From: Promethearchaeia archaeon
Lineage (GTDB): Archaea > Asgardarchaeota > Lokiarchaeia > Sigyniarchaeales > SOKP01
DNA: 64,000 bases
Assembly (NCBI GenBank): GCA_029856155.1
Contig: JAHQWL010000072.1
Span: forward strand, 58,683 to 122,682
Reading direction: 5' to 3'
Shown here: positions 1 to 64,000 of the stretch, in pieces
Numbering within the stretch: the stretch's first letter is position 1
Layout of the letters: the number at the start of each line of letters is the position of its first letter
Translations under genes and position numbers: made by a program
Notes under the pieces: model-generated
Seen by the model: the letters and a program-made list of their open reading frames with translations, nothing else
Database searches by the model: none
What the model was told of the DNA's origin: nothing

Positions 1-2643
1 ATAGAAGGGTTATCTCCCGCAATCGCAATTGAGCAAAAACCACTTTCAAAGAACCCAAGAAGTACGGTTGGTACTGTAACTGAAATATACGATTACTACA
101 GATTATTATATGCTAATATTGGTATCCCTCATTGTCCTAATTGTAGGAAAGAAATAAGACCACAGACACCACAGCAAATCATTCAACAAGTATTAAATTC
201 AATTGAAGAGAATAAAAAATTTATGATTAAAGCTCCTGTTATACGAGATAGAAAAGGAGAATACAAAGAGCTTTTACAAGATTTAAAGAAGCAAGGATAC
301 GTAAGAGTAGAAGTCGATGGGATTCAATATACATTAGATGAGGATATCTCTATGGAAAAAAACGTGAAGCACAATATCAATGTCATAATTGACAGATTAG
401 TTATGCGCAAGGATATTAAGACACGACTAGCTGATTCTATAGAAAATGCATTAGAGTTAACAGATGGTTTAGTTATTGTTGATGTTATTGAAGATGAGCA
501 GCATATTTTCTCCGAACATCTCGCATGTATTGATTGTGGAATATCTTTTCCTCCCTTAGATCATAAAATGTTTTCATTTAACATTCCGCATGGAAGTTGT
601 AAATATTGTAGTGGTTTAGGAAATGTTATGGAATTTGATTATGAATTACTTTTAGGAAATGATCTAGACATTCCACTTGAGGAGACCTCTATTAGAGATA
701 TTCCTGGTTTTGGATCTTCAAACGGCTATTCTTGGCAAACAATAGTGCAAGTTGCCAAACACTATGGATTTGACACGGATAAAACACCAATTAAAAATAT
801 CGACTCAACAAAACTTCATAAAATATTATATGGTACTGAAAATGAATCAATTGATTTTCATTTTGAGAGTGAAAATAATGACTATAAAAACCATAATGGA
901 GATTTCAAATCTTCTTGGCAAGTTGTAAGACCTTTCGAGGGAATAATTCCAATATTGCAAAGACGATACATGGAAACTCGTTCAGAGTGGGCTCGTGAAG
1001 TTTATGAAAGTTTTATGAATAGGATAAATTGCCCACAGTGTGATGGACAAAGATTAAAACCAGAAAGTTTAGCAGTGACAATTAATAACCTCAATATTGC
1101 TGAATTATCTGCTTTATCTGTAAAAGATTCTTTAAAATTTTGTAAAGAATTAAATTTAACAGAAACTGAAAAGATAATCGTTAAAGAAGTGTTAAAAGAA
1201 ATATTAGATAGATTATCTTTCCTTGAAAATGTAGGATTAGATTATATTTCATTAAACCGTCGATCTGATACATTATCCATTGGAGAAGCAGAAAGAATTC
1301 GACTAGCTACACAATTAGGGTCTAGCTTAGTAGGTGTATTATATGTTTTAGATGAACCTAGTATAGGACTTCATCAAAGAGATATTAATCGTCTTATCAA
1401 TATGTTAAAAAAATTAAGAGATCTAGGGAATACTGTTATTGTAGTTGAACACGATGAGGCAATAATGCGTAGTGCAGATCATATTATTGATTTAGGGCCA
1501 TTAGCAGGTGAGAAGGGGGGTGAAATAGTTGCTGAAGGACCAATTGATTTTATAATCAATTCCAGGACTTTAACTGGAGATTATCTATCAGGAAAAAAGA
1601 AAATAATAATTCCCAAAAATAGACGGGAAATACACAAAGATTTTATTGAAATAAAAGGAGCAAACGAGAATAATTTAAAACATATCGATGTAAAAATTCC
1701 TTTAGGAGTATTTACTTGTATAACAGGAGTTTCTGGAGCAGGAAAAACTAGTCTAATTATTGATTGTTTATATAAAGGACTCCATAATCTAATAAATACA
1801 CGGAGTTCAAAAATTAGTGAAGGAAAGTATGATAAGATTATAGGTTATGAAAAAATTGATAAAATTATTAATATAGACCAATCCCCAATAGGAAGAACTC
1901 CCAGATCGGTTCCAGCAACATATACAAAAGCGTTAGACTATATTAGAGAAATCTTTGCTGGATTACCCGAAGCAAGAGAAAGAGGTTATAAAAAGGGGCG
2001 ATTTAGTTTTAATACTAAAGATGGACATTGCAAAAAGTGTAAAGGAACGGGATATATACTTAAAGAAATGTATTTCTTACCTGATGTGTATATAAAATGT
2101 GATTTATGTAAAGGAAAAAGATATAATACTGAAACATTGGAGGTTAAATATCGAGGGAAATCAATCTATGAGATTTTGAGGATGACTTTTCATCAAGCAT
2201 TAGAATTTTTTGATAGTTATCCTAATTTAAAAAGAACTCTAAAGACAGTAGTAGATGTTGGATTGGGTTATTTAGAATTAGGGCAGTCGTCTACAACTTT
2301 AAGTGGAGGAGAATCTCAACGCTTAAAGATTGCGAGGGAATTGAGAAAAACAAGCACGGGAAACACCCTTTATATCTTAGATGAACCAACTACGGGTTTA
2401 TCTTCTTATGACATAAATTTCTTGCTTAAAGTACTTCAAAAACTTGTAAATAAAGGAAATACTGCTATTATTATTGAACATAACATGGATATTATAAAGT
2501 CAGTTGATTATATTATTGATCTTGGACCTGAAGGAGGAGAGAAAGGAGGAAATGTTATAGTAAAAGGAACTCCAGAAGAAATAATAAGCAATAATTCATC
2601 TTTCACAGCTAAATATTTAAAAAAATATCTTAATAATAATTAA
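1..2643 (+). CDS. uvrA: Excinuclease ABC subunit A (UvrA), 5' truncated by window edge
   Basis: Frame is open from base 1 (IEGLSPAIAIEQKPLSKNPRSTVGTVTEIYDYYRLLYANIG...), in phase with the 223-2643 ORF. Two ABC signature regions (LSIGEAERIRLATQLGS, LSGGESQRLKIAREL), zinc-finger CxxC pairs, and LDEPSIGLHQRD / LDEPTTGLS. Confidence 0.97.
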   Translation: MEGLSPAIAIEQKPLSKNPRSTVGTVTEIYDYYRLLYANIGIPHCPNCRKEIRPQTPQQIIQQVLNSIEENKKFMIKAPVIRDRKGEYKELLQDLKKQGYVRVEVDGIQYTLDEDISMEKNVKHNINVIIDRLVMRKDIKTRLADSIENALELTDGLVIVDVIEDEQHIFSEHLACIDCGISFPPLDHKMFSFNIPHGSCKYCSGLGNVMEFDYELLLGNDLDIPLEETSIRDIPGFGSSNGYSWQTIVQVAKHYGFDTDKTPIKNIDSTKLHKILYGTENESIDFHFESENNDYKNHNGDFKSSWQVVRPFEGIIPILQRRYMETRSEWAREVYESFMNRINCPQCDGQRLKPESLAVTINNLNIAELSALSVKDSLKFCKELNLTETEKIIVKEVLKEILDRLSFLENVGLDYISLNRRSDTLSIGEAERIRLATQLGSSLVGVLYVLDEPSIGLHQRDINRLINMLKKLRDLGNTVIVVEHDEAIMRSADHIIDLGPLAGEKGGEIVAEGPIDFIINSRTLTGDYLSGKKKIIIPKNRREIHKDFIEIKGANENNLKHIDVKIPLGVFTCITGVSGAGKTSLIIDCLYKGLHNLINTRSSKISEGKYDKIIGYEKIDKIINIDQSPIGRTPRSVPATYTKALDYIREIFAGLPEARERGYKKGRFSFNTKDGHCKKCKGTGYILKEMYFLPDVYIKCDLCKGKRYNTETLEVKYRGKSIYEILRMTFHQALEFFDSYPNLKRTLKTVVDVGLGYLELGQSSTTLSGGESQRLKIARELRKTSTGNTLYILDEPTTGLSSYDINFLLKVLQKLVNKGNTAIIIEHNMDIIKSVDYIIDLGPEGGEKGGNVIVKGTPEEIISNNSSFTAKYLKKYLNNN

Positions 2644-2768
2644 TTCCTCTTTTGAATTCAAATATTACTATAATTTTAAAATAAAATTCTAAACCAAAGG
2701 AATATAATTTTATATTAATAGTAATTATCAGATGGATTTAAATTTCTAAGTGAAATTCGTGATATAAA

Positions 2769-4574
2769 ATGACTGAAGTTGATAGTAAGATTATTCGAGC
2801 TCCAATTGTTTGTATTCTTGGTCATATAGACCACGGAAAAACCACTATACTAGATTATATAAGAGGTACAGTTGTACAACAAAGAGAAGCAGCAGGAATT
2901 ACTCAACATATAGGTGCTTCTTATTTTCCAACTAAAGACATTAGAGAATTTTTAAGAAAATCTAGACAAGAATTCGCTGAAAAAGAAATTAAACTTCCAG
3001 GGATATTAGTTATAGATACACCAGGTCATGCTGCTTTCTTGAACCTCCGAAGAAGAGGTGGTGCTGTTGCTGATATCGCAATTTTAGTAATAGATGTCAC
3101 TGCTGGTACTATGCCTATAACGTGGGAATCTGTGCGTATTTTAAAAGAGAGAAAAACACCCTTCGTGATTGCAGCCAATAAAATAGATAGAATTTCTGGA
3201 TGGAAATCGACTAAAGATGCTGATTTTTTAGATTCTTATAATTCTCAAAAGCCTCATGTTAAAGATTTCTTGGATGAGAAGATATTGCAAATAATAGGAA
3301 ATTTCTTAGAAGAAGGGTTCAAAGGAATCGATCGCTATGATAAAATAAAAGATTTTACTAAGAAAATTGCAATTATACCGACAAGTGGTAAAACAGGAGA
3401 GGGTATTTCAACACTATTAATGATCTTGATGGGATTAGTTCAGCAATATTTAACCACAAATCTTCGATTCTCTGAGGGGGCTGCTAAAGGTGTTGTGCTT
3501 GAAGTTAAAAAGGAAAAAGGGCAAGGAAAGACCATGGATGTTCTTATATATGATGGCATAATTCATAAAGGAGATGAATTTATAGTAGGAGGGTTAGAAA
3601 AACCTATTAAATCGAAAGCAAGAGCTTTATTAATTCCAAAACCCTTAGATGAAATACGAGACCCTAGACAAAAATTTGATTCTGTTGATGTGATTAGTGC
3701 TGCAGCTGGTATTAAAATCCTTGCTCCAAATATTGAGGATGTGGTAGCAGGGTCTCCATTCAGAGGTATTACAGATACTTCAGAAGTAGAATCAGTATTT
3801 AAGGAAATTGAATCTGAAGTAGAAAGTATTAGGATAAAAACTGATAAAGCGGGGGTAGTCTTAAAAGCAGATACTTTAGGTTCTCTTGAAGCCCTCGAAA
3901 ACCACTTTACAAAAAGTGGTGTAAAAATCAGTATTGCAGATGTTGGACCAATAAAAAAAGAAGATATAATTAATGCTAACATCGTCAAACAATTGGACCC
4001 ATATTCCGCCGCAGTCTTAGGTTTTAATGTTCCAATATTACCTGAAGCTAATGAACAAGCAATTAATGATAATATAAGAATTTTTACAAATAATGTTATA
4101 TATCGTTTACTAGAAGAATATATTGAGTATGCAGAAACAAGAAAAGCAGAAGATACTGCTAAAGGGTTAAGTGAACTAATTTTGCCGGCTAAGATGAAAA
4201 TGTTTCCGGAATTTATATTTCGAAATTCAGATCCCGCAGTATTTGGAGTACGTATTGAGGCAGGAACATTATATCCTAAAGTCCCACTAATTACAGACAA
4301 AGGCAAAAGAATCAGAAGGGTACATCAAATTCAAGATAAAGGTCAAACAATTGAGAAAGCCCCTAAAGATTCAGAAGTCGCAATTTCTATCCGTGGCATT
4401 GAGATAGGACGAGATTTAGAAAAAGATGAAACTCTTCATGTCAATATTCCAGAATCTCATGTTAGGCAATTAATGGGAAGATTTATTGATGAATTAACTT
4501 TAGATCAAAAACAAGCCTTAAAAGATTTTATTGATTTGATGCGAAAAATAAACCATCCCTGGTGGGGAATGTAG
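2769..4574 (+). CDS. infB: Translation initiation factor aIF5B (IF2/eIF5B family)
   Basis: GHIDHGKTT P-loop, DTPGHAAF, NKIDRI, aIF5B-type domain order. Confidence 0.96.
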   Translation: MTEVDSKIIRAPIVCILGHIDHGKTTILDYIRGTVVQQREAAGITQHIGASYFPTKDIREFLRKSRQEFAEKEIKLPGILVIDTPGHAAFLNLRRRGGAVADIAILVIDVTAGTMPITWESVRILKERKTPFVIAANKIDRISGWKSTKDADFLDSYNSQKPHVKDFLDEKILQIIGNFLEEGFKGIDRYDKIKDFTKKIAIIPTSGKTGEGISTLLMILMGLVQQYLTTNLRFSEGAAKGVVLEVKKEKGQGKTMDVLIYDGIIHKGDEFIVGGLEKPIKSKARALLIPKPLDEIRDPRQKFDSVDVISAAAGIKILAPNIEDVVAGSPFRGITDTSEVESVFKEIESEVESIRIKTDKAGVVLKADTLGSLEALENHFTKSGVKISIADVGPIKKEDIINANIVKQLDPYSAAVLGFNVPILPEANEQAINDNIRIFTNNVIYRLLEEYIEYAETRKAEDTAKGLSELILPAKMKMFPEFIFRNSDPAVFGVRIEAGTLYPKVPLITDKGKRIRRVHQIQDKGQTIEKAPKDSEVAISIRGIEIGRDLEKDETLHVNIPESHVRQLMGRFIDELTLDQKQALKDFIDLMRKINHPWWGM

Positions 4575-6040
4575 ACAATTTTATGTCCTCAATTAATGAA
4601 ATCTTTTTCGAAGTGTTAAAGGAAATTATTCCAACTCAAAAAGAAATAGCTTTAATTAATGGTATAACTGAAAAATTAAAAAATCTATTAACTAATAAAG
4701 CAAATGAATTACAAATTAAATATACAACAATAGAACCTCAAGGTTCAACTGGAATCAAACAAACACAATTAAAAGATGATTTCGATATTGATCTTTTCAT
4801 AGGTTTAGATTACAACCAATATAAACCAAATTATAAAGGTCTAAGCAAAAATAAATTAAAAAAGGAATCCAAAAAAGATTTTTTAAAGTTGTGTAATAAT
4901 TGGATTCTTCCAAGTTTAACCTTACACGAATTTTATAAACCACGTCTTTTATATGCTGAACATCCATATATTACTGTAAATTATCTTTTAGATGATATAA
5001 AAGTCAAGATCGATATTGTTATGTATTTTGAGTTAGATTTGGAATACATTAATAAGAATGGTCCTATTACTGCGGTTGATAGATCTCCATTACATGGCTG
5101 TTTTGTTAGAGATGAGTTAAATTCTACCCAGAAAAATGAAGTAAGGCTTTTAAAGCAGTTCTTTAAATCTTGTTATTGTTATGGTGATAAGAGCCCAGTA
5201 GGAAAGGTAGGATTCATAGGTTATAGCGCAGAACTATTAATTTATTATTTTAAAAACCTAATCAATCTCTTTAAAAATTTTAATAAATTAAATTCAAATC
5301 CACTTGATTATTTTAAAAGAACTGAGGAAGAATTAAGTAATGTTACCCACTTTCAGAATGAATATCTTATTATCATAGATCCCATCGATAGAAATCGAAA
5401 TGTTGCTTCGGCGATATCTGAAAGAGCATATAAATATTGTAATTATAAAATTGGTGAATTTCTAAAAAAGCCAAATTTAGAATTTTTTAAAATTAAACCA
5501 ATTCCAAAAGCAGATTTATCTAATAAACGAGATCCTCTACTCTTACTTATATATATCGTTGAATTACAAAATATTAACAAAGAAATTCATTATACAATTA
5601 ATAGAGATAAATTATACTCTCTAAGCGAAAGTCTTAAAGCAAATGGAGAGAAAGAATTTTCACATGTTGAACGCTTTGGAAAGATAATTTATGAAGTCTA
5701 TTTCGAAGAAGAGAATGATCAATACAATGTGGCTATCTATTGCGAAAAACCTAAAATCTCCGAAACTTATATTCGTAAAGGACCACCCATTACAGAAGAA
5801 AAACACGTTGTTAATTTTAAGAAAAAAAATCCAGAATATTTTGAAAAAGAAGGTTATTTATGGGTAGAAACTACTAGAGAATTTATCGAATTTTCTGTTT
5901 TTCTAAAGAATTTTGTTAAAAATAAAATTCCTGATAATTTTAAGATATCTAATATCTCATCTGCATTTCACACGTTAAGTTCTTCAGGAAAAAAAGCAAT
6001 ATATATATTAAAAAATATGATTTTACCTTTGTATTTATAA
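4562..6040 (+). CDS. cca: Archaeal (class I) CCA tRNA nucleotidyltransferase
   Basis: GSTGIKQTQLKDDFDIDLFIGL nucleotidyltransferase motif and archaeal CCA-enzyme layout; 13-nt overlap with infB. Start may be Met8 at 4583. Confidence 0.9.
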   Translation: MGNVDNFMSSINEIFFEVLKEIIPTQKEIALINGITEKLKNLLTNKANELQIKYTTIEPQGSTGIKQTQLKDDFDIDLFIGLDYNQYKPNYKGLSKNKLKKESKKDFLKLCNNWILPSLTLHEFYKPRLLYAEHPYITVNYLLDDIKVKIDIVMYFELDLEYINKNGPITAVDRSPLHGCFVRDELNSTQKNEVRLLKQFFKSCYCYGDKSPVGKVGFIGYSAELLIYYFKNLINLFKNFNKLNSNPLDYFKRTEEELSNVTHFQNEYLIIIDPIDRNRNVASAISERAYKYCNYKIGEFLKKPNLEFFKIKPIPKADLSNKRDPLLLLIYIVELQNINKEIHYTINRDKLYSLSESLKANGEKEFSHVERFGKIIYEVYFEEENDQYNVAIYCEKPKISETYIRKGPPITEEKHVVNFKKKNPEYFEKEGYLWVETTREFIEFSVFLKNFVKNKIPDNFKISNISSAFHTLSSSGKKAIYILKNMILPLYL

Positions 6041-6122
6041 TTTTAAAAATTAATTTATAGATGCAGATTCTTAATTTAATTAGTATAATTTTAAGATCTA
6101 ATTGAAAATTGGTGTAAAGTAA

Positions 6123-6461
6123 ATGGTCTCTGTTATAGATCCTGAAAATTTAAGTGTTTTAAAAGAAATTGCTGGTTTCTTGAAAGTTACAGCCGACAAA
6201 ATGCATAACTTTGGAAAATCCTTAACTAAAGCTATAGAAAAAATAGAAAAATTTGAGACTCAAAAATCAGAAGAAAAAGATTTAACAATTAATAAAAAAT
6301 TAATCCCGAAAATTGGACCTCCTAAAAAAATAGAGTTGAAAGAACCCTTGCCCCCTAAACCTAAAGAAATCTCCTCATTAAAACCTCTGAATGAACAACT
6401 ATTAAATCCACCTCAAAAAGAAGAAAAGTTTTTCTATTTTTGGAACTTTAGATCCGGATGA
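6123..6461 (+). CDS. Hypothetical protein, Lys/Glu/Pro-rich C-terminal half
   Basis: 112-aa ORF between cca and fusA; no recognised domain. Confidence 0.55.
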   Translation: MVSVIDPENLSVLKEIAGFLKVTADKMHNFGKSLTKAIEKIEKFETQKSEEKDLTINKKLIPKIGPPKKIELKEPLPPKPKEISSLKPLNEQLLNPPQKEEKFFYFWNFRSG

Positions 6462-6670
6462 ATTGTAAATCTGAATCATTAACTGATGTTACTCACTTCT
6501 AGAAATTGATATACTAAAAGCGCAAGATATTATAAATTTTGCAGCAATAGTGAAAAATTATAGAACTGTTGTTTTATTGCTGAAATTCATAAAATTTTTA
6601 TGATTTCTCGTATTCATTTCTTTAACTATAACATAAGAATTAATTATAATTAGTAAGATGTGAACAATTA

Positions 6671-8923
6671 ATGGTTAAAGTGAAAAACCCAGACGAAATC
6701 GCTAAACTGGTTACTTCTGGCTCTTATGAAAAGAAAAGGATATTCAGTATCACAGCTCACATTGATCACGGTAAAACCACTGCTACAGACTACCTGCTTC
6801 GTAGAGCTGGACTTATGAGGCCTGAAGATGCAGGTCAACTTCAGATGACCGATTCAGACGATGAAGAACAAGAAAGAGGAATTACCATTTTTACCTCTGT
6901 AGTATTACTTGCGTTCCAAGATCCGAGAAAAACAGATGATGATGAACCATATATTATTCAGCTCAATGATACTCCAGGTCATATCTCTTTTACAGGAGAG
7001 GTCTCAAGAGCATTGAGAGGAAGTGATGGAGCAATAATATTAGTAGATGCTCTTGAGGGAGTTATGACTCAAACTGAAACGAATATTAGGTTATCCGTTG
7101 GTGAAGAATACTGTAAACCTGTTCTTTTTATCAATAAAGTTGATAGATTAATCAGCGAATTAAAATTAAGTCCCCAAGATACTTTTGCAAAAATCGATAA
7201 AATTACACGAGAAGTCAATGAGTTAATTAGAAGGGTCAGACCCGAGGGATCAGACTGGACAATTGATTTTGCAAAGAACTCCGTAGCGATAGGTTCCGCA
7301 AAGCATGGTTGGGGGTTTACGTATGAGATTTTATTGGAGAAGGGGCTAAAACCTCAAGATGTTTTTGCTAAATATAATGAGGGAGATATACAATGGTTAA
7401 GGGATAACTTACCCTTAGATGAGCCAATGTTAAGAATGATAGTTGATCATCTTCCGGATCCTATTACCGCTTCTAATTATAGAATCCCTCATATATGGGG
7501 AGGGGATTTAAAATCAGAGCTAGGACAAGCACTTCAAAAAAGCGATCCAAATGGTCCCCTATATGGAATGATTACTAAAATTTTCCTTGATCCTAAAAGA
7601 AATTATCAACCTACCCTTATAGGTCGTGTTTTTTCGGGTACATTTGATCAAACTGATTCAATTTACCTAATAAATAGTGATTCAAGCAATCGAGTGAAAA
7701 GGTTAGGTGTTATGGAAATCACCGACATTTTAGATATTCCTAAAATTCCAGCAGGAAATCTATTTGCATTATTTGGTTTTATTTGTCCTTCTGGCGAGAC
7801 TTTTATGTTATCCAATGATGTCCCTAAAGATAAAGAAGAAAAGAAGAGATTACCCTCTTTTGAAAAAATTCATTATGCTTGTGAAGCTGTTGTCTCAAGA
7901 AGTATAAAACCGAAGGATCCACATGAAATTGATAAATTGGATGATATTGTAAGCAAATGGTTAAAAGCTGATCCTACTGCAGAATATAGGAGGGATCAAG
8001 AGTCGGGTGAATTTATCCTTTCAGGGATAGATCCCCTCCAAATCGAGATCCTTGTCAAGAGAATTAATAATCAAGTTCAAATTAATATTGGAGAACCAAT
8101 TATCGTTTATCGAGAAAAAATAACACAAAAGAGTCCAGATTATTATACTAAATCTGCAAACACTCACAATCGGATATTATTGTATATTGAACCACTGGAT
8201 GAAACAACTGAAAGATTAATTGAAACTGGTAAAGTAAATGATTTACAAAATGATAAAGATAGAGCAACAATACTTAGGGAAGAAGCGGGATGGGATGCAA
8301 AAGAAGCAAGACGTATCGTCGATGTATATCATGGAAGTGCTCTTGTAAACGGTACTAGTGGATTACAGAGATTTGACCGTGTTAAATCCTATTTGAGTGC
8401 TGCTTTTAGGGATTGGCTTGGAGATTGTATTATTGCAAAAGAACCTGCTACTGGAATTAAAGTAGTATTTACAGATATGACAATCCATGAAGATCCGAGA
8501 CATACGTCCTATGGACAGATTGCAGGAATGGCGTTTTCAGCGATGTCCTTAGCTATGTTAGACGCAAAACCTCATCTCTTTGAACCGATTCAGAAGATCG
8601 ACATAAAAACACCCCAAGGAAGTGAAGGAGGTGTAACAGCAGTCATAACTAAGCGAAGAGGTCGAATTACTAATGTCATCCCTGAAGGAGAATATGTAAG
8701 AATTCAAGGGCAAATTCCTGCTGCTGAAACAATTGGAATTGCAGACGATATTAGAGGTTCAACTCAAGGAAGGGCATTTTTCGGATATGAATTCAAGGGA
8801 TTTGAAAAGGTTCCTCCCTCTTTAGAAGAAGATCTTATTATGGAAATTCGTAGAAGAAAGGGAATGCCTGAAGAAATGCCTTCCAGAAAGAGTTGGGAGC
8901 GATTTATTTACAAAAGAACCTAA
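6671..8923 (+). CDS. fusA: Elongation factor 2 (aEF-2 family, divergent domain IV)
   Basis: AHIDHGKTT, DTPGH, NKVDR; EF-2 domain IV/V region (DMTIHEDPRHTSYGQIAG). Confidence 0.95.
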   Translation: MVKVKNPDEIAKLVTSGSYEKKRIFSITAHIDHGKTTATDYLLRRAGLMRPEDAGQLQMTDSDDEEQERGITIFTSVVLLAFQDPRKTDDDEPYIIQLNDTPGHISFTGEVSRALRGSDGAIILVDALEGVMTQTETNIRLSVGEEYCKPVLFINKVDRLISELKLSPQDTFAKIDKITREVNELIRRVRPEGSDWTIDFAKNSVAIGSAKHGWGFTYEILLEKGLKPQDVFAKYNEGDIQWLRDNLPLDEPMLRMIVDHLPDPITASNYRIPHIWGGDLKSELGQALQKSDPNGPLYGMITKIFLDPKRNYQPTLIGRVFSGTFDQTDSIYLINSDSSNRVKRLGVMEITDILDIPKIPAGNLFALFGFICPSGETFMLSNDVPKDKEEKKRLPSFEKIHYACEAVVSRSIKPKDPHEIDKLDDIVSKWLKADPTAEYRRDQESGEFILSGIDPLQIEILVKRINNQVQINIGEPIIVYREKITQKSPDYYTKSANTHNRILLYIEPLDETTERLIETGKVNDLQNDKDRATILREEAGWDAKEARRIVDVYHGSALVNGTSGLQRFDRVKSYLSAAFRDWLGDCIIAKEPATGIKVVFTDMTIHEDPRHTSYGQIAGMAFSAMSLAMLDAKPHLFEPIQKIDIKTPQGSEGGVTAVITKRRGRITNVIPEGEYVRIQGQIPAAETIGIADDIRGSTQGRAFFGYEFKGFEKVPPSLEEDLIMEIRRRKGMPEEMPSRKSWERFIYKRT

Positions 8924-9379
8924 ATTCTTTTTTCTATTGTTATTTTTTTATTAAATTATAAATAAGTTCTATTAATTGTTTATAATCAGATTCAAAATTC
9001 AAACTTTATCCTCTATAATGACCACTATTCCACTGTAAAATTGAAATTCACCTATAAATGCAAATCGAGCACCAGTGATAGTATTAGGCCCTAACTTTCA
9101 TACAATTTTCTTCAATTTATTTGGAATATAAAAGGCTCATTATGCATGTTTTTGAAAACCGGATGGAGCATCATGTTCGATTTTTACCCTCCCTATTTTT
9201 TTGATAATCCTCTTTCCTAGAATATTGTCAGTATCACTAATTAAAAGATCATCCACCTTTTTTTTTCCATCTTAATATAAATAGCTTAATGTCAAAGAGA
9301 GTGTTTCAAAGAAAAAGTATAATAAAAAATCATGCGAAAAAAACCGACAACAAGAGTGATAGAGCGGTTTAAGTTAAGA

Positions 9380-9952
9380 TTAAGAAAAGTCTGAAATTTT
9401 AGCAATTGTATATAACTTCTTGACAAGTACCTTAAAGGCATCAGTCACTCCTTGCCCTGTCAATGCACTCGTTTTATAATACCCAACAAATCTATTATCC
9501 TTCGTATATTGTTCCACATTTACATCAGAAGTAGATAAACCCGGATTTGAGCTTAAAGCTGCCGCAGCAACTAAATCTACTTTATTTCCAAATAAAACCA
9601 TTGGAATATTTCCACAATGCTTTTTTAGATCATCAAGCCATCGAGCAACATGGTCATAACTCTGAACTTGTTCTGGAGCGTGAGAAAAGACAATTATGGC
9701 CCCACTACTCCCTGTATAGAACCTTTGACGTAATGCTTGAAACTGATCTTGACCTGCAATGTCCCAAAGATACAATTCAACTTTTTCTCCATCAACATTT
9801 TCTTCATATTTAGAGAATTGTGTACCTAAAGTTGCTATATACTCCTTTTGAAAAGACCCTTGAGTATATCTTTTAATTAATGAGGTTTTACCAACTGCTC
9901 CATCCCCTACAACTGTGATTTTAAATCCATATCCTTTCTCGTCAGCACTCAT
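9380..9952 (-). CDS. Ras/Rab-like small GTPase
   Basis: GDGAVGKTS (G1), TLGTQF (G2), WDIAGQ (G3), GNKVDL (G4), TSAL (G5). No C-terminal prenylation cysteine. Confidence 0.93.
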   Translation of the reverse strand: MSADEKGYGFKITVVGDGAVGKTSLIKRYTQGSFQKEYIATLGTQFSKYEENVDGEKVELYLWDIAGQDQFQALRQRFYTGSSGAIIVFSHAPEQVQSYDHVARWLDDLKKHCGNIPMVLFGNKVDLVAAAALSSNPGLSTSDVNVEQYTKDNRFVGYYKTSALTGQGVTDAFKVLVKKLYTIAKISDFS

Positions 9953-10269
9953 TTGATTAAACCATCCATCTAAATTTAATATCCCTTTTTTATATAGTAA
10001 TGGTCAGATATTTTAAATTTTTACAATAGAATATCCCATTCAAATTATTATCAATCATATCAAGTATCTAAAATTAAAATATTTATGTTATCTCTATATT
10101 TTAAAAGAATTTTTAGTCTGAATCTAGAAATTAATTCGTATAATAGGATATTGATAACATAGTGTATGCAAAAATAAGAATTTGATTATTATTAATTCTT
10201 TATTTTAGTAAATATGATAAAAATATATAGTAATTTTCATAGAGTTGCTCGTTGATATAATTTCTTAAC

Positions 10270-10791
10270 TTAACTCTGAAAGGCATCTTTTACCCCTTGA
10301 CGCGTTAAAGCACTTGTTCTGTAGTATTCCATAATGTTATGATCTTGGGCAAATTGCTGAACATGAATATCTGAAGTTTTATAATTTGGACTAGTCTCTA
10401 ATGCATTTTGATCAACTAAATCCGCTTTATTTCCAAGTAATACTATGGGTATTCTCCCACAGGTGTCTTTTATGTTTGATAACCACTTATGAATATTATG
10501 ATAAGTCTCAATTTCTTCGGGAGCAAGAGAAAATACAATAATAGCTCCACTACTTCCTAGATAAAATTTTTCACGTAAGGATATAAATGATTCTTGGCCC
10601 GCTAAATCCCATAAAAATAATTCAACCATTTCGATCTGTATTTTTTCTTCATATCTCGAAAATTGCATACCTAATGTAGAAATATAATCTCTTTCAAATG
10701 TATTTGTTGTATATCTTTTAATTAGCGAAGTTTTCCCGACAGCACCATCACCAACAACGGTTATTTTAAAACCAAAAGCTTTATCGCTCAT
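10270..10791 (-). CDS. Ras/Rab-like small GTPase, paralog of 9380-9952, shortened by an in-frame TAA
   Basis: GDGAVGKTS, TLGMQF, WDLAGQ, GNKADL, TSAL; ends DAFQS* where the paralog reads DAFKVLVKKLY. Confidence 0.9.
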   Translation of the reverse strand: MSDKAFGFKITVVGDGAVGKTSLIKRYTTNTFERDYISTLGMQFSRYEEKIQIEMVELFLWDLAGQESFISLREKFYLGSSGAIIVFSLAPEEIETYHNIHKWLSNIKDTCGRIPIVLLGNKADLVDQNALETSPNYKTSDIHVQQFAQDHNIMEYYRTSALTRQGVKDAFQS

Positions 10792-10947
10792 TATTTACCA
10801 TTATTTTTTTTTCTTTTTTTCTTAATAGTATAAATATGATTTTTTAAGCCTTGCTAAAACGTCAATTATTAGGTAATATAATAAAACGATTACTACTTTA
10901 AAAAAGCTTAAAATGAATAAAGGCTTCAAATCATCTAAGTTTCTTAA

Positions 10948-11658
10948 TTAGATGTTAAAGAGTTTAATCAACTGTTCGGTATTCTCTACTAAGATATCGG
11001 GGTTATGCTTTTTCAAAGTTTCTTTTTGAGCTAGTCCACTTGCGACACAAATAATTGAAACTTTTGCTGCCTTACCTGCTTCGATATCAGTTGTCATATC
11101 ACCAATAAAAATTGCTTCTGAAGGTTTTAGATTCCATTTATTAAGAATTTTTATTATTCCTTCAGGACTAGGTTTAACTTCTGTAACATCGTTAAAACCG
11201 ATAATAGTTTTAAAATATTCCGAAAGGTTAAATTTTTCTAGAACCTCTTCGGCATATTGACTTTTATTATTTGTCAAAATTGCTAATTTCACATGTTTAG
11301 CCAATTTCGAAATTAATGCATCAATACCTTTGAAAATTGTAGATTCTGCTTCTTTATATTTATTAAATTGGTTAAACATAAAGATTGCGATTCGAAGTTT
11401 CTTAAAGAAACTAAGTCCTTCTAAAAATTTCACTTTTAATAAATCGTATGAATTTAGAAGGATTTTAGGTACGGGATAATTTTGGATTTCTTCAATTAGT
11501 AGGGCTATTTCTTCCATGACATCATCTGGGTTGACGTTCATATCATACTTTTCTACTGAATCATTAACTGCCTTTTTAATTGCTTCAGAAATATCATAAA
11601 TAACACCATCCATATCAAAGATAATCCCTTTATATTTTCCCAAATTAATTTTTTCCAT
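10948..11658 (-). CDS. HAD-superfamily hydrolase (phosphoglycolate phosphatase-like)
   Basis: FDMDGVIYD motif I, LTNNKS motif II, KPSPEG and IGDMTTDIEAGKAA motif IV. Confidence 0.88.
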   Translation of the reverse strand: MEKINLGKYKGIIFDMDGVIYDISEAIKKAVNDSVEKYDMNVNPDDVMEEIALLIEEIQNYPVPKILLNSYDLLKVKFLEGLSFFKKLRIAIFMFNQFNKYKEAESTIFKGIDALISKLAKHVKLAILTNNKSQYAEEVLEKFNLSEYFKTIIGFNDVTEVKPSPEGIIKILNKWNLKPSEAIFIGDMTTDIEAGKAAKVSIICVASGLAQKETLKKHNPDILVENTEQLIKLFNI

Positions 11659-11762
11659 ACTAAAGTCTATTAATATTTAGAACAATTTATAATTATACGA
11701 ATATCAATAATTTAATTATATAACTATTAAAAATTTTATTTAATATCTCATTTTAGTTAAAA

Positions 11763-12653
11763 ATGAACGAAAACCAAGAAGAAAAAAGCGAAGAATTAGG
11801 AATGGATGAAAATGAAGTGGAAGATGATGATTTAGAAGCGTATCTTAGAGATATGAAAGCGTTGGAAACTGACTTTTCAGATATTGAAGATTTAGACATG
11901 GAAGAACTTCAAGAAATCCAAGATGCAATTGAGAAGGTTAAGGAAGGTGAAGAATTACCTGAAAATGACTTAATTAGTGAAGAAAGCTCGGAAGACGGAG
12001 AAATCTTTGATGAAATTAAAGAAGAACAAGAATTAAAAGAGATAATGGTTTCAGATTTTTCTGATATGGATGAAATTGATTTTGATGAATTAAGAGAAAT
12101 GAAAGAAGCCATAGAAACTGTAAAACATGAGGAAGTTGAAGTTTTAGGTGATAAAGAAGGTGAAATTCAATCAACACCAGCAATTTCAAGTGAATTGCAG
12201 CAACGAATAAAAGAAGAACTCTTAAAAAGAAAAGAAGCAGAAGTAGAGGAAGTTATAACTCCAGAAATGTTTTTAGATTATATTAAAGAAAAACGTGATA
12301 AGATTTGGTATCATGCCCTCTATTATTTAGTGTTTAATGTTGAAGACCATACTGCTTCGAAATCTTTATTATATGATGTTTTAAAAGAAGTAACAAGTAA
12401 AAGTCCCATTGATCCAATACCAGAACATCAATTTTATTTTGGATTAGGGTATATATTAAGATTAAATTATAATGATAAACAAGTAGTACGATTTCTTAGA
12501 AATGGAACGCTTAAAATAAATATAAATATTAGCACTCTGAAAGAACTTTTAGAGGAATCGGGAGAACCTATAAGTACAAGACCAGTTATTAAACCCGAAG
12601 AGAAAAAAAGAATGTTTAAGGATTTTCTTAATGAGGATTTTCTTGATATTTAA
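11763..12653 (+). CDS. Acidic hypothetical protein with duplicated N-terminal segment
   Basis: 296-aa ORF, Glu/Asp-rich first half containing two related ~30-aa segments; structured-looking C-terminal half. Confidence 0.75.
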   Translation: MNENQEEKSEELGMDENEVEDDDLEAYLRDMKALETDFSDIEDLDMEELQEIQDAIEKVKEGEELPENDLISEESSEDGEIFDEIKEEQELKEIMVSDFSDMDEIDFDELREMKEAIETVKHEEVEVLGDKEGEIQSTPAISSELQQRIKEELLKRKEAEVEEVITPEMFLDYIKEKRDKIWYHALYYLVFNVEDHTASKSLLYDVLKEVTSKSPIDPIPEHQFYFGLGYILRLNYNDKQVVRFLRNGTLKININISTLKELLEESGEPISTRPVIKPEEKKRMFKDFLNEDFLDI

Positions 12654-12677
12654 ATTTTGATTTAAATAAGAGATAAA

Positions 12678-13325
12678 ATGAATCAAAAGCCTTTACTTTT
12701 AATTATTGGAAATTCAAATGTAGGAAAAAGCTCAATAACTAGATTACTGATGCCAAATCCTAGAAAATTTAAGGGTAAAATTGGAAAATCTCCGGGTAGT
12801 ACGCTATTGATAAAACCAATTACTCAAAATAGTTTACCCTATAAAATAGTTGATCTTCCAGGATTTGGATATGTAAGTCACTCCAGCCGTAGACGAGGAG
12901 CCCATATTAAAAAACAAATTGTTGTTCATATCGAAAAACACTATGAGGAATATTTTTTCGGGTTAGTAGTAATAAATATTTTAAGAATCGAAGATGAAAT
13001 AGAGAAGTATTACATTCAAAATAAGAGAACTATACCATTAAGTTTTGAATTAATTCAATTTTTAAGCGAGTTTAAAATCCCTTTTCTCATAATTTTTAAT
13101 AAAATTGATAAAATTTCTAATCTGAATAAAAAAGAAAAAATTAACTTGTTTATTGAATCAGCAAAAGAATACGGTTTAGATCTGATTAAATTGAATGATT
13201 ATAGTGTTGAAAAAAATTCAGAAATACCATATTTGGAATTTTCAGCTTTAAAAAAGATAAATATCATAAAATTAAAAAGCATAATTCAAAAATCTTTAAA
13301 TAATTTTATGAAAAAATGTCCCTAG
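12678..13325 (+). CDS. EngB/YihA-like GTPase
   Basis: GNSNVGKSS, VDLPGFGYV, FNKIDK. Confidence 0.88.
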   Translation: MNQKPLLLIIGNSNVGKSSITRLLMPNPRKFKGKIGKSPGSTLLIKPITQNSLPYKIVDLPGFGYVSHSSRRRGAHIKKQIVVHIEKHYEEYFFGLVVINILRIEDEIEKYYIQNKRTIPLSFELIQFLSEFKIPFLIIFNKIDKISNLNKKEKINLFIESAKEYGLDLIKLNDYSVEKNSEIPYLEFSALKKINIIKLKSIIQKSLNNFMKKCP

Positions 13326-13383
13326 GATTCACATTTGTTCTTGAATTATTATAGATTTCTTCTTCCTTATTAACGTAATATTT

Positions 13384-13911
13384 CTATTTGTGTTTTATAT
13401 ATTTAATTAATCCTAATATTAAATTTAATCTAGGGACTTTTTGTTTATATCTCTTGTAATCTTCACCAAATTTATCAATAAGATTTTTATCCTCTACGAA
13501 TGTCCATTGATATGTTAAAATTATAATAATGATGCTAAGAATTAAGCTCAACCATATTTGAGTCCAGAATGTAATACTTGTACTAAATAATATACCTCCT
13601 AAATATTGTGGATGACGGATAATAGCATATGGACCTCTTTCTACTACCTTTGTCGTATGCATATAGCTTTTACCCTTTTCTACACCCCCTCTTTTCTTAA
13701 AAGTCCAAAAAGAAATCAAACCAAAATATAGACTAAATACCCAAATTACATATCCTATATATACTAAAATGATTATATTTAATTCATTAAAGAATAGGAA
13801 CATTAAGATTATTTGAATTATAAATGACAATGTAAATATTGATGTAAATATTACATCTGTAATTCTAACTTTTTTCTTCTTTTCCTTAATAATATCCTGA
13901 TTTTTCTCCAT
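13384..13911 (-). CDS. Membrane methyltransferase of the isoprenylcysteine carboxyl methyltransferase / phospholipid methyltransferase type
   Basis: Multi-TM protein ending in RGPYAIIRHPQYLGGILF ... EDKNLIDKFGEDYKRYKQKVPRL, characteristic of the family. Confidence 0.85.
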   Translation of the reverse strand: MEKNQDIIKEKKKKVRITDVIFTSIFTLSFIIQIILMFLFFNELNIIILVYIGYVIWVFSLYFGLISFWTFKKRGGVEKGKSYMHTTKVVERGPYAIIRHPQYLGGILFSTSITFWTQIWLSLILSIIIIILTYQWTFVEDKNLIDKFGEDYKRYKQKVPRLNLILGLIKYIKHK

Positions 13912-14144
13912 ATTTCAAGTGACCCCCTAGATTATTCTCTTCAAAATATTAATTACTTAGTAAATTTCTTTTTTTATTAGAAATTAAATCATTCTCTAAC
14001 ATTCCTAAAGTTTCACCTAAAATCTTAAATATTTAAAGTTACTAGATATAATTAAGTTTGAATATTTAAACTTAATCATTCAAAGTTAACCATAATATTT
14101 AACATTAAATTTAGTATTTCCTGTCTAAGATATGAATAAAATTC

Positions 14145-14774
14145 ATGCCGAAAAAGAGATATACTCCCCTTAAAACATTTATATTAGGTGTAATGAATAC
14201 AATTCCAAGACCCATGAGCGGTTATGAGTTAATTTCATTAGCAAAAGAATGGCGATATGATCATTATATCAAAGCTACAAAAGCATCATTCTATTATGCA
14301 TTAAAAAATCTAGAAGATGATGATCTTATCAAAGAAGTAGGTTCTAAACAAAAAGGTAATCGACCTGAGCAAATAACCTATAAAATGTTGAATAAAGGCA
14401 AGCATGAATTCCAAGAACAAATTTCTTATTTCCTTAATTATCCCCAGGAAATGTATTTCGATATTGATGCTTCAACACCTTTTATTATTCTATTTGGTAT
14501 GTTTAAGGGAAAACAATTCATATTGGATTCTATTGATAATCAAATTAAAGAAAGACAAAAAATGTTAAAGATCGCCGATGATGGGGAGCAATTTGTTAAA
14601 TCTCATTTTCTTTATGAATTAAGTCCTTTCTATATACTACCTTTGAAACACTGGAGGCTTCATAATGAAGCAGAGATAAAATGGTTAGAACTATTTAAGG
14701 AAATGGTAGAAAGTATTGATGATTTTAAAGAACAATATAATGAAATGATAAAACGCGCAATTACGAAGGGATAA
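14145..14774 (+). CDS. PadR-family transcriptional regulator
   Basis: ILGVMNTIPRPMSGYELI ... ASFYYALKNLEDDDLIKEV ... RPEQITYKMLNKGKHEF wHTH plus C-terminal helical domain. Confidence 0.88.
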   Translation: MPKKRYTPLKTFILGVMNTIPRPMSGYELISLAKEWRYDHYIKATKASFYYALKNLEDDDLIKEVGSKQKGNRPEQITYKMLNKGKHEFQEQISYFLNYPQEMYFDIDASTPFIILFGMFKGKQFILDSIDNQIKERQKMLKIADDGEQFVKSHFLYELSPFYILPLKHWRLHNEAEIKWLELFKEMVESIDDFKEQYNEMIKRAITKG

Positions 14775-14807
14775 TTTAATATAAAGAGAAAATAATATTA
14801 AACGGGA

Positions 14808-16103
14808 CTATTCAGTGGGAGTTATTTTTGGATCCTTATCAGGATCCCAATTTACTGTAAATAAGAAATCTCTGCTTGTTTCATTTTTATAAATTAACGG
14901 AAATCCGCTAACTTTTTCGAATTTTAAGGCAAAATCTTCTAAATAATCATAATCAGGAAAGTAATCTTTAACTTGATTTTTACTTTTCAGTCTTTCGTTT
15001 ATCAATAAAGCTTTTGCTTGTAATGTAAATCCTTTAATTTCAAAAAAATTCGGATTTGTTTTTTCAATTATTTTAGCATATTCAGTTATATACTTATCTT
15101 CTATGTTCAAGTTTTTTACTGCAGTCAACCTGACTAGAGTTCTACAAGATAAAGATTCTACCAAATCTAAACTATTTAATACTTGATTCCAACCATTTCT
15201 AATCATTGGACGACAAGTAGTCTTATAAATTTGTTCGTTTGGAGCAGCTAATGTAATATATAACTGCGTAGGTAAATGTTCCAACTTTTCAATCTTTTCT
15301 GTTAGAGTTCCATTAGTGACAATAAATGTCGTCATATTACGACTTTTAAATTCATGAACAAATTCAGAAATTCTTGGATATAGAAGTGGTTCTCCATCTA
15401 GAGAAATAGCTGCATGATTTGGTGTCATTGCTTCATTATGAGCTTGCATTATTTCATCAGGTGATGTCAATTCTCTATTAATTAAAACTTCTAACTCTTC
15501 TCTGGAGCCAATGCAACAATTAATATCATCATCTAATCTAAACTTATTGAATAGGCGATCAGTTGATTTAATAAATTTTTGATTCTTTAGAAGAGTGACT
15601 GCCCGTTCAATTTTATTTTTCGAAATGTGAATACTATTTGCAATGGAATTTACACTGTGGATTCGTTGACTATTTAAAAGCATATAATAGAGGATGTCAA
15701 TCATTATTTCATAATTATCAAGGTATCGTCTCAGAGGTAAGTGATTCTTAATGATGTCTTTATGATGTCGCAGCATTTCATCGATAAGTAATTTAGGGTT
15801 ATCAGGTTCAACAATAAATTCACTCCCTAGTGATCCAGACTCTATATCCCTCCAACAAAAAACACATTGATGGTTACAAAAGGGTAGTGAAGGGGTATTT
15901 TGCATGCACCTATGGCTTTCTATTCCAAATACACCCTTATAGCAATTACGATTATTTCTTCCAGTTGAAAGTCTTTGCTCAAGCCAATGACAAGGTTTAA
16001 TAGAAGAATGTTTATTTTCTCCAACGATTCTATAAGTAGTTTTAGTGTAGTTTTCTACAAATTCATTTGTGATTTTGTTTTCAACGATAAATCTATTTTT
16101 CAT
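14808..16103 (-). CDS. taw1: tRNA 4-demethylwyosine synthase (TYW1/Taw1), radical SAM, with internal insertion
   Basis: HRCMQNTPSLPFCNHQCVFCWR cluster motif, HAAISLDGEPLLYP, TTFIVTNGT. Confidence 0.92.
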   Translation of the reverse strand: MKNRFIVENKITNEFVENYTKTTYRIVGENKHSSIKPCHWLEQRLSTGRNNRNCYKGVFGIESHRCMQNTPSLPFCNHQCVFCWRDIESGSLGSEFIVEPDNPKLLIDEMLRHHKDIIKNHLPLRRYLDNYEIMIDILYYMLLNSQRIHSVNSIANSIHISKNKIERAVTLLKNQKFIKSTDRLFNKFRLDDDINCCIGSREELEVLINRELTSPDEIMQAHNEAMTPNHAAISLDGEPLLYPRISEFVHEFKSRNMTTFIVTNGTLTEKIEKLEHLPTQLYITLAAPNEQIYKTTCRPMIRNGWNQVLNSLDLVESLSCRTLVRLTAVKNLNIEDKYITEYAKIIEKTNPNFFEIKGFTLQAKALLINERLKSKNQVKDYFPDYDYLEDFALKFEKVSGFPLIYKNETSRDFLFTVNWDPDKDPKITPTE

Positions 16104-16280
16104 TAAGGAACCACTTTAACCAAGAAATTCTCACTAGTTTATATAAATAATTGTATCTTATTAAGATATTAAATAATATTCTTTAAAATTATAAGTACTT
16201 AAATAATTATTGCAGTACTTATAGAATATAACTAAAATTATGGTTTTAGTTAATTAAGATAAATTAAAAAATGGTTCAAA

Positions 16281-17156
16281 ATGCTAAATAGAATGAAAAG
16301 CGAGTTGTTAAATTTAGGCTTAAAATTTATTGATGTTGATGAGAAAATCGTTCGAATGATACTAGAAACTAGCCCTTCAAATGTAAATGAAATAGTAATA
16401 CTCCCAGCTATTAAAATTGTAATGAAAAAATTATTGAAGAAATTAGAGAATAAAAGGATTTATGGAAGAGTATATAACGGAGAGCTAAATAATGTTAAAG
16501 TCAGTATTGTTCGTTCTTTAGTTGGATCACCTAATTGTGCAATGGCGGTAGAGTCCTTAAGACGTTGTAAAACTAAGGTTATTATACGAATTGATGTATG
16601 TGGAGGAATTGAAAATGAAAATGTACCAATTAATATTGGAGACATTATAATCCCAAAATTAGCTTTTTGTGATGAAGGAACAAGTCCTCAATATATTAGA
16701 GAACACCCTTCTTTAGTAAATGAATTAGAGTCCATTTCTAATCCAATGGGAAAATTTCAAAACTTATTCACAGGAAATCAAACTATTTTTATATCTAAAC
16801 CTAATGAGAAACTAAGAGAATTGTTTTCAAGCAAAGCTACCGAACTTTTTCCAAATAACTTTAAGGAAACTAATTTATGGACCACTGATGCTCTATTTTG
16901 TGAAAGTTTAGATTTCATAAGGGCTCTAACTTCGATTAATGTACATACTATTGATATGGAATCATCTATATTATTTTTATTAGGGAAGATTTACAATTTA
17001 AAAACAGTATCCATTCTCTCTGTTTCGGATTTACCGGGGCATCCAAAGTATGATTTACTAAATTCGAATGAGATTCATCCGAATATGGAGAATGGAATTG
17101 ATAATGCGATTAAATTATTAATCCAACTCTTATCTAGTGTTAAGAAAGAAATTTAA
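16281..17156 (+). CDS. Nucleoside phosphorylase (uridine/purine nucleoside phosphorylase superfamily)
   Basis: GSPNCAMAVESLRRCKTKVIIRIDVCGGI, NIGDIIIPK, HTIDMESSILFLLGK, VSDLPG. Confidence 0.85.
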   Translation: MLNRMKSELLNLGLKFIDVDEKIVRMILETSPSNVNEIVILPAIKIVMKKLLKKLENKRIYGRVYNGELNNVKVSIVRSLVGSPNCAMAVESLRRCKTKVIIRIDVCGGIENENVPINIGDIIIPKLAFCDEGTSPQYIREHPSLVNELESISNPMGKFQNLFTGNQTIFISKPNEKLRELFSSKATELFPNNFKETNLWTTDALFCESLDFIRALTSINVHTIDMESSILFLLGKIYNLKTVSILSVSDLPGHPKYDLLNSNEIHPNMENGIDNAIKLLIQLLSSVKKEI

Positions 17157-17182
17157 TACCGATAAAAGAAACTAAAATTTAC

Positions 17183-18067
17183 TTAAAGTCCTTTTAGGAG
17201 TGAGCTAAAATCAGGTTCATCAAAAAATTCATTATATAATTTAAGGAGCTCAATATTAACTAAATGAATTTTCTTACCTGACTGGTTTTTAGTAGATTTT
17301 ACAAGATTAAGTTCTTTTAATTTTTTAATGTGATATAAAATTGTTCCTGAATACATATCAAGGATTTCAGCCATTTTTGAGACAGTTACTAATTCATCCT
17401 TAAATATCTGTTCTAATAGTTTAGGAATCAAGGGATTTAAAAAGATAATTTTGTATTTATCATAATCCTCTGGCACATCACGAAGAAAATAATGAAGAGA
17501 TTTCCCAATTTTCTTGGATCTTATTAACTTAAAACGTTCAAGAGTCATCACATGTTTTAAAAATGGGGTTCTAGTAATATCTAATTCTTCTTCGATTTTT
17601 TCATCTCTAGCATGAATCCCTGGATTTTCTTTTATGAAATCAAGTATTTTTACCAGTCTTTCATTAGTAAGTATCTCTAATTTAGTACGTCTTTCATTGG
17701 TTACAATCCAATTTTTCTCTTCTAAACTTCGAATAGCAATAAAAATTTCTTCCTTGCTATAACCTTTTCTGTATGATAATTTTGCGATGCATTTAGCATA
17801 TAATTTTTCGATTATTGGATACTTTTGGATTTGACTTTCTGATTCAATTTCAAATTCACTTTCATATCGCTTTAATTTCAATATATCCGTAGCAATATCT
17901 AATACATCTTTTTCAATTTCGTTAAGTTCATCAACAATTTCTTCTTGTTTTTCTTCTTCTTTCTCCACTTCTTGTAAAGGTCTAAAATCAAGGCGCCTAT
18001 ATGAACTATCCTGTAGATTTTCTTCTTCCTTGCCTCGTTTGGGTTCTCTTCTTCTTTCAAGCGACAT
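17183..18067 (-). CDS. Winged-helix DNA-binding protein with probable tandem wHTH domains
   Basis: NPGIHARDEKIEEELDITRTPFLKHVMTLERFKLIRSKKIG and VTVSKMAEILDMYSGTILYHIKKLKELNLVKS. Confidence 0.8.
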   Translation of the reverse strand: MSLERRREPKRGKEEENLQDSSYRRLDFRPLQEVEKEEEKQEEIVDELNEIEKDVLDIATDILKLKRYESEFEIESESQIQKYPIIEKLYAKCIAKLSYRKGYSKEEIFIAIRSLEEKNWIVTNERRTKLEILTNERLVKILDFIKENPGIHARDEKIEEELDITRTPFLKHVMTLERFKLIRSKKIGKSLHYFLRDVPEDYDKYKIIFLNPLIPKLLEQIFKDELVTVSKMAEILDMYSGTILYHIKKLKELNLVKSTKNQSGKKIHLVNIELLKLYNEFFDEPDFSSLLKGL

Positions 18068-18069
18068 AT

Positions 18070-19683
18070 TTAGGCGTTTTCCTCTAAAAATTGAACAAAT
18101 TTTATTTGTTCTTCAACATCCATATATTTTAATTGTTCTACAATCTTATCATAATGTTTAGGTTTAACATTTTGAAGTTTTCGAATTCTATTGATTAATT
18201 TTTTAGGTATTTCTCTATAAAGTCTTACAATTGCATCAATATATTTAACTTGTTCCTCTTTTGTTAGGAAAGCAAGTTCTTCTAACAACTCCCTCTTTTC
18301 TTTTTTAGAAACTTTTAAATCTGTTATCTGCTTCCTTAAATCTTTGGATAACAGAACAAAAATTTTAGAGAAATATTCTTTTACCAACTTCTTATCTTTT
18401 TCATCCTTTACTGGTAGAAGGGATTCATGCAATTTTAAATTGTATTCTATTTCTCTTTTTGCCCTTTCTTCTTTATCTATTTTTAACGGGATCTCCTCAA
18501 GCTCCTTTATAGTAATTTCCTCTATTTTTTCTGGTTCACTGCCAATTTTTTCTTCTTCAGGACTAATTGGTGCTTGAGTTTCGATCGGTTTTTCTACGAG
18601 TTTTATTTTAATTTCTTTTTCTTCAAGGGATACCCTCTCTGGATGTTCTATTTTTCTATGCACGAGAATTGGAGGTGTGGGCGGAATTGGAGGAGTTGGG
18701 GCGATATATGCTGGTTTTGTGACTGTTGATTCTATTCGGGATTTTTCTTTTGGTTTTCCAAGAAATAAGAAAAATAACAACACACCTTTCAGTAAGATAA
18801 AGATTCCTGCAGCATAAAATATTATACCAAAAATCCCAAGAAAGAAAAATTTGGCCGAATCTTTAAATTTAAATTGTTGTTTTTCTTTAATTTCATTTTT
18901 TGTTCTACTATCAATAAGTAGAACTGATAAAGCAATTAATAGAAAACCGAAATAAAATAATAGTATTGACGGAATTTCGATATTAAACGGTAAAATTATT
19001 CTCCAATCACTCATCCTGGGGATATAAATTCCATCTGAATATATTCTAAATATTCCAAATAGAATTATTAAAAAACCCGCTTTTGCAGAAAAATAATTCA
19101 AAGAATTTTTTGCAAGTAAACCAAGATCATATTTTTTAAGGTCCTTATTTTTTGAATCTGTAATAACATAGATTATAATAAAGATACCTTTAATAAGGAT
19201 TATAACTCCAAGCCCATATAAGATACAACCTAAAATCCCAAAGACAAATGAGTCTAGAAAAATCTCATTATACTTTTTCTCCTTTACTTTGTGAGAAATA
19301 TATGCTCTATCATAGATTAAGAGAAATAACCCCATCAAACCTTGAGAAATTTGTTCAAATAGAATCCCTGCATCCCAATAAATAGCAATTTGAGATATCA
19401 ATCCAAAAGCAACAAATGTAAAAATAAATAGTGGAATAAAGGATATTTTATTTAAAAATTGTATTAGTTTCTCTAAATTAGATGATTTTTTTTCTGAAAT
19501 TGCTTGATATGGTTTTTTCTTCCTCATATATGGAGTTTGAGCTGGTTTGAATACAACTCCTTCCAAAATAAAGGGAGATCCACATCTTTCACAATAAACT
19601 TGAACGTTACTTTCAATTAAGTGGGATAATTCATCAGGAAACGCATAATTACATTCCCTACATACATACATCTTCTTTGACAT
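18070..19683 (-). CDS. Multi-TM membrane protein with N-terminal zinc ribbon and C-terminal charged cytoplasmic region
   Basis: YVCRECNYAF...VYCERCGSPF zinc ribbon, several hydrophobic segments, Pro-rich linker, helical tail. Confidence 0.8.
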   Translation of the reverse strand: MSKKMYVCRECNYAFPDELSHLIESNVQVYCERCGSPFILEGVVFKPAQTPYMRKKKPYQAISEKKSSNLEKLIQFLNKISFIPLFIFTFVAFGLISQIAIYWDAGILFEQISQGLMGLFLLIYDRAYISHKVKEKKYNEIFLDSFVFGILGCILYGLGVIILIKGIFIIIYVITDSKNKDLKKYDLGLLAKNSLNYFSAKAGFLIILFGIFRIYSDGIYIPRMSDWRIILPFNIEIPSILLFYFGFLLIALSVLLIDSRTKNEIKEKQQFKFKDSAKFFFLGIFGIIFYAAGIFILLKGVLLFFLFLGKPKEKSRIESTVTKPAYIAPTPPIPPTPPILVHRKIEHPERVSLEEKEIKIKLVEKPIETQAPISPEEEKIGSEPEKIEEITIKELEEIPLKIDKEERAKREIEYNLKLHESLLPVKDEKDKKLVKEYFSKIFVLLSKDLRKQITDLKVSKKEKRELLEELAFLTKEEQVKYIDAIVRLYREIPKKLINRIRKLQNVKPKHYDKIVEQLKYMDVEEQIKFVQFLEENA

Positions 19684-19762
19684 ATACTTTTACTACACCT
19701 ATATAATTATATTCTTGATCGTTTACTTTAATGTTTTTTGCTTAAAAACGTATAAAAATTAA

Positions 19763-20248
19763 TTAAGGAGAGACAGATAGAGCCCTAAGGGCGTTACTTA
19801 GAGTAAGAAGCTTTCCACAATTCTCACAAAAAGCCATTCCATTCTTTTCAAAATGTATTTTCATTTTTTCAGAGATCTTTCTCCCACATTCACTACAATA
19901 TTCTAAAATGTAAATATTATCATTTGTCATATTATTCTGAATATCTACATCTTCAACCTTTTGTTTGGAGGGCTTTTTTTTACCAGAAACTAGGAAGTAG
20001 AATCCTTCAAATAGTTTATAGAAACCAAATCCGACACCTTTAAGAAGATAGTATATTCCTTTTAAAACATAATATACTAAATATGCTATTCCTTTAATGG
20101 TGTAATATACAAGAGTTATAGCTAATACCAGCACAGTAATTAGTCCAATTATTGTTAAAACTTGCCCATAAATAGGCTGTACTAAATACCATTCGACAAA
20201 TACATTATACCAGAAACCAATAGTATCAAAAAAATTCTCCCAATCCAA
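19763..20248 (-). CDS. Small membrane protein with C-terminal zinc ribbon
   Basis: TM segments followed by YCSECGRKISEKMKIHFEKNGMAFCENCGKLL. Confidence 0.8.
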   Translation of the reverse strand: MDWENFFDTIGFWYNVFVEWYLVQPIYGQVLTIIGLITVLVLAITLVYYTIKGIAYLVYYVLKGIYYLLKGVGFGFYKLFEGFYFLVSGKKKPSKQKVEDVDIQNNMTNDNIYILEYCSECGRKISEKMKIHFEKNGMAFCENCGKLLTLSNALRALSVSP

Positions 20249-20353
20249 TTTTAATTCACCAATTTTATCTATTTTTATTCCTACTAAAAAGAAGTTTAAA
20301 GTTGATTTTAAAAAAAATGGAGTCCAATTTTTAAAATAATGGAAAATGAAATA

Positions 20354-20854
20354 TTAATAAATTATTTTTTTCCACTCTAAAGCTTGAACTGTTTTTTGAA
20401 GGGAATGATCATCATCTACTATATTATACACAAGATTTGTGAATAATTTTTCAGCACGAACCCGAGATAGATTAATTGGAACGACTCTATCCTGGTTACC
20501 ATGAAAAACTATAACCGGGACGTCTACAGGGGTATACTTATTAGGATCTAGTTCCTGGCATGACAAATAAGGTGCGAGTAGAATTAATTTAGATACTTTT
20601 GATGGATTTTTTAGAGTGAAAAGGGTTCCTAATAGCGCTCCAAAACTACTAGCTATAATACTCCAATTTGCTTTATCCTTCATAATGGGAATTAATTGCG
20701 CCATACGTTCTTTTAATAAATTTATAATTGGAATTTTTGGAGTATATGGAGTAAAATTTGGAGTCAAACAACCAGGTAATGCTTTCCTTAATAATTGTCC
20801 CTTAAATCCTTCACCAGAACTCTCAAGTCCATGAATAAAAATTATGTTTGACAT
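20354..20854 (-). CDS. Alpha/beta hydrolase (small esterase)
   Basis: IIFIHGLESSG, IASSFGALLG nucleophile elbow, IVFHGNQDRVV, DDDHSL. Confidence 0.87.
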   Translation of the reverse strand: MSNIIFIHGLESSGEGFKGQLLRKALPGCLTPNFTPYTPKIPIINLLKERMAQLIPIMKDKANWSIIASSFGALLGTLFTLKNPSKVSKLILLAPYLSCQELDPNKYTPVDVPVIVFHGNQDRVVPINLSRVRAEKLFTNLVYNIVDDDHSLQKTVQALEWKKIIY

Positions 20855-20871
20855 ATTTTTATAATTCTTTT

Positions 20872-22005
20872 TTACTTTTCTACTGTTGATGGAAAATTCT
20901 CATTTTCCTCTTTCCATAATCTCATTTCCTTCTTATGCCCAAAAAATACAAGAACAAAAAAAATTGAAAAATAAATTGTTAAAATTAATAATGTAAAAAA
21001 ATAATATTTGTATGTAAAACTCATAAAATGTAAAGCCAACCCTATTATAAAACCAGTAAATAACCTCGATCCTGTAGTACTTTTTCTTAATAAAAGCCTT
21101 TGGGTCCCCCAATCTATAAGCCCTGGTATTGGCAGGATTATACACATAAGTAATGCTATTTCTGCACTAAATTCCACTTGGAAGATTTTAGCAGTTAAAT
21201 ATGTCGTGAACATTGCAGACAATCCCCCAAGTATTACACCCGAACATCTTGTGCAAAAATATATTTTAGTTCTTCCAAATTGGAGATAAAAAGTATGATC
21301 ACTCGCTGAAAGAGGATGATGTGTTAAGATCATATAATACAAATGTTTTTCCTCTTTAGCAAGAATTCTATCATAGATGAGGAGAAATACTGGTATTACA
21401 AATATTACTGAAATAATTGCTTGAAGAAAGAATTTAAAACCATAATTTATCACGATAACTTCGATTGTGTTTTGATTAGGATAAATGAAAAATTGAAAAA
21501 CAATAATGAGACTAAAGACTATAAAGGATGCAATGATAAGAGCAATAAACGTATAATATACTTTAATCCCATCATGATATTTTAAAGGGTGATATTTATA
21601 GATTCCATATAAAAACCCTAATGCGCCTATAATAATACACCATTCAATATAAAAAGTATGATAAAAAGCTAATTGATATAGCAATTCTCCTAGAAAACCT
21701 GATATTAATCCTTGAATTGGACCTGCTAATATTGAAAAAAATGTAAAAATCAGAAGAGTTATGCCAAATTGTATTGAAAATTCCTGATTCGTTATATAAA
21801 TTGTAGAAATGGAGCCAAAGGGTTCAGAAATATACACATAAGAAATTATAATAAAAGCTATAATTAAAAGATTTAAAAAAATGACCCGTACAATATTATT
21901 TTGCTCCTTTTTCTGAGCAGGTTCAGTCAAGGTAAACCCATACTTTTTATTTATGTGTCTTTCAAATATTAAATGTGAAGAGATCTTAATTAAAAATCTC
22001 GTCAA
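20872..22005 (-). CDS. Membrane protein with C-terminal DUF2085-like domain
   Basis: HHPLSASDHTFYLQFGRTKIYFCTRCSGVILGG resembles the DUF2085 signature; N-terminal multi-TM region. Confidence 0.75.
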   Translation of the reverse strand: MTRFLIKISSHLIFERHINKKYGFTLTEPAQKKEQNNIVRVIFLNLLIIAFIIISYVYISEPFGSISTIYITNQEFSIQFGITLLIFTFFSILAGPIQGLISGFLGELLYQLAFYHTFYIEWCIIIGALGFLYGIYKYHPLKYHDGIKVYYTFIALIIASFIVFSLIIVFQFFIYPNQNTIEVIVINYGFKFFLQAIISVIFVIPVFLLIYDRILAKEEKHLYYMILTHHPLSASDHTFYLQFGRTKIYFCTRCSGVILGGLSAMFTTYLTAKIFQVEFSAEIALLMCIILPIPGLIDWGTQRLLLRKSTTGSRLFTGFIIGLALHFMSFTYKYYFFTLLILTIYFSIFFVLVFFGHKKEMRLWKEENENFPSTVEK

Positions 22006-22657
22006 GGTCTTCGATTAACTTCTTCTTTGTCATTTCAAAACCCAATCGCAGTACTTTCAGGATAATATTCCTTCCTAGGAACACCTTTAAAATAGTATCA
22101 TCCTTTTCCACAACTGCAATTCCTTCATCATTATAATCAAGCTGACGTTTTAAAGCTTCATATGCTTTTTCTTTTGTTTTAAAAGTTGCTCTAGATAACT
22201 CACTGTATCCTTTAACATCATCAGTTACTTTTAGAAAAAGGATACTTTCTTCTATTTGCGTTATAAAGCATTTCTTAGTTACTTCCTTTAATTTTCTATA
22301 GTTTTGGTGAGTATTTTTACACTGACGATCTGTCTGATCGTTTTCTAAATATATAGGAAAATTCTTATTGACAATATGATCAAATTTCTCTTTTGAGATC
22401 TCTCCATTTTGAACTAATTCTTTCGCGGAATCAAGTGTAACTCGAATTTGTTCTAATGTACCAATTGTTGCTTCCTTGTCGCTCCAGTATTTATAAAATG
22501 CTTTAATTATTGGTTTAACTACAAAATTTAAAGTGCCAGCATCTAATTCAGTATCAATGAGATTTTTTCCATAATTAAGGCTTGTCTCCATTTGCTCAAT
22601 CATCCTTTTCTCTAAGATCTTATAGTTTCTTTCTATGTAATCCATTATTAAGCCCAA
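21986..22657 (-). CDS. Hypothetical protein, tandem paralog A
   Basis: Full-length similarity to 22756-23418. Start is probably Met5 (22645), matching MDYIERNY of the paralog. Confidence 0.82.
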   Translation of the reverse strand: MGLIMDYIERNYKILEKRMIEQMETSLNYGKNLIDTELDAGTLNFVVKPIIKAFYKYWSDKEATIGTLEQIRVTLDSAKELVQNGEISKEKFDHIVNKNFPIYLENDQTDRQCKNTHQNYRKLKEVTKKCFITQIEESILFLKVTDDVKGYSELSRATFKTKEKAYEALKRQLDYNDEGIAVVEKDDTILKVFLGRNIILKVLRLGFEMTKKKLIEDLDEIFN

Positions 22658-22755
22658 ATCTCATTAATATTATAATAATTTTAAATTTCTAAAATTTAAT
22701 CAAAAACAACCTACAAACTTTATTTGTAAAATCTATCATTAAATTAATATTTTAA

Positions 22756-23418
22756 TTATTTATTGTTATATGTCTCATTGAGTGCTTTAATAAACTCTTC
22801 CCTAGTCTGATCAAAACCTTTCCTTAATGCTTTTACAATTATCTTTCTCCCAACGGGGAGTTTAAGAATGGATGGATCGTTTTCAACTATTTTAACACCT
22901 TGATCAGTAAAATCTAATTGTTTCATTAAATTTTTTTTAGCTATTTCTTTTGAAGGAAATGCTATTCGACATAAATCTCCATAATTATCTACTTCATCCG
23001 TTATCCCTAATAGTTTTACTACTTCTTTTAAATAATTGATAAATGTTTCTTTACTAACATGCTTTAATTTTTCATAATTTTTATGTTGTCTCGAGCATTG
23101 GCGTGTTGTTTGATCGGCCTCCAGGTATTTAGGAAAAGATTCATTAAGAATTTTATTGAAAACATCATTAGAATTACCCTTTAATAATAATTTCTTACCT
23201 GCATCTAATGTGAGGTTAATCTGTTTAAGTGTGCCATCTCGAGCATCATGTTGAGCCCAATAATCGTAGAAGGATTTTACGATTGGTTTGATAATGAAGT
23301 TTAAAAGACCTGTATCTAATTCTGTTTCCACGAGATTTCTTCCTCTAATAAGGGAATTTTCCATTTGTTCCATCATTCGTTGTTTTATAAGTTGATAATT
23401 CCTTTCAATGTAATCCAA
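22756..23418 (-). CDS. Hypothetical protein, tandem paralog B
   Basis: Full-length similarity to 21986-22657; shared DQTxRQCxxxHxNYxKL. Confidence 0.82.
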   Translation of the reverse strand: MDYIERNYQLIKQRMMEQMENSLIRGRNLVETELDTGLLNFIIKPIVKSFYDYWAQHDARDGTLKQINLTLDAGKKLLLKGNSNDVFNKILNESFPKYLEADQTTRQCSRQHKNYEKLKHVSKETFINYLKEVVKLLGITDEVDNYGDLCRIAFPSKEIAKKNLMKQLDFTDQGVKIVENDPSILKLPVGRKIIVKALRKGFDQTREEFIKALNETYNNK

Positions 23419-23613
23419 TGTTTATACTCCTTTTAAGTCTGAAAAAAAATTTATATTAGCACACTCAATTAATTATAATTAAAAGAGTTTATTTCTTTTA
23501 AAAGAATTTCATAAGTTTTATACTATTATTTTTATGTGTTTATATGAATAATTTAAGTTTTATAATGAAAAAGAAAAAATATTAAACAATTAAAAATCAT
23601 AAAAGTTAATTAA

Positions 23614-26600
23614 ATGACAACCTATTATTTTAAAATCTTAATTCTGGGTGAAACTGACACAATCCATTTTTATGTCTCAAGAGCTTTTGGTGAGCCCGGG
23701 GAAGACCAAGAAACACATTTCAAATGGTATAAAGAAACTAAAGTTTTTGATGATATATGCGATTTAGAAATTGATGCAATTACAAGTATCTCTGCAGATT
23801 TAGATGAAATAATTCCCATGGTAGACGGGATTATATATTTTTTGAATCCTGTAAACGAGGAAGAATCTGAGCTATTTGAAATGATACTTCCTGATATCTT
23901 TTCAGTAAAACGCGATATCCCTACAGTTGTTATGTTTTATGATCAGAACGGAATCCTCCCTGTTTCTGTGAATGATTTATTACAACATATATGGGTGAAT
24001 TTTCCAAGTTTGGAGGCATTTGCGAACCTCGCTCCCAATAATTTTCATCAAGCACTCCAATCTTTATGTTTGGCAATGATTAACGGCGATACACCATTAA
24101 ATATTGAAAATGCATGGATGAGATTTCCAATATTTATACAAATGGCCAATATCTATTTTAATAACCAAAATTATTATTATGCTGCTCAAGCTATTAGAAA
24201 AGCAGCACTCATAGCAGAAATATACAATAAAGAAGAGTTTTTTATAATTAGTGAACAAGCTGCTTATCTATATTCTAAAATGAATCTATATTTAGAAGCG
24301 AGTAAAATTTTAGAAAAAATAGATAAAAGAAAAGCGATAAATTTTAAAAAATTATATGCGGATGCGATAATACGAGAAGGTAATTTATTCTTTAATAAGA
24401 ATGAGTTTGAACAAGCTGCAAGAAACTACGAGAGAGCAGCTCAATGGTCGAGCATCGAATTATTAGATAAAACATTTATTTATGAGGCTTTTAGATTAGC
24501 AATTAATTCTTGGATTTCAGCTTGTAGAATTGATGATGCATTAAGGATCTTAGATAGTTTACCACATCAAGGTGTTATTCTTTTATTAAAAGAAATCTCA
24601 GATAAAATTGGTGCTGCTGCTGATTATTTAGTAAATATTAATAATTTTGAATCAGCAAGAGAACAGCTTTACCTTGCAATCAATAAATATCAACGTGAAG
24701 CTCTTTCCGATGAATTAAAAGAATTAACTAATAAACTTACAGAAGTATTAATTACATTTTTTAAACAACAGGTAAATGAGGAAAAAAAGCACGCTGCTAA
24801 AAATACATATGATGAGCTTGAAAATATGTGGAGCTCCTATAAAGTGAAAAAAGCAAATTTAGATTCAACTTTAGAAGAATTAATTAACCAGTTTTTTGAG
24901 GCTAATAATTTTGGAACAGCAACTATTTTGATTGACAAATTAAATTCAAGAAAATTAAAACAACAGTTAGCAAAAAATAGAGATGAATTTGAAGATAAAT
25001 ATGAAGCATTAAAAAAGAAAGAAGTAGAAGATTATATTAATAGGGGTGTGGCAATAATAAGAAGTTTTGTCGAAACTGAAATAGATCTCATAGCAGAAAT
25101 GAATACAAAGAAAATAACAGAAGCAAATGAATACGTTCAGCAAAACAATTATATTAGAGCAGCAAACATCTTAAAAAAACAGGCAGAATACCTTAAAAAA
25201 ATTGGTAAAGAAGATATAAAGGATCAAATCCTCACAAAATCATTAGATGTATTATTAGAAGGTATGGAATTTGAAAGTTTTTTTGTTTTTTTTAATGAAA
25301 TCTCAGCGGATATAAAAAAAAAATATTTAACTAGAATCTTTCCGAGATATTTTCAGAAATTACAAGATCTTCGAAATGTAGAAGATTTTGCAAGTAATGA
25401 AAAAATATTTGAAAAATCGATTAGAATTTATCGAAATCAAATGCTTTATGATCAATCTAAGGAAATTAGTTTAATTTTTATTAAAGTAATTAAAAGTGAA
25501 GCCTTAAGAATATTAGAAAGCGAGGGAGATCTTTCAGCAATTAATAAAGCAGAAATGTCTGTTAAAAAAGTTTTAAATATAGCATCAGCATATTTAGAGA
25601 AAGAAGAGAGCATAAATATCACATTTAACAAGATCTACAAGAAAGTATCTGAAATTTACATTGAACTGAATGACTTACATTTAGCTCAAGTTTATAATGA
25701 TAAAATTGAAAATAAAGAATACAAAATTGAAATACATAAGAAAATCGAGTCATTGGAAGCTGAACAAAGTGCTATTAGAGCTAAAAAAGCTATTGAAACT
25801 CGAAAAGGAGAGGTATTAAAAGAAAAAGGTTCTATTATTGAAAAAAGAGCACAAGAAGCGAAGTTAGATAAAGAAAATCAAATGAGGGAAAGAAGAGGGT
25901 TAAAAAGAGGTTACTTTAATAATGGGTTAACTCATTTGAGAAATCAACAATATGATAAAGCTTTTGAAGTATATAAAAGCACAATTAATCGATTAAGTTT
26001 AATAAAGAAATATAATCTAGCAGGAGTATCCTTAGTTGTTGCAATTCTAATATTTATGAAACAAAATAAATTTGGAGATATCAATGAGTTACTGAATGAG
26101 ACAAAAACAATATTATCTGGCTTAGGAAAATCTTTTTCTGAGACATTTCCAGTAACTCTCATAGAATATATAAATGATTTAAAAAATCTTCAAGAAGAGC
26201 AAAAATTCAAAGAATCCTTAAAGTTCTTAGAAAGTATTCCATTATTTGATGAGGAGTTGGAGTTATTAGAAGATTATTTAGGTGCAGATTATCAAAAAGA
26301 AGAAAAAGTAGAAAAAGTTAAAGATGAAGAACCTTCAAAAGAACCAGTAAAAGAAATATTATCACGAGCAGAAGTTGGGGAATTATCTAAAAAACAAGTG
26401 GAAATGGATCAGAGGTTTGGAAAAATCCACTCTAAAAAAGGAGATGCTAGAAGAGATAAAGAAAGAATCTTTATGAAAAGAAAACCAATGAGAAAAAGAT
26501 ACTATTCACCTATATTAGATATGCTAGAATCACAAAAATATGAAAAAGCAGCAATTAAATACTTAGAATTAGCAAATATACTTTTAAAAAGAAAAGACCT

Positions 26601-26874
26601 CGAAACCAGTTCTTTAATGGTCAATTTGCATTGTTTAGCTCTATTAAAGGTAGGAGATTCAATAAGTGAAATTAAAAATAATATTAATGATTATTTAAAT
26701 AGCTTAGGAGTTAATAAAAAAGTAGTTGAAGAAACATTCTATATAATGCTTATCTTGTTTCTAATTGACAGTAAACTATATAATTTTAAGAATTATCTCC
26801 ATAAAATTAAAGAAATGTTGGAAATCCTTCCCTTATTTGAAGAAGAGAAATTTTTGATAGATATTGAAGAATAA
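23614..26874 (+). CDS. Large protein: N-terminal Ras-fold-like domain without P-loop, fused to TPR/alpha-solenoid and coiled coil
   Basis: FKILILGE...MVDGIIYFLNP...IPTVVMFYDQNG fold cues, then repeated helical hairpins (YYYAAQAIRKAALIAE, EFEQAARNYERAAQW, NFESAREQLYLAINKYQ). Confidence 0.85.
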   Translation: MTTYYFKILILGETDTIHFYVSRAFGEPGEDQETHFKWYKETKVFDDICDLEIDAITSISADLDEIIPMVDGIIYFLNPVNEEESELFEMILPDIFSVKRDIPTVVMFYDQNGILPVSVNDLLQHIWVNFPSLEAFANLAPNNFHQALQSLCLAMINGDTPLNIENAWMRFPIFIQMANIYFNNQNYYYAAQAIRKAALIAEIYNKEEFFIISEQAAYLYSKMNLYLEASKILEKIDKRKAINFKKLYADAIIREGNLFFNKNEFEQAARNYERAAQWSSIELLDKTFIYEAFRLAINSWISACRIDDALRILDSLPHQGVILLLKEISDKIGAAADYLVNINNFESAREQLYLAINKYQREALSDELKELTNKLTEVLITFFKQQVNEEKKHAAKNTYDELENMWSSYKVKKANLDSTLEELINQFFEANNFGTATILIDKLNSRKLKQQLAKNRDEFEDKYEALKKKEVEDYINRGVAIIRSFVETEIDLIAEMNTKKITEANEYVQQNNYIRAANILKKQAEYLKKIGKEDIKDQILTKSLDVLLEGMEFESFFVFFNEISADIKKKYLTRIFPRYFQKLQDLRNVEDFASNEKIFEKSIRIYRNQMLYDQSKEISLIFIKVIKSEALRILESEGDLSAINKAEMSVKKVLNIASAYLEKEESINITFNKIYKKVSEIYIELNDLHLAQVYNDKIENKEYKIEIHKKIESLEAEQSAIRAKKAIETRKGEVLKEKGSIIEKRAQEAKLDKENQMRERRGLKRGYFNNGLTHLRNQQYDKAFEVYKSTINRLSLIKKYNLAGVSLVVAILIFMKQNKFGDINELLNETKTILSGLGKSFSETFPVTLIEYINDLKNLQEEQKFKESLKFLESIPLFDEELELLEDYLGADYQKEEKVEKVKDEEPSKEPVKEILSRAEVGELSKKQVEMDQRFGKIHSKKGDARRDKERIFMKRKPMRKRYYSPILDMLESQKYEKAAIKYLELANILLKRKDLETSSLMVNLHCLALLKVGDSISEIKNNINDYLNSLGVNKKVVEETFYIMLILFLIDSKLYNFKNYLHKIKEMLEILPLFEEEKFLIDIEE

Positions 26875-26953
26875 ATTCATATTTCCCATAAAATTTACAA
26901 TGAGAGAAATCTTAAGAATCACTTTGAACTCTAAATAAAATTAACAAATCCTT

Positions 26954-27877
26954 TTAATCAACCATATTTACATACTTCTGCAAATCCTTTACTCGCATAC
27001 GAAGGGTCACTTCAGTAACTCGGGCTAGCTTACTTATTTCCTTCTGCGTTCTGTTTTCATTACATATTTTTGAACCAATATAAATAGCAGCAGCTGCAAT
27101 TCCCTTAGGGTCCTTTCCAGCTGAATTAAATCCACTTTCTTTTGCTTTCTCGATTATTTTGACAGCAATATTCCGACATTTCATAGAAAGTTTTAACTCT
27201 TCATTGAATTTATCTACATAGCGATCAGCTGAGAAATGCTGAACTTTAAGGTTTAATTTAGGTAATACTTCCATTAAAATTAGTCTATAACTTTTTATAA
27301 CTTTCTTTTTAGGTATTTGTGCAACTTTAGTAATTTCTTCGGCGGTTCTAGGTATTCCATGAACTCTTAAAGCCGCAAAAATCGAAGCTGATAATAACGT
27401 ATCAATGCTACGACCCATAGTTAGCTTTTTTTTTACTGTTTGAGTATAAATTCGTAAAGCATCCTCCGCAACCGCATCAGGAATTCCTAACCTTTTTTGT
27501 AAACGTTGTAAATTTGGTAAAGCAATCCATAAATTTCTTTCATAGCTAGTAGTTAGTGATCTATGAATTTTAGCTAGTCTATTGAATTTTGATTTATACT
27601 TTGGGCTTAATAACGTGCCTCTGGCATCTCTGGATCCTCTGATAATGGTTCTAGGACCAATTGGGCTGTATACCCTTTCGTTACTCTTTCTTTTTTGTAT
27701 TTCTTCTTGAGTAAAGGCTCTACGAGGACTATCATCAAGAATCCGGGAATAAACAAATCCACAATTTAAACAAACATAAAAACCATCCTCCTCGCTGATT
27801 TTTGGATTATCACAGCAGGAAGGCCCCTCCTCTGCATTATCCTCAAAAAAATCATTATCTTCAAAATGAGCTGGCAT
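26954..27877 (-). CDS. tfb: Transcription initiation factor IIB (TFB)
   Basis: CCxxP...YVCLNCGFV zinc ribbon and two cyclin-like repeats. Confidence 0.95.
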   Translation of the reverse strand: MPAHFEDNDFFEDNAEEGPSCCDNPKISEEDGFYVCLNCGFVYSRILDDSPRRAFTQEEIQKRKSNERVYSPIGPRTIIRGSRDARGTLLSPKYKSKFNRLAKIHRSLTTSYERNLWIALPNLQRLQKRLGIPDAVAEDALRIYTQTVKKKLTMGRSIDTLLSASIFAALRVHGIPRTAEEITKVAQIPKKKVIKSYRLILMEVLPKLNLKVQHFSADRYVDKFNEELKLSMKCRNIAVKIIEKAKESGFNSAGKDPKGIAAAAIYIGSKICNENRTQKEISKLARVTEVTLRMRVKDLQKYVNMVD

Positions 27878-28073
27878 TATTAAAAAAAAGTAAAAGGATG
27901 ATTATTGAATTTTAATATTTTTCCTTAGCTTAGATTTACATAAATTAATAAATATATAAGTTTGATCTATTTGTAAGGTAGACTTGTGAAAATTTAAATC
28001 TTAATCTTTTTAACTAGTATCTTAAAAGTTTAATAAATAACAATAAAAATTAAATCAACCTATTAATAATAGT

Positions 28074-29312
28074 ATGTCTTCAGAAGCTTCTAGTTTTATA
28101 AAAGTCTTTTCGAAATTCTTGGATCCAGAATCCGTGAAAATTGATAAATTACATAAGGTTGATGATATTATAAAATTACCAATTCTATCATACAAATTTA
28201 TAGATAAAGAAGAATCGACCATAATGAAGCAGCTACTAGAAATTTCTACAATTGGAGATGCTTCTAAGTTAAATAAAGATGATCCATTTGAAAGCTTAAC
28301 TGAAATTGAAGAAACAGATGATTCAATTGAATTAACAGCAAGTCTACAACAAAAACTTGAGGAATTAAAGGTCAAATACCCCACTCTTGAAGAAAAATTA
28401 AAGAAAACTATCACCATCAGCTCACTTATTGTGAGTGTTAAAGAAGAAAAAGAAGGAATTGACGAAACAGCACAAAAAGTACTTGTTGCGGGACTTGATA
28501 ATGCTGGAAAAACAGCAACACTATCAAAATTTGGCGGACGATTAGGAATAAGTGATATGATCTCAACACATCCCACGAAAGGAGTTGTTCGAATGAAATT
28601 TGGAAGCAGTCATTTAAACTTATTTATCTGGGATTTAGGTGGGCAAGAAGAATATAGGGAGAGGTATTTAAAGAATCCAGAGCAATATTTTATGATGCTT
28701 GATTTGCTAATTTATGTAATAGATGTACAAGATCCAGATAGATTTGATGATGCTCTTGAATATTTTGAGAAAATTATAAACTCAATAATTTTATTGGAAG
28801 AAAATCCGTATATATTACTTTTTATCCATAAATATGACCCAGACTTGAAGAATAACCCTAAAATTCTCTTAAATATAGAACTTCTAAAGGATAATATTAA
28901 TGAACTATTTAAAACCAAGAATTATGATCTTCATTTGGAGATTTATTTAACATCAATATACTCATTGATCTCACGCGAACCACAATTCGCAAAATACATA
29001 AAGAATCTTATGAGTGCTAGTTATTCTTTGAGTGATCCTACAGTTAGGAAAGTTGAAGGTCTTGGAAAAACATTAGAAGAAACATTAAATGCGGTTATTC
29101 GACTATCAGAAAGTATTTCCACACAACTCAATGAACTTGACAATCGTCTTAGAGCTATAGAATCAGGAGCATTTCAAATTGCTCAAAGTGGGTTCCCTAT
29201 TGAAATTGCCAACCCAAATCAACCTTCAGCAAGGCCTCAAGAAAGTGCAAGGCTACAAGTATTAAATGAACTAAAGGATTTATTTGGTAAGAGACGTAGA
29301 TTGGATCTTTAA
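28074..29312 (+). CDS. Arf/Rag-like GTPase with N-terminal helical extension and C-terminal coiled coil
   Basis: VAGLDNAGKTA (Arf-like G1), WDLGGQEEYRERY (G3), FIHKYD (G4, HKxD as in Rag/Gtr). Confidence 0.9.
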   Translation: MSSEASSFIKVFSKFLDPESVKIDKLHKVDDIIKLPILSYKFIDKEESTIMKQLLEISTIGDASKLNKDDPFESLTEIEETDDSIELTASLQQKLEELKVKYPTLEEKLKKTITISSLIVSVKEEKEGIDETAQKVLVAGLDNAGKTATLSKFGGRLGISDMISTHPTKGVVRMKFGSSHLNLFIWDLGGQEEYRERYLKNPEQYFMMLDLLIYVIDVQDPDRFDDALEYFEKIINSIILLEENPYILLFIHKYDPDLKNNPKILLNIELLKDNINELFKTKNYDLHLEIYLTSIYSLISREPQFAKYIKNLMSASYSLSDPTVRKVEGLGKTLEETLNAVIRLSESISTQLNELDNRLRAIESGAFQIAQSGFPIEIANPNQPSARPQESARLQVLNELKDLFGKRRRLDL

Positions 29313-30040
29313 ACCTTTACTCTCTTCTTTTTTAATAAGGCTTGAATTGTTTTATTAATAGCCAGTAAAAATATAATAAGGAATATACATAAAGAAAGCA
29401 TTAAATAACCAATATTATTCAATAACATTGGATTGATTTGTCGATACTGAATTTCAAATTCAATAAACTGTTCAAAGTAAATTAAAGTGTGTAAAATAAG
29501 TGGACCGGTTAGAAACACTGTTATTAAAAAGCCTATAATCCCAATGATGCAACCAAATATGACATCTGAAGGGTAATGTACACCAAGCTGAATTCTTGAA
29601 AAAGAGACTAAAGCAGCGAAAAAAAACGCCAAAATACTTATAATTGGTGATTTTAAAAAGAATAATCCAAATATTAAACCATATGCCATAACATTATAAG
29701 AGTGCCAAGATGGAAAACTTCTTGAGGTTGGTGTTCGCTCAAAAACAGTAATTTTATCTTTTTCAAATCTTTCAAACGGTCTTTTTCTTTTTACAATTTG
29801 TTTTATTAGTAAAATTAGAATTAACCCTGTAAGAAATATAGCAGAGATATAGGATAATAAAAAAGGATCATACCAAATAAATAAATAGAAGGCGATTAAA
29901 AAAAGCCATAGAGTTTCTCTTCCAAAAAAAGAAAAAACTCTTAAAATGAAGGTTATTGGTTTACCACCTAAACCATTATATTTTAAAATAATTTTTTGAT
30001 CCCATTGATCGATTCTATTTGAAAATTCTTTAAATTCCAT
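29309..30040 (-). CDS. PAP2-family membrane phosphatase
   Basis: KRKRPFERF, PSWHSYNVMAYG, SRIQLGVHYPSDV phosphatase motifs. Confidence 0.92.
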   Translation of the reverse strand: MEFKEFSNRIDQWDQKIILKYNGLGGKPITFILRVFSFFGRETLWLFLIAFYLFIWYDPFLLSYISAIFLTGLILILLIKQIVKRKRPFERFEKDKITVFERTPTSRSFPSWHSYNVMAYGLIFGLFFLKSPIISILAFFFAALVSFSRIQLGVHYPSDVIFGCIIGIIGFLITVFLTGPLILHTLIYFEQFIEFEIQYRQINPMLLNNIGYLMLSLCIFLIIFLLAINKTIQALLKKKRVKV

Positions 30041-30063
30041 AATAAATTAAATATTATATTTTT

Positions 30064-30858
30064 TTAAATTTGGTTCAATAACTTATAGGCATCTATTAAT
30101 TTGGGGATTTTATCTTTAAAATAGTCTAAAGAATGTGAATCGGATCCAACGAAAAATCCTGCTCCTTCTTTCTTTAACTGCTTCATAACATCCATAGATG
30201 GAAACGTTCTCTTTATTGGAAATCGCAATCCAGAAAGATTTAATTCTATTTTTATTCTATTTTTTATACATAAACGACCTAAATCTATTACGCGATCATG
30301 AGAGATATCACAATCATCTGTAGGTATGAATTCATTATTATTAATATAGCGAAAGATAGTATCAATATGACAGATATTTTTGAATATTTGTGAATTTATC
30401 ATTTTAGTACTTAGTTCAAAATAATCATCTATAATTTGTCTCATCGGTAATTTTTCTAATAATTTAGTCAATCCAGCTTTTGTTGTAATGGGATAACCAA
30501 TTATCCACTCATGAATAGATCCTCCAATGAAATCTAATTCCTCCCCATAATCATCCATAAATTCCATTAGTTTAATTTCCTTATCCTTATAATAGTCAAC
30601 TTCAAGTCCGCTTAAGATAAAATCATACGTTTCTTTATATATATCAATCTCCTCAAGATAGTCATCTATTTTGCCATTATAGAAGGGATTAGTCTTATCA
30701 TTTTCAACATAATGAAGTTCATAATGATCAAGAAAACAGACATTAATTTGTTGTTCTTCAGCAACTCTTATATAATCTTCAAAAGTGGGTCCTTCTTCTG
30801 CTACATCTACACTCCAAGGTTTGGTATGAACATGATAATCTGTAAACTTAAACCGCAT
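30064..30858 (-). CDS. PHP-domain phosphoesterase (histidinol-phosphatase-like)
   Basis: DYHVHTKPWSVD, FLDHYELH, GGSIHEW, GSDSHSLDYF. Confidence 0.88.
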   Translation of the reverse strand: MRFKFTDYHVHTKPWSVDVAEEGPTFEDYIRVAEEQQINVCFLDHYELHYVENDKTNPFYNGKIDDYLEEIDIYKETYDFILSGLEVDYYKDKEIKLMEFMDDYGEELDFIGGSIHEWIIGYPITTKAGLTKLLEKLPMRQIIDDYFELSTKMINSQIFKNICHIDTIFRYINNNEFIPTDDCDISHDRVIDLGRLCIKNRIKIELNLSGLRFPIKRTFPSMDVMKQLKKEGAGFFVGSDSHSLDYFKDKIPKLIDAYKLLNQI

Positions 30859-30907
30859 AAATCATCATATTTGATAATTAAAGAAGAAAGATAAAAATTT
30901 TGGATAT

Positions 30908-32797
30908 TTATTCCATAGAATCTTCTTTATCAAAAAAAACTTCATAAAACAATTCTTTTTCTCCAGCTTCGGGAGGAGTTATTTTTGTATATCCACCTGT
31001 TTGAATAATACGAACAGCTCTTTTATTTTGAATATGAATGTTTCCATATAATCCTTTTAATCCTTTCTCTTTTGCAATGATAATTATCTCTTGATATAGA
31101 AAAGCTCCAATTCCTTTTCCTCTATAATCTTCTCTCACAATGAAACTATATTCTCCCATATTTAATTTAGAGTTTAAATAGTAGGTTGCATTTCCAATCA
31201 TTTTTTGATGTCCAATTTCACCTATAAAGGCACCAATCGAAAAAATGTTGTTATAATCAATATTAACTTCAAATTGAGTTTTGGAGTGAGTGAACTCTTT
31301 TTTTAGTTCAAAGAATCTTAAATATCTATCTCTCTCGCTCAAGGAGTAATATAAGTCTTTTAATAAGGGCTCATCAGTAGTTTTCACAGGACGGATTCTT
31401 ACTTTTTCCTTTTCAATTGTAGTATAAACAGTCTCATATTCTGAAGGATAAATACAAATACGACCTTTCTCATCACAGGGTAATAATTGATCAGAATAAA
31501 TATACTTCAAGTTTTTAGCAGCACTTAACAATAATTGCCTAAACTTCGGATGGGCTATACAAATTAGTTCGATTACTCTTTCGCGAATACTTTTTCCATG
31601 CAGATAAGCAACACCCCATTCAGTCACTACATAATGTACATCTCCACGTGGAAACATTATCCCTGCTCCTTCATCTAAATGAGGTACGATACGTGATTTT
31701 TTCCCATCTCGTGAAGTAGATGGGATAATTATGATTGGTTTACCTCCCTTAGAAAAAGCAGCTCCTCTCATAAAATCAATTGTTTCACCAAGTCCGGAAT
31801 AGAAACGATAACCCTCTGTTGAGGCATTTACTTGCCCTGTTAAATCAATCTGCCGAGCAGAATTTATAGAAACCATATTGTTATTCATTCCAATATTTCG
31901 AGGGTTGCATACATAATCGGATGGATGAAACTCAATGAAAGGATTGTTATCTACAAATTTATATAATTTTCTTGTACCCAAAGCAAAACTAGTAATAATT
32001 TTTTCAATGTGGAAATTCTTTTTTCGGCAAGTCAAAACACCTTCTTCTATAAGTGGTATTATATTATCTGTGATATAGTGAGAATGCATTCCTAAATGTT
32101 TTTTATCTCCTAGACACCTTAGTGCAGCATTTGGAAGATCTCCAAAACCTACATGAATTGTTGATTTGTTTTCTATTAGATTTGCTAAATTTTTACATAT
32201 TCTAACAGCGATTTCGTCGGGTTCATCAAAGTGAAACTCTAGCAATGGAGTATCATTATATACAAAATAATCTATTTCTTTCATATGAATAAAACTATTT
32301 CCTAAAGTACGAGGCATCTGGGGATTAATTTCAGCAATAGTCATATAAGATGATTGTGCTATTGGTTTAGCAATGTCTACATTAATTCCTAAAGAACAAA
32401 AACCGTACGGATCAGGAGGAGAAACTTGAATGAGAGCGACATCAATATGCTTCCGACCAGTTAAAAATAATGGAGGAATTTCACTAGCATATATTGGTGT
32501 ATAATCTGCCTGTCCCTTATTAATTTCCTCACGAAGAGTCTTCCCTATAAAAAATGCATTATGTCTAAAAAGATCCTCTGCTTTATCTTTAAAATATTTT
32601 TCAGGACCTATAGTTAAAAAATGGAGAATTTCAGTATCTATTAGTTTTTCTGAATTTTTTATTAATTCCGAGGTTAAGAGCTGAGGTTCAGAGCATCCTG
32701 AGTCTATAAAAACCCTATTCCCTGAAATAATTTTTCCTATTGCTTGTTGGGCAGTAATTTCCTTATTCTTCCACTTTTCTTTCCAAGTAAAATCCAT
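30908..32797 (-). CDS. Acetyl-CoA hydrolase/CoA-transferase family protein fused to a C-terminal GNAT domain
   Basis: N-terminal CoA-transferase regions (HIDVALIQVSPPDPYGFCSLG, GLGETIDFMRGAAFSKGGKPIIIIPST); C-terminal VREDYRGKGIGAFLYQEIIIIAKEKG. Confidence 0.9.
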   Translation of the reverse strand: MDFTWKEKWKNKEITAQQAIGKIISGNRVFIDSGCSEPQLLTSELIKNSEKLIDTEILHFLTIGPEKYFKDKAEDLFRHNAFFIGKTLREEINKGQADYTPIYASEIPPLFLTGRKHIDVALIQVSPPDPYGFCSLGINVDIAKPIAQSSYMTIAEINPQMPRTLGNSFIHMKEIDYFVYNDTPLLEFHFDEPDEIAVRICKNLANLIENKSTIHVGFGDLPNAALRCLGDKKHLGMHSHYITDNIIPLIEEGVLTCRKKNFHIEKIITSFALGTRKLYKFVDNNPFIEFHPSDYVCNPRNIGMNNNMVSINSARQIDLTGQVNASTEGYRFYSGLGETIDFMRGAAFSKGGKPIIIIPSTSRDGKKSRIVPHLDEGAGIMFPRGDVHYVVTEWGVAYLHGKSIRERVIELICIAHPKFRQLLLSAAKNLKYIYSDQLLPCDEKGRICIYPSEYETVYTTIEKEKVRIRPVKTTDEPLLKDLYYSLSERDRYLRFFELKKEFTHSKTQFEVNIDYNNIFSIGAFIGEIGHQKMIGNATYYLNSKLNMGEYSFIVREDYRGKGIGAFLYQEIIIIAKEKGLKGLYGNIHIQNKRAVRIIQTGGYTKITPPEAGEKELFYEVFFDKEDSME

Positions 32798-33063
32798 TGC
32801 ATTTATTCACTCCATTGAGAATGCTCACACTCAAATATAAATTTATTTTTCATTAATTTTATATCTAATTAAACTGATATTTCTATTTTCACTCATTTAT
32901 AATTTTTGAAATTATAAATAAAATGTTTAAATTTCATTCATCTCTTTTTTGAATTAGAACATTTCTTTTGAAATGATATATTTTAAATGGTATCATTAAA
33001 TAAAAATTAAAAGTATACTAAATGAACTTCTAATTTAATGAAATTCAAAAATGTGAAGAAAAA

Positions 33064-35043
33064 ATGTCTAAAGAAGAAAGAATGGAAAGTATTCTAACGG
33101 AAAATCGAATTTTTAATCCCATTGATCTAAATCCTAAATTTGCAAAAACTGGGATGACAATGGATGAATATAAAAAACTTTATACACAATCAATAGAAGA
33201 TATGGAAGGCTTCTGGGATGAACAAGCAAAATCTATAGATTGGTTCAAACCCTACGATAAAGTTTGGGAAAAAACTGATCTATTTCCTGGTAAATGGTTT
33301 GTTGGTGGAAAACTTAATGTAAGTTATAACGCTTTAGATAGGCATGTTAAAGCTGGAAAAGGAGATAAAATTGCGCTAATCTGGGAAGCAGACGAACCTG
33401 GAAATGTAAGAAAATTTACTTATAAAGCCCTTTTGAAAGAAGTTAGTAAAGTTGCTAATAGAATGAAAAAGTTAGGATTGAAAAAAGGAGATCGAGTGAC
33501 TATATGGTTACCTATGATTCCTGAGCTTGCGATCATCATGCTAGCTTGCGCTCGAATAGGTGTGATTCATTCAATTGTATTTGGTGGATTCTCGAAAGAA
33601 GCTGTTAAAGGTAGAATTGAAGATTCTAATTCTCGAATACTATTCACGAGTGATGAAACCTTAAGAGCTGGGAAATTTTACCCAAAAATGGAAGATGTCG
33701 TTCAAATTATCAATGATGTTCCTACTATAGAACACGTTGTTGTTGTACAACGTTCTGGAAGAGAGATATCCCATACTGAAAAGGATATTTGGTATCATGA
33801 CTTTATTGATGGTATGAGCGAAGAATGTGAACCCGAAGCTATGGATTCTGAAGATACATTATTTATTTTATATACAAGCGGAACAACTGGAAAACCCAAA
33901 GGAGTAAAACATACTACTGCAGGATATACACTATATACTTCATTTACTCACAGAGTTGTTTTTAATTATCATGAAAAAGATATCTGGTATTGTACTGCTG
34001 ATATTGGATGGATAACGGGGCATTCTTACATAGTTTATGGGCCATTAGTAAATGGTGCTACATCATTAATGTTCGAAGGTGTTCCAACGTATCCAGATGT
34101 TGATCGATTTTGGGATATTGTCGAACGTCATAAAGTAACTCATTTTTATACAGCACCCACTGCAATACGTGCTTTAATGAGATATGGTGATGAACCAGTA
34201 AAAAAACATAACTTAAGTTCATTAAAAGTGCTTGGAACTGTTGGTGAACCAATAAATCCAGAAGCTTGGACTTGGTATCATCGAGTAATAGGTAAAGAAC
34301 GCTGTCCAATTGTTGATACCTACTGGCAAACTGAAACTGGAGGATTTATTATGACTCCAATAGCTACTGCAACTCCTACAAAACCGGGATCTTGCTGTGT
34401 ACCATTTTTGGGGATTAAACCGGTGATCTTTGATTTAGAGGGTGAAGTGATTACAGAACCAAACGAAGGTGGATACTTAGCAATTGCTCAAAGTTGGCCG
34501 GGTATGTTACGCGATGTTTGGGGTGATACTGAGAGATTTAAATCAACTTATCTCGAAAAATATCCTGGGCATTATTACACAGGTGATGGAGCTCGACGAG
34601 ATGAAGATGGATATTACTGGATTTTAGGTAGACTTGATGATGTTATTAAAGTGTCAGGACATAGAATAGGTACTATGGAAGTCGAGTCTGCTCTTGTAAG
34701 CCACCCTAATGTTGCAGAAGCTGCTGTTGCTCCTTTTCCTCACAAAATCAAAGGTCAAGCAATTTGGGCATTTGTGACTTTAATTCAGGGAGTCCAAAAA
34801 TCAGCTAAATTAGCTAATGAAATCAGGATGCATGTAAGAACAGAAATAGGACCTGTTTTCCAACCAGATGTAATTCAATTTGCTGATGACTTACCAAAAA
34901 CTCGAAGTGGTAAGATAATGAGGCGAATTTTAAAAGCAATTGCTGCAGGCACTGATATTGGAAATGTGACTACTTTAGCTGATCCTTCCGTTGTAGAATC
35001 TTTATTAGAGGAACGTAAAAAGATGGATGTAGAAATAGGTTAA
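33064..35043 (+). CDS. acs: Acetyl-CoA synthetase
   Basis: YTSGTTGKPKGVKHT, YWQTETGG, YYTGDGARRDEDGYYWILGRLDDVIKVSGHRIGT, TRSGKIMRR. Confidence 0.97.
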   Translation: MSKEERMESILTENRIFNPIDLNPKFAKTGMTMDEYKKLYTQSIEDMEGFWDEQAKSIDWFKPYDKVWEKTDLFPGKWFVGGKLNVSYNALDRHVKAGKGDKIALIWEADEPGNVRKFTYKALLKEVSKVANRMKKLGLKKGDRVTIWLPMIPELAIIMLACARIGVIHSIVFGGFSKEAVKGRIEDSNSRILFTSDETLRAGKFYPKMEDVVQIINDVPTIEHVVVVQRSGREISHTEKDIWYHDFIDGMSEECEPEAMDSEDTLFILYTSGTTGKPKGVKHTTAGYTLYTSFTHRVVFNYHEKDIWYCTADIGWITGHSYIVYGPLVNGATSLMFEGVPTYPDVDRFWDIVERHKVTHFYTAPTAIRALMRYGDEPVKKHNLSSLKVLGTVGEPINPEAWTWYHRVIGKERCPIVDTYWQTETGGFIMTPIATATPTKPGSCCVPFLGIKPVIFDLEGEVITEPNEGGYLAIAQSWPGMLRDVWGDTERFKSTYLEKYPGHYYTGDGARRDEDGYYWILGRLDDVIKVSGHRIGTMEVESALVSHPNVAEAAVAPFPHKIKGQAIWAFVTLIQGVQKSAKLANEIRMHVRTEIGPVFQPDVIQFADDLPKTRSGKIMRRILKAIAAGTDIGNVTTLADPSVVESLLEERKKMDVEIG

Positions 35044-35288
35044 ATTTCTAATTTTTTATAATTTTTTTTTATTTTAATATCTATTTGTAACTTAGATATC
35101 GATAAATCTAATCATAAATATAAACATGATAATTGAATTAGAAATTGATTCAACTAAAAAAAAGAATAAAAACGTTTTGAAAAGTAGTTAAAAATCAATT
35201 TAAAAATTATAAAGTAAATTCCATTTCTTTATTATAACCTATGAGATAACATAATATTTTTAAATTAAAGGATTGAACTAATATTATA

Positions 35289-35930
35289 TTGATTATGAAA
35301 GAAGAAGAATTGTTAGATAAATTAAAAAACGCAATTTTGAAAGGAGATCCACATGAAACAATTAATTTAGTTAATAATTCTATTAAAATGGGAATACAAG
35401 CCAAAGAGATTTTGAATAAAGCAATTCTTAAAGGTGCTGAAGAAGCTGGGAATTTATATGAAGAGGGTGAATATTTTCTTCCTGATTTGCTAATGACCGG
35501 TGATTCCATTACCGCCGCTACTGAAATATTAAAGAATTCATTAAATGAAAAATCTGAAATAGAATCTAAAGGTACTATTTTAATTGGAACAGTAGAAGGT
35601 GATATCCATGATATCGGCAAAAGTTTGGTAGTCTCACTATTAAAAGGGCAAGGTTTTGATGTTGTTGATTTAGGATCTGATGTTCCACCAGAAAAGTTTC
35701 TTCGAAAAGCAAAAGAAATAAATCCCAAACTGATAGGATTGAGTGGATTAATGACAATGAGCATCTCTAAAATGGTGGAAACAGTTAATTTACTTAAGAA
35801 TGAAAATATACAGTCTCGAATAATCATTGGTGGTGGGATATTATCAAAAGAATCATGTGAAATGATAGGAGCAGATGACTTTGCCAAAGATGGTTGGGAA
35901 GGAGTTAAAAAAATAAATAATTTAATTTGA
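35289..35930 (+). CDS. Methyltransferase corrinoid protein (MtbC/MtaC-like)
   Basis: GTVEGDIHDIGKSLVVSLLKGQGFDVVDLGSDVPPEKF cobalamin-binding motif plus N-terminal helical cap. Confidence 0.93.
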   Translation: MIMKEEELLDKLKNAILKGDPHETINLVNNSIKMGIQAKEILNKAILKGAEEAGNLYEEGEYFLPDLLMTGDSITAATEILKNSLNEKSEIESKGTILIGTVEGDIHDIGKSLVVSLLKGQGFDVVDLGSDVPPEKFLRKAKEINPKLIGLSGLMTMSISKMVETVNLLKNENIQSRIIIGGGILSKESCEMIGADDFAKDGWEGVKKINNLI

Positions 35931-35952
35931 ATCTAAGAGGTGTAAGAATAAA

Positions 35953-37032
35953 TTGACTAAAGATTGGGCTGCTTCTGTAAATAGAATATTTAGGACAATA
36001 TCTGGATCAAAAAGAGTTGATAAAGTTCCTTTTCTTGCATTCGCCGGGGAACAAATGATTTGTCGAGTAACTGGTAAAACGGTGAAAGAATTATATAGTT
36101 CCCCAAAGGTTTATGCTAATGCTATTATAACCACTTTTGAGTTTTTAAATACCGATTCTATAAATGTTCCAAGTGCCTACGCAGGACCAAGCGAAGCTTT
36201 AGCATTTGCGGAAGCGAACAACAAATTAGATACAATTAAATGGTTTGATTATCAACCTCCAATGTGTAATCAAGGAGCGATTTGTAAATCGGAAGAAGAT
36301 ATTGAAAAACTGGAAATTCCAGATCATAGTAAGAATAATCTATGGAAAAACTCCTTACTAGCTGCAAAAATGATTAATGAAAAAATTAAATTTCCCCAGG
36401 TAATAAGCTTAAGTATTTGGTCTGTTGTCCAGGAGTTGCGTGGCATAGAAGCCTATAAGGATATGCGCCGAAATCCGGATTTGTTATTAAAACTGTGCGA
36501 AAAAATTTATGAATCTCAAATGGATATTTATGAGAATTGGCTTGAAATTGTGGGTATGCCTCCTAATGTTTTTATTGCAGGATATGCATTTAACCGTCAT
36601 ATGATGAGTTTTCAAGATTCTATGCGCTATGAAGGTCAGTTCATTAAAAGGATGATGAATAAAATAAATGTTCCTTTCATGCTTCATAATTGTGGAACTT
36701 CACCATATTTCACAGAAGTTGTTAAAGAAATTAATTTTATTGCCGTTAATGGTAGTCATCCGTTAGATATTGAATATTGGATTGATTTTAAAAAGAAATA
36801 TCCAAAAATTGTAATTATAGGTGCTAATATTGACGTAAGTCGAGAAATGCTCACAGGAACTCCTTCTGATGTTGAAAAAAAGGTAAAAGAAAACATCTTA
36901 AACTTAGCTCCTGGGGGTAGATATATTTGTTGCCCTGTTTGTAGCTTACCATGGGGAGTACCTATTCCAAATATCTTAGCAATTCCAAAAGCAATTGAGA
37001 AATATGGACATTATCCCATAAAAATAAATTAA
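35953..37032 (+). CDS. Uroporphyrinogen decarboxylase-family methyltransferase (MtaA/MtbA-like)
   Basis: TTG start; UroD-like protein following the corrinoid protein; LHNCGTSPYF and GGRYICCPVCSLP (Zn-ligand-like regions). Confidence 0.87.
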   Translation: MTKDWAASVNRIFRTISGSKRVDKVPFLAFAGEQMICRVTGKTVKELYSSPKVYANAIITTFEFLNTDSINVPSAYAGPSEALAFAEANNKLDTIKWFDYQPPMCNQGAICKSEEDIEKLEIPDHSKNNLWKNSLLAAKMINEKIKFPQVISLSIWSVVQELRGIEAYKDMRRNPDLLLKLCEKIYESQMDIYENWLEIVGMPPNVFIAGYAFNRHMMSFQDSMRYEGQFIKRMMNKINVPFMLHNCGTSPYFTEVVKEINFIAVNGSHPLDIEYWIDFKKKYPKIVIIGANIDVSREMLTGTPSDVEKKVKENILNLAPGGRYICCPVCSLPWGVPIPNILAIPKAIEKYGHYPIKIN

Positions 37033-37084
37033 AATTTAAAATTCATCTAAAAATAATTCTCTTCCATTATTTTTTTTTCCTTAG

Positions 37085-37228
37085 ATCCAATATGGTAAGA
37101 TAATGTGAAGAATATTAAAAGCTATTACCGCTACCACTGATTTTGGAAATATAAAAAAACTAGCAGATCCGTTTGTTGTAGATGCTCTATTAGAACAACG
37201 TAAGAAAATGGATATAGAGATGGGTTAA
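37085..37228 (+). pseudogene. 3'-terminal relic of an acetyl-CoA synthetase gene
   Basis: Reads IQYGKIM*RILKAITATTDFGNIKKLADPFVVDALLEQRKKMDIEMG*, gap-free against the acs C-terminus TRSGKIMRRILKAIAAGTDIGNVTTLADPSVVESLLEERKKMDVEIG*. Confidence 0.93.
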
Positions 37229-37267
37229 TTTTTTTTTAATTTTATTTTTAAAAAATTTGCTTTTTCC

Positions 37268-38110
37268 TCAACCTTTTGCAAAAGTACCTATTGCGTATAG
37301 TAAATCTAATTTTTCTTTAATTTCTTTTCCCAATATCATCTTTACACAGGTCATATCTTCTAGTTCAGTTAAATTGAACAATTTAAAAATCCTTTTCGGA
37401 AAATATCGATGATTAGCTATAATCATATGATCAGCTCCTAATTCGATACCCCTAGTAATAATCTGTGATGCTACATTCGAATTCGTGGCTATTAATGGTC
37501 CTAGGCGTTTATTCGCTAATAATCCATATCCTTCATTTTCAATAGTTAAAATTTTCGCACCTAATTTAATTCTCAAGTTTAAATAATTAGTTCTATCAAA
37601 TCCCATTGATTCTTTATCTAGAGTTAACACCCACTCTGGAATTCTATTTAAAATACTAACTTCATTATCTGCAATTCCTAATTGTTGAGATTGTATTGGT
37701 AACTGATACATCTCACCATAAAATCTTCTTTTAAACCCAAACTTTTTATAAATGGGCTCTCCTAACTTGGAAGCATAAAGAATCTTGGCTTCACAATTCA
37801 TTTTATTAGCAATTTCTAATAAATTCCTAAAAATTTCTGTTCCTATTCCTTTTCCTCTGTATTCTTGCAATACGGCCATGTATCCAAAACTACTAACTTT
37901 TTCAAATATAAAAACCCCCCCCACGCCAATAATTTTTCCTTTCACTTCAGAAATAAGGAATTTTCCAATTTCCCCTTCTATTAAAGCTTTCCATATTTTT
38001 TCTTCTGCTTTAATATCCTCAGGAGGGGTCCTATTAAAAGCAGTATACATCAAGTTTATACTTTTGGAAATTTCTTTATCAGCTGGTTCTCTAATATTAT
38101 ATTTTATCAT
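37268..38110 (-). CDS. GNAT-family N-acetyltransferase
   Basis: MAVLQEYRGKGIGTEIFRNLLEIANKMNCEAKILYASKLGEPIYKKFGFK. Confidence 0.88.
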   Translation of the reverse strand: MIKYNIREPADKEISKSINLMYTAFNRTPPEDIKAEEKIWKALIEGEIGKFLISEVKGKIIGVGGVFIFEKVSSFGYMAVLQEYRGKGIGTEIFRNLLEIANKMNCEAKILYASKLGEPIYKKFGFKRRFYGEMYQLPIQSQQLGIADNEVSILNRIPEWVLTLDKESMGFDRTNYLNLRIKLGAKILTIENEGYGLLANKRLGPLIATNSNVASQIITRGIELGADHMIIANHRYFPKRIFKLFNLTELEDMTCVKMILGKEIKEKLDLLYAIGTFAKG

Positions 38111-38236
38111 AAAAATCCTTACTAATGATATTTCTTAAAAGAATAAAAATAAATAAATCAATTTTTTATTAATATTTCAAAGATTTTTTGGTTTTCTATA
38201 CTTTACATTAAATTCTAATATCCAAAGGTTTTAAAA

Positions 38237-39907
38237 TTGAGTTTTGACAGTGAACTATTAACAGAAAAGATAAAAACAATGGAAGAAAATGAAGCTGTTG
38301 AAATGCTTCTTTCAATATTGTCTGCATCCAAAAATATGGAAAATAAATTAAAAGCAATTGATCTTCTAACCTCTTATGCTGATATTGAAAAAATTCGTTT
38401 TCAAAATATAAAAACTATTTTTCTAAACGATCAGCATCCTCAATTGAGACTAAAATTAATTGATTTATTGACATTCTGTTATAAGATAGATGGAATTGAA
38501 TTCTTAAAAGAACAATATAAAAATTGTAAAGATGGATCAGTCAGAAAGAAAATAATTGAAAAGGTTGGACAAGGAGATTTAAATGATTCAATACCTTTTT
38601 TCATTGACGCGTTAAGCGATCCTGATATTGAAGCAAAAAATAAAGCGATAATGCTATTAGGAAAAACGGATGTGAGTGATGTGATATCGCCATTAATGGA
38701 TGTTCTTCATTTTAGAAATAACGAGATTTATAATTCTTTAATAGATGCTATTGTAAAAATTGGAAAAAAAGGAAATCTCCAAGCTATTAATGATTATATC
38801 AATACAGAAGATTTTTACATCAAAAGAGAAATTCCAATAATTCTTGGAAAAATAAAAAACAAAGAAAGTGAAGGAATTTTAATTGACTTTTTAAAAGATG
38901 AAAATTCAATAATTAGGAAGAATTCAGTAAAAGCTTTAGATGGAATAATTGGATTAAGGAATGTAAAATATATTATAAATCTCTTAAAAGATCAAGACAT
39001 TGATGTAAGGAAAGAAGTTATTCGAATCTTAGGTAATATTGGGAGTAAGAAGGCTATAAAACCTCTAATTGAATTACTAAAAGAAAAAGATGCAACCATC
39101 AGAAATTTTGCTAAAAATGCTCTTTATAAAATTCTTGAAAAAACTAAATCATATGAACCACTTTATGAGATTGTAAAAGGAAGAAACAATAATGCTAGAA
39201 GAGAAACAATAAAATTATTAGGGATGCTAAAAGATGTTGGTGCTATTGATTTATTGATATCTATCTTCAATAGTAGAGTAGCAAGTTTAAGAGGTTCTGC
39301 TTATCGGGCTCTCTTAAGGATTTTAGATAATAAGATTGAAAATAAGATTATTAATTCACTATCAGATAAGTCTTGGCAAATAAGAATGTTTTGTGCTAAA
39401 ATTGTAGGTGAAATTGCAGATCCGAATACTATTAATCATATATTTAACTTAATTGAGGATGAAAATGGAAGTGTAAGGAGAGTAGCTGTGGATTCATTAA
39501 TTAAATTTGAGAATAAAAAAGTTATAGATTTTGCGATAGAATCATTGAAGAGTGCAAATTGGAAGACTCGTAGATCGTCAGTCAAAATATTGTTAAGAAC
39601 TGGAAGTAAAGAATCATTCAATTCTCTCATTTCTTGTTTAGATGATGAGGATGTATATATAAAAAGTTGGGCTGCTATGGCCTTAGGCAAACTTAAAGAT
39701 ATCGATTCTATTGAACCGTTTATTCAGTTATTAAAAGAAAATGACGATAAAATAAGAATATCAGCGATTAAAGCTTTAGGTGAAATTGGAAATAAAGATG
39801 CGATTAAATATTTAATTGAAGCTTTAGGAGATGATAACTGGGACGTAAGAAAAGAAATCGAGAATGCTTTGAATCAAATTGATCGAGATTGGATGAGCTA
39901 CTTATGA
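38237..39907 (+). CDS. HEAT-repeat (PBS-lyase-type) protein
   Basis: Many repeats of the type AIKPLIELLKEKDATIRNFAKNAL / DSIEPFIQLLKENDDKIRISAIKALGEIGNKDA; TTG start. Confidence 0.9.
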   Translation: MSFDSELLTEKIKTMEENEAVEMLLSILSASKNMENKLKAIDLLTSYADIEKIRFQNIKTIFLNDQHPQLRLKLIDLLTFCYKIDGIEFLKEQYKNCKDGSVRKKIIEKVGQGDLNDSIPFFIDALSDPDIEAKNKAIMLLGKTDVSDVISPLMDVLHFRNNEIYNSLIDAIVKIGKKGNLQAINDYINTEDFYIKREIPIILGKIKNKESEGILIDFLKDENSIIRKNSVKALDGIIGLRNVKYIINLLKDQDIDVRKEVIRILGNIGSKKAIKPLIELLKEKDATIRNFAKNALYKILEKTKSYEPLYEIVKGRNNNARRETIKLLGMLKDVGAIDLLISIFNSRVASLRGSAYRALLRILDNKIENKIINSLSDKSWQIRMFCAKIVGEIADPNTINHIFNLIEDENGSVRRVAVDSLIKFENKKVIDFAIESLKSANWKTRRSSVKILLRTGSKESFNSLISCLDDEDVYIKSWAAMALGKLKDIDSIEPFIQLLKENDDKIRISAIKALGEIGNKDAIKYLIEALGDDNWDVRKEIENALNQIDRDWMSYL

Positions 39908-39957
39908 AATGTGAATCTCAAATTAAATCGAATCTTTGAAAAATATACATTTAAAAA

Positions 39958-40341
39958 TTACACGTTAATAATTTTTGGGATTATTTCCTCTAATTTGCTT
40001 ATAATATAAGAGATATTAGATTCTCTATTAATAATTAATATAAAAAAAGTGGTATTATCACATTCAAAAATTAGTATTGTTTTTTCTTCTAATTCAGCAA
40101 TAACTTTTTTGAATTTTTGATTACCTATTGTTTCTCCAATACCTATTGCACTTTCTAAAACAGTAGCACACATAGAAGCAAATTTTCTGCAATTGAATTC
40201 ATCTCCTATATTTTCACTAATGGGTTCTCCATCTCTGTAGGCAAAAATTATCCCATCTAGATTTCCTTTATCCTTAATTTCATTTAGGAGTTGAAATACT
40301 TCATTAAATTTATGCGAATTAGAATGATTCATATAATTCAT
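39958..40341 (-). CDS. Roadblock/LC7-like domain protein
   Basis: 127 aa; KGNLDGIIFAYRDGEPISENI...RKFASMCATVLESAIGIGETIG...VIAELEEKTILIFECDNTTFFILIINRESNI fits the roadblock pattern. Confidence 0.75.
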   Translation of the reverse strand: MNYMNHSNSHKFNEVFQLLNEIKDKGNLDGIIFAYRDGEPISENIGDEFNCRKFASMCATVLESAIGIGETIGNQKFKKVIAELEEKTILIFECDNTTFFILIINRESNISYIISKLEEIIPKIINV

Positions 40342-40409
40342 TAAATTATATATTTCAGTTTCTATAAATATGGATAATTAAATAAAACTATTGAATTATT
40401 ATAATATAT

Positions 40410-41855
40410 ATGGAAAAAGCGAATTCTGAAACAAAATTAGTTGATTTTATAAGAAATACGAATGAGGACTTTATTGAAAATGAATTACGCCCCTTTTTAA
40501 AAATTCCAAGTAATACTCTTAACCATGAAGGGATTACAAGAGCAAAAAATTATCTCCTCTCTTATATCTCTGATTTTTCTGAAGAAATAAATGAATATGA
40601 TGGCGAAATAAATCCTCTAATCATTGCTAATGTAAAAGGAAATCTCGAGGAATCGCTATTAATATATATGATGTATGATACCCAACCTATTAGTAAAGAA
40701 AATGAGTGGATTAGCAACCCATTTAGAGCTGAAATGAAAATACTTCCTTATCCACTCGATAATTTAGGAAATTGTATCATAGCAAGGGGGGCTTATAATT
40801 CAAAAACTCCCTTATTATGTTTTTTAAATATAGTGAAAATATTGAAACATAAGGATAATCTACCAATATCTTTGATCCTTTTATTTGATGGTGATGAGGA
40901 AAAAGGTTCAGCTTCACTATTAAAATTCCTTAAAAGCAAAAATTCTAAAACACTATTTAAAAACTGTCTTGACGCTTATTACCCTGCAACTAAACAAGAT
41001 CTTAATAAAAAATCTATTTTAAAATTAGGATATAAAGGGATCTTATCAATAACAATTAAAATTTCATCCAGAAATAAAGAATCCCATTCCGCTTTTAGTG
41101 GAATGATCCCGAATCCCGCTATGGATTTAGTTTCTTTGCTTAATACCATTTATGTAAATAATAGATTTAAGATTAACAGTTTAAAAAGCCCATATAAAAT
41201 TACACCTGAAGAGGAATCTCTCATCGATATTCTTATGAAAGATCTAGATATCGAAAAAATAAAACAAAAGGCAGGTATTGAACAAACAATCGAAAAGGAT
41301 CCTCAAAAAACATTTATTAATTATTTATATAAGCCTACCTTTAATATTTCTACTTTAAAGTCAGGATTTTTAGAAGAAGGGGCAAAAAATTATGTTCCTA
41401 ATCAAGCTATTTGCAATATAGATATTAGATTCGCTCATGATGTCACAACTGAAGAAATTTTTAAAGAAATTAAGGAAAAAGGTGAGAAACTTTCTGAAAG
41501 GACTAAATCTCAAATTGAAATAACTAAAAATATAGGTTATGAAAGTTCTCGAGTAAGAAAAGATTCAGTTCTAGTTAAGAGTCTTATAGAAAGTGCTAAT
41601 GTTTTAAAGGTTTCAACTGAACTATGGCCATTAAGCGCCGCAGCAGCCCCATTAAGTAAGATTCAAAGAGATTTAGGATTGAACTTTATTACTGGAGGTT
41701 TAGGTATTGGTGGATTTGCCCATTCCGCTAATGAGTTTATTCAATATGACTCAATAATTAATACTAGACTGTCATATTATTATTTTCTACGAGAATATTC
41801 TAAGTTGCAATTAGAAAAATTAAGATTTAATCAAATAAACCAGCAAGACCCCTAG
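40410..41855 (+). CDS. M20-family metallopeptidase
   Basis: MMYDTQPISKENEW, FLLFDGDEEKGSASL-type region, C-terminal GGLGIGGFAHSANEFI. Confidence 0.88.
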   Translation: MEKANSETKLVDFIRNTNEDFIENELRPFLKIPSNTLNHEGITRAKNYLLSYISDFSEEINEYDGEINPLIIANVKGNLEESLLIYMMYDTQPISKENEWISNPFRAEMKILPYPLDNLGNCIIARGAYNSKTPLLCFLNIVKILKHKDNLPISLILLFDGDEEKGSASLLKFLKSKNSKTLFKNCLDAYYPATKQDLNKKSILKLGYKGILSITIKISSRNKESHSAFSGMIPNPAMDLVSLLNTIYVNNRFKINSLKSPYKITPEEESLIDILMKDLDIEKIKQKAGIEQTIEKDPQKTFINYLYKPTFNISTLKSGFLEEGAKNYVPNQAICNIDIRFAHDVTTEEIFKEIKEKGEKLSERTKSQIEITKNIGYESSRVRKDSVLVKSLIESANVLKVSTELWPLSAAAAPLSKIQRDLGLNFITGGLGIGGFAHSANEFIQYDSIINTRLSYYYFLREYSKLQLEKLRFNQINQQDP

Positions 41856-42981
41856 TTCTTGGTTTAATAGCGCTTTCTGAACATAATTCTGCGCAACAGA
41901 AACAAGAAATGCATTTCTTTCTTAGAAATACTGGAAAACTATTTTCTTTAAATTCTATTGCCTCTGAAGCACAATTTCGAGCACATTCGCCACATTGTAC
42001 GCACTTAGACTTAATTAGATCAGGAATCTTTTTGATTATTTTATATCCTATATGCCCTGACATATAAGCGATAAAACTTGTAAAAGTATTTCCTGGGACA
42101 TTAAACTTAGGAGTTTGCTTTTTAGCCTTTTCAAGAGAAATTCCTACAATATCAATATTTTCTAAATTTCCAATGCCAAGGTTGCGCTCTATTGCATTTC
42201 TAACATGAGGAACGTTTTTAACTTTTAATTTCCCAATTTCTAGAGCTATTAAATCTAACGCTACTTCATCTGTCCCTGCAAGAATTAAATCCCATTTTTT
42301 CATTGTTCCTCCCCCTGGTCCCATCCTACCTTCCATAATCTCTTGTAGATCGTACACTATTAATCTATTTGGTTTATTCTTGACTATCCACGAAAAATTA
42401 TCTGCAAGGACTTTCCCAAATTGGTCAGCTGTTTTTCCAAATAGATGATAATGAGCTTTTAAACCTCCAGGGATGATTCCCCAATAATTTTTTATTGCTC
42501 CAGTCATTGTTGCTTCTAAATGTGATTTTAACCTTGGAAGGTTAATTAGTGTGTCACAATCTTTGACCGCCCTGGCAACATGAATTTGTTTTAGTCTTAA
42601 AGCACCATCTATTTCTTCGATTACAGGAGTTTTACTTTCAAAATCTACAAAATTTATGCCATATTTCTCACAAATTTCATAAACTCCAATATCTTTAGCA
42701 ACATCAGAACCTAATTTTTGAGACTGACCTGGTGAGTCTCCTAAATAAACATTATTCATAGACAATCCCTTTTCTTTTAAATAAGAAACAACACCTTCAA
42801 CGAAAGCTGGTTGAGTACATGCGTCTTTCTTTGAGGTAAGTAAATTAGGTTTCAAAAGTATTTGTTTAGAGCTTGAAAAATCAAATTGTAAAGTATCTTC
42901 AATTAACTTAATAGCTCCAACTACAGCTTTGGGTATAGATTCATAATCATTTACATTTACTATACTAACTCTAGTAGACAT
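41827..42981 (-). CDS. DUF362 protein with C-terminal 2x[4Fe-4S] ferredoxin domain
   Basis: LLKPNLLTSKKDACTQPAFVEGVV, LINLPRLKSHLEATMTGAIKNYWG, then CVQCGECARNC and CISCFCCAELC. Confidence 0.92.
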   Translation of the reverse strand: MSTRVSIVNVNDYESIPKAVVGAIKLIEDTLQFDFSSSKQILLKPNLLTSKKDACTQPAFVEGVVSYLKEKGLSMNNVYLGDSPGQSQKLGSDVAKDIGVYEICEKYGINFVDFESKTPVIEEIDGALRLKQIHVARAVKDCDTLINLPRLKSHLEATMTGAIKNYWGIIPGGLKAHYHLFGKTADQFGKVLADNFSWIVKNKPNRLIVYDLQEIMEGRMGPGGGTMKKWDLILAGTDEVALDLIALEIGKLKVKNVPHVRNAIERNLGIGNLENIDIVGISLEKAKKQTPKFNVPGNTFTSFIAYMSGHIGYKIIKKIPDLIKSKCVQCGECARNCASEAIEFKENSFPVFLRKKCISCFCCAELCSESAIKPRTRGLAGLFD

Positions 42982-43260
42982 AATAAAAATTGAAAAAATT
43001 TTTTTTCTTTATTGATATATTTCTTCTTATAAATTGTAAAAAATATTTTAAAGTTGAGTTTATAAGGTATCTAAAAACATTTATTTTTATAAATCTAATA
43101 TATTATAACTATAAAAATAATATAAAAAGAAATATCAGACTTAGTCAATCAAAAAGTCACTATATAACAATTTAAACTAGGTTTTGATTTTACAATAAGA
43201 TTTATAAATATCGAATATCAATATATTTAATCAACCAAGTAGAAAAAACGGCTGAGAAAA

Positions 43261-43794
43261 ATGGCTGACGCAATGTTTAAGATTGTCTTTTTCGGAGATG
43301 GAGGAGTCGGCAAAACAACGTTAATCAACCGATATCTAACTGGTGTCTTTAAGAGCGACAGCGTAATCACGATAGGAGTAGATTTCCACGTAAAAAAGGA
43401 AGAAATTGCGGGAAAGCGAGTTAGTTTACAAATCTGGGATTTTGCAGGGGAGGATCGATTTAGATTTCTTATGCCTAGTTATGTTGTTGGCGCTTCTGGA
43501 GGAATCTTTATGTTTGATATAACCAGATATACTAGCCTTAGAAATTTTAATGATTGGATTGAAATTTTTAAAAAAGGCTATAAAGGGGACAGCTCCCAAA
43601 TGCCTGTGTTGATGGTAGGAAGTAAATTGGATCTTGAATATAAAAGAGCCGTTTCTAGAGAGGATGCTTTTGAATTGGCTAAGGAACACAATCTCTTTGG
43701 TTATCTCGAATGCTCTGCAAAAGATGGCCAAAATGTAGGAGACATTTTTCAAGAAATCAGCCGTCTGATGATGATTAAAGCAGGATTATTGTAA
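43261..43794 (+). CDS. Rab-like small GTPase
   Basis: GDGGVGKTT, TIGVDFHVK, WDFAGEDRF, GSKLDL, CSAKDG. Confidence 0.94.
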   Translation: MADAMFKIVFFGDGGVGKTTLINRYLTGVFKSDSVITIGVDFHVKKEEIAGKRVSLQIWDFAGEDRFRFLMPSYVVGASGGIFMFDITRYTSLRNFNDWIEIFKKGYKGDSSQMPVLMVGSKLDLEYKRAVSREDAFELAKEHNLFGYLECSAKDGQNVGDIFQEISRLMMIKAGLL

Positions 43795-43813
43795 AAACCT
43801 TATAAGTGAGATT

Positions 43814-44662
43814 CTAATTTTTTTTAAATACATCATCTAACTTATTTAATACGATATCAGGGAGTAAATTTCTATCAGATAAATTTGAATTTTTAGAATT
43901 ATTGTTTAATTCCTCAATCATTTCCATGCTTGTAACTCCAGTTAAAATCGCTATAGTTTTAATACCAGCTCGATTACCCGCTAAAATATCAGTATTCAAT
44001 CGATCCCCAAAAATACATGTGCGCTCGGCGGATATTTGTGTATCATTCAATATCATATTAATACCAAATGGTTCGGGTTTGCCAAAAATTCTGACTGGGT
44101 CTTTACCTGTACAAGTCATCAAAGCGTTCACCATTACACCAGCTCCTGGTTCTAATCCTCGAGCAACAGGTAATGTAGAATCTGCATTTGTTGCATAAAA
44201 TTGGGCACCACCTTCCAGAATACACTTTTGAGCAATTGCTAAATTACTATATTTAAAATCTCTATCAAGCCCCACAATTACAAAATCTATAGCTTTATAA
44301 TCTTTTGGTTTAGTTACAATAGTATGACCTAAAGATTGTAGTTCTATTCTCAATCCTTTTTCTCCTATTACAAAGATTTTAGCATTTTTCTTTATTTTTG
44401 TAATTTCAGCAGAAGTTATTGAAGCACTAGTATAAAAATCAGAGATTTCAGTTTTTATATTAAAATTATTCAATCTCTCAACATAAGTTTTTCTTGTTGC
44501 TGTTGAATTATTAGAATTATATACTACTTTAATAGAATGGTTCTTAAACTCTTTTATTATATTATCCGCATTAGGGATTAAGGAATCTCCCCGATAAATT
44601 ACTCCATCTAGATCAAATATCCCTAATTTAATATCTTTTAAATCGTCGATTAACTCATGCAT
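43814..44662 (-). CDS. HAD-superfamily IIA hydrolase (NagD/phosphoglycolate phosphatase-like)
   Basis: GIFDLDGVIYRGDSLIPNA, VYNSNNSTATR, FGKPEP, IFGDRLNTDILAGNRAGI. Confidence 0.92.
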   Translation of the reverse strand: MHELIDDLKDIKLGIFDLDGVIYRGDSLIPNADNIIKEFKNHSIKVVYNSNNSTATRKTYVERLNNFNIKTEISDFYTSASITSAEITKIKKNAKIFVIGEKGLRIELQSLGHTIVTKPKDYKAIDFVIVGLDRDFKYSNLAIAQKCILEGGAQFYATNADSTLPVARGLEPGAGVMVNALMTCTGKDPVRIFGKPEPFGINMILNDTQISAERTCIFGDRLNTDILAGNRAGIKTIAILTGVTSMEMIEELNNNSKNSNLSDRNLLPDIVLNKLDDVFKKN

Positions 44663-44669
44663 AGTATTA

Positions 44670-45818
44670 TTACCAACCGACTGGTAATCCTAATAAAAGT
44701 ATTAATAATTGAATACCTATTGGGATGCAGATTGGGTTTAAAATATTATCAGCTGTGTATACTGGAAAATAATCAGTTAGAAAGAAAATTACCGCTCCAA
44801 TTATTGCATATACTGGTCCTACAAGTATCAATCCAATTATGTATGCTAGAATCGTTCCCGCAAGAAAACCTTCTACTGATTTGGTGTCTCTACTCCTTAC
44901 TGTAACCTTATGTTTTCCATATCTTCTTCCGAATAATGCTGCTGCTGCATCTGAAAGACATGCAATAAGGACTCCTGTAAAAAATGCTAAAATATGGAGA
45001 AATCCTACCATATAGAGCATATAAGAAAAGATAAATCCTGTAATAATGTAAATCTGTGGCCCCATAGCATTTATCTCTTTATTTCTTAGCATTGATCTTG
45101 TTAAAAAATTAAAAATTGAGTATTCTGGACTCCAAATTATCCTAATTAAGTCAGAAATTATAGCAAAAATTAGCGCTCCAATCAAAGCCATCATTGTAAG
45201 ATCAATTACTGCTTGAAACATACCTGGAGTATAATAAAATAAAGAAATTGGACCCCAAATGAATTCATAGGCGGGTTGAATATCGTTGATTAACACAATT
45301 ACACTATCACTTATTATACGAGTAACTGGATAGAGTGCAAAAAACCCAAAATATGCAATAACTAGAAGAAAACCCATTAAATGAAAACCTTTTCTAACTA
45401 ACTCCATTTTAAATGTAATTTCCATTCGATAAGGGTCTTCTTTTGTCATTCTATCAATATATCTTCTTAAAACTGGTTTTTTTCCACTTTTTAATGTTCT
45501 CTCTTCAATTTCTGATTCAGTTCTGCTTACTTCTCTTTTAACTAATGCGAAAAAAGTAAAACTGATTAACAATGTAATCCCAATCCACCACACCATAAAT
45601 CCATTATATGGATAAGGGAAAAATCTCATAATAGAATTATAATATCCAAAAATTAAGAAACAAAAACCACAAATTATTGTTGTAATTCCACCGTACTTGT
45701 TATTTGCTTTAATTCCCTTTCGAGCAACTTGAAACATCAAAACCGTAAGGATAAAAAAGGACAGCGATAACGTTACATTATAAATACTATCAACAACGTT
45801 CCAATAGTCCATAATCAA
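44670..45818 (-). CDS. Dolichol/phytol kinase-like (CTP-dependent lipid kinase family) membrane protein
   Basis: RKGFHLMG, SDAAAALFGRRYGKHKV, RDTKSVEGFLAGT, TDYFPVYTADNILNPI. Confidence 0.82.
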   Translation of the reverse strand: MIMDYWNVVDSIYNVTLSLSFFILTVLMFQVARKGIKANNKYGGITTIICGFCFLIFGYYNSIMRFFPYPYNGFMVWWIGITLLISFTFFALVKREVSRTESEIEERTLKSGKKPVLRRYIDRMTKEDPYRMEITFKMELVRKGFHLMGFLLVIAYFGFFALYPVTRIISDSVIVLINDIQPAYEFIWGPISLFYYTPGMFQAVIDLTMMALIGALIFAIISDLIRIIWSPEYSIFNFLTRSMLRNKEINAMGPQIYIITGFIFSYMLYMVGFLHILAFFTGVLIACLSDAAAALFGRRYGKHKVTVRSRDTKSVEGFLAGTILAYIIGLILVGPVYAIIGAVIFFLTDYFPVYTADNILNPICIPIGIQLLILLLGLPVGW

Positions 45819-45883
45819 TCGCGTAAAGAATTGTATTAATTATTGAAATAATTTATAATTTTATAATTAGTTTAGCTTTAATA

Positions 45884-46933
45884 ATGTATACACATAAAAG
45901 TGATTTTTTTAAAGTATTATCAAAAGAGCCAACAACCCACGTTCCACTATATTGTACTGGATACCCAGAATTAACATTTATCGACAATTATGTTAACCAA
46001 TACAAATTTAAAACTAATAGAAAAGACATGGAATTAAACCAGAAAAATTATAATATTATAGAACAGATGGGATTTGATGCTATATCATTATGGGATTTTC
46101 GCCGAGGAGAAGGAGGTTATAATCTGGATGATCAAAGAAGAATAGACGGATGGGGCCGAATTTATAAAGGAGAATGGTATTTATGGCAGGGACTTTTTAG
46201 AAATGAAAAAATACTACAAGAATGGGAATATTTGACATTTCCATCTAAAAAGAAATTAATGATTTTGAAAGATTTCTTAAGGAGGACAAGCAAACATTTA
46301 GAATATGTAATCTCTTTACCTGGTTTATTTGAAAAAACTTGGCAATCCATGGGTTTTAATTATTTTGCTAAATGTTTAAGAAAGAATATTGAATTTGTGA
46401 AAATTGTTATCTCATATTTTTCAAAATATGTTAAAAAATTAATAAATATCCTTCAAACCGTTGGAGCACAAATATATCTTTTAGCAGATGATATTGGCTA
46501 CAGAAATAGAACATTTATTCCTAAAAATATATGGAAGGAATTATTCTTTAAAGCATATAGTGAGATTATAAATCTTATCCATAGTCGAAATCACAAAATA
46601 ATTATTCATTCTGATGGATATATCTCTGATATGATTGAAACTTTCATTAATTTAGGTTTTGATGGTGTTCAAAGTTTAGAGCCTAATGCGGGAGTCGATA
46701 TATTTCACCTCTTTAAAAAATTTAAAAATAGCATTTGTTTTATAGGCAATTTAGATATGTCTTTACTCACGTTCGGTACTCTAGAACAAGTAAAAGCCTA
46801 TGTTATTAAATTAATTACTAACGCAAGAAAATACAATTGCTCATTGGTAGTATCACCTTCACATCAAATTACTTCAAAATGTAAAGTAGAAAATATTAAT
46901 ACAATGATAAAAACGACTAAAATATTTAAATAA
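45884..46933 (+). CDS. Uroporphyrinogen decarboxylase-family protein
   Basis: LADDIGYRNRTFIPKNIWKELFFKAYSEIINLIHSRNHKIIIHSDGYISDMIETFINLGFDGVQSLEPNAGVDI. Confidence 0.87.
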   Translation: MYTHKSDFFKVLSKEPTTHVPLYCTGYPELTFIDNYVNQYKFKTNRKDMELNQKNYNIIEQMGFDAISLWDFRRGEGGYNLDDQRRIDGWGRIYKGEWYLWQGLFRNEKILQEWEYLTFPSKKKLMILKDFLRRTSKHLEYVISLPGLFEKTWQSMGFNYFAKCLRKNIEFVKIVISYFSKYVKKLINILQTVGAQIYLLADDIGYRNRTFIPKNIWKELFFKAYSEIINLIHSRNHKIIIHSDGYISDMIETFINLGFDGVQSLEPNAGVDIFHLFKKFKNSICFIGNLDMSLLTFGTLEQVKAYVIKLITNARKYNCSLVVSPSHQITSKCKVENINTMIKTTKIFK

Positions 46934-47167
46934 TAATTTTGATAATTACTACAAGGAGATACTTTATAAAAATAATAACAGTGTTTGAGGTAGTTTTTAC
47001 AAAAATTTCTAAAGTTAATTAATAAAGAAATAATAATATAATTTATTAGAAAGTTCGAAATAAAAAAAAATAAATAAAATTAAAATAAGTTAATTATATC
47101 TATTATAGTAAGATTATATTACAAATCATCTCCGCAAAAATTATCTTATATCTAAATTACCAAAAAA

Positions 47168-47575
47168 ATGACTTCTATGGAATCGACTACTGAAAATCTT
47201 GATGATATATTAAAAAAACTCCTTGCAGCTATCCCAGAGGTAAAATCTGCTGCTATTGTTTCCGCTGAAGGGTTGCCCATTGCCTCCGCACTCCCACAGG
47301 GTGTGGATGAAACACGTATAGATGAATAATAAAAGTATTTATCGCGTAAAGCAGCAATGACGGCAGCACTTCTCTCCCTTGCCGAAAGGGCGGTTATCGA
47401 GATGGAGAAAGGCGAGTTCGATCAATTATATATCAAAGGGAATGATGGGTATTTATTAGTTATGCAAGCTGGCCCCAATGCCGTATTAACTGTTTCTACA
47501 ACGAAAGATGTACGGTTGGGACTAATATTTTTAGATTGTAAACGAACGTGCGAGAAAATAGCAAAACTCATATAA
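47168..47575 (+). pseudogene. Roadblock/LC7 gene split by a 30-nt in-frame insertion with two stop codons
   Basis: MTSMESTTENLDDILKKLLAAIPEVKSAAIVSAEGLPIASALPQGVDETRI-[DE**KYLSRK]-AAMTAALLSLAERAVIEMEKGEFDQLYIKGNDGYLLVMQAGPNAVLTVSTTKDVRLGLIFLDCKRTCEKIAKLI, one continuous frame. Confidence 0.9.
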
Positions 47576-47737
47576 TTCTCCTTCATAAAATTATAGAATT
47601 TCTAATTTGATAATTAACAAGTATTTTAAAGTAGAGCATTCCCAACATTCAGCTTTTTTAAGAAAAATATTATACTTCATTTTTTCTACCTGAGGTTTTT
47701 ATTTTTTTCTTTTCAAATTTAATTAAACATTATTGGA

Positions 47738-48055
47738 TTGGATTGCCCGATTTTAACCATTTTTGGACAACCTTCAAGGAGAAATCTTGATGCTTCTATA
47801 GATGATGTAGTTAGAATTCAAAAAACCAAAGATTATTTAGCTACCCAAGTCATATTTGCCGGATATCAAAAAAAGTATATCCTGAAAAATTCAAAGATTT
47901 TAGTAGAGAAATTAAAAAATAGGTTGGTGTCTAAAGGAGATATATTTTCCTTTCGTTCTGGAAGTAATAGAGTAGATCTTATAGTGGTAGACCATGCCCC
48001 TCAAGCGCAAATAGTAAAAATTCATAAGAAAACGAGAGTAACTATGCAAGAATAA
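47738..48055 (+). pseudogene. Fragment resembling the N-terminal (double-psi barrel plus beta) domain of CDC48/VCP-like AAA ATPase, without the ATPase
   Basis: SRRNLDASIDDVVRIQKT...KLKNRLVSKGDIFSFRSG..VDLIVVDHAPQAQIVKIHKKTRV parallels RNNCGASIGDKVKVRKV...LFKVVKTLPSKVPVEIGEETKIEI of archaeal CDC48 N-domains; then stop. Confidence 0.65.
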
Positions 48056-48502
48056 GGTCCAAAATCTTCTTTTTTTTTATTACTAAAATAAATTTTAAAT
48101 TTATATCGCTTTTTTCTTTAAATAATGAGGAATCATCTATAGTTGTATGATTAAAAATTCCGCATATAGTCAATTTTTTCCTTATTCTTCATTTCATTCA
48201 GAACAATAAGAAATTTTAAAAAATTATTAAATATATTTCTGTCTTGAAATTCAATTTACCAGATTAAAATCCTTGATTATTAAAAGTAAAATTGCTTTAC
48301 TTTGTTTTTCTTTTAAATTGAGATAAGAAAGATAAGAATTATATACATTTTTATCCAATTATATATTGAAGACCAATGAAAGGATTAAAACTACTATATA
48401 AAAACTATCTGATAAATTAATCCTTTTAAGTTTGCAATAACAATTCAATAAGGAAAGTAAAAAATTTTAATGTTAACAATTAAATATAGTGAGGTATTAT
48501 AG

Positions 48503-48976
48503 ATGGCACAATATATTTGGAAATTAATAGGCGCAGGTGGTGTTTTTACACTATTTAGTGTGATTCTTCCTTCAGCTTTTTTCATAGAATCTGGAGTGTG
48601 GAGTTTATTATGGTCTATTGGTATTTTGTGGGGAGGTGACATTTCTGGAGATCAAATTATTGGTTTTTTTGATGATAATAGGTATATGCCAATTGGAGTA
48701 ACTACAACAGTTTTATTAATAATAGCTTTGATATTAATGGCCATAGCAGCTATAAATACAAAAAATGAGAGAAATTTCAAACTAAATGCAGGAATGAGTT
48801 TATTCGGCGGGATATTAACCATTATTGCTCCAATAGTATATTATTTCTATTTGACCGCAGAAATCCCTGCCGTTTTTTGGGTTGAGTTTCATCCATTTAT
48901 AGGAGTATTTCTTCCATTCTTCGCTGGAATCTTAGGAATTATTGGGGCTATTATGGTTGCAAAATCCGGGAAGTAG
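48503..48976 (+). CDS. Small four-TM membrane protein
   Basis: 157 aa with four hydrophobic segments. Confidence 0.75.
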   Translation: MAQYIWKLIGAGGVFTLFSVILPSAFFIESGVWSLLWSIGILWGGDISGDQIIGFFDDNRYMPIGVTTTVLLIIALILMAIAAINTKNERNFKLNAGMSLFGGILTIIAPIVYYFYLTAEIPAVFWVEFHPFIGVFLPFFAGILGIIGAIMVAKSGK

Positions 48977-49103
48977 CTTGTAAATTTCATGAAAATCTAT
49001 ACTATTTTTTTTTATTATTAAATAATTTTTTAGGATAATTTCTAAGGATTTTATTGAATGTATTCTCTGATAAATTTCTTAACCACCTCGTAAAATTAAT
49101 ACC

Positions 49104-49391
49104 TTACCAATCATCAAATATACCATATTGTTCAGCAATTTCAGCTAATTCAAAAAATTCCTTGTATTCCGCGACAATTTTAAGGACTCTAACCAAATTA
49201 GTAATCAAACCCCCGAGTGAAACCATAGTACATAGAATTCCGATAAGCCATCCTATCGAGGGATCTCGGTAATCAAAATTATCCCAAATCAGTAATAACT
49301 CCACAATTCCTATTAGATACCAAAAAAGTAGGAACATAGAATGCCGTAGAATTTTTCTATTACTGTATGTGCTTAATCTTTTAATAAACAT
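49104..49391 (-). CDS. Small membrane protein (two TM segments)
   Basis: 95 aa; hydrophobic FLLFWYLIGIVELLLIW and GWLIGILCTMVSLGGLITNLV. Confidence 0.6.
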   Translation of the reverse strand: MFIKRLSTYSNRKILRHSMFLLFWYLIGIVELLLIWDNFDYRDPSIGWLIGILCTMVSLGGLITNLVRVLKIVAEYKEFFELAEIAEQYGIFDDW

Positions 49392-49403
49392 TAGAGGGAT
49401 AGC

Positions 49404-49550
49404 TTAGAAATATTGAAGGATTTGTTCGAGCACAGGTAATAGTTGCTCATAATCTTTCTTCTCTAAAAATCGTTTATTATTTACATATATTATAGTTTCA
49501 TTATTAACTAATAAAAGTGTGATATAATCATTTACCTTGAACTCATTCAT
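49404..49550 (-). CDS. Short hypothetical ORF (48 aa), below the supplied ORF-length cutoff
   Basis: MNEFKVNDYITLLLVNNETIIYVNNKRFLEKKDYEQLLPVLEQILQYF*, ends 12 nt before the start of 49104-49391 on the same strand. Confidence 0.4.
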   Translation of the reverse strand: MNEFKVNDYITLLLVNNETIIYVNNKRFLEKKDYEQLLPVLEQILQYF

Positions 49551-49624
49551 TCCAAATATAATAATTTTCTTTCGTTTAAATTAATTACAAGATTCAAACA
49601 CGTAAATGTTAGGTATCTAAGATT

Positions 49625-49678
49625 TTAATATTTTTAGATTGTAAGCGAACGTGTGAAAAAATCGCGAAATTACTTTAA
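49625..49678 (+). pseudogene. 3'-terminal relic of a roadblock/LC7 gene
   Basis: Reads LIFLDCKRTCEKIAKLL*, against LIFLDCKRTCEKIAKLI* at 47522-47575. Confidence 0.9.
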
Positions 49679-50394
49679 TCTTCTTCTATTTTGGTATCAT
49701 TTATCAGATCATAATAAAGATAGATGTATGAATGTTTTAACACTTCACATTTCTTAAGCGTTAAAGTTTTGATATTGAATAAATCATCATCAGTTTGGGG
49801 AGGTATTCCATCTATCGATGTAGGGGTATCTTTTCCACCAATTAGACAGGGTGCTATTACAAGTGAAATATGATCTATGAGTTTTTTTCTAAGAAATTGA
49901 GAATTCAATGTCCCTCCTGATTGAATTGATAACTTTTCAATTTGAAAGTCTTGTTTTAGTTTTACAAATAAATCTACAATATTGATCTCATTTGGATAAA
50001 AAATAATATTCATTTCTTTTTCATTTGTTAATTCGAAAGCTGGATGGTTTTTATTGTTTGTAACAATATAAATAGATTTAAATGAATTTATTAGATAAAT
50101 GACACCCTTTTTTGCAAGATGTGGTTTGCGATCAATGATAATTAAGTTGACATCCTTATTATTGTCAGCTTTTTCACGTAAGTTAACACCAATTTTAGCT
50201 AATACCCTTCCACTGATTAAAGCATCTCTATCAGTTTTACGTAAAAGATCATAGTATTGATAATTTCCTTCTTTTATTCCCTTGATTTTAGGAAAATCTA
50301 TTTCTTGATCTCGTACATCGACATCCCCCGTAGAAATTTTTCCATCCAATGACTGCATGAGAAAAAGAGTTGTTTCAGGTCGATTCTTATCCAT
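49675..50394 (-). CDS. RibD C-terminal-domain reductase (riboflavin biosynthesis / DHFR-like)
   Basis: TTLFLMQSLDGKISTGD, DALISGRVLAKI, LSIQSGGTLNSQFLRKKLIDHISLVIAPCLIGGKDTP. Confidence 0.88.
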   Translation of the reverse strand: MDKNRPETTLFLMQSLDGKISTGDVDVRDQEIDFPKIKGIKEGNYQYYDLLRKTDRDALISGRVLAKIGVNLREKADNNKDVNLIIIDRKPHLAKKGVIYLINSFKSIYIVTNNKNHPAFELTNEKEMNIIFYPNEINIVDLFVKLKQDFQIEKLSIQSGGTLNSQFLRKKLIDHISLVIAPCLIGGKDTPTSIDGIPPQTDDDLFNIKTLTLKKCEVLKHSYIYLYYDLINDTKIEED

Positions 50395-50508
50395 TAATTT
50401 CTCACTTTTTATATTCTTTTAATAATTTAATAATTATTAAGTATAGTAATAAAATAATTAATAAAATCATAGTCAGTTGATTTACTAATCTCTTATAATT
50501 AAATTAAG

Positions 50509-50895
50509 ATGGAGTTGGTTAAAATCCAAGATAAAAGAAGTCCATTTTTTATTAATATTGAAGATTCTCCAAAATTCATGCAAATGGAAGGATTAGAAAC
50601 CACAATTCTTACCGGTCTACACGGTGAGAAAATGACAATGGCACTCAATGCCACATTACCAGGTCACACTGTTCCTATGCATTCTCATAAGCATGAGCAA
50701 ATAGGCATAGTATATGGGGGAGAAGCAAATCTTCGAATTGGAGATGAAGAGCGGATTGTAAAAAAAGGAGATTTTTATTGTATACCCTCTAACACACCCC
50801 ACGGAGATAAGTGTATAGGTAATGAACCCTTTATTATGCTTGATATATTTTACCCAATTAGAGATGATTTTCTAAGAAAATTAAAGAACAAATAA
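50509..50895 (+). CDS. Cupin-domain protein
   Basis: PGHTVPMHSHKHEQIGIVYGGEANLRIGDEERIVKKGDFYCIPSNTPHG. Confidence 0.93.
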   Translation: MELVKIQDKRSPFFINIEDSPKFMQMEGLETTILTGLHGEKMTMALNATLPGHTVPMHSHKHEQIGIVYGGEANLRIGDEERIVKKGDFYCIPSNTPHGDKCIGNEPFIMLDIFYPIRDDFLRKLKNK

Positions 50896-50932
50896 AAGCT
50901 TCTAGAATGAATCATTTTATTATAATAAGCAC

Positions 50933-51718
50933 TTAATTCATCTTATTTAAGGCAACTTTGATTGCTTCTCTAAGTTTACTTTTTTCTATTTCAGGACCTA
51001 CCTCTATCATTTCACCATTCACATAAATTCTTCGCTCAATCCCATATTGTTGTAAAACTTTTTGATCAACTGCTGAAAATTCATTAAGAATAACATAATT
51101 TCCGTATTCTGAGATTACTTCTCGAACTCTTTGCGCTTCAATATCACTAGTTAGACAAAATCTATTCCAAAATAAATCAATAACAACTTTCCCTTTGACA
51201 GGTTTAAAATTATAGTGTTCCTCTCTGAAATGAGGAGGTTCAGCACTTCGATTAAATGATTTCCAAAGGATTGCTTCTTCACCCCGTTTTTCTACGACTT
51301 TAAATCCTAATTTTAGAAAAAAGTCTGCTGGCATAAACCAAAAATCCCAAAAATACCCTATAGTTACAATTCCATTTCGATGTTGGTTTTGAGCTTCTTC
51401 TTCAGCAGCTTTTATTAATTTTTTTCCTATTCCTTTTTTCGAAAATTTAGATTGTGAAACTAAACAAGGGAATACCATCAAATCTCTACCTTGAATATTC
51501 CAAGGATTTATTTCAATTGGCATAATGTATAGAAATCCTGCATGAATACCATCTAAAAGAGCAACTTTGACTCTCAAGCCATGTTTTTCCATATTCCTAA
51601 GCCATGAGATACGTCGTAAACAAGATATTTCGCGTTCGGTATTATCCTCATTTACATGAGTACACGTACCAACATAATATTCATCGTCTTTAGTCATATT
51701 TCGAATACTAATTGACAT
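50933..51718 (-). CDS. GNAT N-acetyltransferase with C-terminal YoaP-like domain
   Basis: SQSKFSKKGIGKKLIKAAEEEAQ acetyl-CoA motif; C-terminal VIDLFWNRFCLTSDIEAQRVREVISEYGNYVILNEF thioredoxin-like segment. Confidence 0.8.
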   Translation of the reverse strand: MSISIRNMTKDDEYYVGTCTHVNEDNTEREISCLRRISWLRNMEKHGLRVKVALLDGIHAGFLYIMPIEINPWNIQGRDLMVFPCLVSQSKFSKKGIGKKLIKAAEEEAQNQHRNGIVTIGYFWDFWFMPADFFLKLGFKVVEKRGEEAILWKSFNRSAEPPHFREEHYNFKPVKGKVVIDLFWNRFCLTSDIEAQRVREVISEYGNYVILNEFSAVDQKVLQQYGIERRIYVNGEMIEVGPEIEKSKLREAIKVALNKMN

Positions 51719-51870
51719 TTTTCTTTTTCTCTATCTTAGTCTTAAAATTCATTTTACTCAAGAATAGTGATATTTGAAAAACAAATATACAAGTTAATAT
51801 TTATGTTATTTCCCTTGAAAAGAATATTAGAATTTAATAATAAAAAAAATTTAAATTAAATTTAGTTTAC

Positions 51871-54111
51871 TTAGTGTTTAGTTGGATTCTTCTTAATTTT
51901 AATAAGGATAATCGATATTATGCTTATTAATGCTAGAATGTAGAAAATATTGTACCCTGGGATTCTTGGTCCACTGGGAGAAGGTATTTCAACAGTCACT
52001 TGAATAGAATTTGAAAGTTGATGACCTATCTCATTATAGGCAACGACAACATAATAATAGGTACCGGTACCTAAACCCGAAATTGGGTACTCAAGATCAT
52101 TAATACCTTCATCAATCATAGTCTCAGATCCTGTAAGCGCTGTAATAGGAGTGTTACTTAAAAATATAGAATAATTATCTGCTCCCGCAGAGTCTGTCCA
52201 TAGAAGATCAAAGGCTCCATCTGTGTCCGGGTCATTAGCATTGGAACTTAATATAAAATCACCAGGACGTAGAATTTTAATATATATAGGGAAGTGGTCT
52301 TGGCTTCCAGCAGCACCTGTGATATTATATTCAATATCCCCGATACCATTTTTATCTAAATCCTTACCAGTATAATCATCCCAATAATTACCAATTGAAC
52401 CATTATCCCATTGGTTATTATTTGGATTGCTATCATCTTGAGCATTAATATTATTTCCAACGAAGTAATTTAAATAGAAGAGGTTGTCAGCACAGTTATT
52501 ATCTTCTATAAAAGCTCCTATATTTTTATTATTATAAATGCTATTGTGAGTGAAGGTATTATTATCACAATCATCATTTAAAACTATTCCATTATACTGA
52601 TCAATTGTAGCGTCATTACTTATTTTGTTTTTAATAATGTCATTATCTTTGCATCCTTGCCATAATTCTATACCACATTGAGTGTTATCCTTTATGCTAT
52701 TATTCAAAATTGTATTATTATCACTGTCGTAATAGATTAATAATCCTTTCCTATTATAGCTAAGAGTATTGTTTGAAACAATGTTATTATCACATTCCCA
52801 TTGAAAATAAATCCCATCATTTGAGTTTGTTATTATATTATTCTCTGTAATGTTATTCAAATCACAATTATATAATCGAATTCCATAGCTGTTGCTTTTG
52901 ATAATATTTTTATTAATACTGTTATTAGTACAATAACCATACATCTCTATTCCATAATAGTTATTGTTTATTGTATTATTAGTGAATGAGTTATCATTGC
53001 AGTTATAATACACCTTAATTCCAAACCGAGTGTTATCTTCCATAGTATTGTTCTCAAAAGTATTATCAGAACTATAATATAATCCTAATCCACAGGATCC
53101 ACTTGATAAATTTAAATCAGAGATATAAGAATTGCTACAATTAACTAATAATATTTGCCCTGGATTTGTAAAATTATTCTTATCCAATCCAATTTCGTCA
53201 ACATAATAATAAACAGATTTTCCATTTACTGTATTGTTTGTAGAAATTATATATGAAGAGATACTGGTCAGTCCTCCTTCAATATATACACCACAATTTT
53301 TCATTTCATTTCCAGATAATTTACCATTCGTAGCAAACATTAGATATATCCCATAATAACTACAATCGTTTATTCTATTATTTGTTATAATATTATCATC
53401 ACTATTAACCCAAATTCCATAATAACTAATACCACTAGTTATATTGTTTAATGATATGGTATTTTCATTACTATCCCCAGATAACCTGATTCCGTAAAAA
53501 CATGTCTTAATTTTGTTATAAACAATCGAATTGTTGTTACATTCATCGTACAAAAAGACTCCTGCGTCTGTATTTTGATAGAGTGTATTATTGATTATAG
53601 TATTATTATTGCTGCCTGTCATTAAAAGAATTCCAGCATTTCCATTATCTGAACAGTTATTATTAAAGATCATTCCGTTAGTTACATTAACAAACTTAAT
53701 ACCCCCATCATAATTGTCTGTTCCAGAGTTATAGGCTGTACAGTTAATTATTTTAAAATATTTTTTTGAGTTTCTAATTTCTATGCAATTATCTACTGCG
53801 TTACCATTAATACTAATATTTTTGATTATATAGGGATCATTTTGAAGTCCATTTCCCTCACACCATGGTTCCGATATCGCTTCTGCCCATGTATAATTAC
53901 CACCACCAGTGTCATCAATTATAAATGGTGAAATCTCCCAATATCCTCCCAGTTTCAAGCTTTTTATAGGGTAATCGCCATAATATTCTTGATCCTCAAA
54001 CATTTCAATAGGATTATTAACGTCAATATTTTGAAGAGTATTCAATCCAAAATATAAGGGAATGCATAAAATGAATAAAATTAATAGCTCCTTTTTTTTA
54101 ATTTCTCTCAT
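51871..54111 (-). CDS. Secreted/surface right-handed parallel beta-helix (NosD-like) protein with C-terminal TM anchor
   Basis: N-terminal hydrophobic signal, many NNTIxNNxIxxNxxGIxL repeats, FN3-like segment, C-terminal hydrophobic helix plus Lys. Confidence 0.9.
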   Translation of the reverse strand: MREIKKKELLILFILCIPLYFGLNTLQNIDVNNPIEMFEDQEYYGDYPIKSLKLGGYWEISPFIIDDTGGGNYTWAEAISEPWCEGNGLQNDPYIIKNISINGNAVDNCIEIRNSKKYFKIINCTAYNSGTDNYDGGIKFVNVTNGMIFNNNCSDNGNAGILLMTGSNNNTIINNTLYQNTDAGVFLYDECNNNSIVYNKIKTCFYGIRLSGDSNENTISLNNITSGISYYGIWVNSDDNIITNNRINDCSYYGIYLMFATNGKLSGNEMKNCGVYIEGGLTSISSYIISTNNTVNGKSVYYYVDEIGLDKNNFTNPGQILLVNCSNSYISDLNLSSGSCGLGLYYSSDNTFENNTMEDNTRFGIKVYYNCNDNSFTNNTINNNYYGIEMYGYCTNNSINKNIIKSNSYGIRLYNCDLNNITENNIITNSNDGIYFQWECDNNIVSNNTLSYNRKGLLIYYDSDNNTILNNSIKDNTQCGIELWQGCKDNDIIKNKISNDATIDQYNGIVLNDDCDNNTFTHNSIYNNKNIGAFIEDNNCADNLFYLNYFVGNNINAQDDSNPNNNQWDNGSIGNYWDDYTGKDLDKNGIGDIEYNITGAAGSQDHFPIYIKILRPGDFILSSNANDPDTDGAFDLLWTDSAGADNYSIFLSNTPITALTGSETMIDEGINDLEYPISGLGTGTYYYVVVAYNEIGHQLSNSIQVTVEIPSPSGPRIPGYNIFYILALISIISIILIKIKKNPTKH

Positions 54112-54275
54112 AACTCTCTACTTTTTTAAAAAATTTTTAATAATATACATCACAGCATAAATATTAATAAATATGTTTATTTTAGATTAAAAATGAAAAA
54201 AAACAACATTTCTTTAGTGTTATTAGACCATATCGTAATGATTTCATAACTAATCTAAAAGAAGAAGAAAAAATC

Positions 54276-54497
54276 ATGTCTGATCATTTTCTTTACCTAA
54301 AAGCGCTATTGGAACAGAAAAGATTATATTTAGCGGGTCCAACGTTAATATCCGAAGATCCATTTGGACTTATAATTCTTGAAGCAGAAACAGAACTAGA
54401 AGCGAGAAATTTACTTGAAAATGATCTTTCAGTTAAAGCTGGCATTCAGCAAATAGCAGAATTTAGACCTATACGACTCTCTTTAACGAGAAAATAG
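54276..54497 (+). CDS. YCII-related domain protein (5' end unclear, see findings)
   Basis: HFLYLKALLEQKRLYLAGP...FGLIILEAETELEARNLLENDLSVKAGIQQIAEFRPIRLSL. Confidence 0.82.
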   Translation: MSDHFLYLKALLEQKRLYLAGPTLISEDPFGLIILEAETELEARNLLENDLSVKAGIQQIAEFRPIRLSLTRK

Positions 54498-54635
54498 AGA
54501 TTTTAAAATTAAATAGAAGAATTATTAATCTCATCAGTTTTATGATTATAAAATCACAAACTATTAATTTTTTAGTTCATAATATCAATCACTTAACTTC
54601 ATTAAATTTCATCATTTTTACGAGATGTTCAAACT

Positions 54636-55235
54636 GTGTTTAAACTTTACACCATCGAAGGAAAGATAGAGATACCTCCATTTCTTTTTGGCCAAGAAAA
54701 AGAAATTAGTGCAAGAATCATTCTTTCAGAAGATTATGAGGGTATTATCACACGAGACTATGGGTTTGTTATAGCAGTTGTAGATGTTCTTAATGTGGGA
54801 ATGGGGATAATTATACCTGGCAATGCAAATACCTTCCATGAAGTAGAATTCACAATACTTTCATTCAAACCAACAGTTTCAGAAGTCGTAGAAGGTACCG
54901 TAGTTGAAATTGTTGATTTCGGTTCATTTGTCCGTCTAGGTCCATTGGATGGGTTAGTCCATGTATCTCAGATCTGTGATGATTATATCTCTTACGAACA
55001 AGTTGGAAATCGATTTATTGGCAAAGAAACCGGAAAAATCCTTGAAGTTAATGACCAAGTAAGAGCAAAGATAATTGCAGTTTCTTTAGGTACTGGAAGA
55101 AGCGGGAAACTTGGATTAACAATGAGGCAAAAATTTCTGGGAAAAGATGAGTGGATAGCAGCTGATATTGAAGAAACCTATGCAGAAAAGGAACCAAAAC
55201 AAACAGAGCCAAATAATGAAGATGATATTACATAA
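54636..55235 (+). CDS. rpo7: DNA-directed RNA polymerase subunit E' (Rpo7/Rpb7)
   Basis: GTG start; FGQEKEISARIILSEDYEGIITRDYGFVIAVVDV...VEGTVVEIVDFGSFVRLGPLDGLVHVSQI S1 domain. Confidence 0.95.
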   Translation: MFKLYTIEGKIEIPPFLFGQEKEISARIILSEDYEGIITRDYGFVIAVVDVLNVGMGIIIPGNANTFHEVEFTILSFKPTVSEVVEGTVVEIVDFGSFVRLGPLDGLVHVSQICDDYISYEQVGNRFIGKETGKILEVNDQVRAKIIAVSLGTGRSGKLGLTMRQKFLGKDEWIAADIEETYAEKEPKQTEPNNEDDIT

Positions 55236-55264
55236 TATTAAATTAAAAAGGAGATTGAATAATT

Positions 55265-55453
55265 GTGAAAGAGAAAGCTTGCAAAAATTGTCATTTGATA
55301 ACTAAAAATGAGACAATCTGTCCTAAATGTAAAACACATACTCTAAGCGAAGACTTCACAGGGGAAGTTATAATAATAAATCCTAAAGAATCAAAATTTG
55401 CTGAGTATTTAAAAATCCATTTTCCAGGAAAGTATGCTTTAAGAGTTAGGTAA
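55265..55453 (+). CDS. spt4: Transcription elongation factor Spt4 (RpoE'')
   Basis: GTG start; CKNCHLITKNETICPKC...FTGEVIIINPKESKFAEYLKIHFPGKYALRV. Confidence 0.95.
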   Translation: MKEKACKNCHLITKNETICPKCKTHTLSEDFTGEVIIINPKESKFAEYLKIHFPGKYALRVR

Positions 55454-55522
55454 TTTTTTTTCTATCAATTAAATACTTAGTAAGCCTTTTTAATGTTTAT
55501 TTTATTTAGGATCTTGATATAA

Positions 55523-56110
55523 ATGGATAATAATTTAGGAATTCCTCAAGATAAAAGGCATTTATTTGCAGAACCATTAGATATTTTAATAGCAGGTTCA
55601 AGAGAGGAAACAATAATTCAAGTAGAAAACATTATTAGAGATAATTTAGAGTCTGGAGTTGCAATAAACTTCTATATAGTTGGAGATATTGTTGCGAAAG
55701 ATTTTTTATCTAACCAATTTCTAAGGAATTTTATTAAAATTTGCATAATTGATGAAAAAACACAAAGAAGTCATTTAAAATTAGAATTTGAGGAATTTTT
55801 TGAACATACTATTGAGTTTAAAAATCCAGAGGGAACAATAAATAAAGAATGCTGGAAACTCTTTAGAGAGGTTATCACTTCTGGGAAAAAAACATTAATT
55901 AAAATAATTGAAGGAGAAGAAGATTTATTGATACTCCCCCTTGTACTTGAAATTCCAATATTGAAAGATGTGAAAAATTTTGCTTTCTATGGTCAACCAC
56001 CTATAACTGATTTAAAGTATCAAATTCCTGAAGGAATTGTAATTGTCGATGTTGATATAAATATTCAAGAAAAAGTCAAAAAAGTAATATCAATAATGGA
56101 AGAGTTCTAA
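55523..56110 (+). CDS. GTP-dependent dephospho-CoA kinase (DUF359)
   Basis: YIVGDIVAKDFL, IIDEKTQRS, FKNPEGTI, IEGEEDLLILPLVLEIP, FYGQPP; sits in the rpo7-spt4-S24e context. Confidence 0.88.
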   Translation: MDNNLGIPQDKRHLFAEPLDILIAGSREETIIQVENIIRDNLESGVAINFYIVGDIVAKDFLSNQFLRNFIKICIIDEKTQRSHLKLEFEEFFEHTIEFKNPEGTINKECWKLFREVITSGKKTLIKIIEGEEDLLILPLVLEIPILKDVKNFAFYGQPPITDLKYQIPEGIVIVDVDINIQEKVKKVISIMEEF

Positions 56111-56219
56111 AGATTTAACTTTCACTTAAAAGAAAAAGCAAAATTTTATTTTTTATCTATTCTTTTGAATGTTATATTTTAGTAAAAATCTTCAATAAAT
56201 AAATACTACTGCTAGAAAG

Positions 56220-56567
56220 ATGTCGTTAAACATTGAAATAACCGAAGAGAAGAAAAATCCTCTTATTGAACGAACAGAATTAACCTTTAGAATTGATAAT
56301 TTTGGAGTAAGTACTCCAAATAGATTAGAAGTAAAGAAGAAAATAGCCGCACTACAAGGAAGCGATGAAAAATTAACAATAATCGTAAATCTTAAAACCC
56401 GTTTTGGAGCATCTTATACTATTGGGAAAGCATATATCTATAGTAACGCTAAAGAGCTTCAATATTACACCCCATTCCATATTCAAGTACGAAATCTTGA
56501 AAAAGATAAAAGAACTGAAATATACCAACTGAAAAAAAGAAAAGAAAGTTATAAACATCTATTTTAA
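56220..56567 (+). CDS. rps24e: 30S ribosomal protein S24e
   Basis: NPLIERTELTFRI...LKTRFGASYTIGKAYIY. Confidence 0.95.
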   Translation: MSLNIEITEEKKNPLIERTELTFRIDNFGVSTPNRLEVKKKIAALQGSDEKLTIIVNLKTRFGASYTIGKAYIYSNAKELQYYTPFHIQVRNLEKDKRTEIYQLKKRKESYKHLF

Positions 56568-56597
56568 TATTAATTATAATAAAAATCTAAGATTAAA

Positions 56598-56804
56598 ATG
56601 AATTCCTCAAATTATTATAAACTCGAAGGAGATAAATTAGTAAGAACTCATAGAGCATGTGCTAAGTGCGGGCCTTCTTATTTCCTTGCTGATCACTATG
56701 ATAGATCTTCATGTGGGAAATGTGGTTATACGGTATTCAAAAGAAAAGGAGCTGCTAAAAGTAAAGCTATTCGACGAACTCCCAGAAAACGTCAAAAAGC
56801 ATAA
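56598..56804 (+). CDS. rps27ae: 30S ribosomal protein S27ae
   Basis: CAKCGPSYFLADHYDRSSCGKCGYTVFKRK zinc ribbon. Confidence 0.95.
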   Translation: MNSSNYYKLEGDKLVRTHRACAKCGPSYFLADHYDRSSCGKCGYTVFKRKGAAKSKAIRRTPRKRQKA

Positions 56805-56919
56805 AAATAATATTAGTTAGACTTTAGATACTTTATTTGATTGAAATAATAAATCTATGTTATTTCTTTATATTCAAGTCTCTTTTTCACTTTAAAAGTT
56901 AATCATCTGAATTAAAAAT

Positions 56920-57936
56920 TTGGCGAAATTTATGAAAAAGATGTGTTTAGGCATTGAATCTACTGCACATACATTTTCAGCAGGAATTCTCGATTTTGAT
57001 GGAAATGTTTACAGTTTAATAAATGATATCTTTATACCTGAAGAGGGAGGGCTTCATCCTGCCTTAGTCAGAGAACAACATTTAAATAACTTTATGAGGG
57101 TTATAAATAAAGCCCTTACTGAAGCTAATATTTCTGTAAAAAACATTACTTTAATTTCCTTTAGTCAAAGCCCTGGTTTAGGACCTGTTTTAAAAATTGG
57201 AGCTTGGGTTGCCCGTATCTTAAGCCAAATTTTAGAAATTCCAATAATAGGAGTAAATCATTGTATTGGACATATAGAAATTGGACGTTTAAAATGTAAT
57301 ATTGAAGATCCACTCACTCTATACGTTTCAGGGGGAAATACAATAGTTAGTGCGTTTGAATCAAAAAGATATCAAATATTTGGTGAGACTTTAGATTTAG
57401 CTTTAGGTAATATGATTGATTCTTTTGCGCGAGATGCGGGATTACAACATCCGGGGGGTCCAAAAATTGAAAATATAGCTTTACGTTCAAAAAATTTTAT
57501 TCCATTACCATATATTGTAAAAGGAATGGATTTATCTTTCTCTGGGTTATATACAGCAGCAAAAAATCTGCTCCAATCTGATGAATTCAATAAAAAGTAT
57601 AATTTAAATGATCTAGCCTATTCTTTACAAGAAACTGCTTTTGGAATGCTAAGTGAAGTTACTGAAAGGGCTTTAGCTCATACTGAAAAAAAAGAAGTTC
57701 TTCTTACTGGAGGAGTCGCAGCAAATAAAAGATTACAATCTATGATAGAAGATATCAGTAAAGAGCATGATGCTAGGTTTGAAGTTGTACCCTCAAAATA
57801 TGCAGGTGATAATGGTGCAATGATTGGATGGGCGGGAATATTAAGATATAAAGCAGAAGGAGGATTTAATATTTCTGAAACAATTATTAAACCTAAAGAA
57901 AGAATGGATCAGATAACAATTCCTTGGAGGTCTTAA
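56920..57936 (+). CDS. kae1: KEOPS subunit Kae1 (tRNA t6A synthesis)
   Basis: TTG start; LGIESTAHTFSAGI, VREQHLNNF, NHCIGHIEIG, LYVSGGNT, LTGGVAANKRL, DNGAMIGWAG. Confidence 0.97.
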   Translation: MAKFMKKMCLGIESTAHTFSAGILDFDGNVYSLINDIFIPEEGGLHPALVREQHLNNFMRVINKALTEANISVKNITLISFSQSPGLGPVLKIGAWVARILSQILEIPIIGVNHCIGHIEIGRLKCNIEDPLTLYVSGGNTIVSAFESKRYQIFGETLDLALGNMIDSFARDAGLQHPGGPKIENIALRSKNFIPLPYIVKGMDLSFSGLYTAAKNLLQSDEFNKKYNLNDLAYSLQETAFGMLSEVTERALAHTEKKEVLLTGGVAANKRLQSMIEDISKEHDARFEVVPSKYAGDNGAMIGWAGILRYKAEGGFNISETIIKPKERMDQITIPWRS

Positions 57937-57942
57937 GAGAAA

Positions 57943-58617
57943 TTGAGCTCGGATGTGAAAAAAGAAAAAATAATTAGAAAAGGTGCTGAGGCTAGTCTTT
58001 ATTATGGACATTGGTTTGGTAAAGAAGTGATATTTAAGTATAGAATTCCAAAGAAATACCGTATAGAGGAATTGGATAAGAGAATTAGAACTGAAAGAAC
58101 CTTAAATGAAGCTCGAGCTTTGATTAAAGTAAAAAATTATGGAATAAATGTTCCACAAGTATTTGAAATTGACTCAACTAATTCCACAATCATTATGAAG
58201 TATATACAAGGGGATAAACTAAAAGATGTCTTGTCTGATTTAGATATTGAACAAAAGAATAAATATTTCAATGAAATAGGTAGAATTATAGCAACTTTAC
58301 ATAAAAATGGGCATATTCATGGAGATATAACTACAAGTAATATTATATTAACTTCAAATAAAGACATTTTTCTCATTGATTTTGGCCTACATGCATATTC
58401 TGATACGATAGAAGATAAAAGTGTTGATCTACATCTTCTTAAAAGGGTTTTGATTTCTTCTCATGGGAAAGATTATGAATGTTGTTTTACTGCGTTTCTT
58501 AACGGGTATAAATCAGAATATGTTAAAGCGGGATTATCCGAATATGATGAGATCATTAAGAATATTGGAGCAATCGAAACCAGAGGGAGATATATAAAAT
58601 CGGATCAAAGAACATAA
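57943..58617 (+). CDS. bud32: KEOPS subunit Bud32 kinase
   Basis: RKGAEASLY, YRIEELDKRIRTERTLNEARAL, HGDITTSNIIL, LIDFGLHAYSDTIEDKSVDLHLLKR. Confidence 0.96.
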   Translation: MSSDVKKEKIIRKGAEASLYYGHWFGKEVIFKYRIPKKYRIEELDKRIRTERTLNEARALIKVKNYGINVPQVFEIDSTNSTIIMKYIQGDKLKDVLSDLDIEQKNKYFNEIGRIIATLHKNGHIHGDITTSNIILTSNKDIFLIDFGLHAYSDTIEDKSVDLHLLKRVLISSHGKDYECCFTAFLNGYKSEYVKAGLSEYDEIIKNIGAIETRGRYIKSDQRT

Positions 58618-58913
58618 GAATATTTGATCTAACATCCTAATAGCTTTAAAGGAGATTTTATGAATGTAGTAAAATATTTTCAACCAAACTATTAATATGT
58701 ATTAATTTGTTTCATCTACATAATTAAACAATCAAAATTTTGTATATTGCTTTAAATACCCCACCAACTTTATATAGAGAAATAACTTATAATATTATAT
58801 TGGAAAAGAGTGAATAAAATTTAAGGGCAAAGAATATAACTGCTTTCTATTTCACTTTTATCATCTGAAATAAGAGAATTTTAGAAACAGAAATTTGTTG
58901 AGTTAGTACCGCC

Positions 58914-59123
58914 GTGACAGATACCGATAAAGAGAAAAAAAAGAAGAAAATGGTAAATATAACCATTAATTTACCCGGGATTTATGATGAAAATATTAAG
59001 AAATTAATCGGTATGAAGATTGTGGCCAGTCGTTCTGCAGCAATTCGCACGGCTCTAAGAGATTTTCTTCACAATGAATATAATAACCTTAAATTATTAG
59101 GTTTTTTTGAAGAGGGATCCTAA
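58914..59123 (+). CDS. Ribbon-helix-helix (CopG-like) regulator
   Basis: GTG start; MVNITINLPGIYDENIKKLIGMKIVASRSAAIRTALRDFLHNE. Confidence 0.85.
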   Translation: MTDTDKEKKKKKMVNITINLPGIYDENIKKLIGMKIVASRSAAIRTALRDFLHNEYNNLKLLGFFEEGS

Positions 59124-59214
59124 AAAATATATTAAGATTCATTATAACTCCACGTCAAAATTTAATATAATAATTTACTTACTTTTACTATATTATCCTT
59201 ATTCCTTAAAGACA

Positions 59215-59799
59215 ATGTTAATATATTCAGTAACTGAGAATGGTGCTCTAAGAAAGATAAATAAAGTGGATTTTAATGAAAATAAAGTTTATCTAATCGA
59301 TGATATTAAGATAGTATACATTTGGTTAGGCCAAAAAGCTTCCAAAAAAAAGAAAAATTATGGCATAAATCGAGCAGAAAAGATCAAGAAAGAACGAGAG
59401 AAACCCGTGAAAATTCAAATTATCAATCAAAATCAAGAATATGGCTCATTTTTGGCAATAAAAGATATTTTGAAAAAGGGTTTAACACCAGATAATAATG
59501 AGAGGCGACCGGAATTAAAAATAAAATTCGAGAAAACAATTGAACTTATTGAAGCTGGAATAGATCCTGATTTTGAAGCTGAAATCACTCTAAGCGCTCA
59601 CGAACTTGCTCAAAAAAACCACTCATATGATGATTTAGCACGAACTCTAGCAATATTGCAATTGTCCTTTTTAAAGGGAGAAGCATCAGAAAACGAAATT
59701 AAAGCAAAAACTGAGGAAATAATTAAATCTTCCTCAACATATGAGGAGCTTTGTTGGTTAATCGCTGAATTAAGTAAATTATTAGTAAAAAAATCTTAA
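59215..59799 (+). CDS. Single gelsolin-like domain protein with C-terminal helical region
   Basis: In-frame Met at 59215; KVYLIDDIKIVYIWLGQKASKKKKNYGINRAEKI matches the gelsolin-repeat pattern (...xFxLDxxxxxYxWxGxxASxxEK...A). Confidence 0.75.
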   Translation: MLIYSVTENGALRKINKVDFNENKVYLIDDIKIVYIWLGQKASKKKKNYGINRAEKIKKEREKPVKIQIINQNQEYGSFLAIKDILKKGLTPDNNERRPELKIKFEKTIELIEAGIDPDFEAEITLSAHELAQKNHSYDDLARTLAILQLSFLKGEASENEIKAKTEEIIKSSSTYEELCWLIAELSKLLVKKS

Positions 59800-59800
59800 A

Positions 59801-60316
59801 TTACACGGTTACACTACATTTTATTGTTAATGGAGTTTTACAATTAATAAATTTAATATATTTATTGAACAATTCGTTTATTGCTTTAATATAGCACCCC
59901 CTTTTCCCTACAGCTATGTGATAATTATTTAAATCCTTTAAGAAATAAATCGAGATTTCATATTTTCCTTTTATATGATTTATTTCGATATCCACATTGT
60001 CAATATATAAATCTGCAAACAAATTAAATATAAAGTTTATCAGAATCTTATCATCTCTAATTATCAGAACTTTTCGGTGTTTAATTTCATTCCTTATTGA
60101 GTTTAAATGTCTTTTTGCTTGGAAGTAGTCATTCTTGTTAATAAAAAAGAAAATAAAATGTTCCTCTTCGATTTCTATGCTGATAATATAGGAGGGGTCA
60201 ATTTGCGTTTTATTATAAAAGTAATTATGGAGTTTAAGCTCGTCATTTGAATATTTTGAAGGTTTAATTGTTAAGCTCTGATAAAGAATTAAATCATCGA
60301 GAATGGTGTAGAACAT
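59801..60316 (-). CDS. Hypothetical protein
   Basis: 171-aa ORF; no recognised domain. Confidence 0.65.
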   Translation of the reverse strand: MFYTILDDLILYQSLTIKPSKYSNDELKLHNYFYNKTQIDPSYIISIEIEEEHFIFFFINKNDYFQAKRHLNSIRNEIKHRKVLIIRDDKILINFIFNLFADLYIDNVDIEINHIKGKYEISIYFLKDLNNYHIAVGKRGCYIKAINELFNKYIKFINCKTPLTIKCSVTV

Positions 60317-60419
60317 TAACTAAATATCTTAGAACAAATATATAAAGTAGTATAAAATCCGTAACTACGAGTATTAGAAAGAAGTTTTAATTATAGTTTT
60401 AATATTATAACAAGTTCAA

Positions 60420-60965
60420 CTATTTAATCAAATTATAGAATCTAGCAAGAAAAAAAGCATTTATAGTTGAACTATGTATAATATCACCATTATTAATTAT
60501 TTTATGTATTTCTTCAATGGAAAATTCATATACTGAAATTATTTCATTTGAATCTATTGGTTTCGAATTAATTCTTTTCACAATAGCAAAATAAAGGTAA
60601 TTCCACGCAGTATTAAGAAATGATATTTTTGTTTTTCCTAAAAAAGTAATACTCTCCACCTTATAACCTGTTTCCTCTTCTGTTTCTCTTATTGCAGCTT
60701 CCTTAGGTTTCTCACCTTTGTCGATTAAACCTCCAACCGTAGTTTTTGTTTTTGTTTGCCATGGGTAGGGATATGCATCCACAAGAATAATTTTACCCTC
60801 AATTGTCTGGCAAATAACTGTAACAAAATCTCTCCCTTCAATAACAACATATTCTATTTGTTGACCATCTGGTCTTAATACTAAATCATTTCTCAAACCA
60901 ATAAAACGATTTCGAAATATTATTCTTTCTTCTAATTGCTGCCAAATATAATTATCTTGGTTCAT
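60420..60965 (-). CDS. NUDIX hydrolase (ADP-ribose pyrophosphatase-like)
   Basis: GGLIDKGEKPKEAAIRETEEETGYKV Nudix box. Confidence 0.95.
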   Translation of the reverse strand: MNQDNYIWQQLEERIIFRNRFIGLRNDLVLRPDGQQIEYVVIEGRDFVTVICQTIEGKIILVDAYPYPWQTKTKTTVGGLIDKGEKPKEAAIRETEEETGYKVESITFLGKTKISFLNTAWNYLYFAIVKRINSKPIDSNEIISVYEFSIEEIHKIINNGDIIHSSTINAFFLARFYNLIK

Positions 60966-61205
60966 GTGATATTCAATGATTTAAATCAATATAATTCTAT
61001 TTATCAGAAAAAACGCTTTCACTATCTTTTTGATTTTCTAAAGCTATCATTGAAAGCATCTATATAACAAAAAATTGTCATTTCGTGCCTTTTTCTAAAC
61101 CTTCGTTCGCTAATTATAAAACAGTTTTAGCAGATTTTGCTTGGTATAGTCCATTGAACAAAAGAATTCTAAGACAACTCATCTTTATCTAATCATCTCT
61201 AAAAT

Positions 61206-62234
61206 TTAACCTTCTCTCCACATAAATATTAGATAAGCTGCTATCCAACATCCTATTATTATGAAAGCACCTGTGACAATACTGTGTATTGAAAGCTGTG
61301 GCACTCCACCTAATATATTGGATATATTACATCCTCCTGCTGTCATAGCCCCAAATCCCATTAAACCTCCACCAAAAAATTGCTTCAATAACGTAAATCC
61401 ATCTGGAGCTCTAAACTTAAATTCTTTAGCGATAATGGAACTAATGAAAGATCCAAGGATAATTCCAATAATAATGAAACCAGACCACCCAACAATAGTT
61501 TCAGCAACAAGCCATTGATTTATTTGTCCCCAACCACAAATAAAACAAACAAACTCATTACTGGCAACATAGCTCGCAGTTAGGATTAAACCTATAAGAG
61601 TTCCAGTAACCCACCAAGGATATGCTTTTTTGAATATCGCTTCTTTAAAGTTTTCGAATTTTATCAGAGGTTCTTTTGTGCTTCTTTTTTTCTTAATTGC
61701 TGGCCATACCCAGAAGTAAAACATGAGAGCAATTCCTATTAAACCAACAATAAGCATAAATATTGGTGTTATCTCTGTATTAAATGGACCAAAAAGTGTA
61801 ATTTGTCCGAGATTTTCTGCTTGTAGGATAATTCTAGCATCGGCTAAAACTCCCCACGATGTCATGACTATGCCCAATGTAAATCCAATAGCTGCAACCA
61901 TATATCCCATCATCCCTTCTCCAATTCGATATGTAAATCCACTCGCACATCCCGCAGTAAGAACCATTCCAACCCCAAATATTAAACCACCTATTATTGC
62001 ACCCCATGGTTGAAAAGATTTTGGAGCTAAATCAATTACTCCTGCAAATGCAAAAATTGAAAACCCAATCATCAAAACAACCAATGAGACTGCGACGGCT
62101 TTTGCTAATCTAAATTCTTTTAAATATAATATATCTCTGAAGGCAGAGTTCATACAAAATCTTCCACGCTGCAATATAAAACCAAAAATGGCTCCAATTA
62201 TAAGCCCCGCAACTAATGCGTACCAAAAATCCAT
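61206..62234 (-). CDS. YeeE/YedE-family (DUF395) thiosulfate/sulfur transporter-like membrane protein
   Basis: GAIFGFILQRGRFCMNSAFRD, GGLIFGVGMVLTAGCASG, GGGLMGFGAMTAGGCNISNILGG. Confidence 0.92.
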   Translation of the reverse strand: MDFWYALVAGLIIGAIFGFILQRGRFCMNSAFRDILYLKEFRLAKAVAVSLVVLMIGFSIFAFAGVIDLAPKSFQPWGAIIGGLIFGVGMVLTAGCASGFTYRIGEGMMGYMVAAIGFTLGIVMTSWGVLADARIILQAENLGQITLFGPFNTEITPIFMLIVGLIGIALMFYFWVWPAIKKKRSTKEPLIKFENFKEAIFKKAYPWWVTGTLIGLILTASYVASNEFVCFICGWGQINQWLVAETIVGWSGFIIIGIILGSFISSIIAKEFKFRAPDGFTLLKQFFGGGLMGFGAMTAGGCNISNILGGVPQLSIHSIVTGAFIIIGCWIAAYLIFMWREG

Positions 62235-62512
62235 TTTTTTTCACCTTTTTTATTTGGACGAGAATTTTCTAAGAAGACTTTCCGGTTTTTAAAATTTTTA
62301 AAACTATTGAATTTGATTATTTAGCTTTTTTCTGTTAATATTGAATATGTTTTTAAATTAAAATTTTACTTTAGACTTGATCTAATTTAGTTTGAATAAA
62401 AATTATAATTCCTATAAATTAAAATATCTTAAAAAAGACTTTTAAAGTACTAAATAATTTCAAAAGGATGCAGAAAAAAAGATATAAATTATTAGTCATA
62501 GCTTTATTTTTA

Positions 62513-64000
62513 TTATAGAATAATACTCACTCCTATTGCATTTGAAAGCACCGCAGCAAAGAATATTTGAATAATGCTAAAAGAAATTATGATAACGGGA
62601 TAAAACGATTTTACATTTTTTAAGATTTTAGTATTTTGAATTATAACCAATAAGAAAATTATATACATGAATAAAACACTCGGGAAATGAGATATTCTCA
62701 TCGTTAATAACATCAGACTTATCATTATTATAATACTTGTAATTAACAAAACTCGATTTTTAGAACTCTCCGATTTTAAGTGGTTGAGCTTTGGATAAAT
62801 CACTTTTCGAAGTAAAATCTCAATTGATAAGAAAACAGGGAAAGCTAGGTATCCTAAAGTAATATGAACAACAAAATTTGAAGGCCAAATGAAACCAAAC
62901 GGGTAATAGTAAGAAAAGATCATATAAATTCCTATTAAATACACCGTACAAATAATTGTAAACACTATATATTTCAAATTCAATTGAGATTTTATAAATT
63001 CTAATAATTTATGTTTACTTCGCTCACTTTTAGGTTTTTTAAAGCGTAAAAATATTTTGATTAACGTATATAAAAGTATTATGTTTATTGAACCATAAAG
63101 AACTCCTTTTATACCAAAAATTCTCTCAAAGATTACCCAATTCAATAAGAAAGTACCAATATATAGAACTGTCTTAAGCATTTGTTTTCGCTTATTTGAA
63201 GTATTTAACAATGGTTCATAAATTAGTGAATCAGATTCCTCAGATTTTTGCTTTTTTCTAAATATTATTCGACTTGATACTGAAATAAGAGAGATGACAA
63301 TTGTGAATAATAAGATAATGTTTAAAAAAATTAATCCATAGTTCAAATAAAATGTGATAATAATTGGACCATTTATTGTAATAGAATTGAAAAAATGGGT
63401 TTCAAACCAATTAATTGAGTTGATAAGAACTATATCTGAAAATAATTGATGTCCTCCACCTAATAACGAGCCCGTTATTGGAATTACACTACAATTTGTT
63501 AATTCTTGTGCTTTTAATGCATTTTCAGTAAAATCTAAAGCTTCATCATCTAAATGCATAATTATTAATAGGTTATTAGTATTTTCCTCATTCAATAAAT
63601 TAACAGGAATATAATCAATGAGTTGTTCATTATACAAAAATCCATATTTCGGGGGAATAAAATTGACAAGTGGGGCTAGTGCAACAATTACTTGAAACCG
63701 TGGATCTAAAGCTTGATTCATAAGTACAACCATTCCTCCAAGTGAATGACCTATTAATCCAATCTGGGAAATATTTATCTTCGAATAAAAAAGCAAAGTT
63801 TCTAATTTATCTAAAAGCCTTGAACAATCTTGAGCTAGAGCTGGAATCCCTGTAATGGGATCTATATTATTTATATTTCCACCACTTTCACCATGACCTT
63901 GATAATCTAATGCAGCAACGTAAAAACCCCTCTTAGTAAATTCAATTGGTATTCTGAGGTCAAAATCTCGTTTTGAGGCTATACCATGGCAGTATATTAT
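62513..64000 (-). CDS. Alpha/beta hydrolase fused to multi-TM domain, 5' truncated by window edge
   Basis: Frame stays open to base 64000 (IIYCHGIASKRDFDLRIPIEFTKRGFYVAALDYQGHGESGG...); IGLIGHSLGGMVV nucleophile elbow; C-terminal hydrophobic segments. Confidence 0.88.
   Translation of the reverse strand: MIYCHGIASKRDFDLRIPIEFTKRGFYVAALDYQGHGESGGNINNIDPITGIPALAQDCSRLLDKLETLLFYSKINISQIGLIGHSLGGMVVLMNQALDPRFQVIVALAPLVNFIPPKYGFLYNEQLIDYIPVNLLNEENTNNLLIIMHLDDEALDFTENALKAQELTNCSVIPITGSLLGGGHQLFSDIVLINSINWFETHFFNSITINGPIIITFYLNYGLIFLNIILLFTIVISLISVSSRIIFRKKQKSEESDSLIYEPLLNTSNKRKQMLKTVLYIGTFLLNWVIFERIFGIKGVLYGSINIILLYTLIKIFLRFKKPKSERSKHKLLEFIKSQLNLKYIVFTIICTVYLIGIYMIFSYYYPFGFIWPSNFVVHITLGYLAFPVFLSIEILLRKVIYPKLNHLKSESSKNRVLLITSIIIMISLMLLTMRISHFPSVLFMYIIFLLVIIQNTKILKNVKSFYPVIIISFSIIQIFFAAVLSNAIGVSIIL

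Follow-up and report, generated by a model that had tools for sequence, protein, structure and literature searches.

A putative nucleotide-free Ras-like domain fused to a TPR-type solenoid in one order of Asgard archaea

In a 64,000-nucleotide stretch of an Asgard archaeal genome (hereafter the window), we identified a protein that is probably a structural scaffold, whose N-terminal domain would be a class i pseudo-GTPase serving as a non-switching docking module. Its fold, homology, family-wide loss of G motifs, purifying selection, architecture and conserved neighbourhood were obtained by computation. From these we infer that the domain would bind no nucleotide and be docked on the solenoid that follows it, and that the whole protein would act as a scaffold.

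Asgard archaea are the prokaryotes closest to eukaryotes. Their genomes encode small GTPases by the dozen (this one has 82 Ras-profile matches), and little is known of what these proteins act through. A conserved, single-copy, nucleotide-free member on a large scaffold would be a concrete place to seek the assemblies that such GTPases serve, and would show that the conversion of a GTPase into a fixed structural part is not confined to eukaryotes. Open-access full-text searches for a pseudoGTPase in Asgard or a pseudo-GTPase in archaea returned no paper, which is weak evidence for novelty.

The open reading frame begins with ATG. The three segments quoted in the initial annotation were found in it: FKILILGE at residues 6–13, VDGIIYFLNP at residues 70–79 and IPTVVMFYDQNG at residues 102–113. 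Features of the gene and of its neighbours are listed in Table 1.

Table 1. Features of the scaffold gene and of neighbouring genes, with positions in the window.
Feature	Position	Strand	Basis or remark
Whole gene, 1086 aa: putative pseudo-GTPase domain, TPR-type solenoid, coiled-coil/helical units	23614..26874	+	
Predicted Ras-like pseudo-GTPase domain, residues 1–160	23614..24093	+	AF2; Foldseek vs PDB; profile-profile E 4e-9 to Rab-like GTPases
Ex-P-loop (G1) site, residues 12–19, GETDTIHF; GK[S/T] gone, predicted α1 from residue 14	23647..23670	+	
Ex-NKxD (G4) site, residues 109–112, YDQN	23938..23949	+	Homologue alignment
Conserved domain/solenoid junction, residues 158–175; W168 invariant, A167, R170 and P172 at least 90%	24085..24138	+	
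TPR-type solenoid 1, residues 167–440	24112..24933	+	Full-length model; Pfam TPR_2 1.4e-6
Long helix, residues 446–509 (64 residues)	24949..25140	+	Full-length model
Helical solenoid 2, residues 513–697	25150..25704	+	Full-length model
Long helix, residues 701–762 (62 residues)	25714..25899	+	Full-length model
C-terminal helical unit A, residues 764–889; sequence resembles unit B	25903..26280	+	
Linker, probably disordered, residues 892–917	26287..26364	+	pLDDT < 50
Long helix, residues 918–972 (55 residues)	26365..26529	+	Full-length model
C-terminal helical unit B, residues 976–1082	26539..26859	+	Full-length model
220-aa helical protein (A3), divergently transcribed	22756..23418	-	Linked in families f1–f3
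Paralogue of A3, in tandem with it (50% identity)	21986..22657	-	
Rag/Arf-like GTPase, ~130-aa N-terminal extension, P-loop intact (GLDNAGKT)	28074..29312	+	Gtr1_RagA 3.4e-20; Arf 5.4e-19

Predicted Ras fold of the N-terminal domain

Structure prediction of residues 1–175 with 52 homologues (AF2) gave a pLDDT of 90.7 and a pTM of 0.88. The predicted topology followed the complete Ras order, β1-α1-β2-β3-α2-β4-α3-β5-α4-β6-α5, and the three quoted segments fell on β1, β4 and β5, respectively. When the model was searched against the PDB with Foldseek, the best 50 listed matches were all Ras/Rab-type, with E-values of 7e-8 to 5.5e-7, TM-scores of 0.61–0.73 and identities of 9–16%; a TM-score of ~0.7 leaves room for genuine departures from Ras.

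Because Pfam had no match in residues 1–170 of the window protein, the Ras reading cannot derive from a family match. Across all members, the best Pfam match for the domain (Gtr1_RagA, 0.026, in 2 of 52) was unusable, and a PDB profile search with the domain returned only weak septin matches (E 0.1). A profile of the domain run through the phylum matched small P-loop GTPases of other Asgard genomes, with E-values down to 2e-8 per genome and alignments in register from β1 onward, and the majority of the inspected matches had both a P-loop and NKxD. Using hhalign, the domain aligned with Rab-like (E 4e-9) and MglA-like (4.9e-9) Asgard GTPases over ~156–160 colinear columns and with Rag-like GTPases at 0.0011 across 47 columns, compared with 0.36 for an unrelated control. 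Sequence profiles and structure prediction agree independently that the N-terminal domain has a Ras fold. The Ras-type strand/helix rhythm which the initial annotation had noted in the first ~170 aa is thus borne out by AF2, Foldseek and in-register profile matches, and where an N-terminal fold unrelated to Ras GTPases would have refuted its reading, a Ras-like fold was obtained (AF2, Foldseek, hhalign).

Loss of the nucleotide site

We searched the first 185 residues for GxxxxGK[S/T], or even GK[S/T], and found neither in any of the 64 homologues. Among 52 aligned sequences, the G1 lysine column never contained K (H, I, S, L, A and others occurred instead), the G3 aspartate column was mostly A or V, the G4 NK columns were mostly YD and the G5 SAK columns mostly F-V-N. 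NKxD and SAK were absent at the aligned positions; a few regular-expression matches sat elsewhere. The earlier observation that the P-loop position reads GETDTIHF, with neither GxxxxGK[S/T] nor NKxD, therefore extends to the aligned positions of all homologues. It had also been suggested that homologs with an intact P-loop would mark this copy as a divergent active GTPase; such a P-loop was present in 0 of 64. A search of 228 genomes of the phylum for intact-P-loop homologues gave the same picture, every family member being devoid of a P-loop, and the inspected matches outside the family were GTPases without this solenoid.

In the AF2 model β1 spans residues 3–11 and α1 starts at residue 14. 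Since helix 1 begins this early, the predicted "P-loop" has only two residues; canonical Ras P-loops are longer than that. In the fungal dynein light intermediate chain (LIC), an extra turn of α1 shortens the P-loop and clashes with nucleotide (PMC4359372). Motif loss and the early α1 argue strongly that the window protein binds no nucleotide. Class i denotes pseudo-GTPases that bind no nucleotide, and, following the published description of pseudo-GTPases (PMC5593906), we found a Ras-type G-domain fold and small-GTPase homology together with loss of G1, G3, G4 and G5; a class i (nucleotide-free) assignment is likely. The marks of an active small GTPase were lacking (P-loop in 0 of 64; NKxD and SAK absent).

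A separate 203-aa ORF (L132, genome G111, contig C6) encodes a GTPase-like protein of one domain, whose P-loop is degenerate (GDREVGRR) but whose NKLD is kept. This protein is perhaps a second, independent pseudo-GTPase.

Conservation and selection

In a working switch of the Ras superfamily, the G motifs and the switches are the most constrained parts. The conservation pattern of this domain, as read from the alignment, is the reverse. Entropy peaked in the loop that corresponds to switch I (2.80 bits, the least conserved element) and in α1, and was lowest in the turn at residues 70–71, in β4 and at the start of the solenoid. By column entropy, D71, P79 and W168 were invariant, followed by P103, W127, L151, F6 and R170. 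Conservation appears to have gone from the nucleotide/switch face and now lies in the β core and the solenoid junction. For residues 1–160, dN/dS against four relatives was 0.04–0.12, equal to or below that of most of the remaining protein, and the domain is therefore kept rather than decaying.

Solenoid and proposed arrangement

The initial annotation also described a TPR-like alpha-solenoid after the domain, and this part proved to be TPR-type and generic. Pfam TPR_2 matched two stretches near residue 249 above cut-off (1.4e-6), a TPR helix-pair pattern spanned residues 167–440 in the full-length model, and Foldseek with the solenoid returned generic TPR proteins (SKI3, CTR9, IFT-A) at low TM-scores, which argues that the solenoid has no specific relative. 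TPR_2 was matched in 9 of 33 homologues, and family and PDB profile searches of solenoid 1 agreed on a generic TPR. The full-length model (pLDDT 84.9) had a pTM of 0.42, which is too low to fix the relative placement of the blocks or to show how the domain packs against the solenoid. As modelled, the rest of the protein is a TPR-type solenoid interrupted by ~60-residue helices. No roadblock or longin domain was found in the same chain by Pfam, and the C-terminal part was all-helical in the model.

We propose that a small GTPase, Rab/Ras or MglA-like, was fused to a TPR-type solenoid early in Lokiarchaeales and that the fused GTPase then lost its nucleotide site. The start of α1 would occupy the place of the old P-loop, and the nucleotide pocket is probably closed. 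Anchored by the conserved junction (A167, W168, R170, P172) to the helices that open the solenoid, the domain may form a fixed protein-binding surface which steadies this end of the solenoid and offers a docking site to a partner. Assembling or spacing a larger complex would be the task of the solenoid, the long helices and the C-terminal repeat units.

Comparison with known systems

By analogy, the window protein resembles CENP-M/CENP-I and dynein LIC in its manner of working, rather than as a member of either family. CENP-M, a subunit of the HIKM complex of the human kinetochore, has a small-GTPase fold but cannot bind GTP; it acts together with CENP-I, a predicted alpha-solenoid that requires CENP-M for its stability (PMC4080450). 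However, CENP-M is a separate eukaryotic subunit, whereas here domain and solenoid lie in one archaeal chain, and the solenoid of CENP-I is HEAT/importin-like and that of the window protein TPR. With regard to common descent, no CENP-M chain occurred among PDB profile matches with E-values up to 10. Fungal dynein LIC likewise has a nucleotide-free Ras-like domain with an early α1 that shortens the P-loop, and is a docking module on a large protein, as is proposed here (PMC4359372). It differs in having its own insertions, dynein heavy chain binding and a C-terminal effector-binding region, and in being eukaryotic. The pG1 and pG2 domains of p190RhoGAP are class i domains, evolutionarily conserved, in a large multidomain protein (PMC5593906), but that protein is a GAP with a catalytic domain and has no solenoid.

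The Rab-, Rag/Arf- and MglA-like GTPases of Asgard archaea belong to the same superfamily and the same kind of organism (PMC10933270), but they retain the P-loop. A survey of GTPases in strain MKD1 described single-domain proteins, roadblock/longin fusions and fusions with unknown domains, and its listed architectures included no nucleotide-free domain on a TPR solenoid (PMC10933270). A bolder version of our proposal, which we regard as speculative and rather unlikely, is that Asgard archaea independently evolved a dead GTPase on an alpha-solenoid as an order-wide core scaffold which holds an active Rag/Arf-like GTPase in position, perhaps on a membrane. If true, exaptation from GTPase to scaffold would belong to the Asgard GTPase expansion rather than being an invention of eukaryotes; a dead GTPase with an alpha-solenoid is already known from eukaryotic machines, for example CENP-M/CENP-I.

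Distribution of the family

Whole-protein and later profile searches of 228 genomes of the phylum detected the family in a single order, where 71 of 79 genomes, spread over four families (f1–f4), encode it; it was not found elsewhere. Two further weak matches did not include the N-terminal domain. This occurrence, together with the domain dN/dS of 0.04–0.12, is more than chance. The gene is single-copy, the only significant match of the solenoid profile in its own genome being this ORF. Homologues were either ~1060–1110 aa or ~1235–1260 aa in length, the long form having an extra stretch of helix between units A and B. The scaffold gene was absent from G157 (92% completeness), and its absence from some genomes implies that it is dispensable in some lineages.

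Two candidates were rejected. A weak TPR match in G082 was a TPR protein with coiled coil but no Ras domain, and the long ORF behind a Ras match on contig C84 was an unrelated Arf-like GTPase/PAS/kinase-like fusion. The latter (L079, 554–3946, minus strand, genome G000) encodes 1130 aa in which an Arf-like GTPase with an intact P-loop, PAS and histidine-kinase-like regions were recognized by eye; such a fusion may connect small GTPases with two-component signalling.

Alternative explanations

The strongest alternative, though we consider it doubtful, is that the domain pairs with the nearby Rag/Arf-like GTPase, either as the inactive half of a heterodimer or as a fixed effector or regulator, and that the solenoid localises this GTPase. 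A G-domain heterodimer, SMG8-SMG9, has been reported (PMC5473137). In f1, on the side of the scaffold gene away from the 220-aa gene, the order is scaffold gene, TFB gene and Rag/Arf-like GTPase gene, and where the flank is long enough the GTPase gene lies near the scaffold gene at almost every f1 locus. Within genus g9, G154 and G156 have both genes; G157 and G155 are without the scaffold gene, and a full-length GTPase orthologue was not found in them. This joint absence is suggestive of a functional link, though one event might account for it. Other loci argue against pairing: no GTPase neighbour was seen in the examined flanks of f2–f4 loci, the two genes are ~13 kb apart in G118, and f3 genomes such as G088 and G089 have the scaffold with only weak matches to this GTPase. 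The last observation led us to reject a strict dependence of the scaffold on the neighbouring GTPase.

Less probable again is a degenerate G protein whose non-canonical residues still bind GTP/GDP or some other ligand, with a stabilising and not a switching role. Pseudo-GTPases of classes ii and iii exist (PMC5593906), human LIC1 binds GDP (PMC4359372) and the β1 glycine is retained in 46 of 52 sequences of the family. Against this, the G1 lysine occurs in 0 of 52, G3, G4 and G5 are changed, no conserved replacement motif was found at the changed columns of the 52 sequences, and α1 fills the loop in the AF2 model.

The low sequence identity (~13%) and the lack of a Pfam match would also suit another three-layer α/β domain, such as a CheY-like receiver, but this is very improbable given an antiparallel β2-β3 hairpin and six strands in Ras order (AF2), best 50 listed Foldseek matches that are all Ras/Rab, and profile matches to P-loop GTPases that extend across the whole domain (E 1e-8 to 1e-9). 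A functionless domain in a decaying GTPase fusion, which the lost motifs and the few genomes without the gene might bring to mind, has practically no weight, as it is ruled out by the dN/dS of 0.04–0.12 and opposed by a mean column identity of 56% in the domain versus 47% in the whole protein and by retention of the domain across the four families of the order.

Partners and other conserved neighbours

For the preferred reading, a structural scaffold with a docking module, the partner at a guess would be the 220-aa protein or the Rag/Arf-like GTPase encoded nearby. The protein may serve as a scaffold for the active GTPases of this genome, as the initial annotation proposed; gene order and the one joint absence are suggestive.

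The 220-aa gene adjoins the scaffold gene in f1 and is a few kb away in most f2–f3 loci with enough flank. Pfam and PDB profile searches with the 220-aa protein gave no convincing match. Its family was found throughout the class, but not beyond the class within the phylum, and is therefore older or wider than the scaffold. In G157 and G155, the TFB gene directly neighbours the 220-aa gene (~120–135 bp), and a DUF2085 gene is also in place; this natural absence of the scaffold between the TFB and 220-aa genes lies at L152 5798–7487 and L153 392–2087.

The DUF2085 membrane protein (2.5e-12) is encoded at 20872–22005 on the minus strand of the window, and its gene is also retained close to the scaffold gene in f1 and at several f3 loci. 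In two f3 genomes, proteins of 628–775 aa are encoded directly downstream of the scaffold gene (L070 1513–3837, L071 2021–3904). The L070 copy had no Pfam match; by eye, the N-terminus of these proteins looks gelsolin-like.
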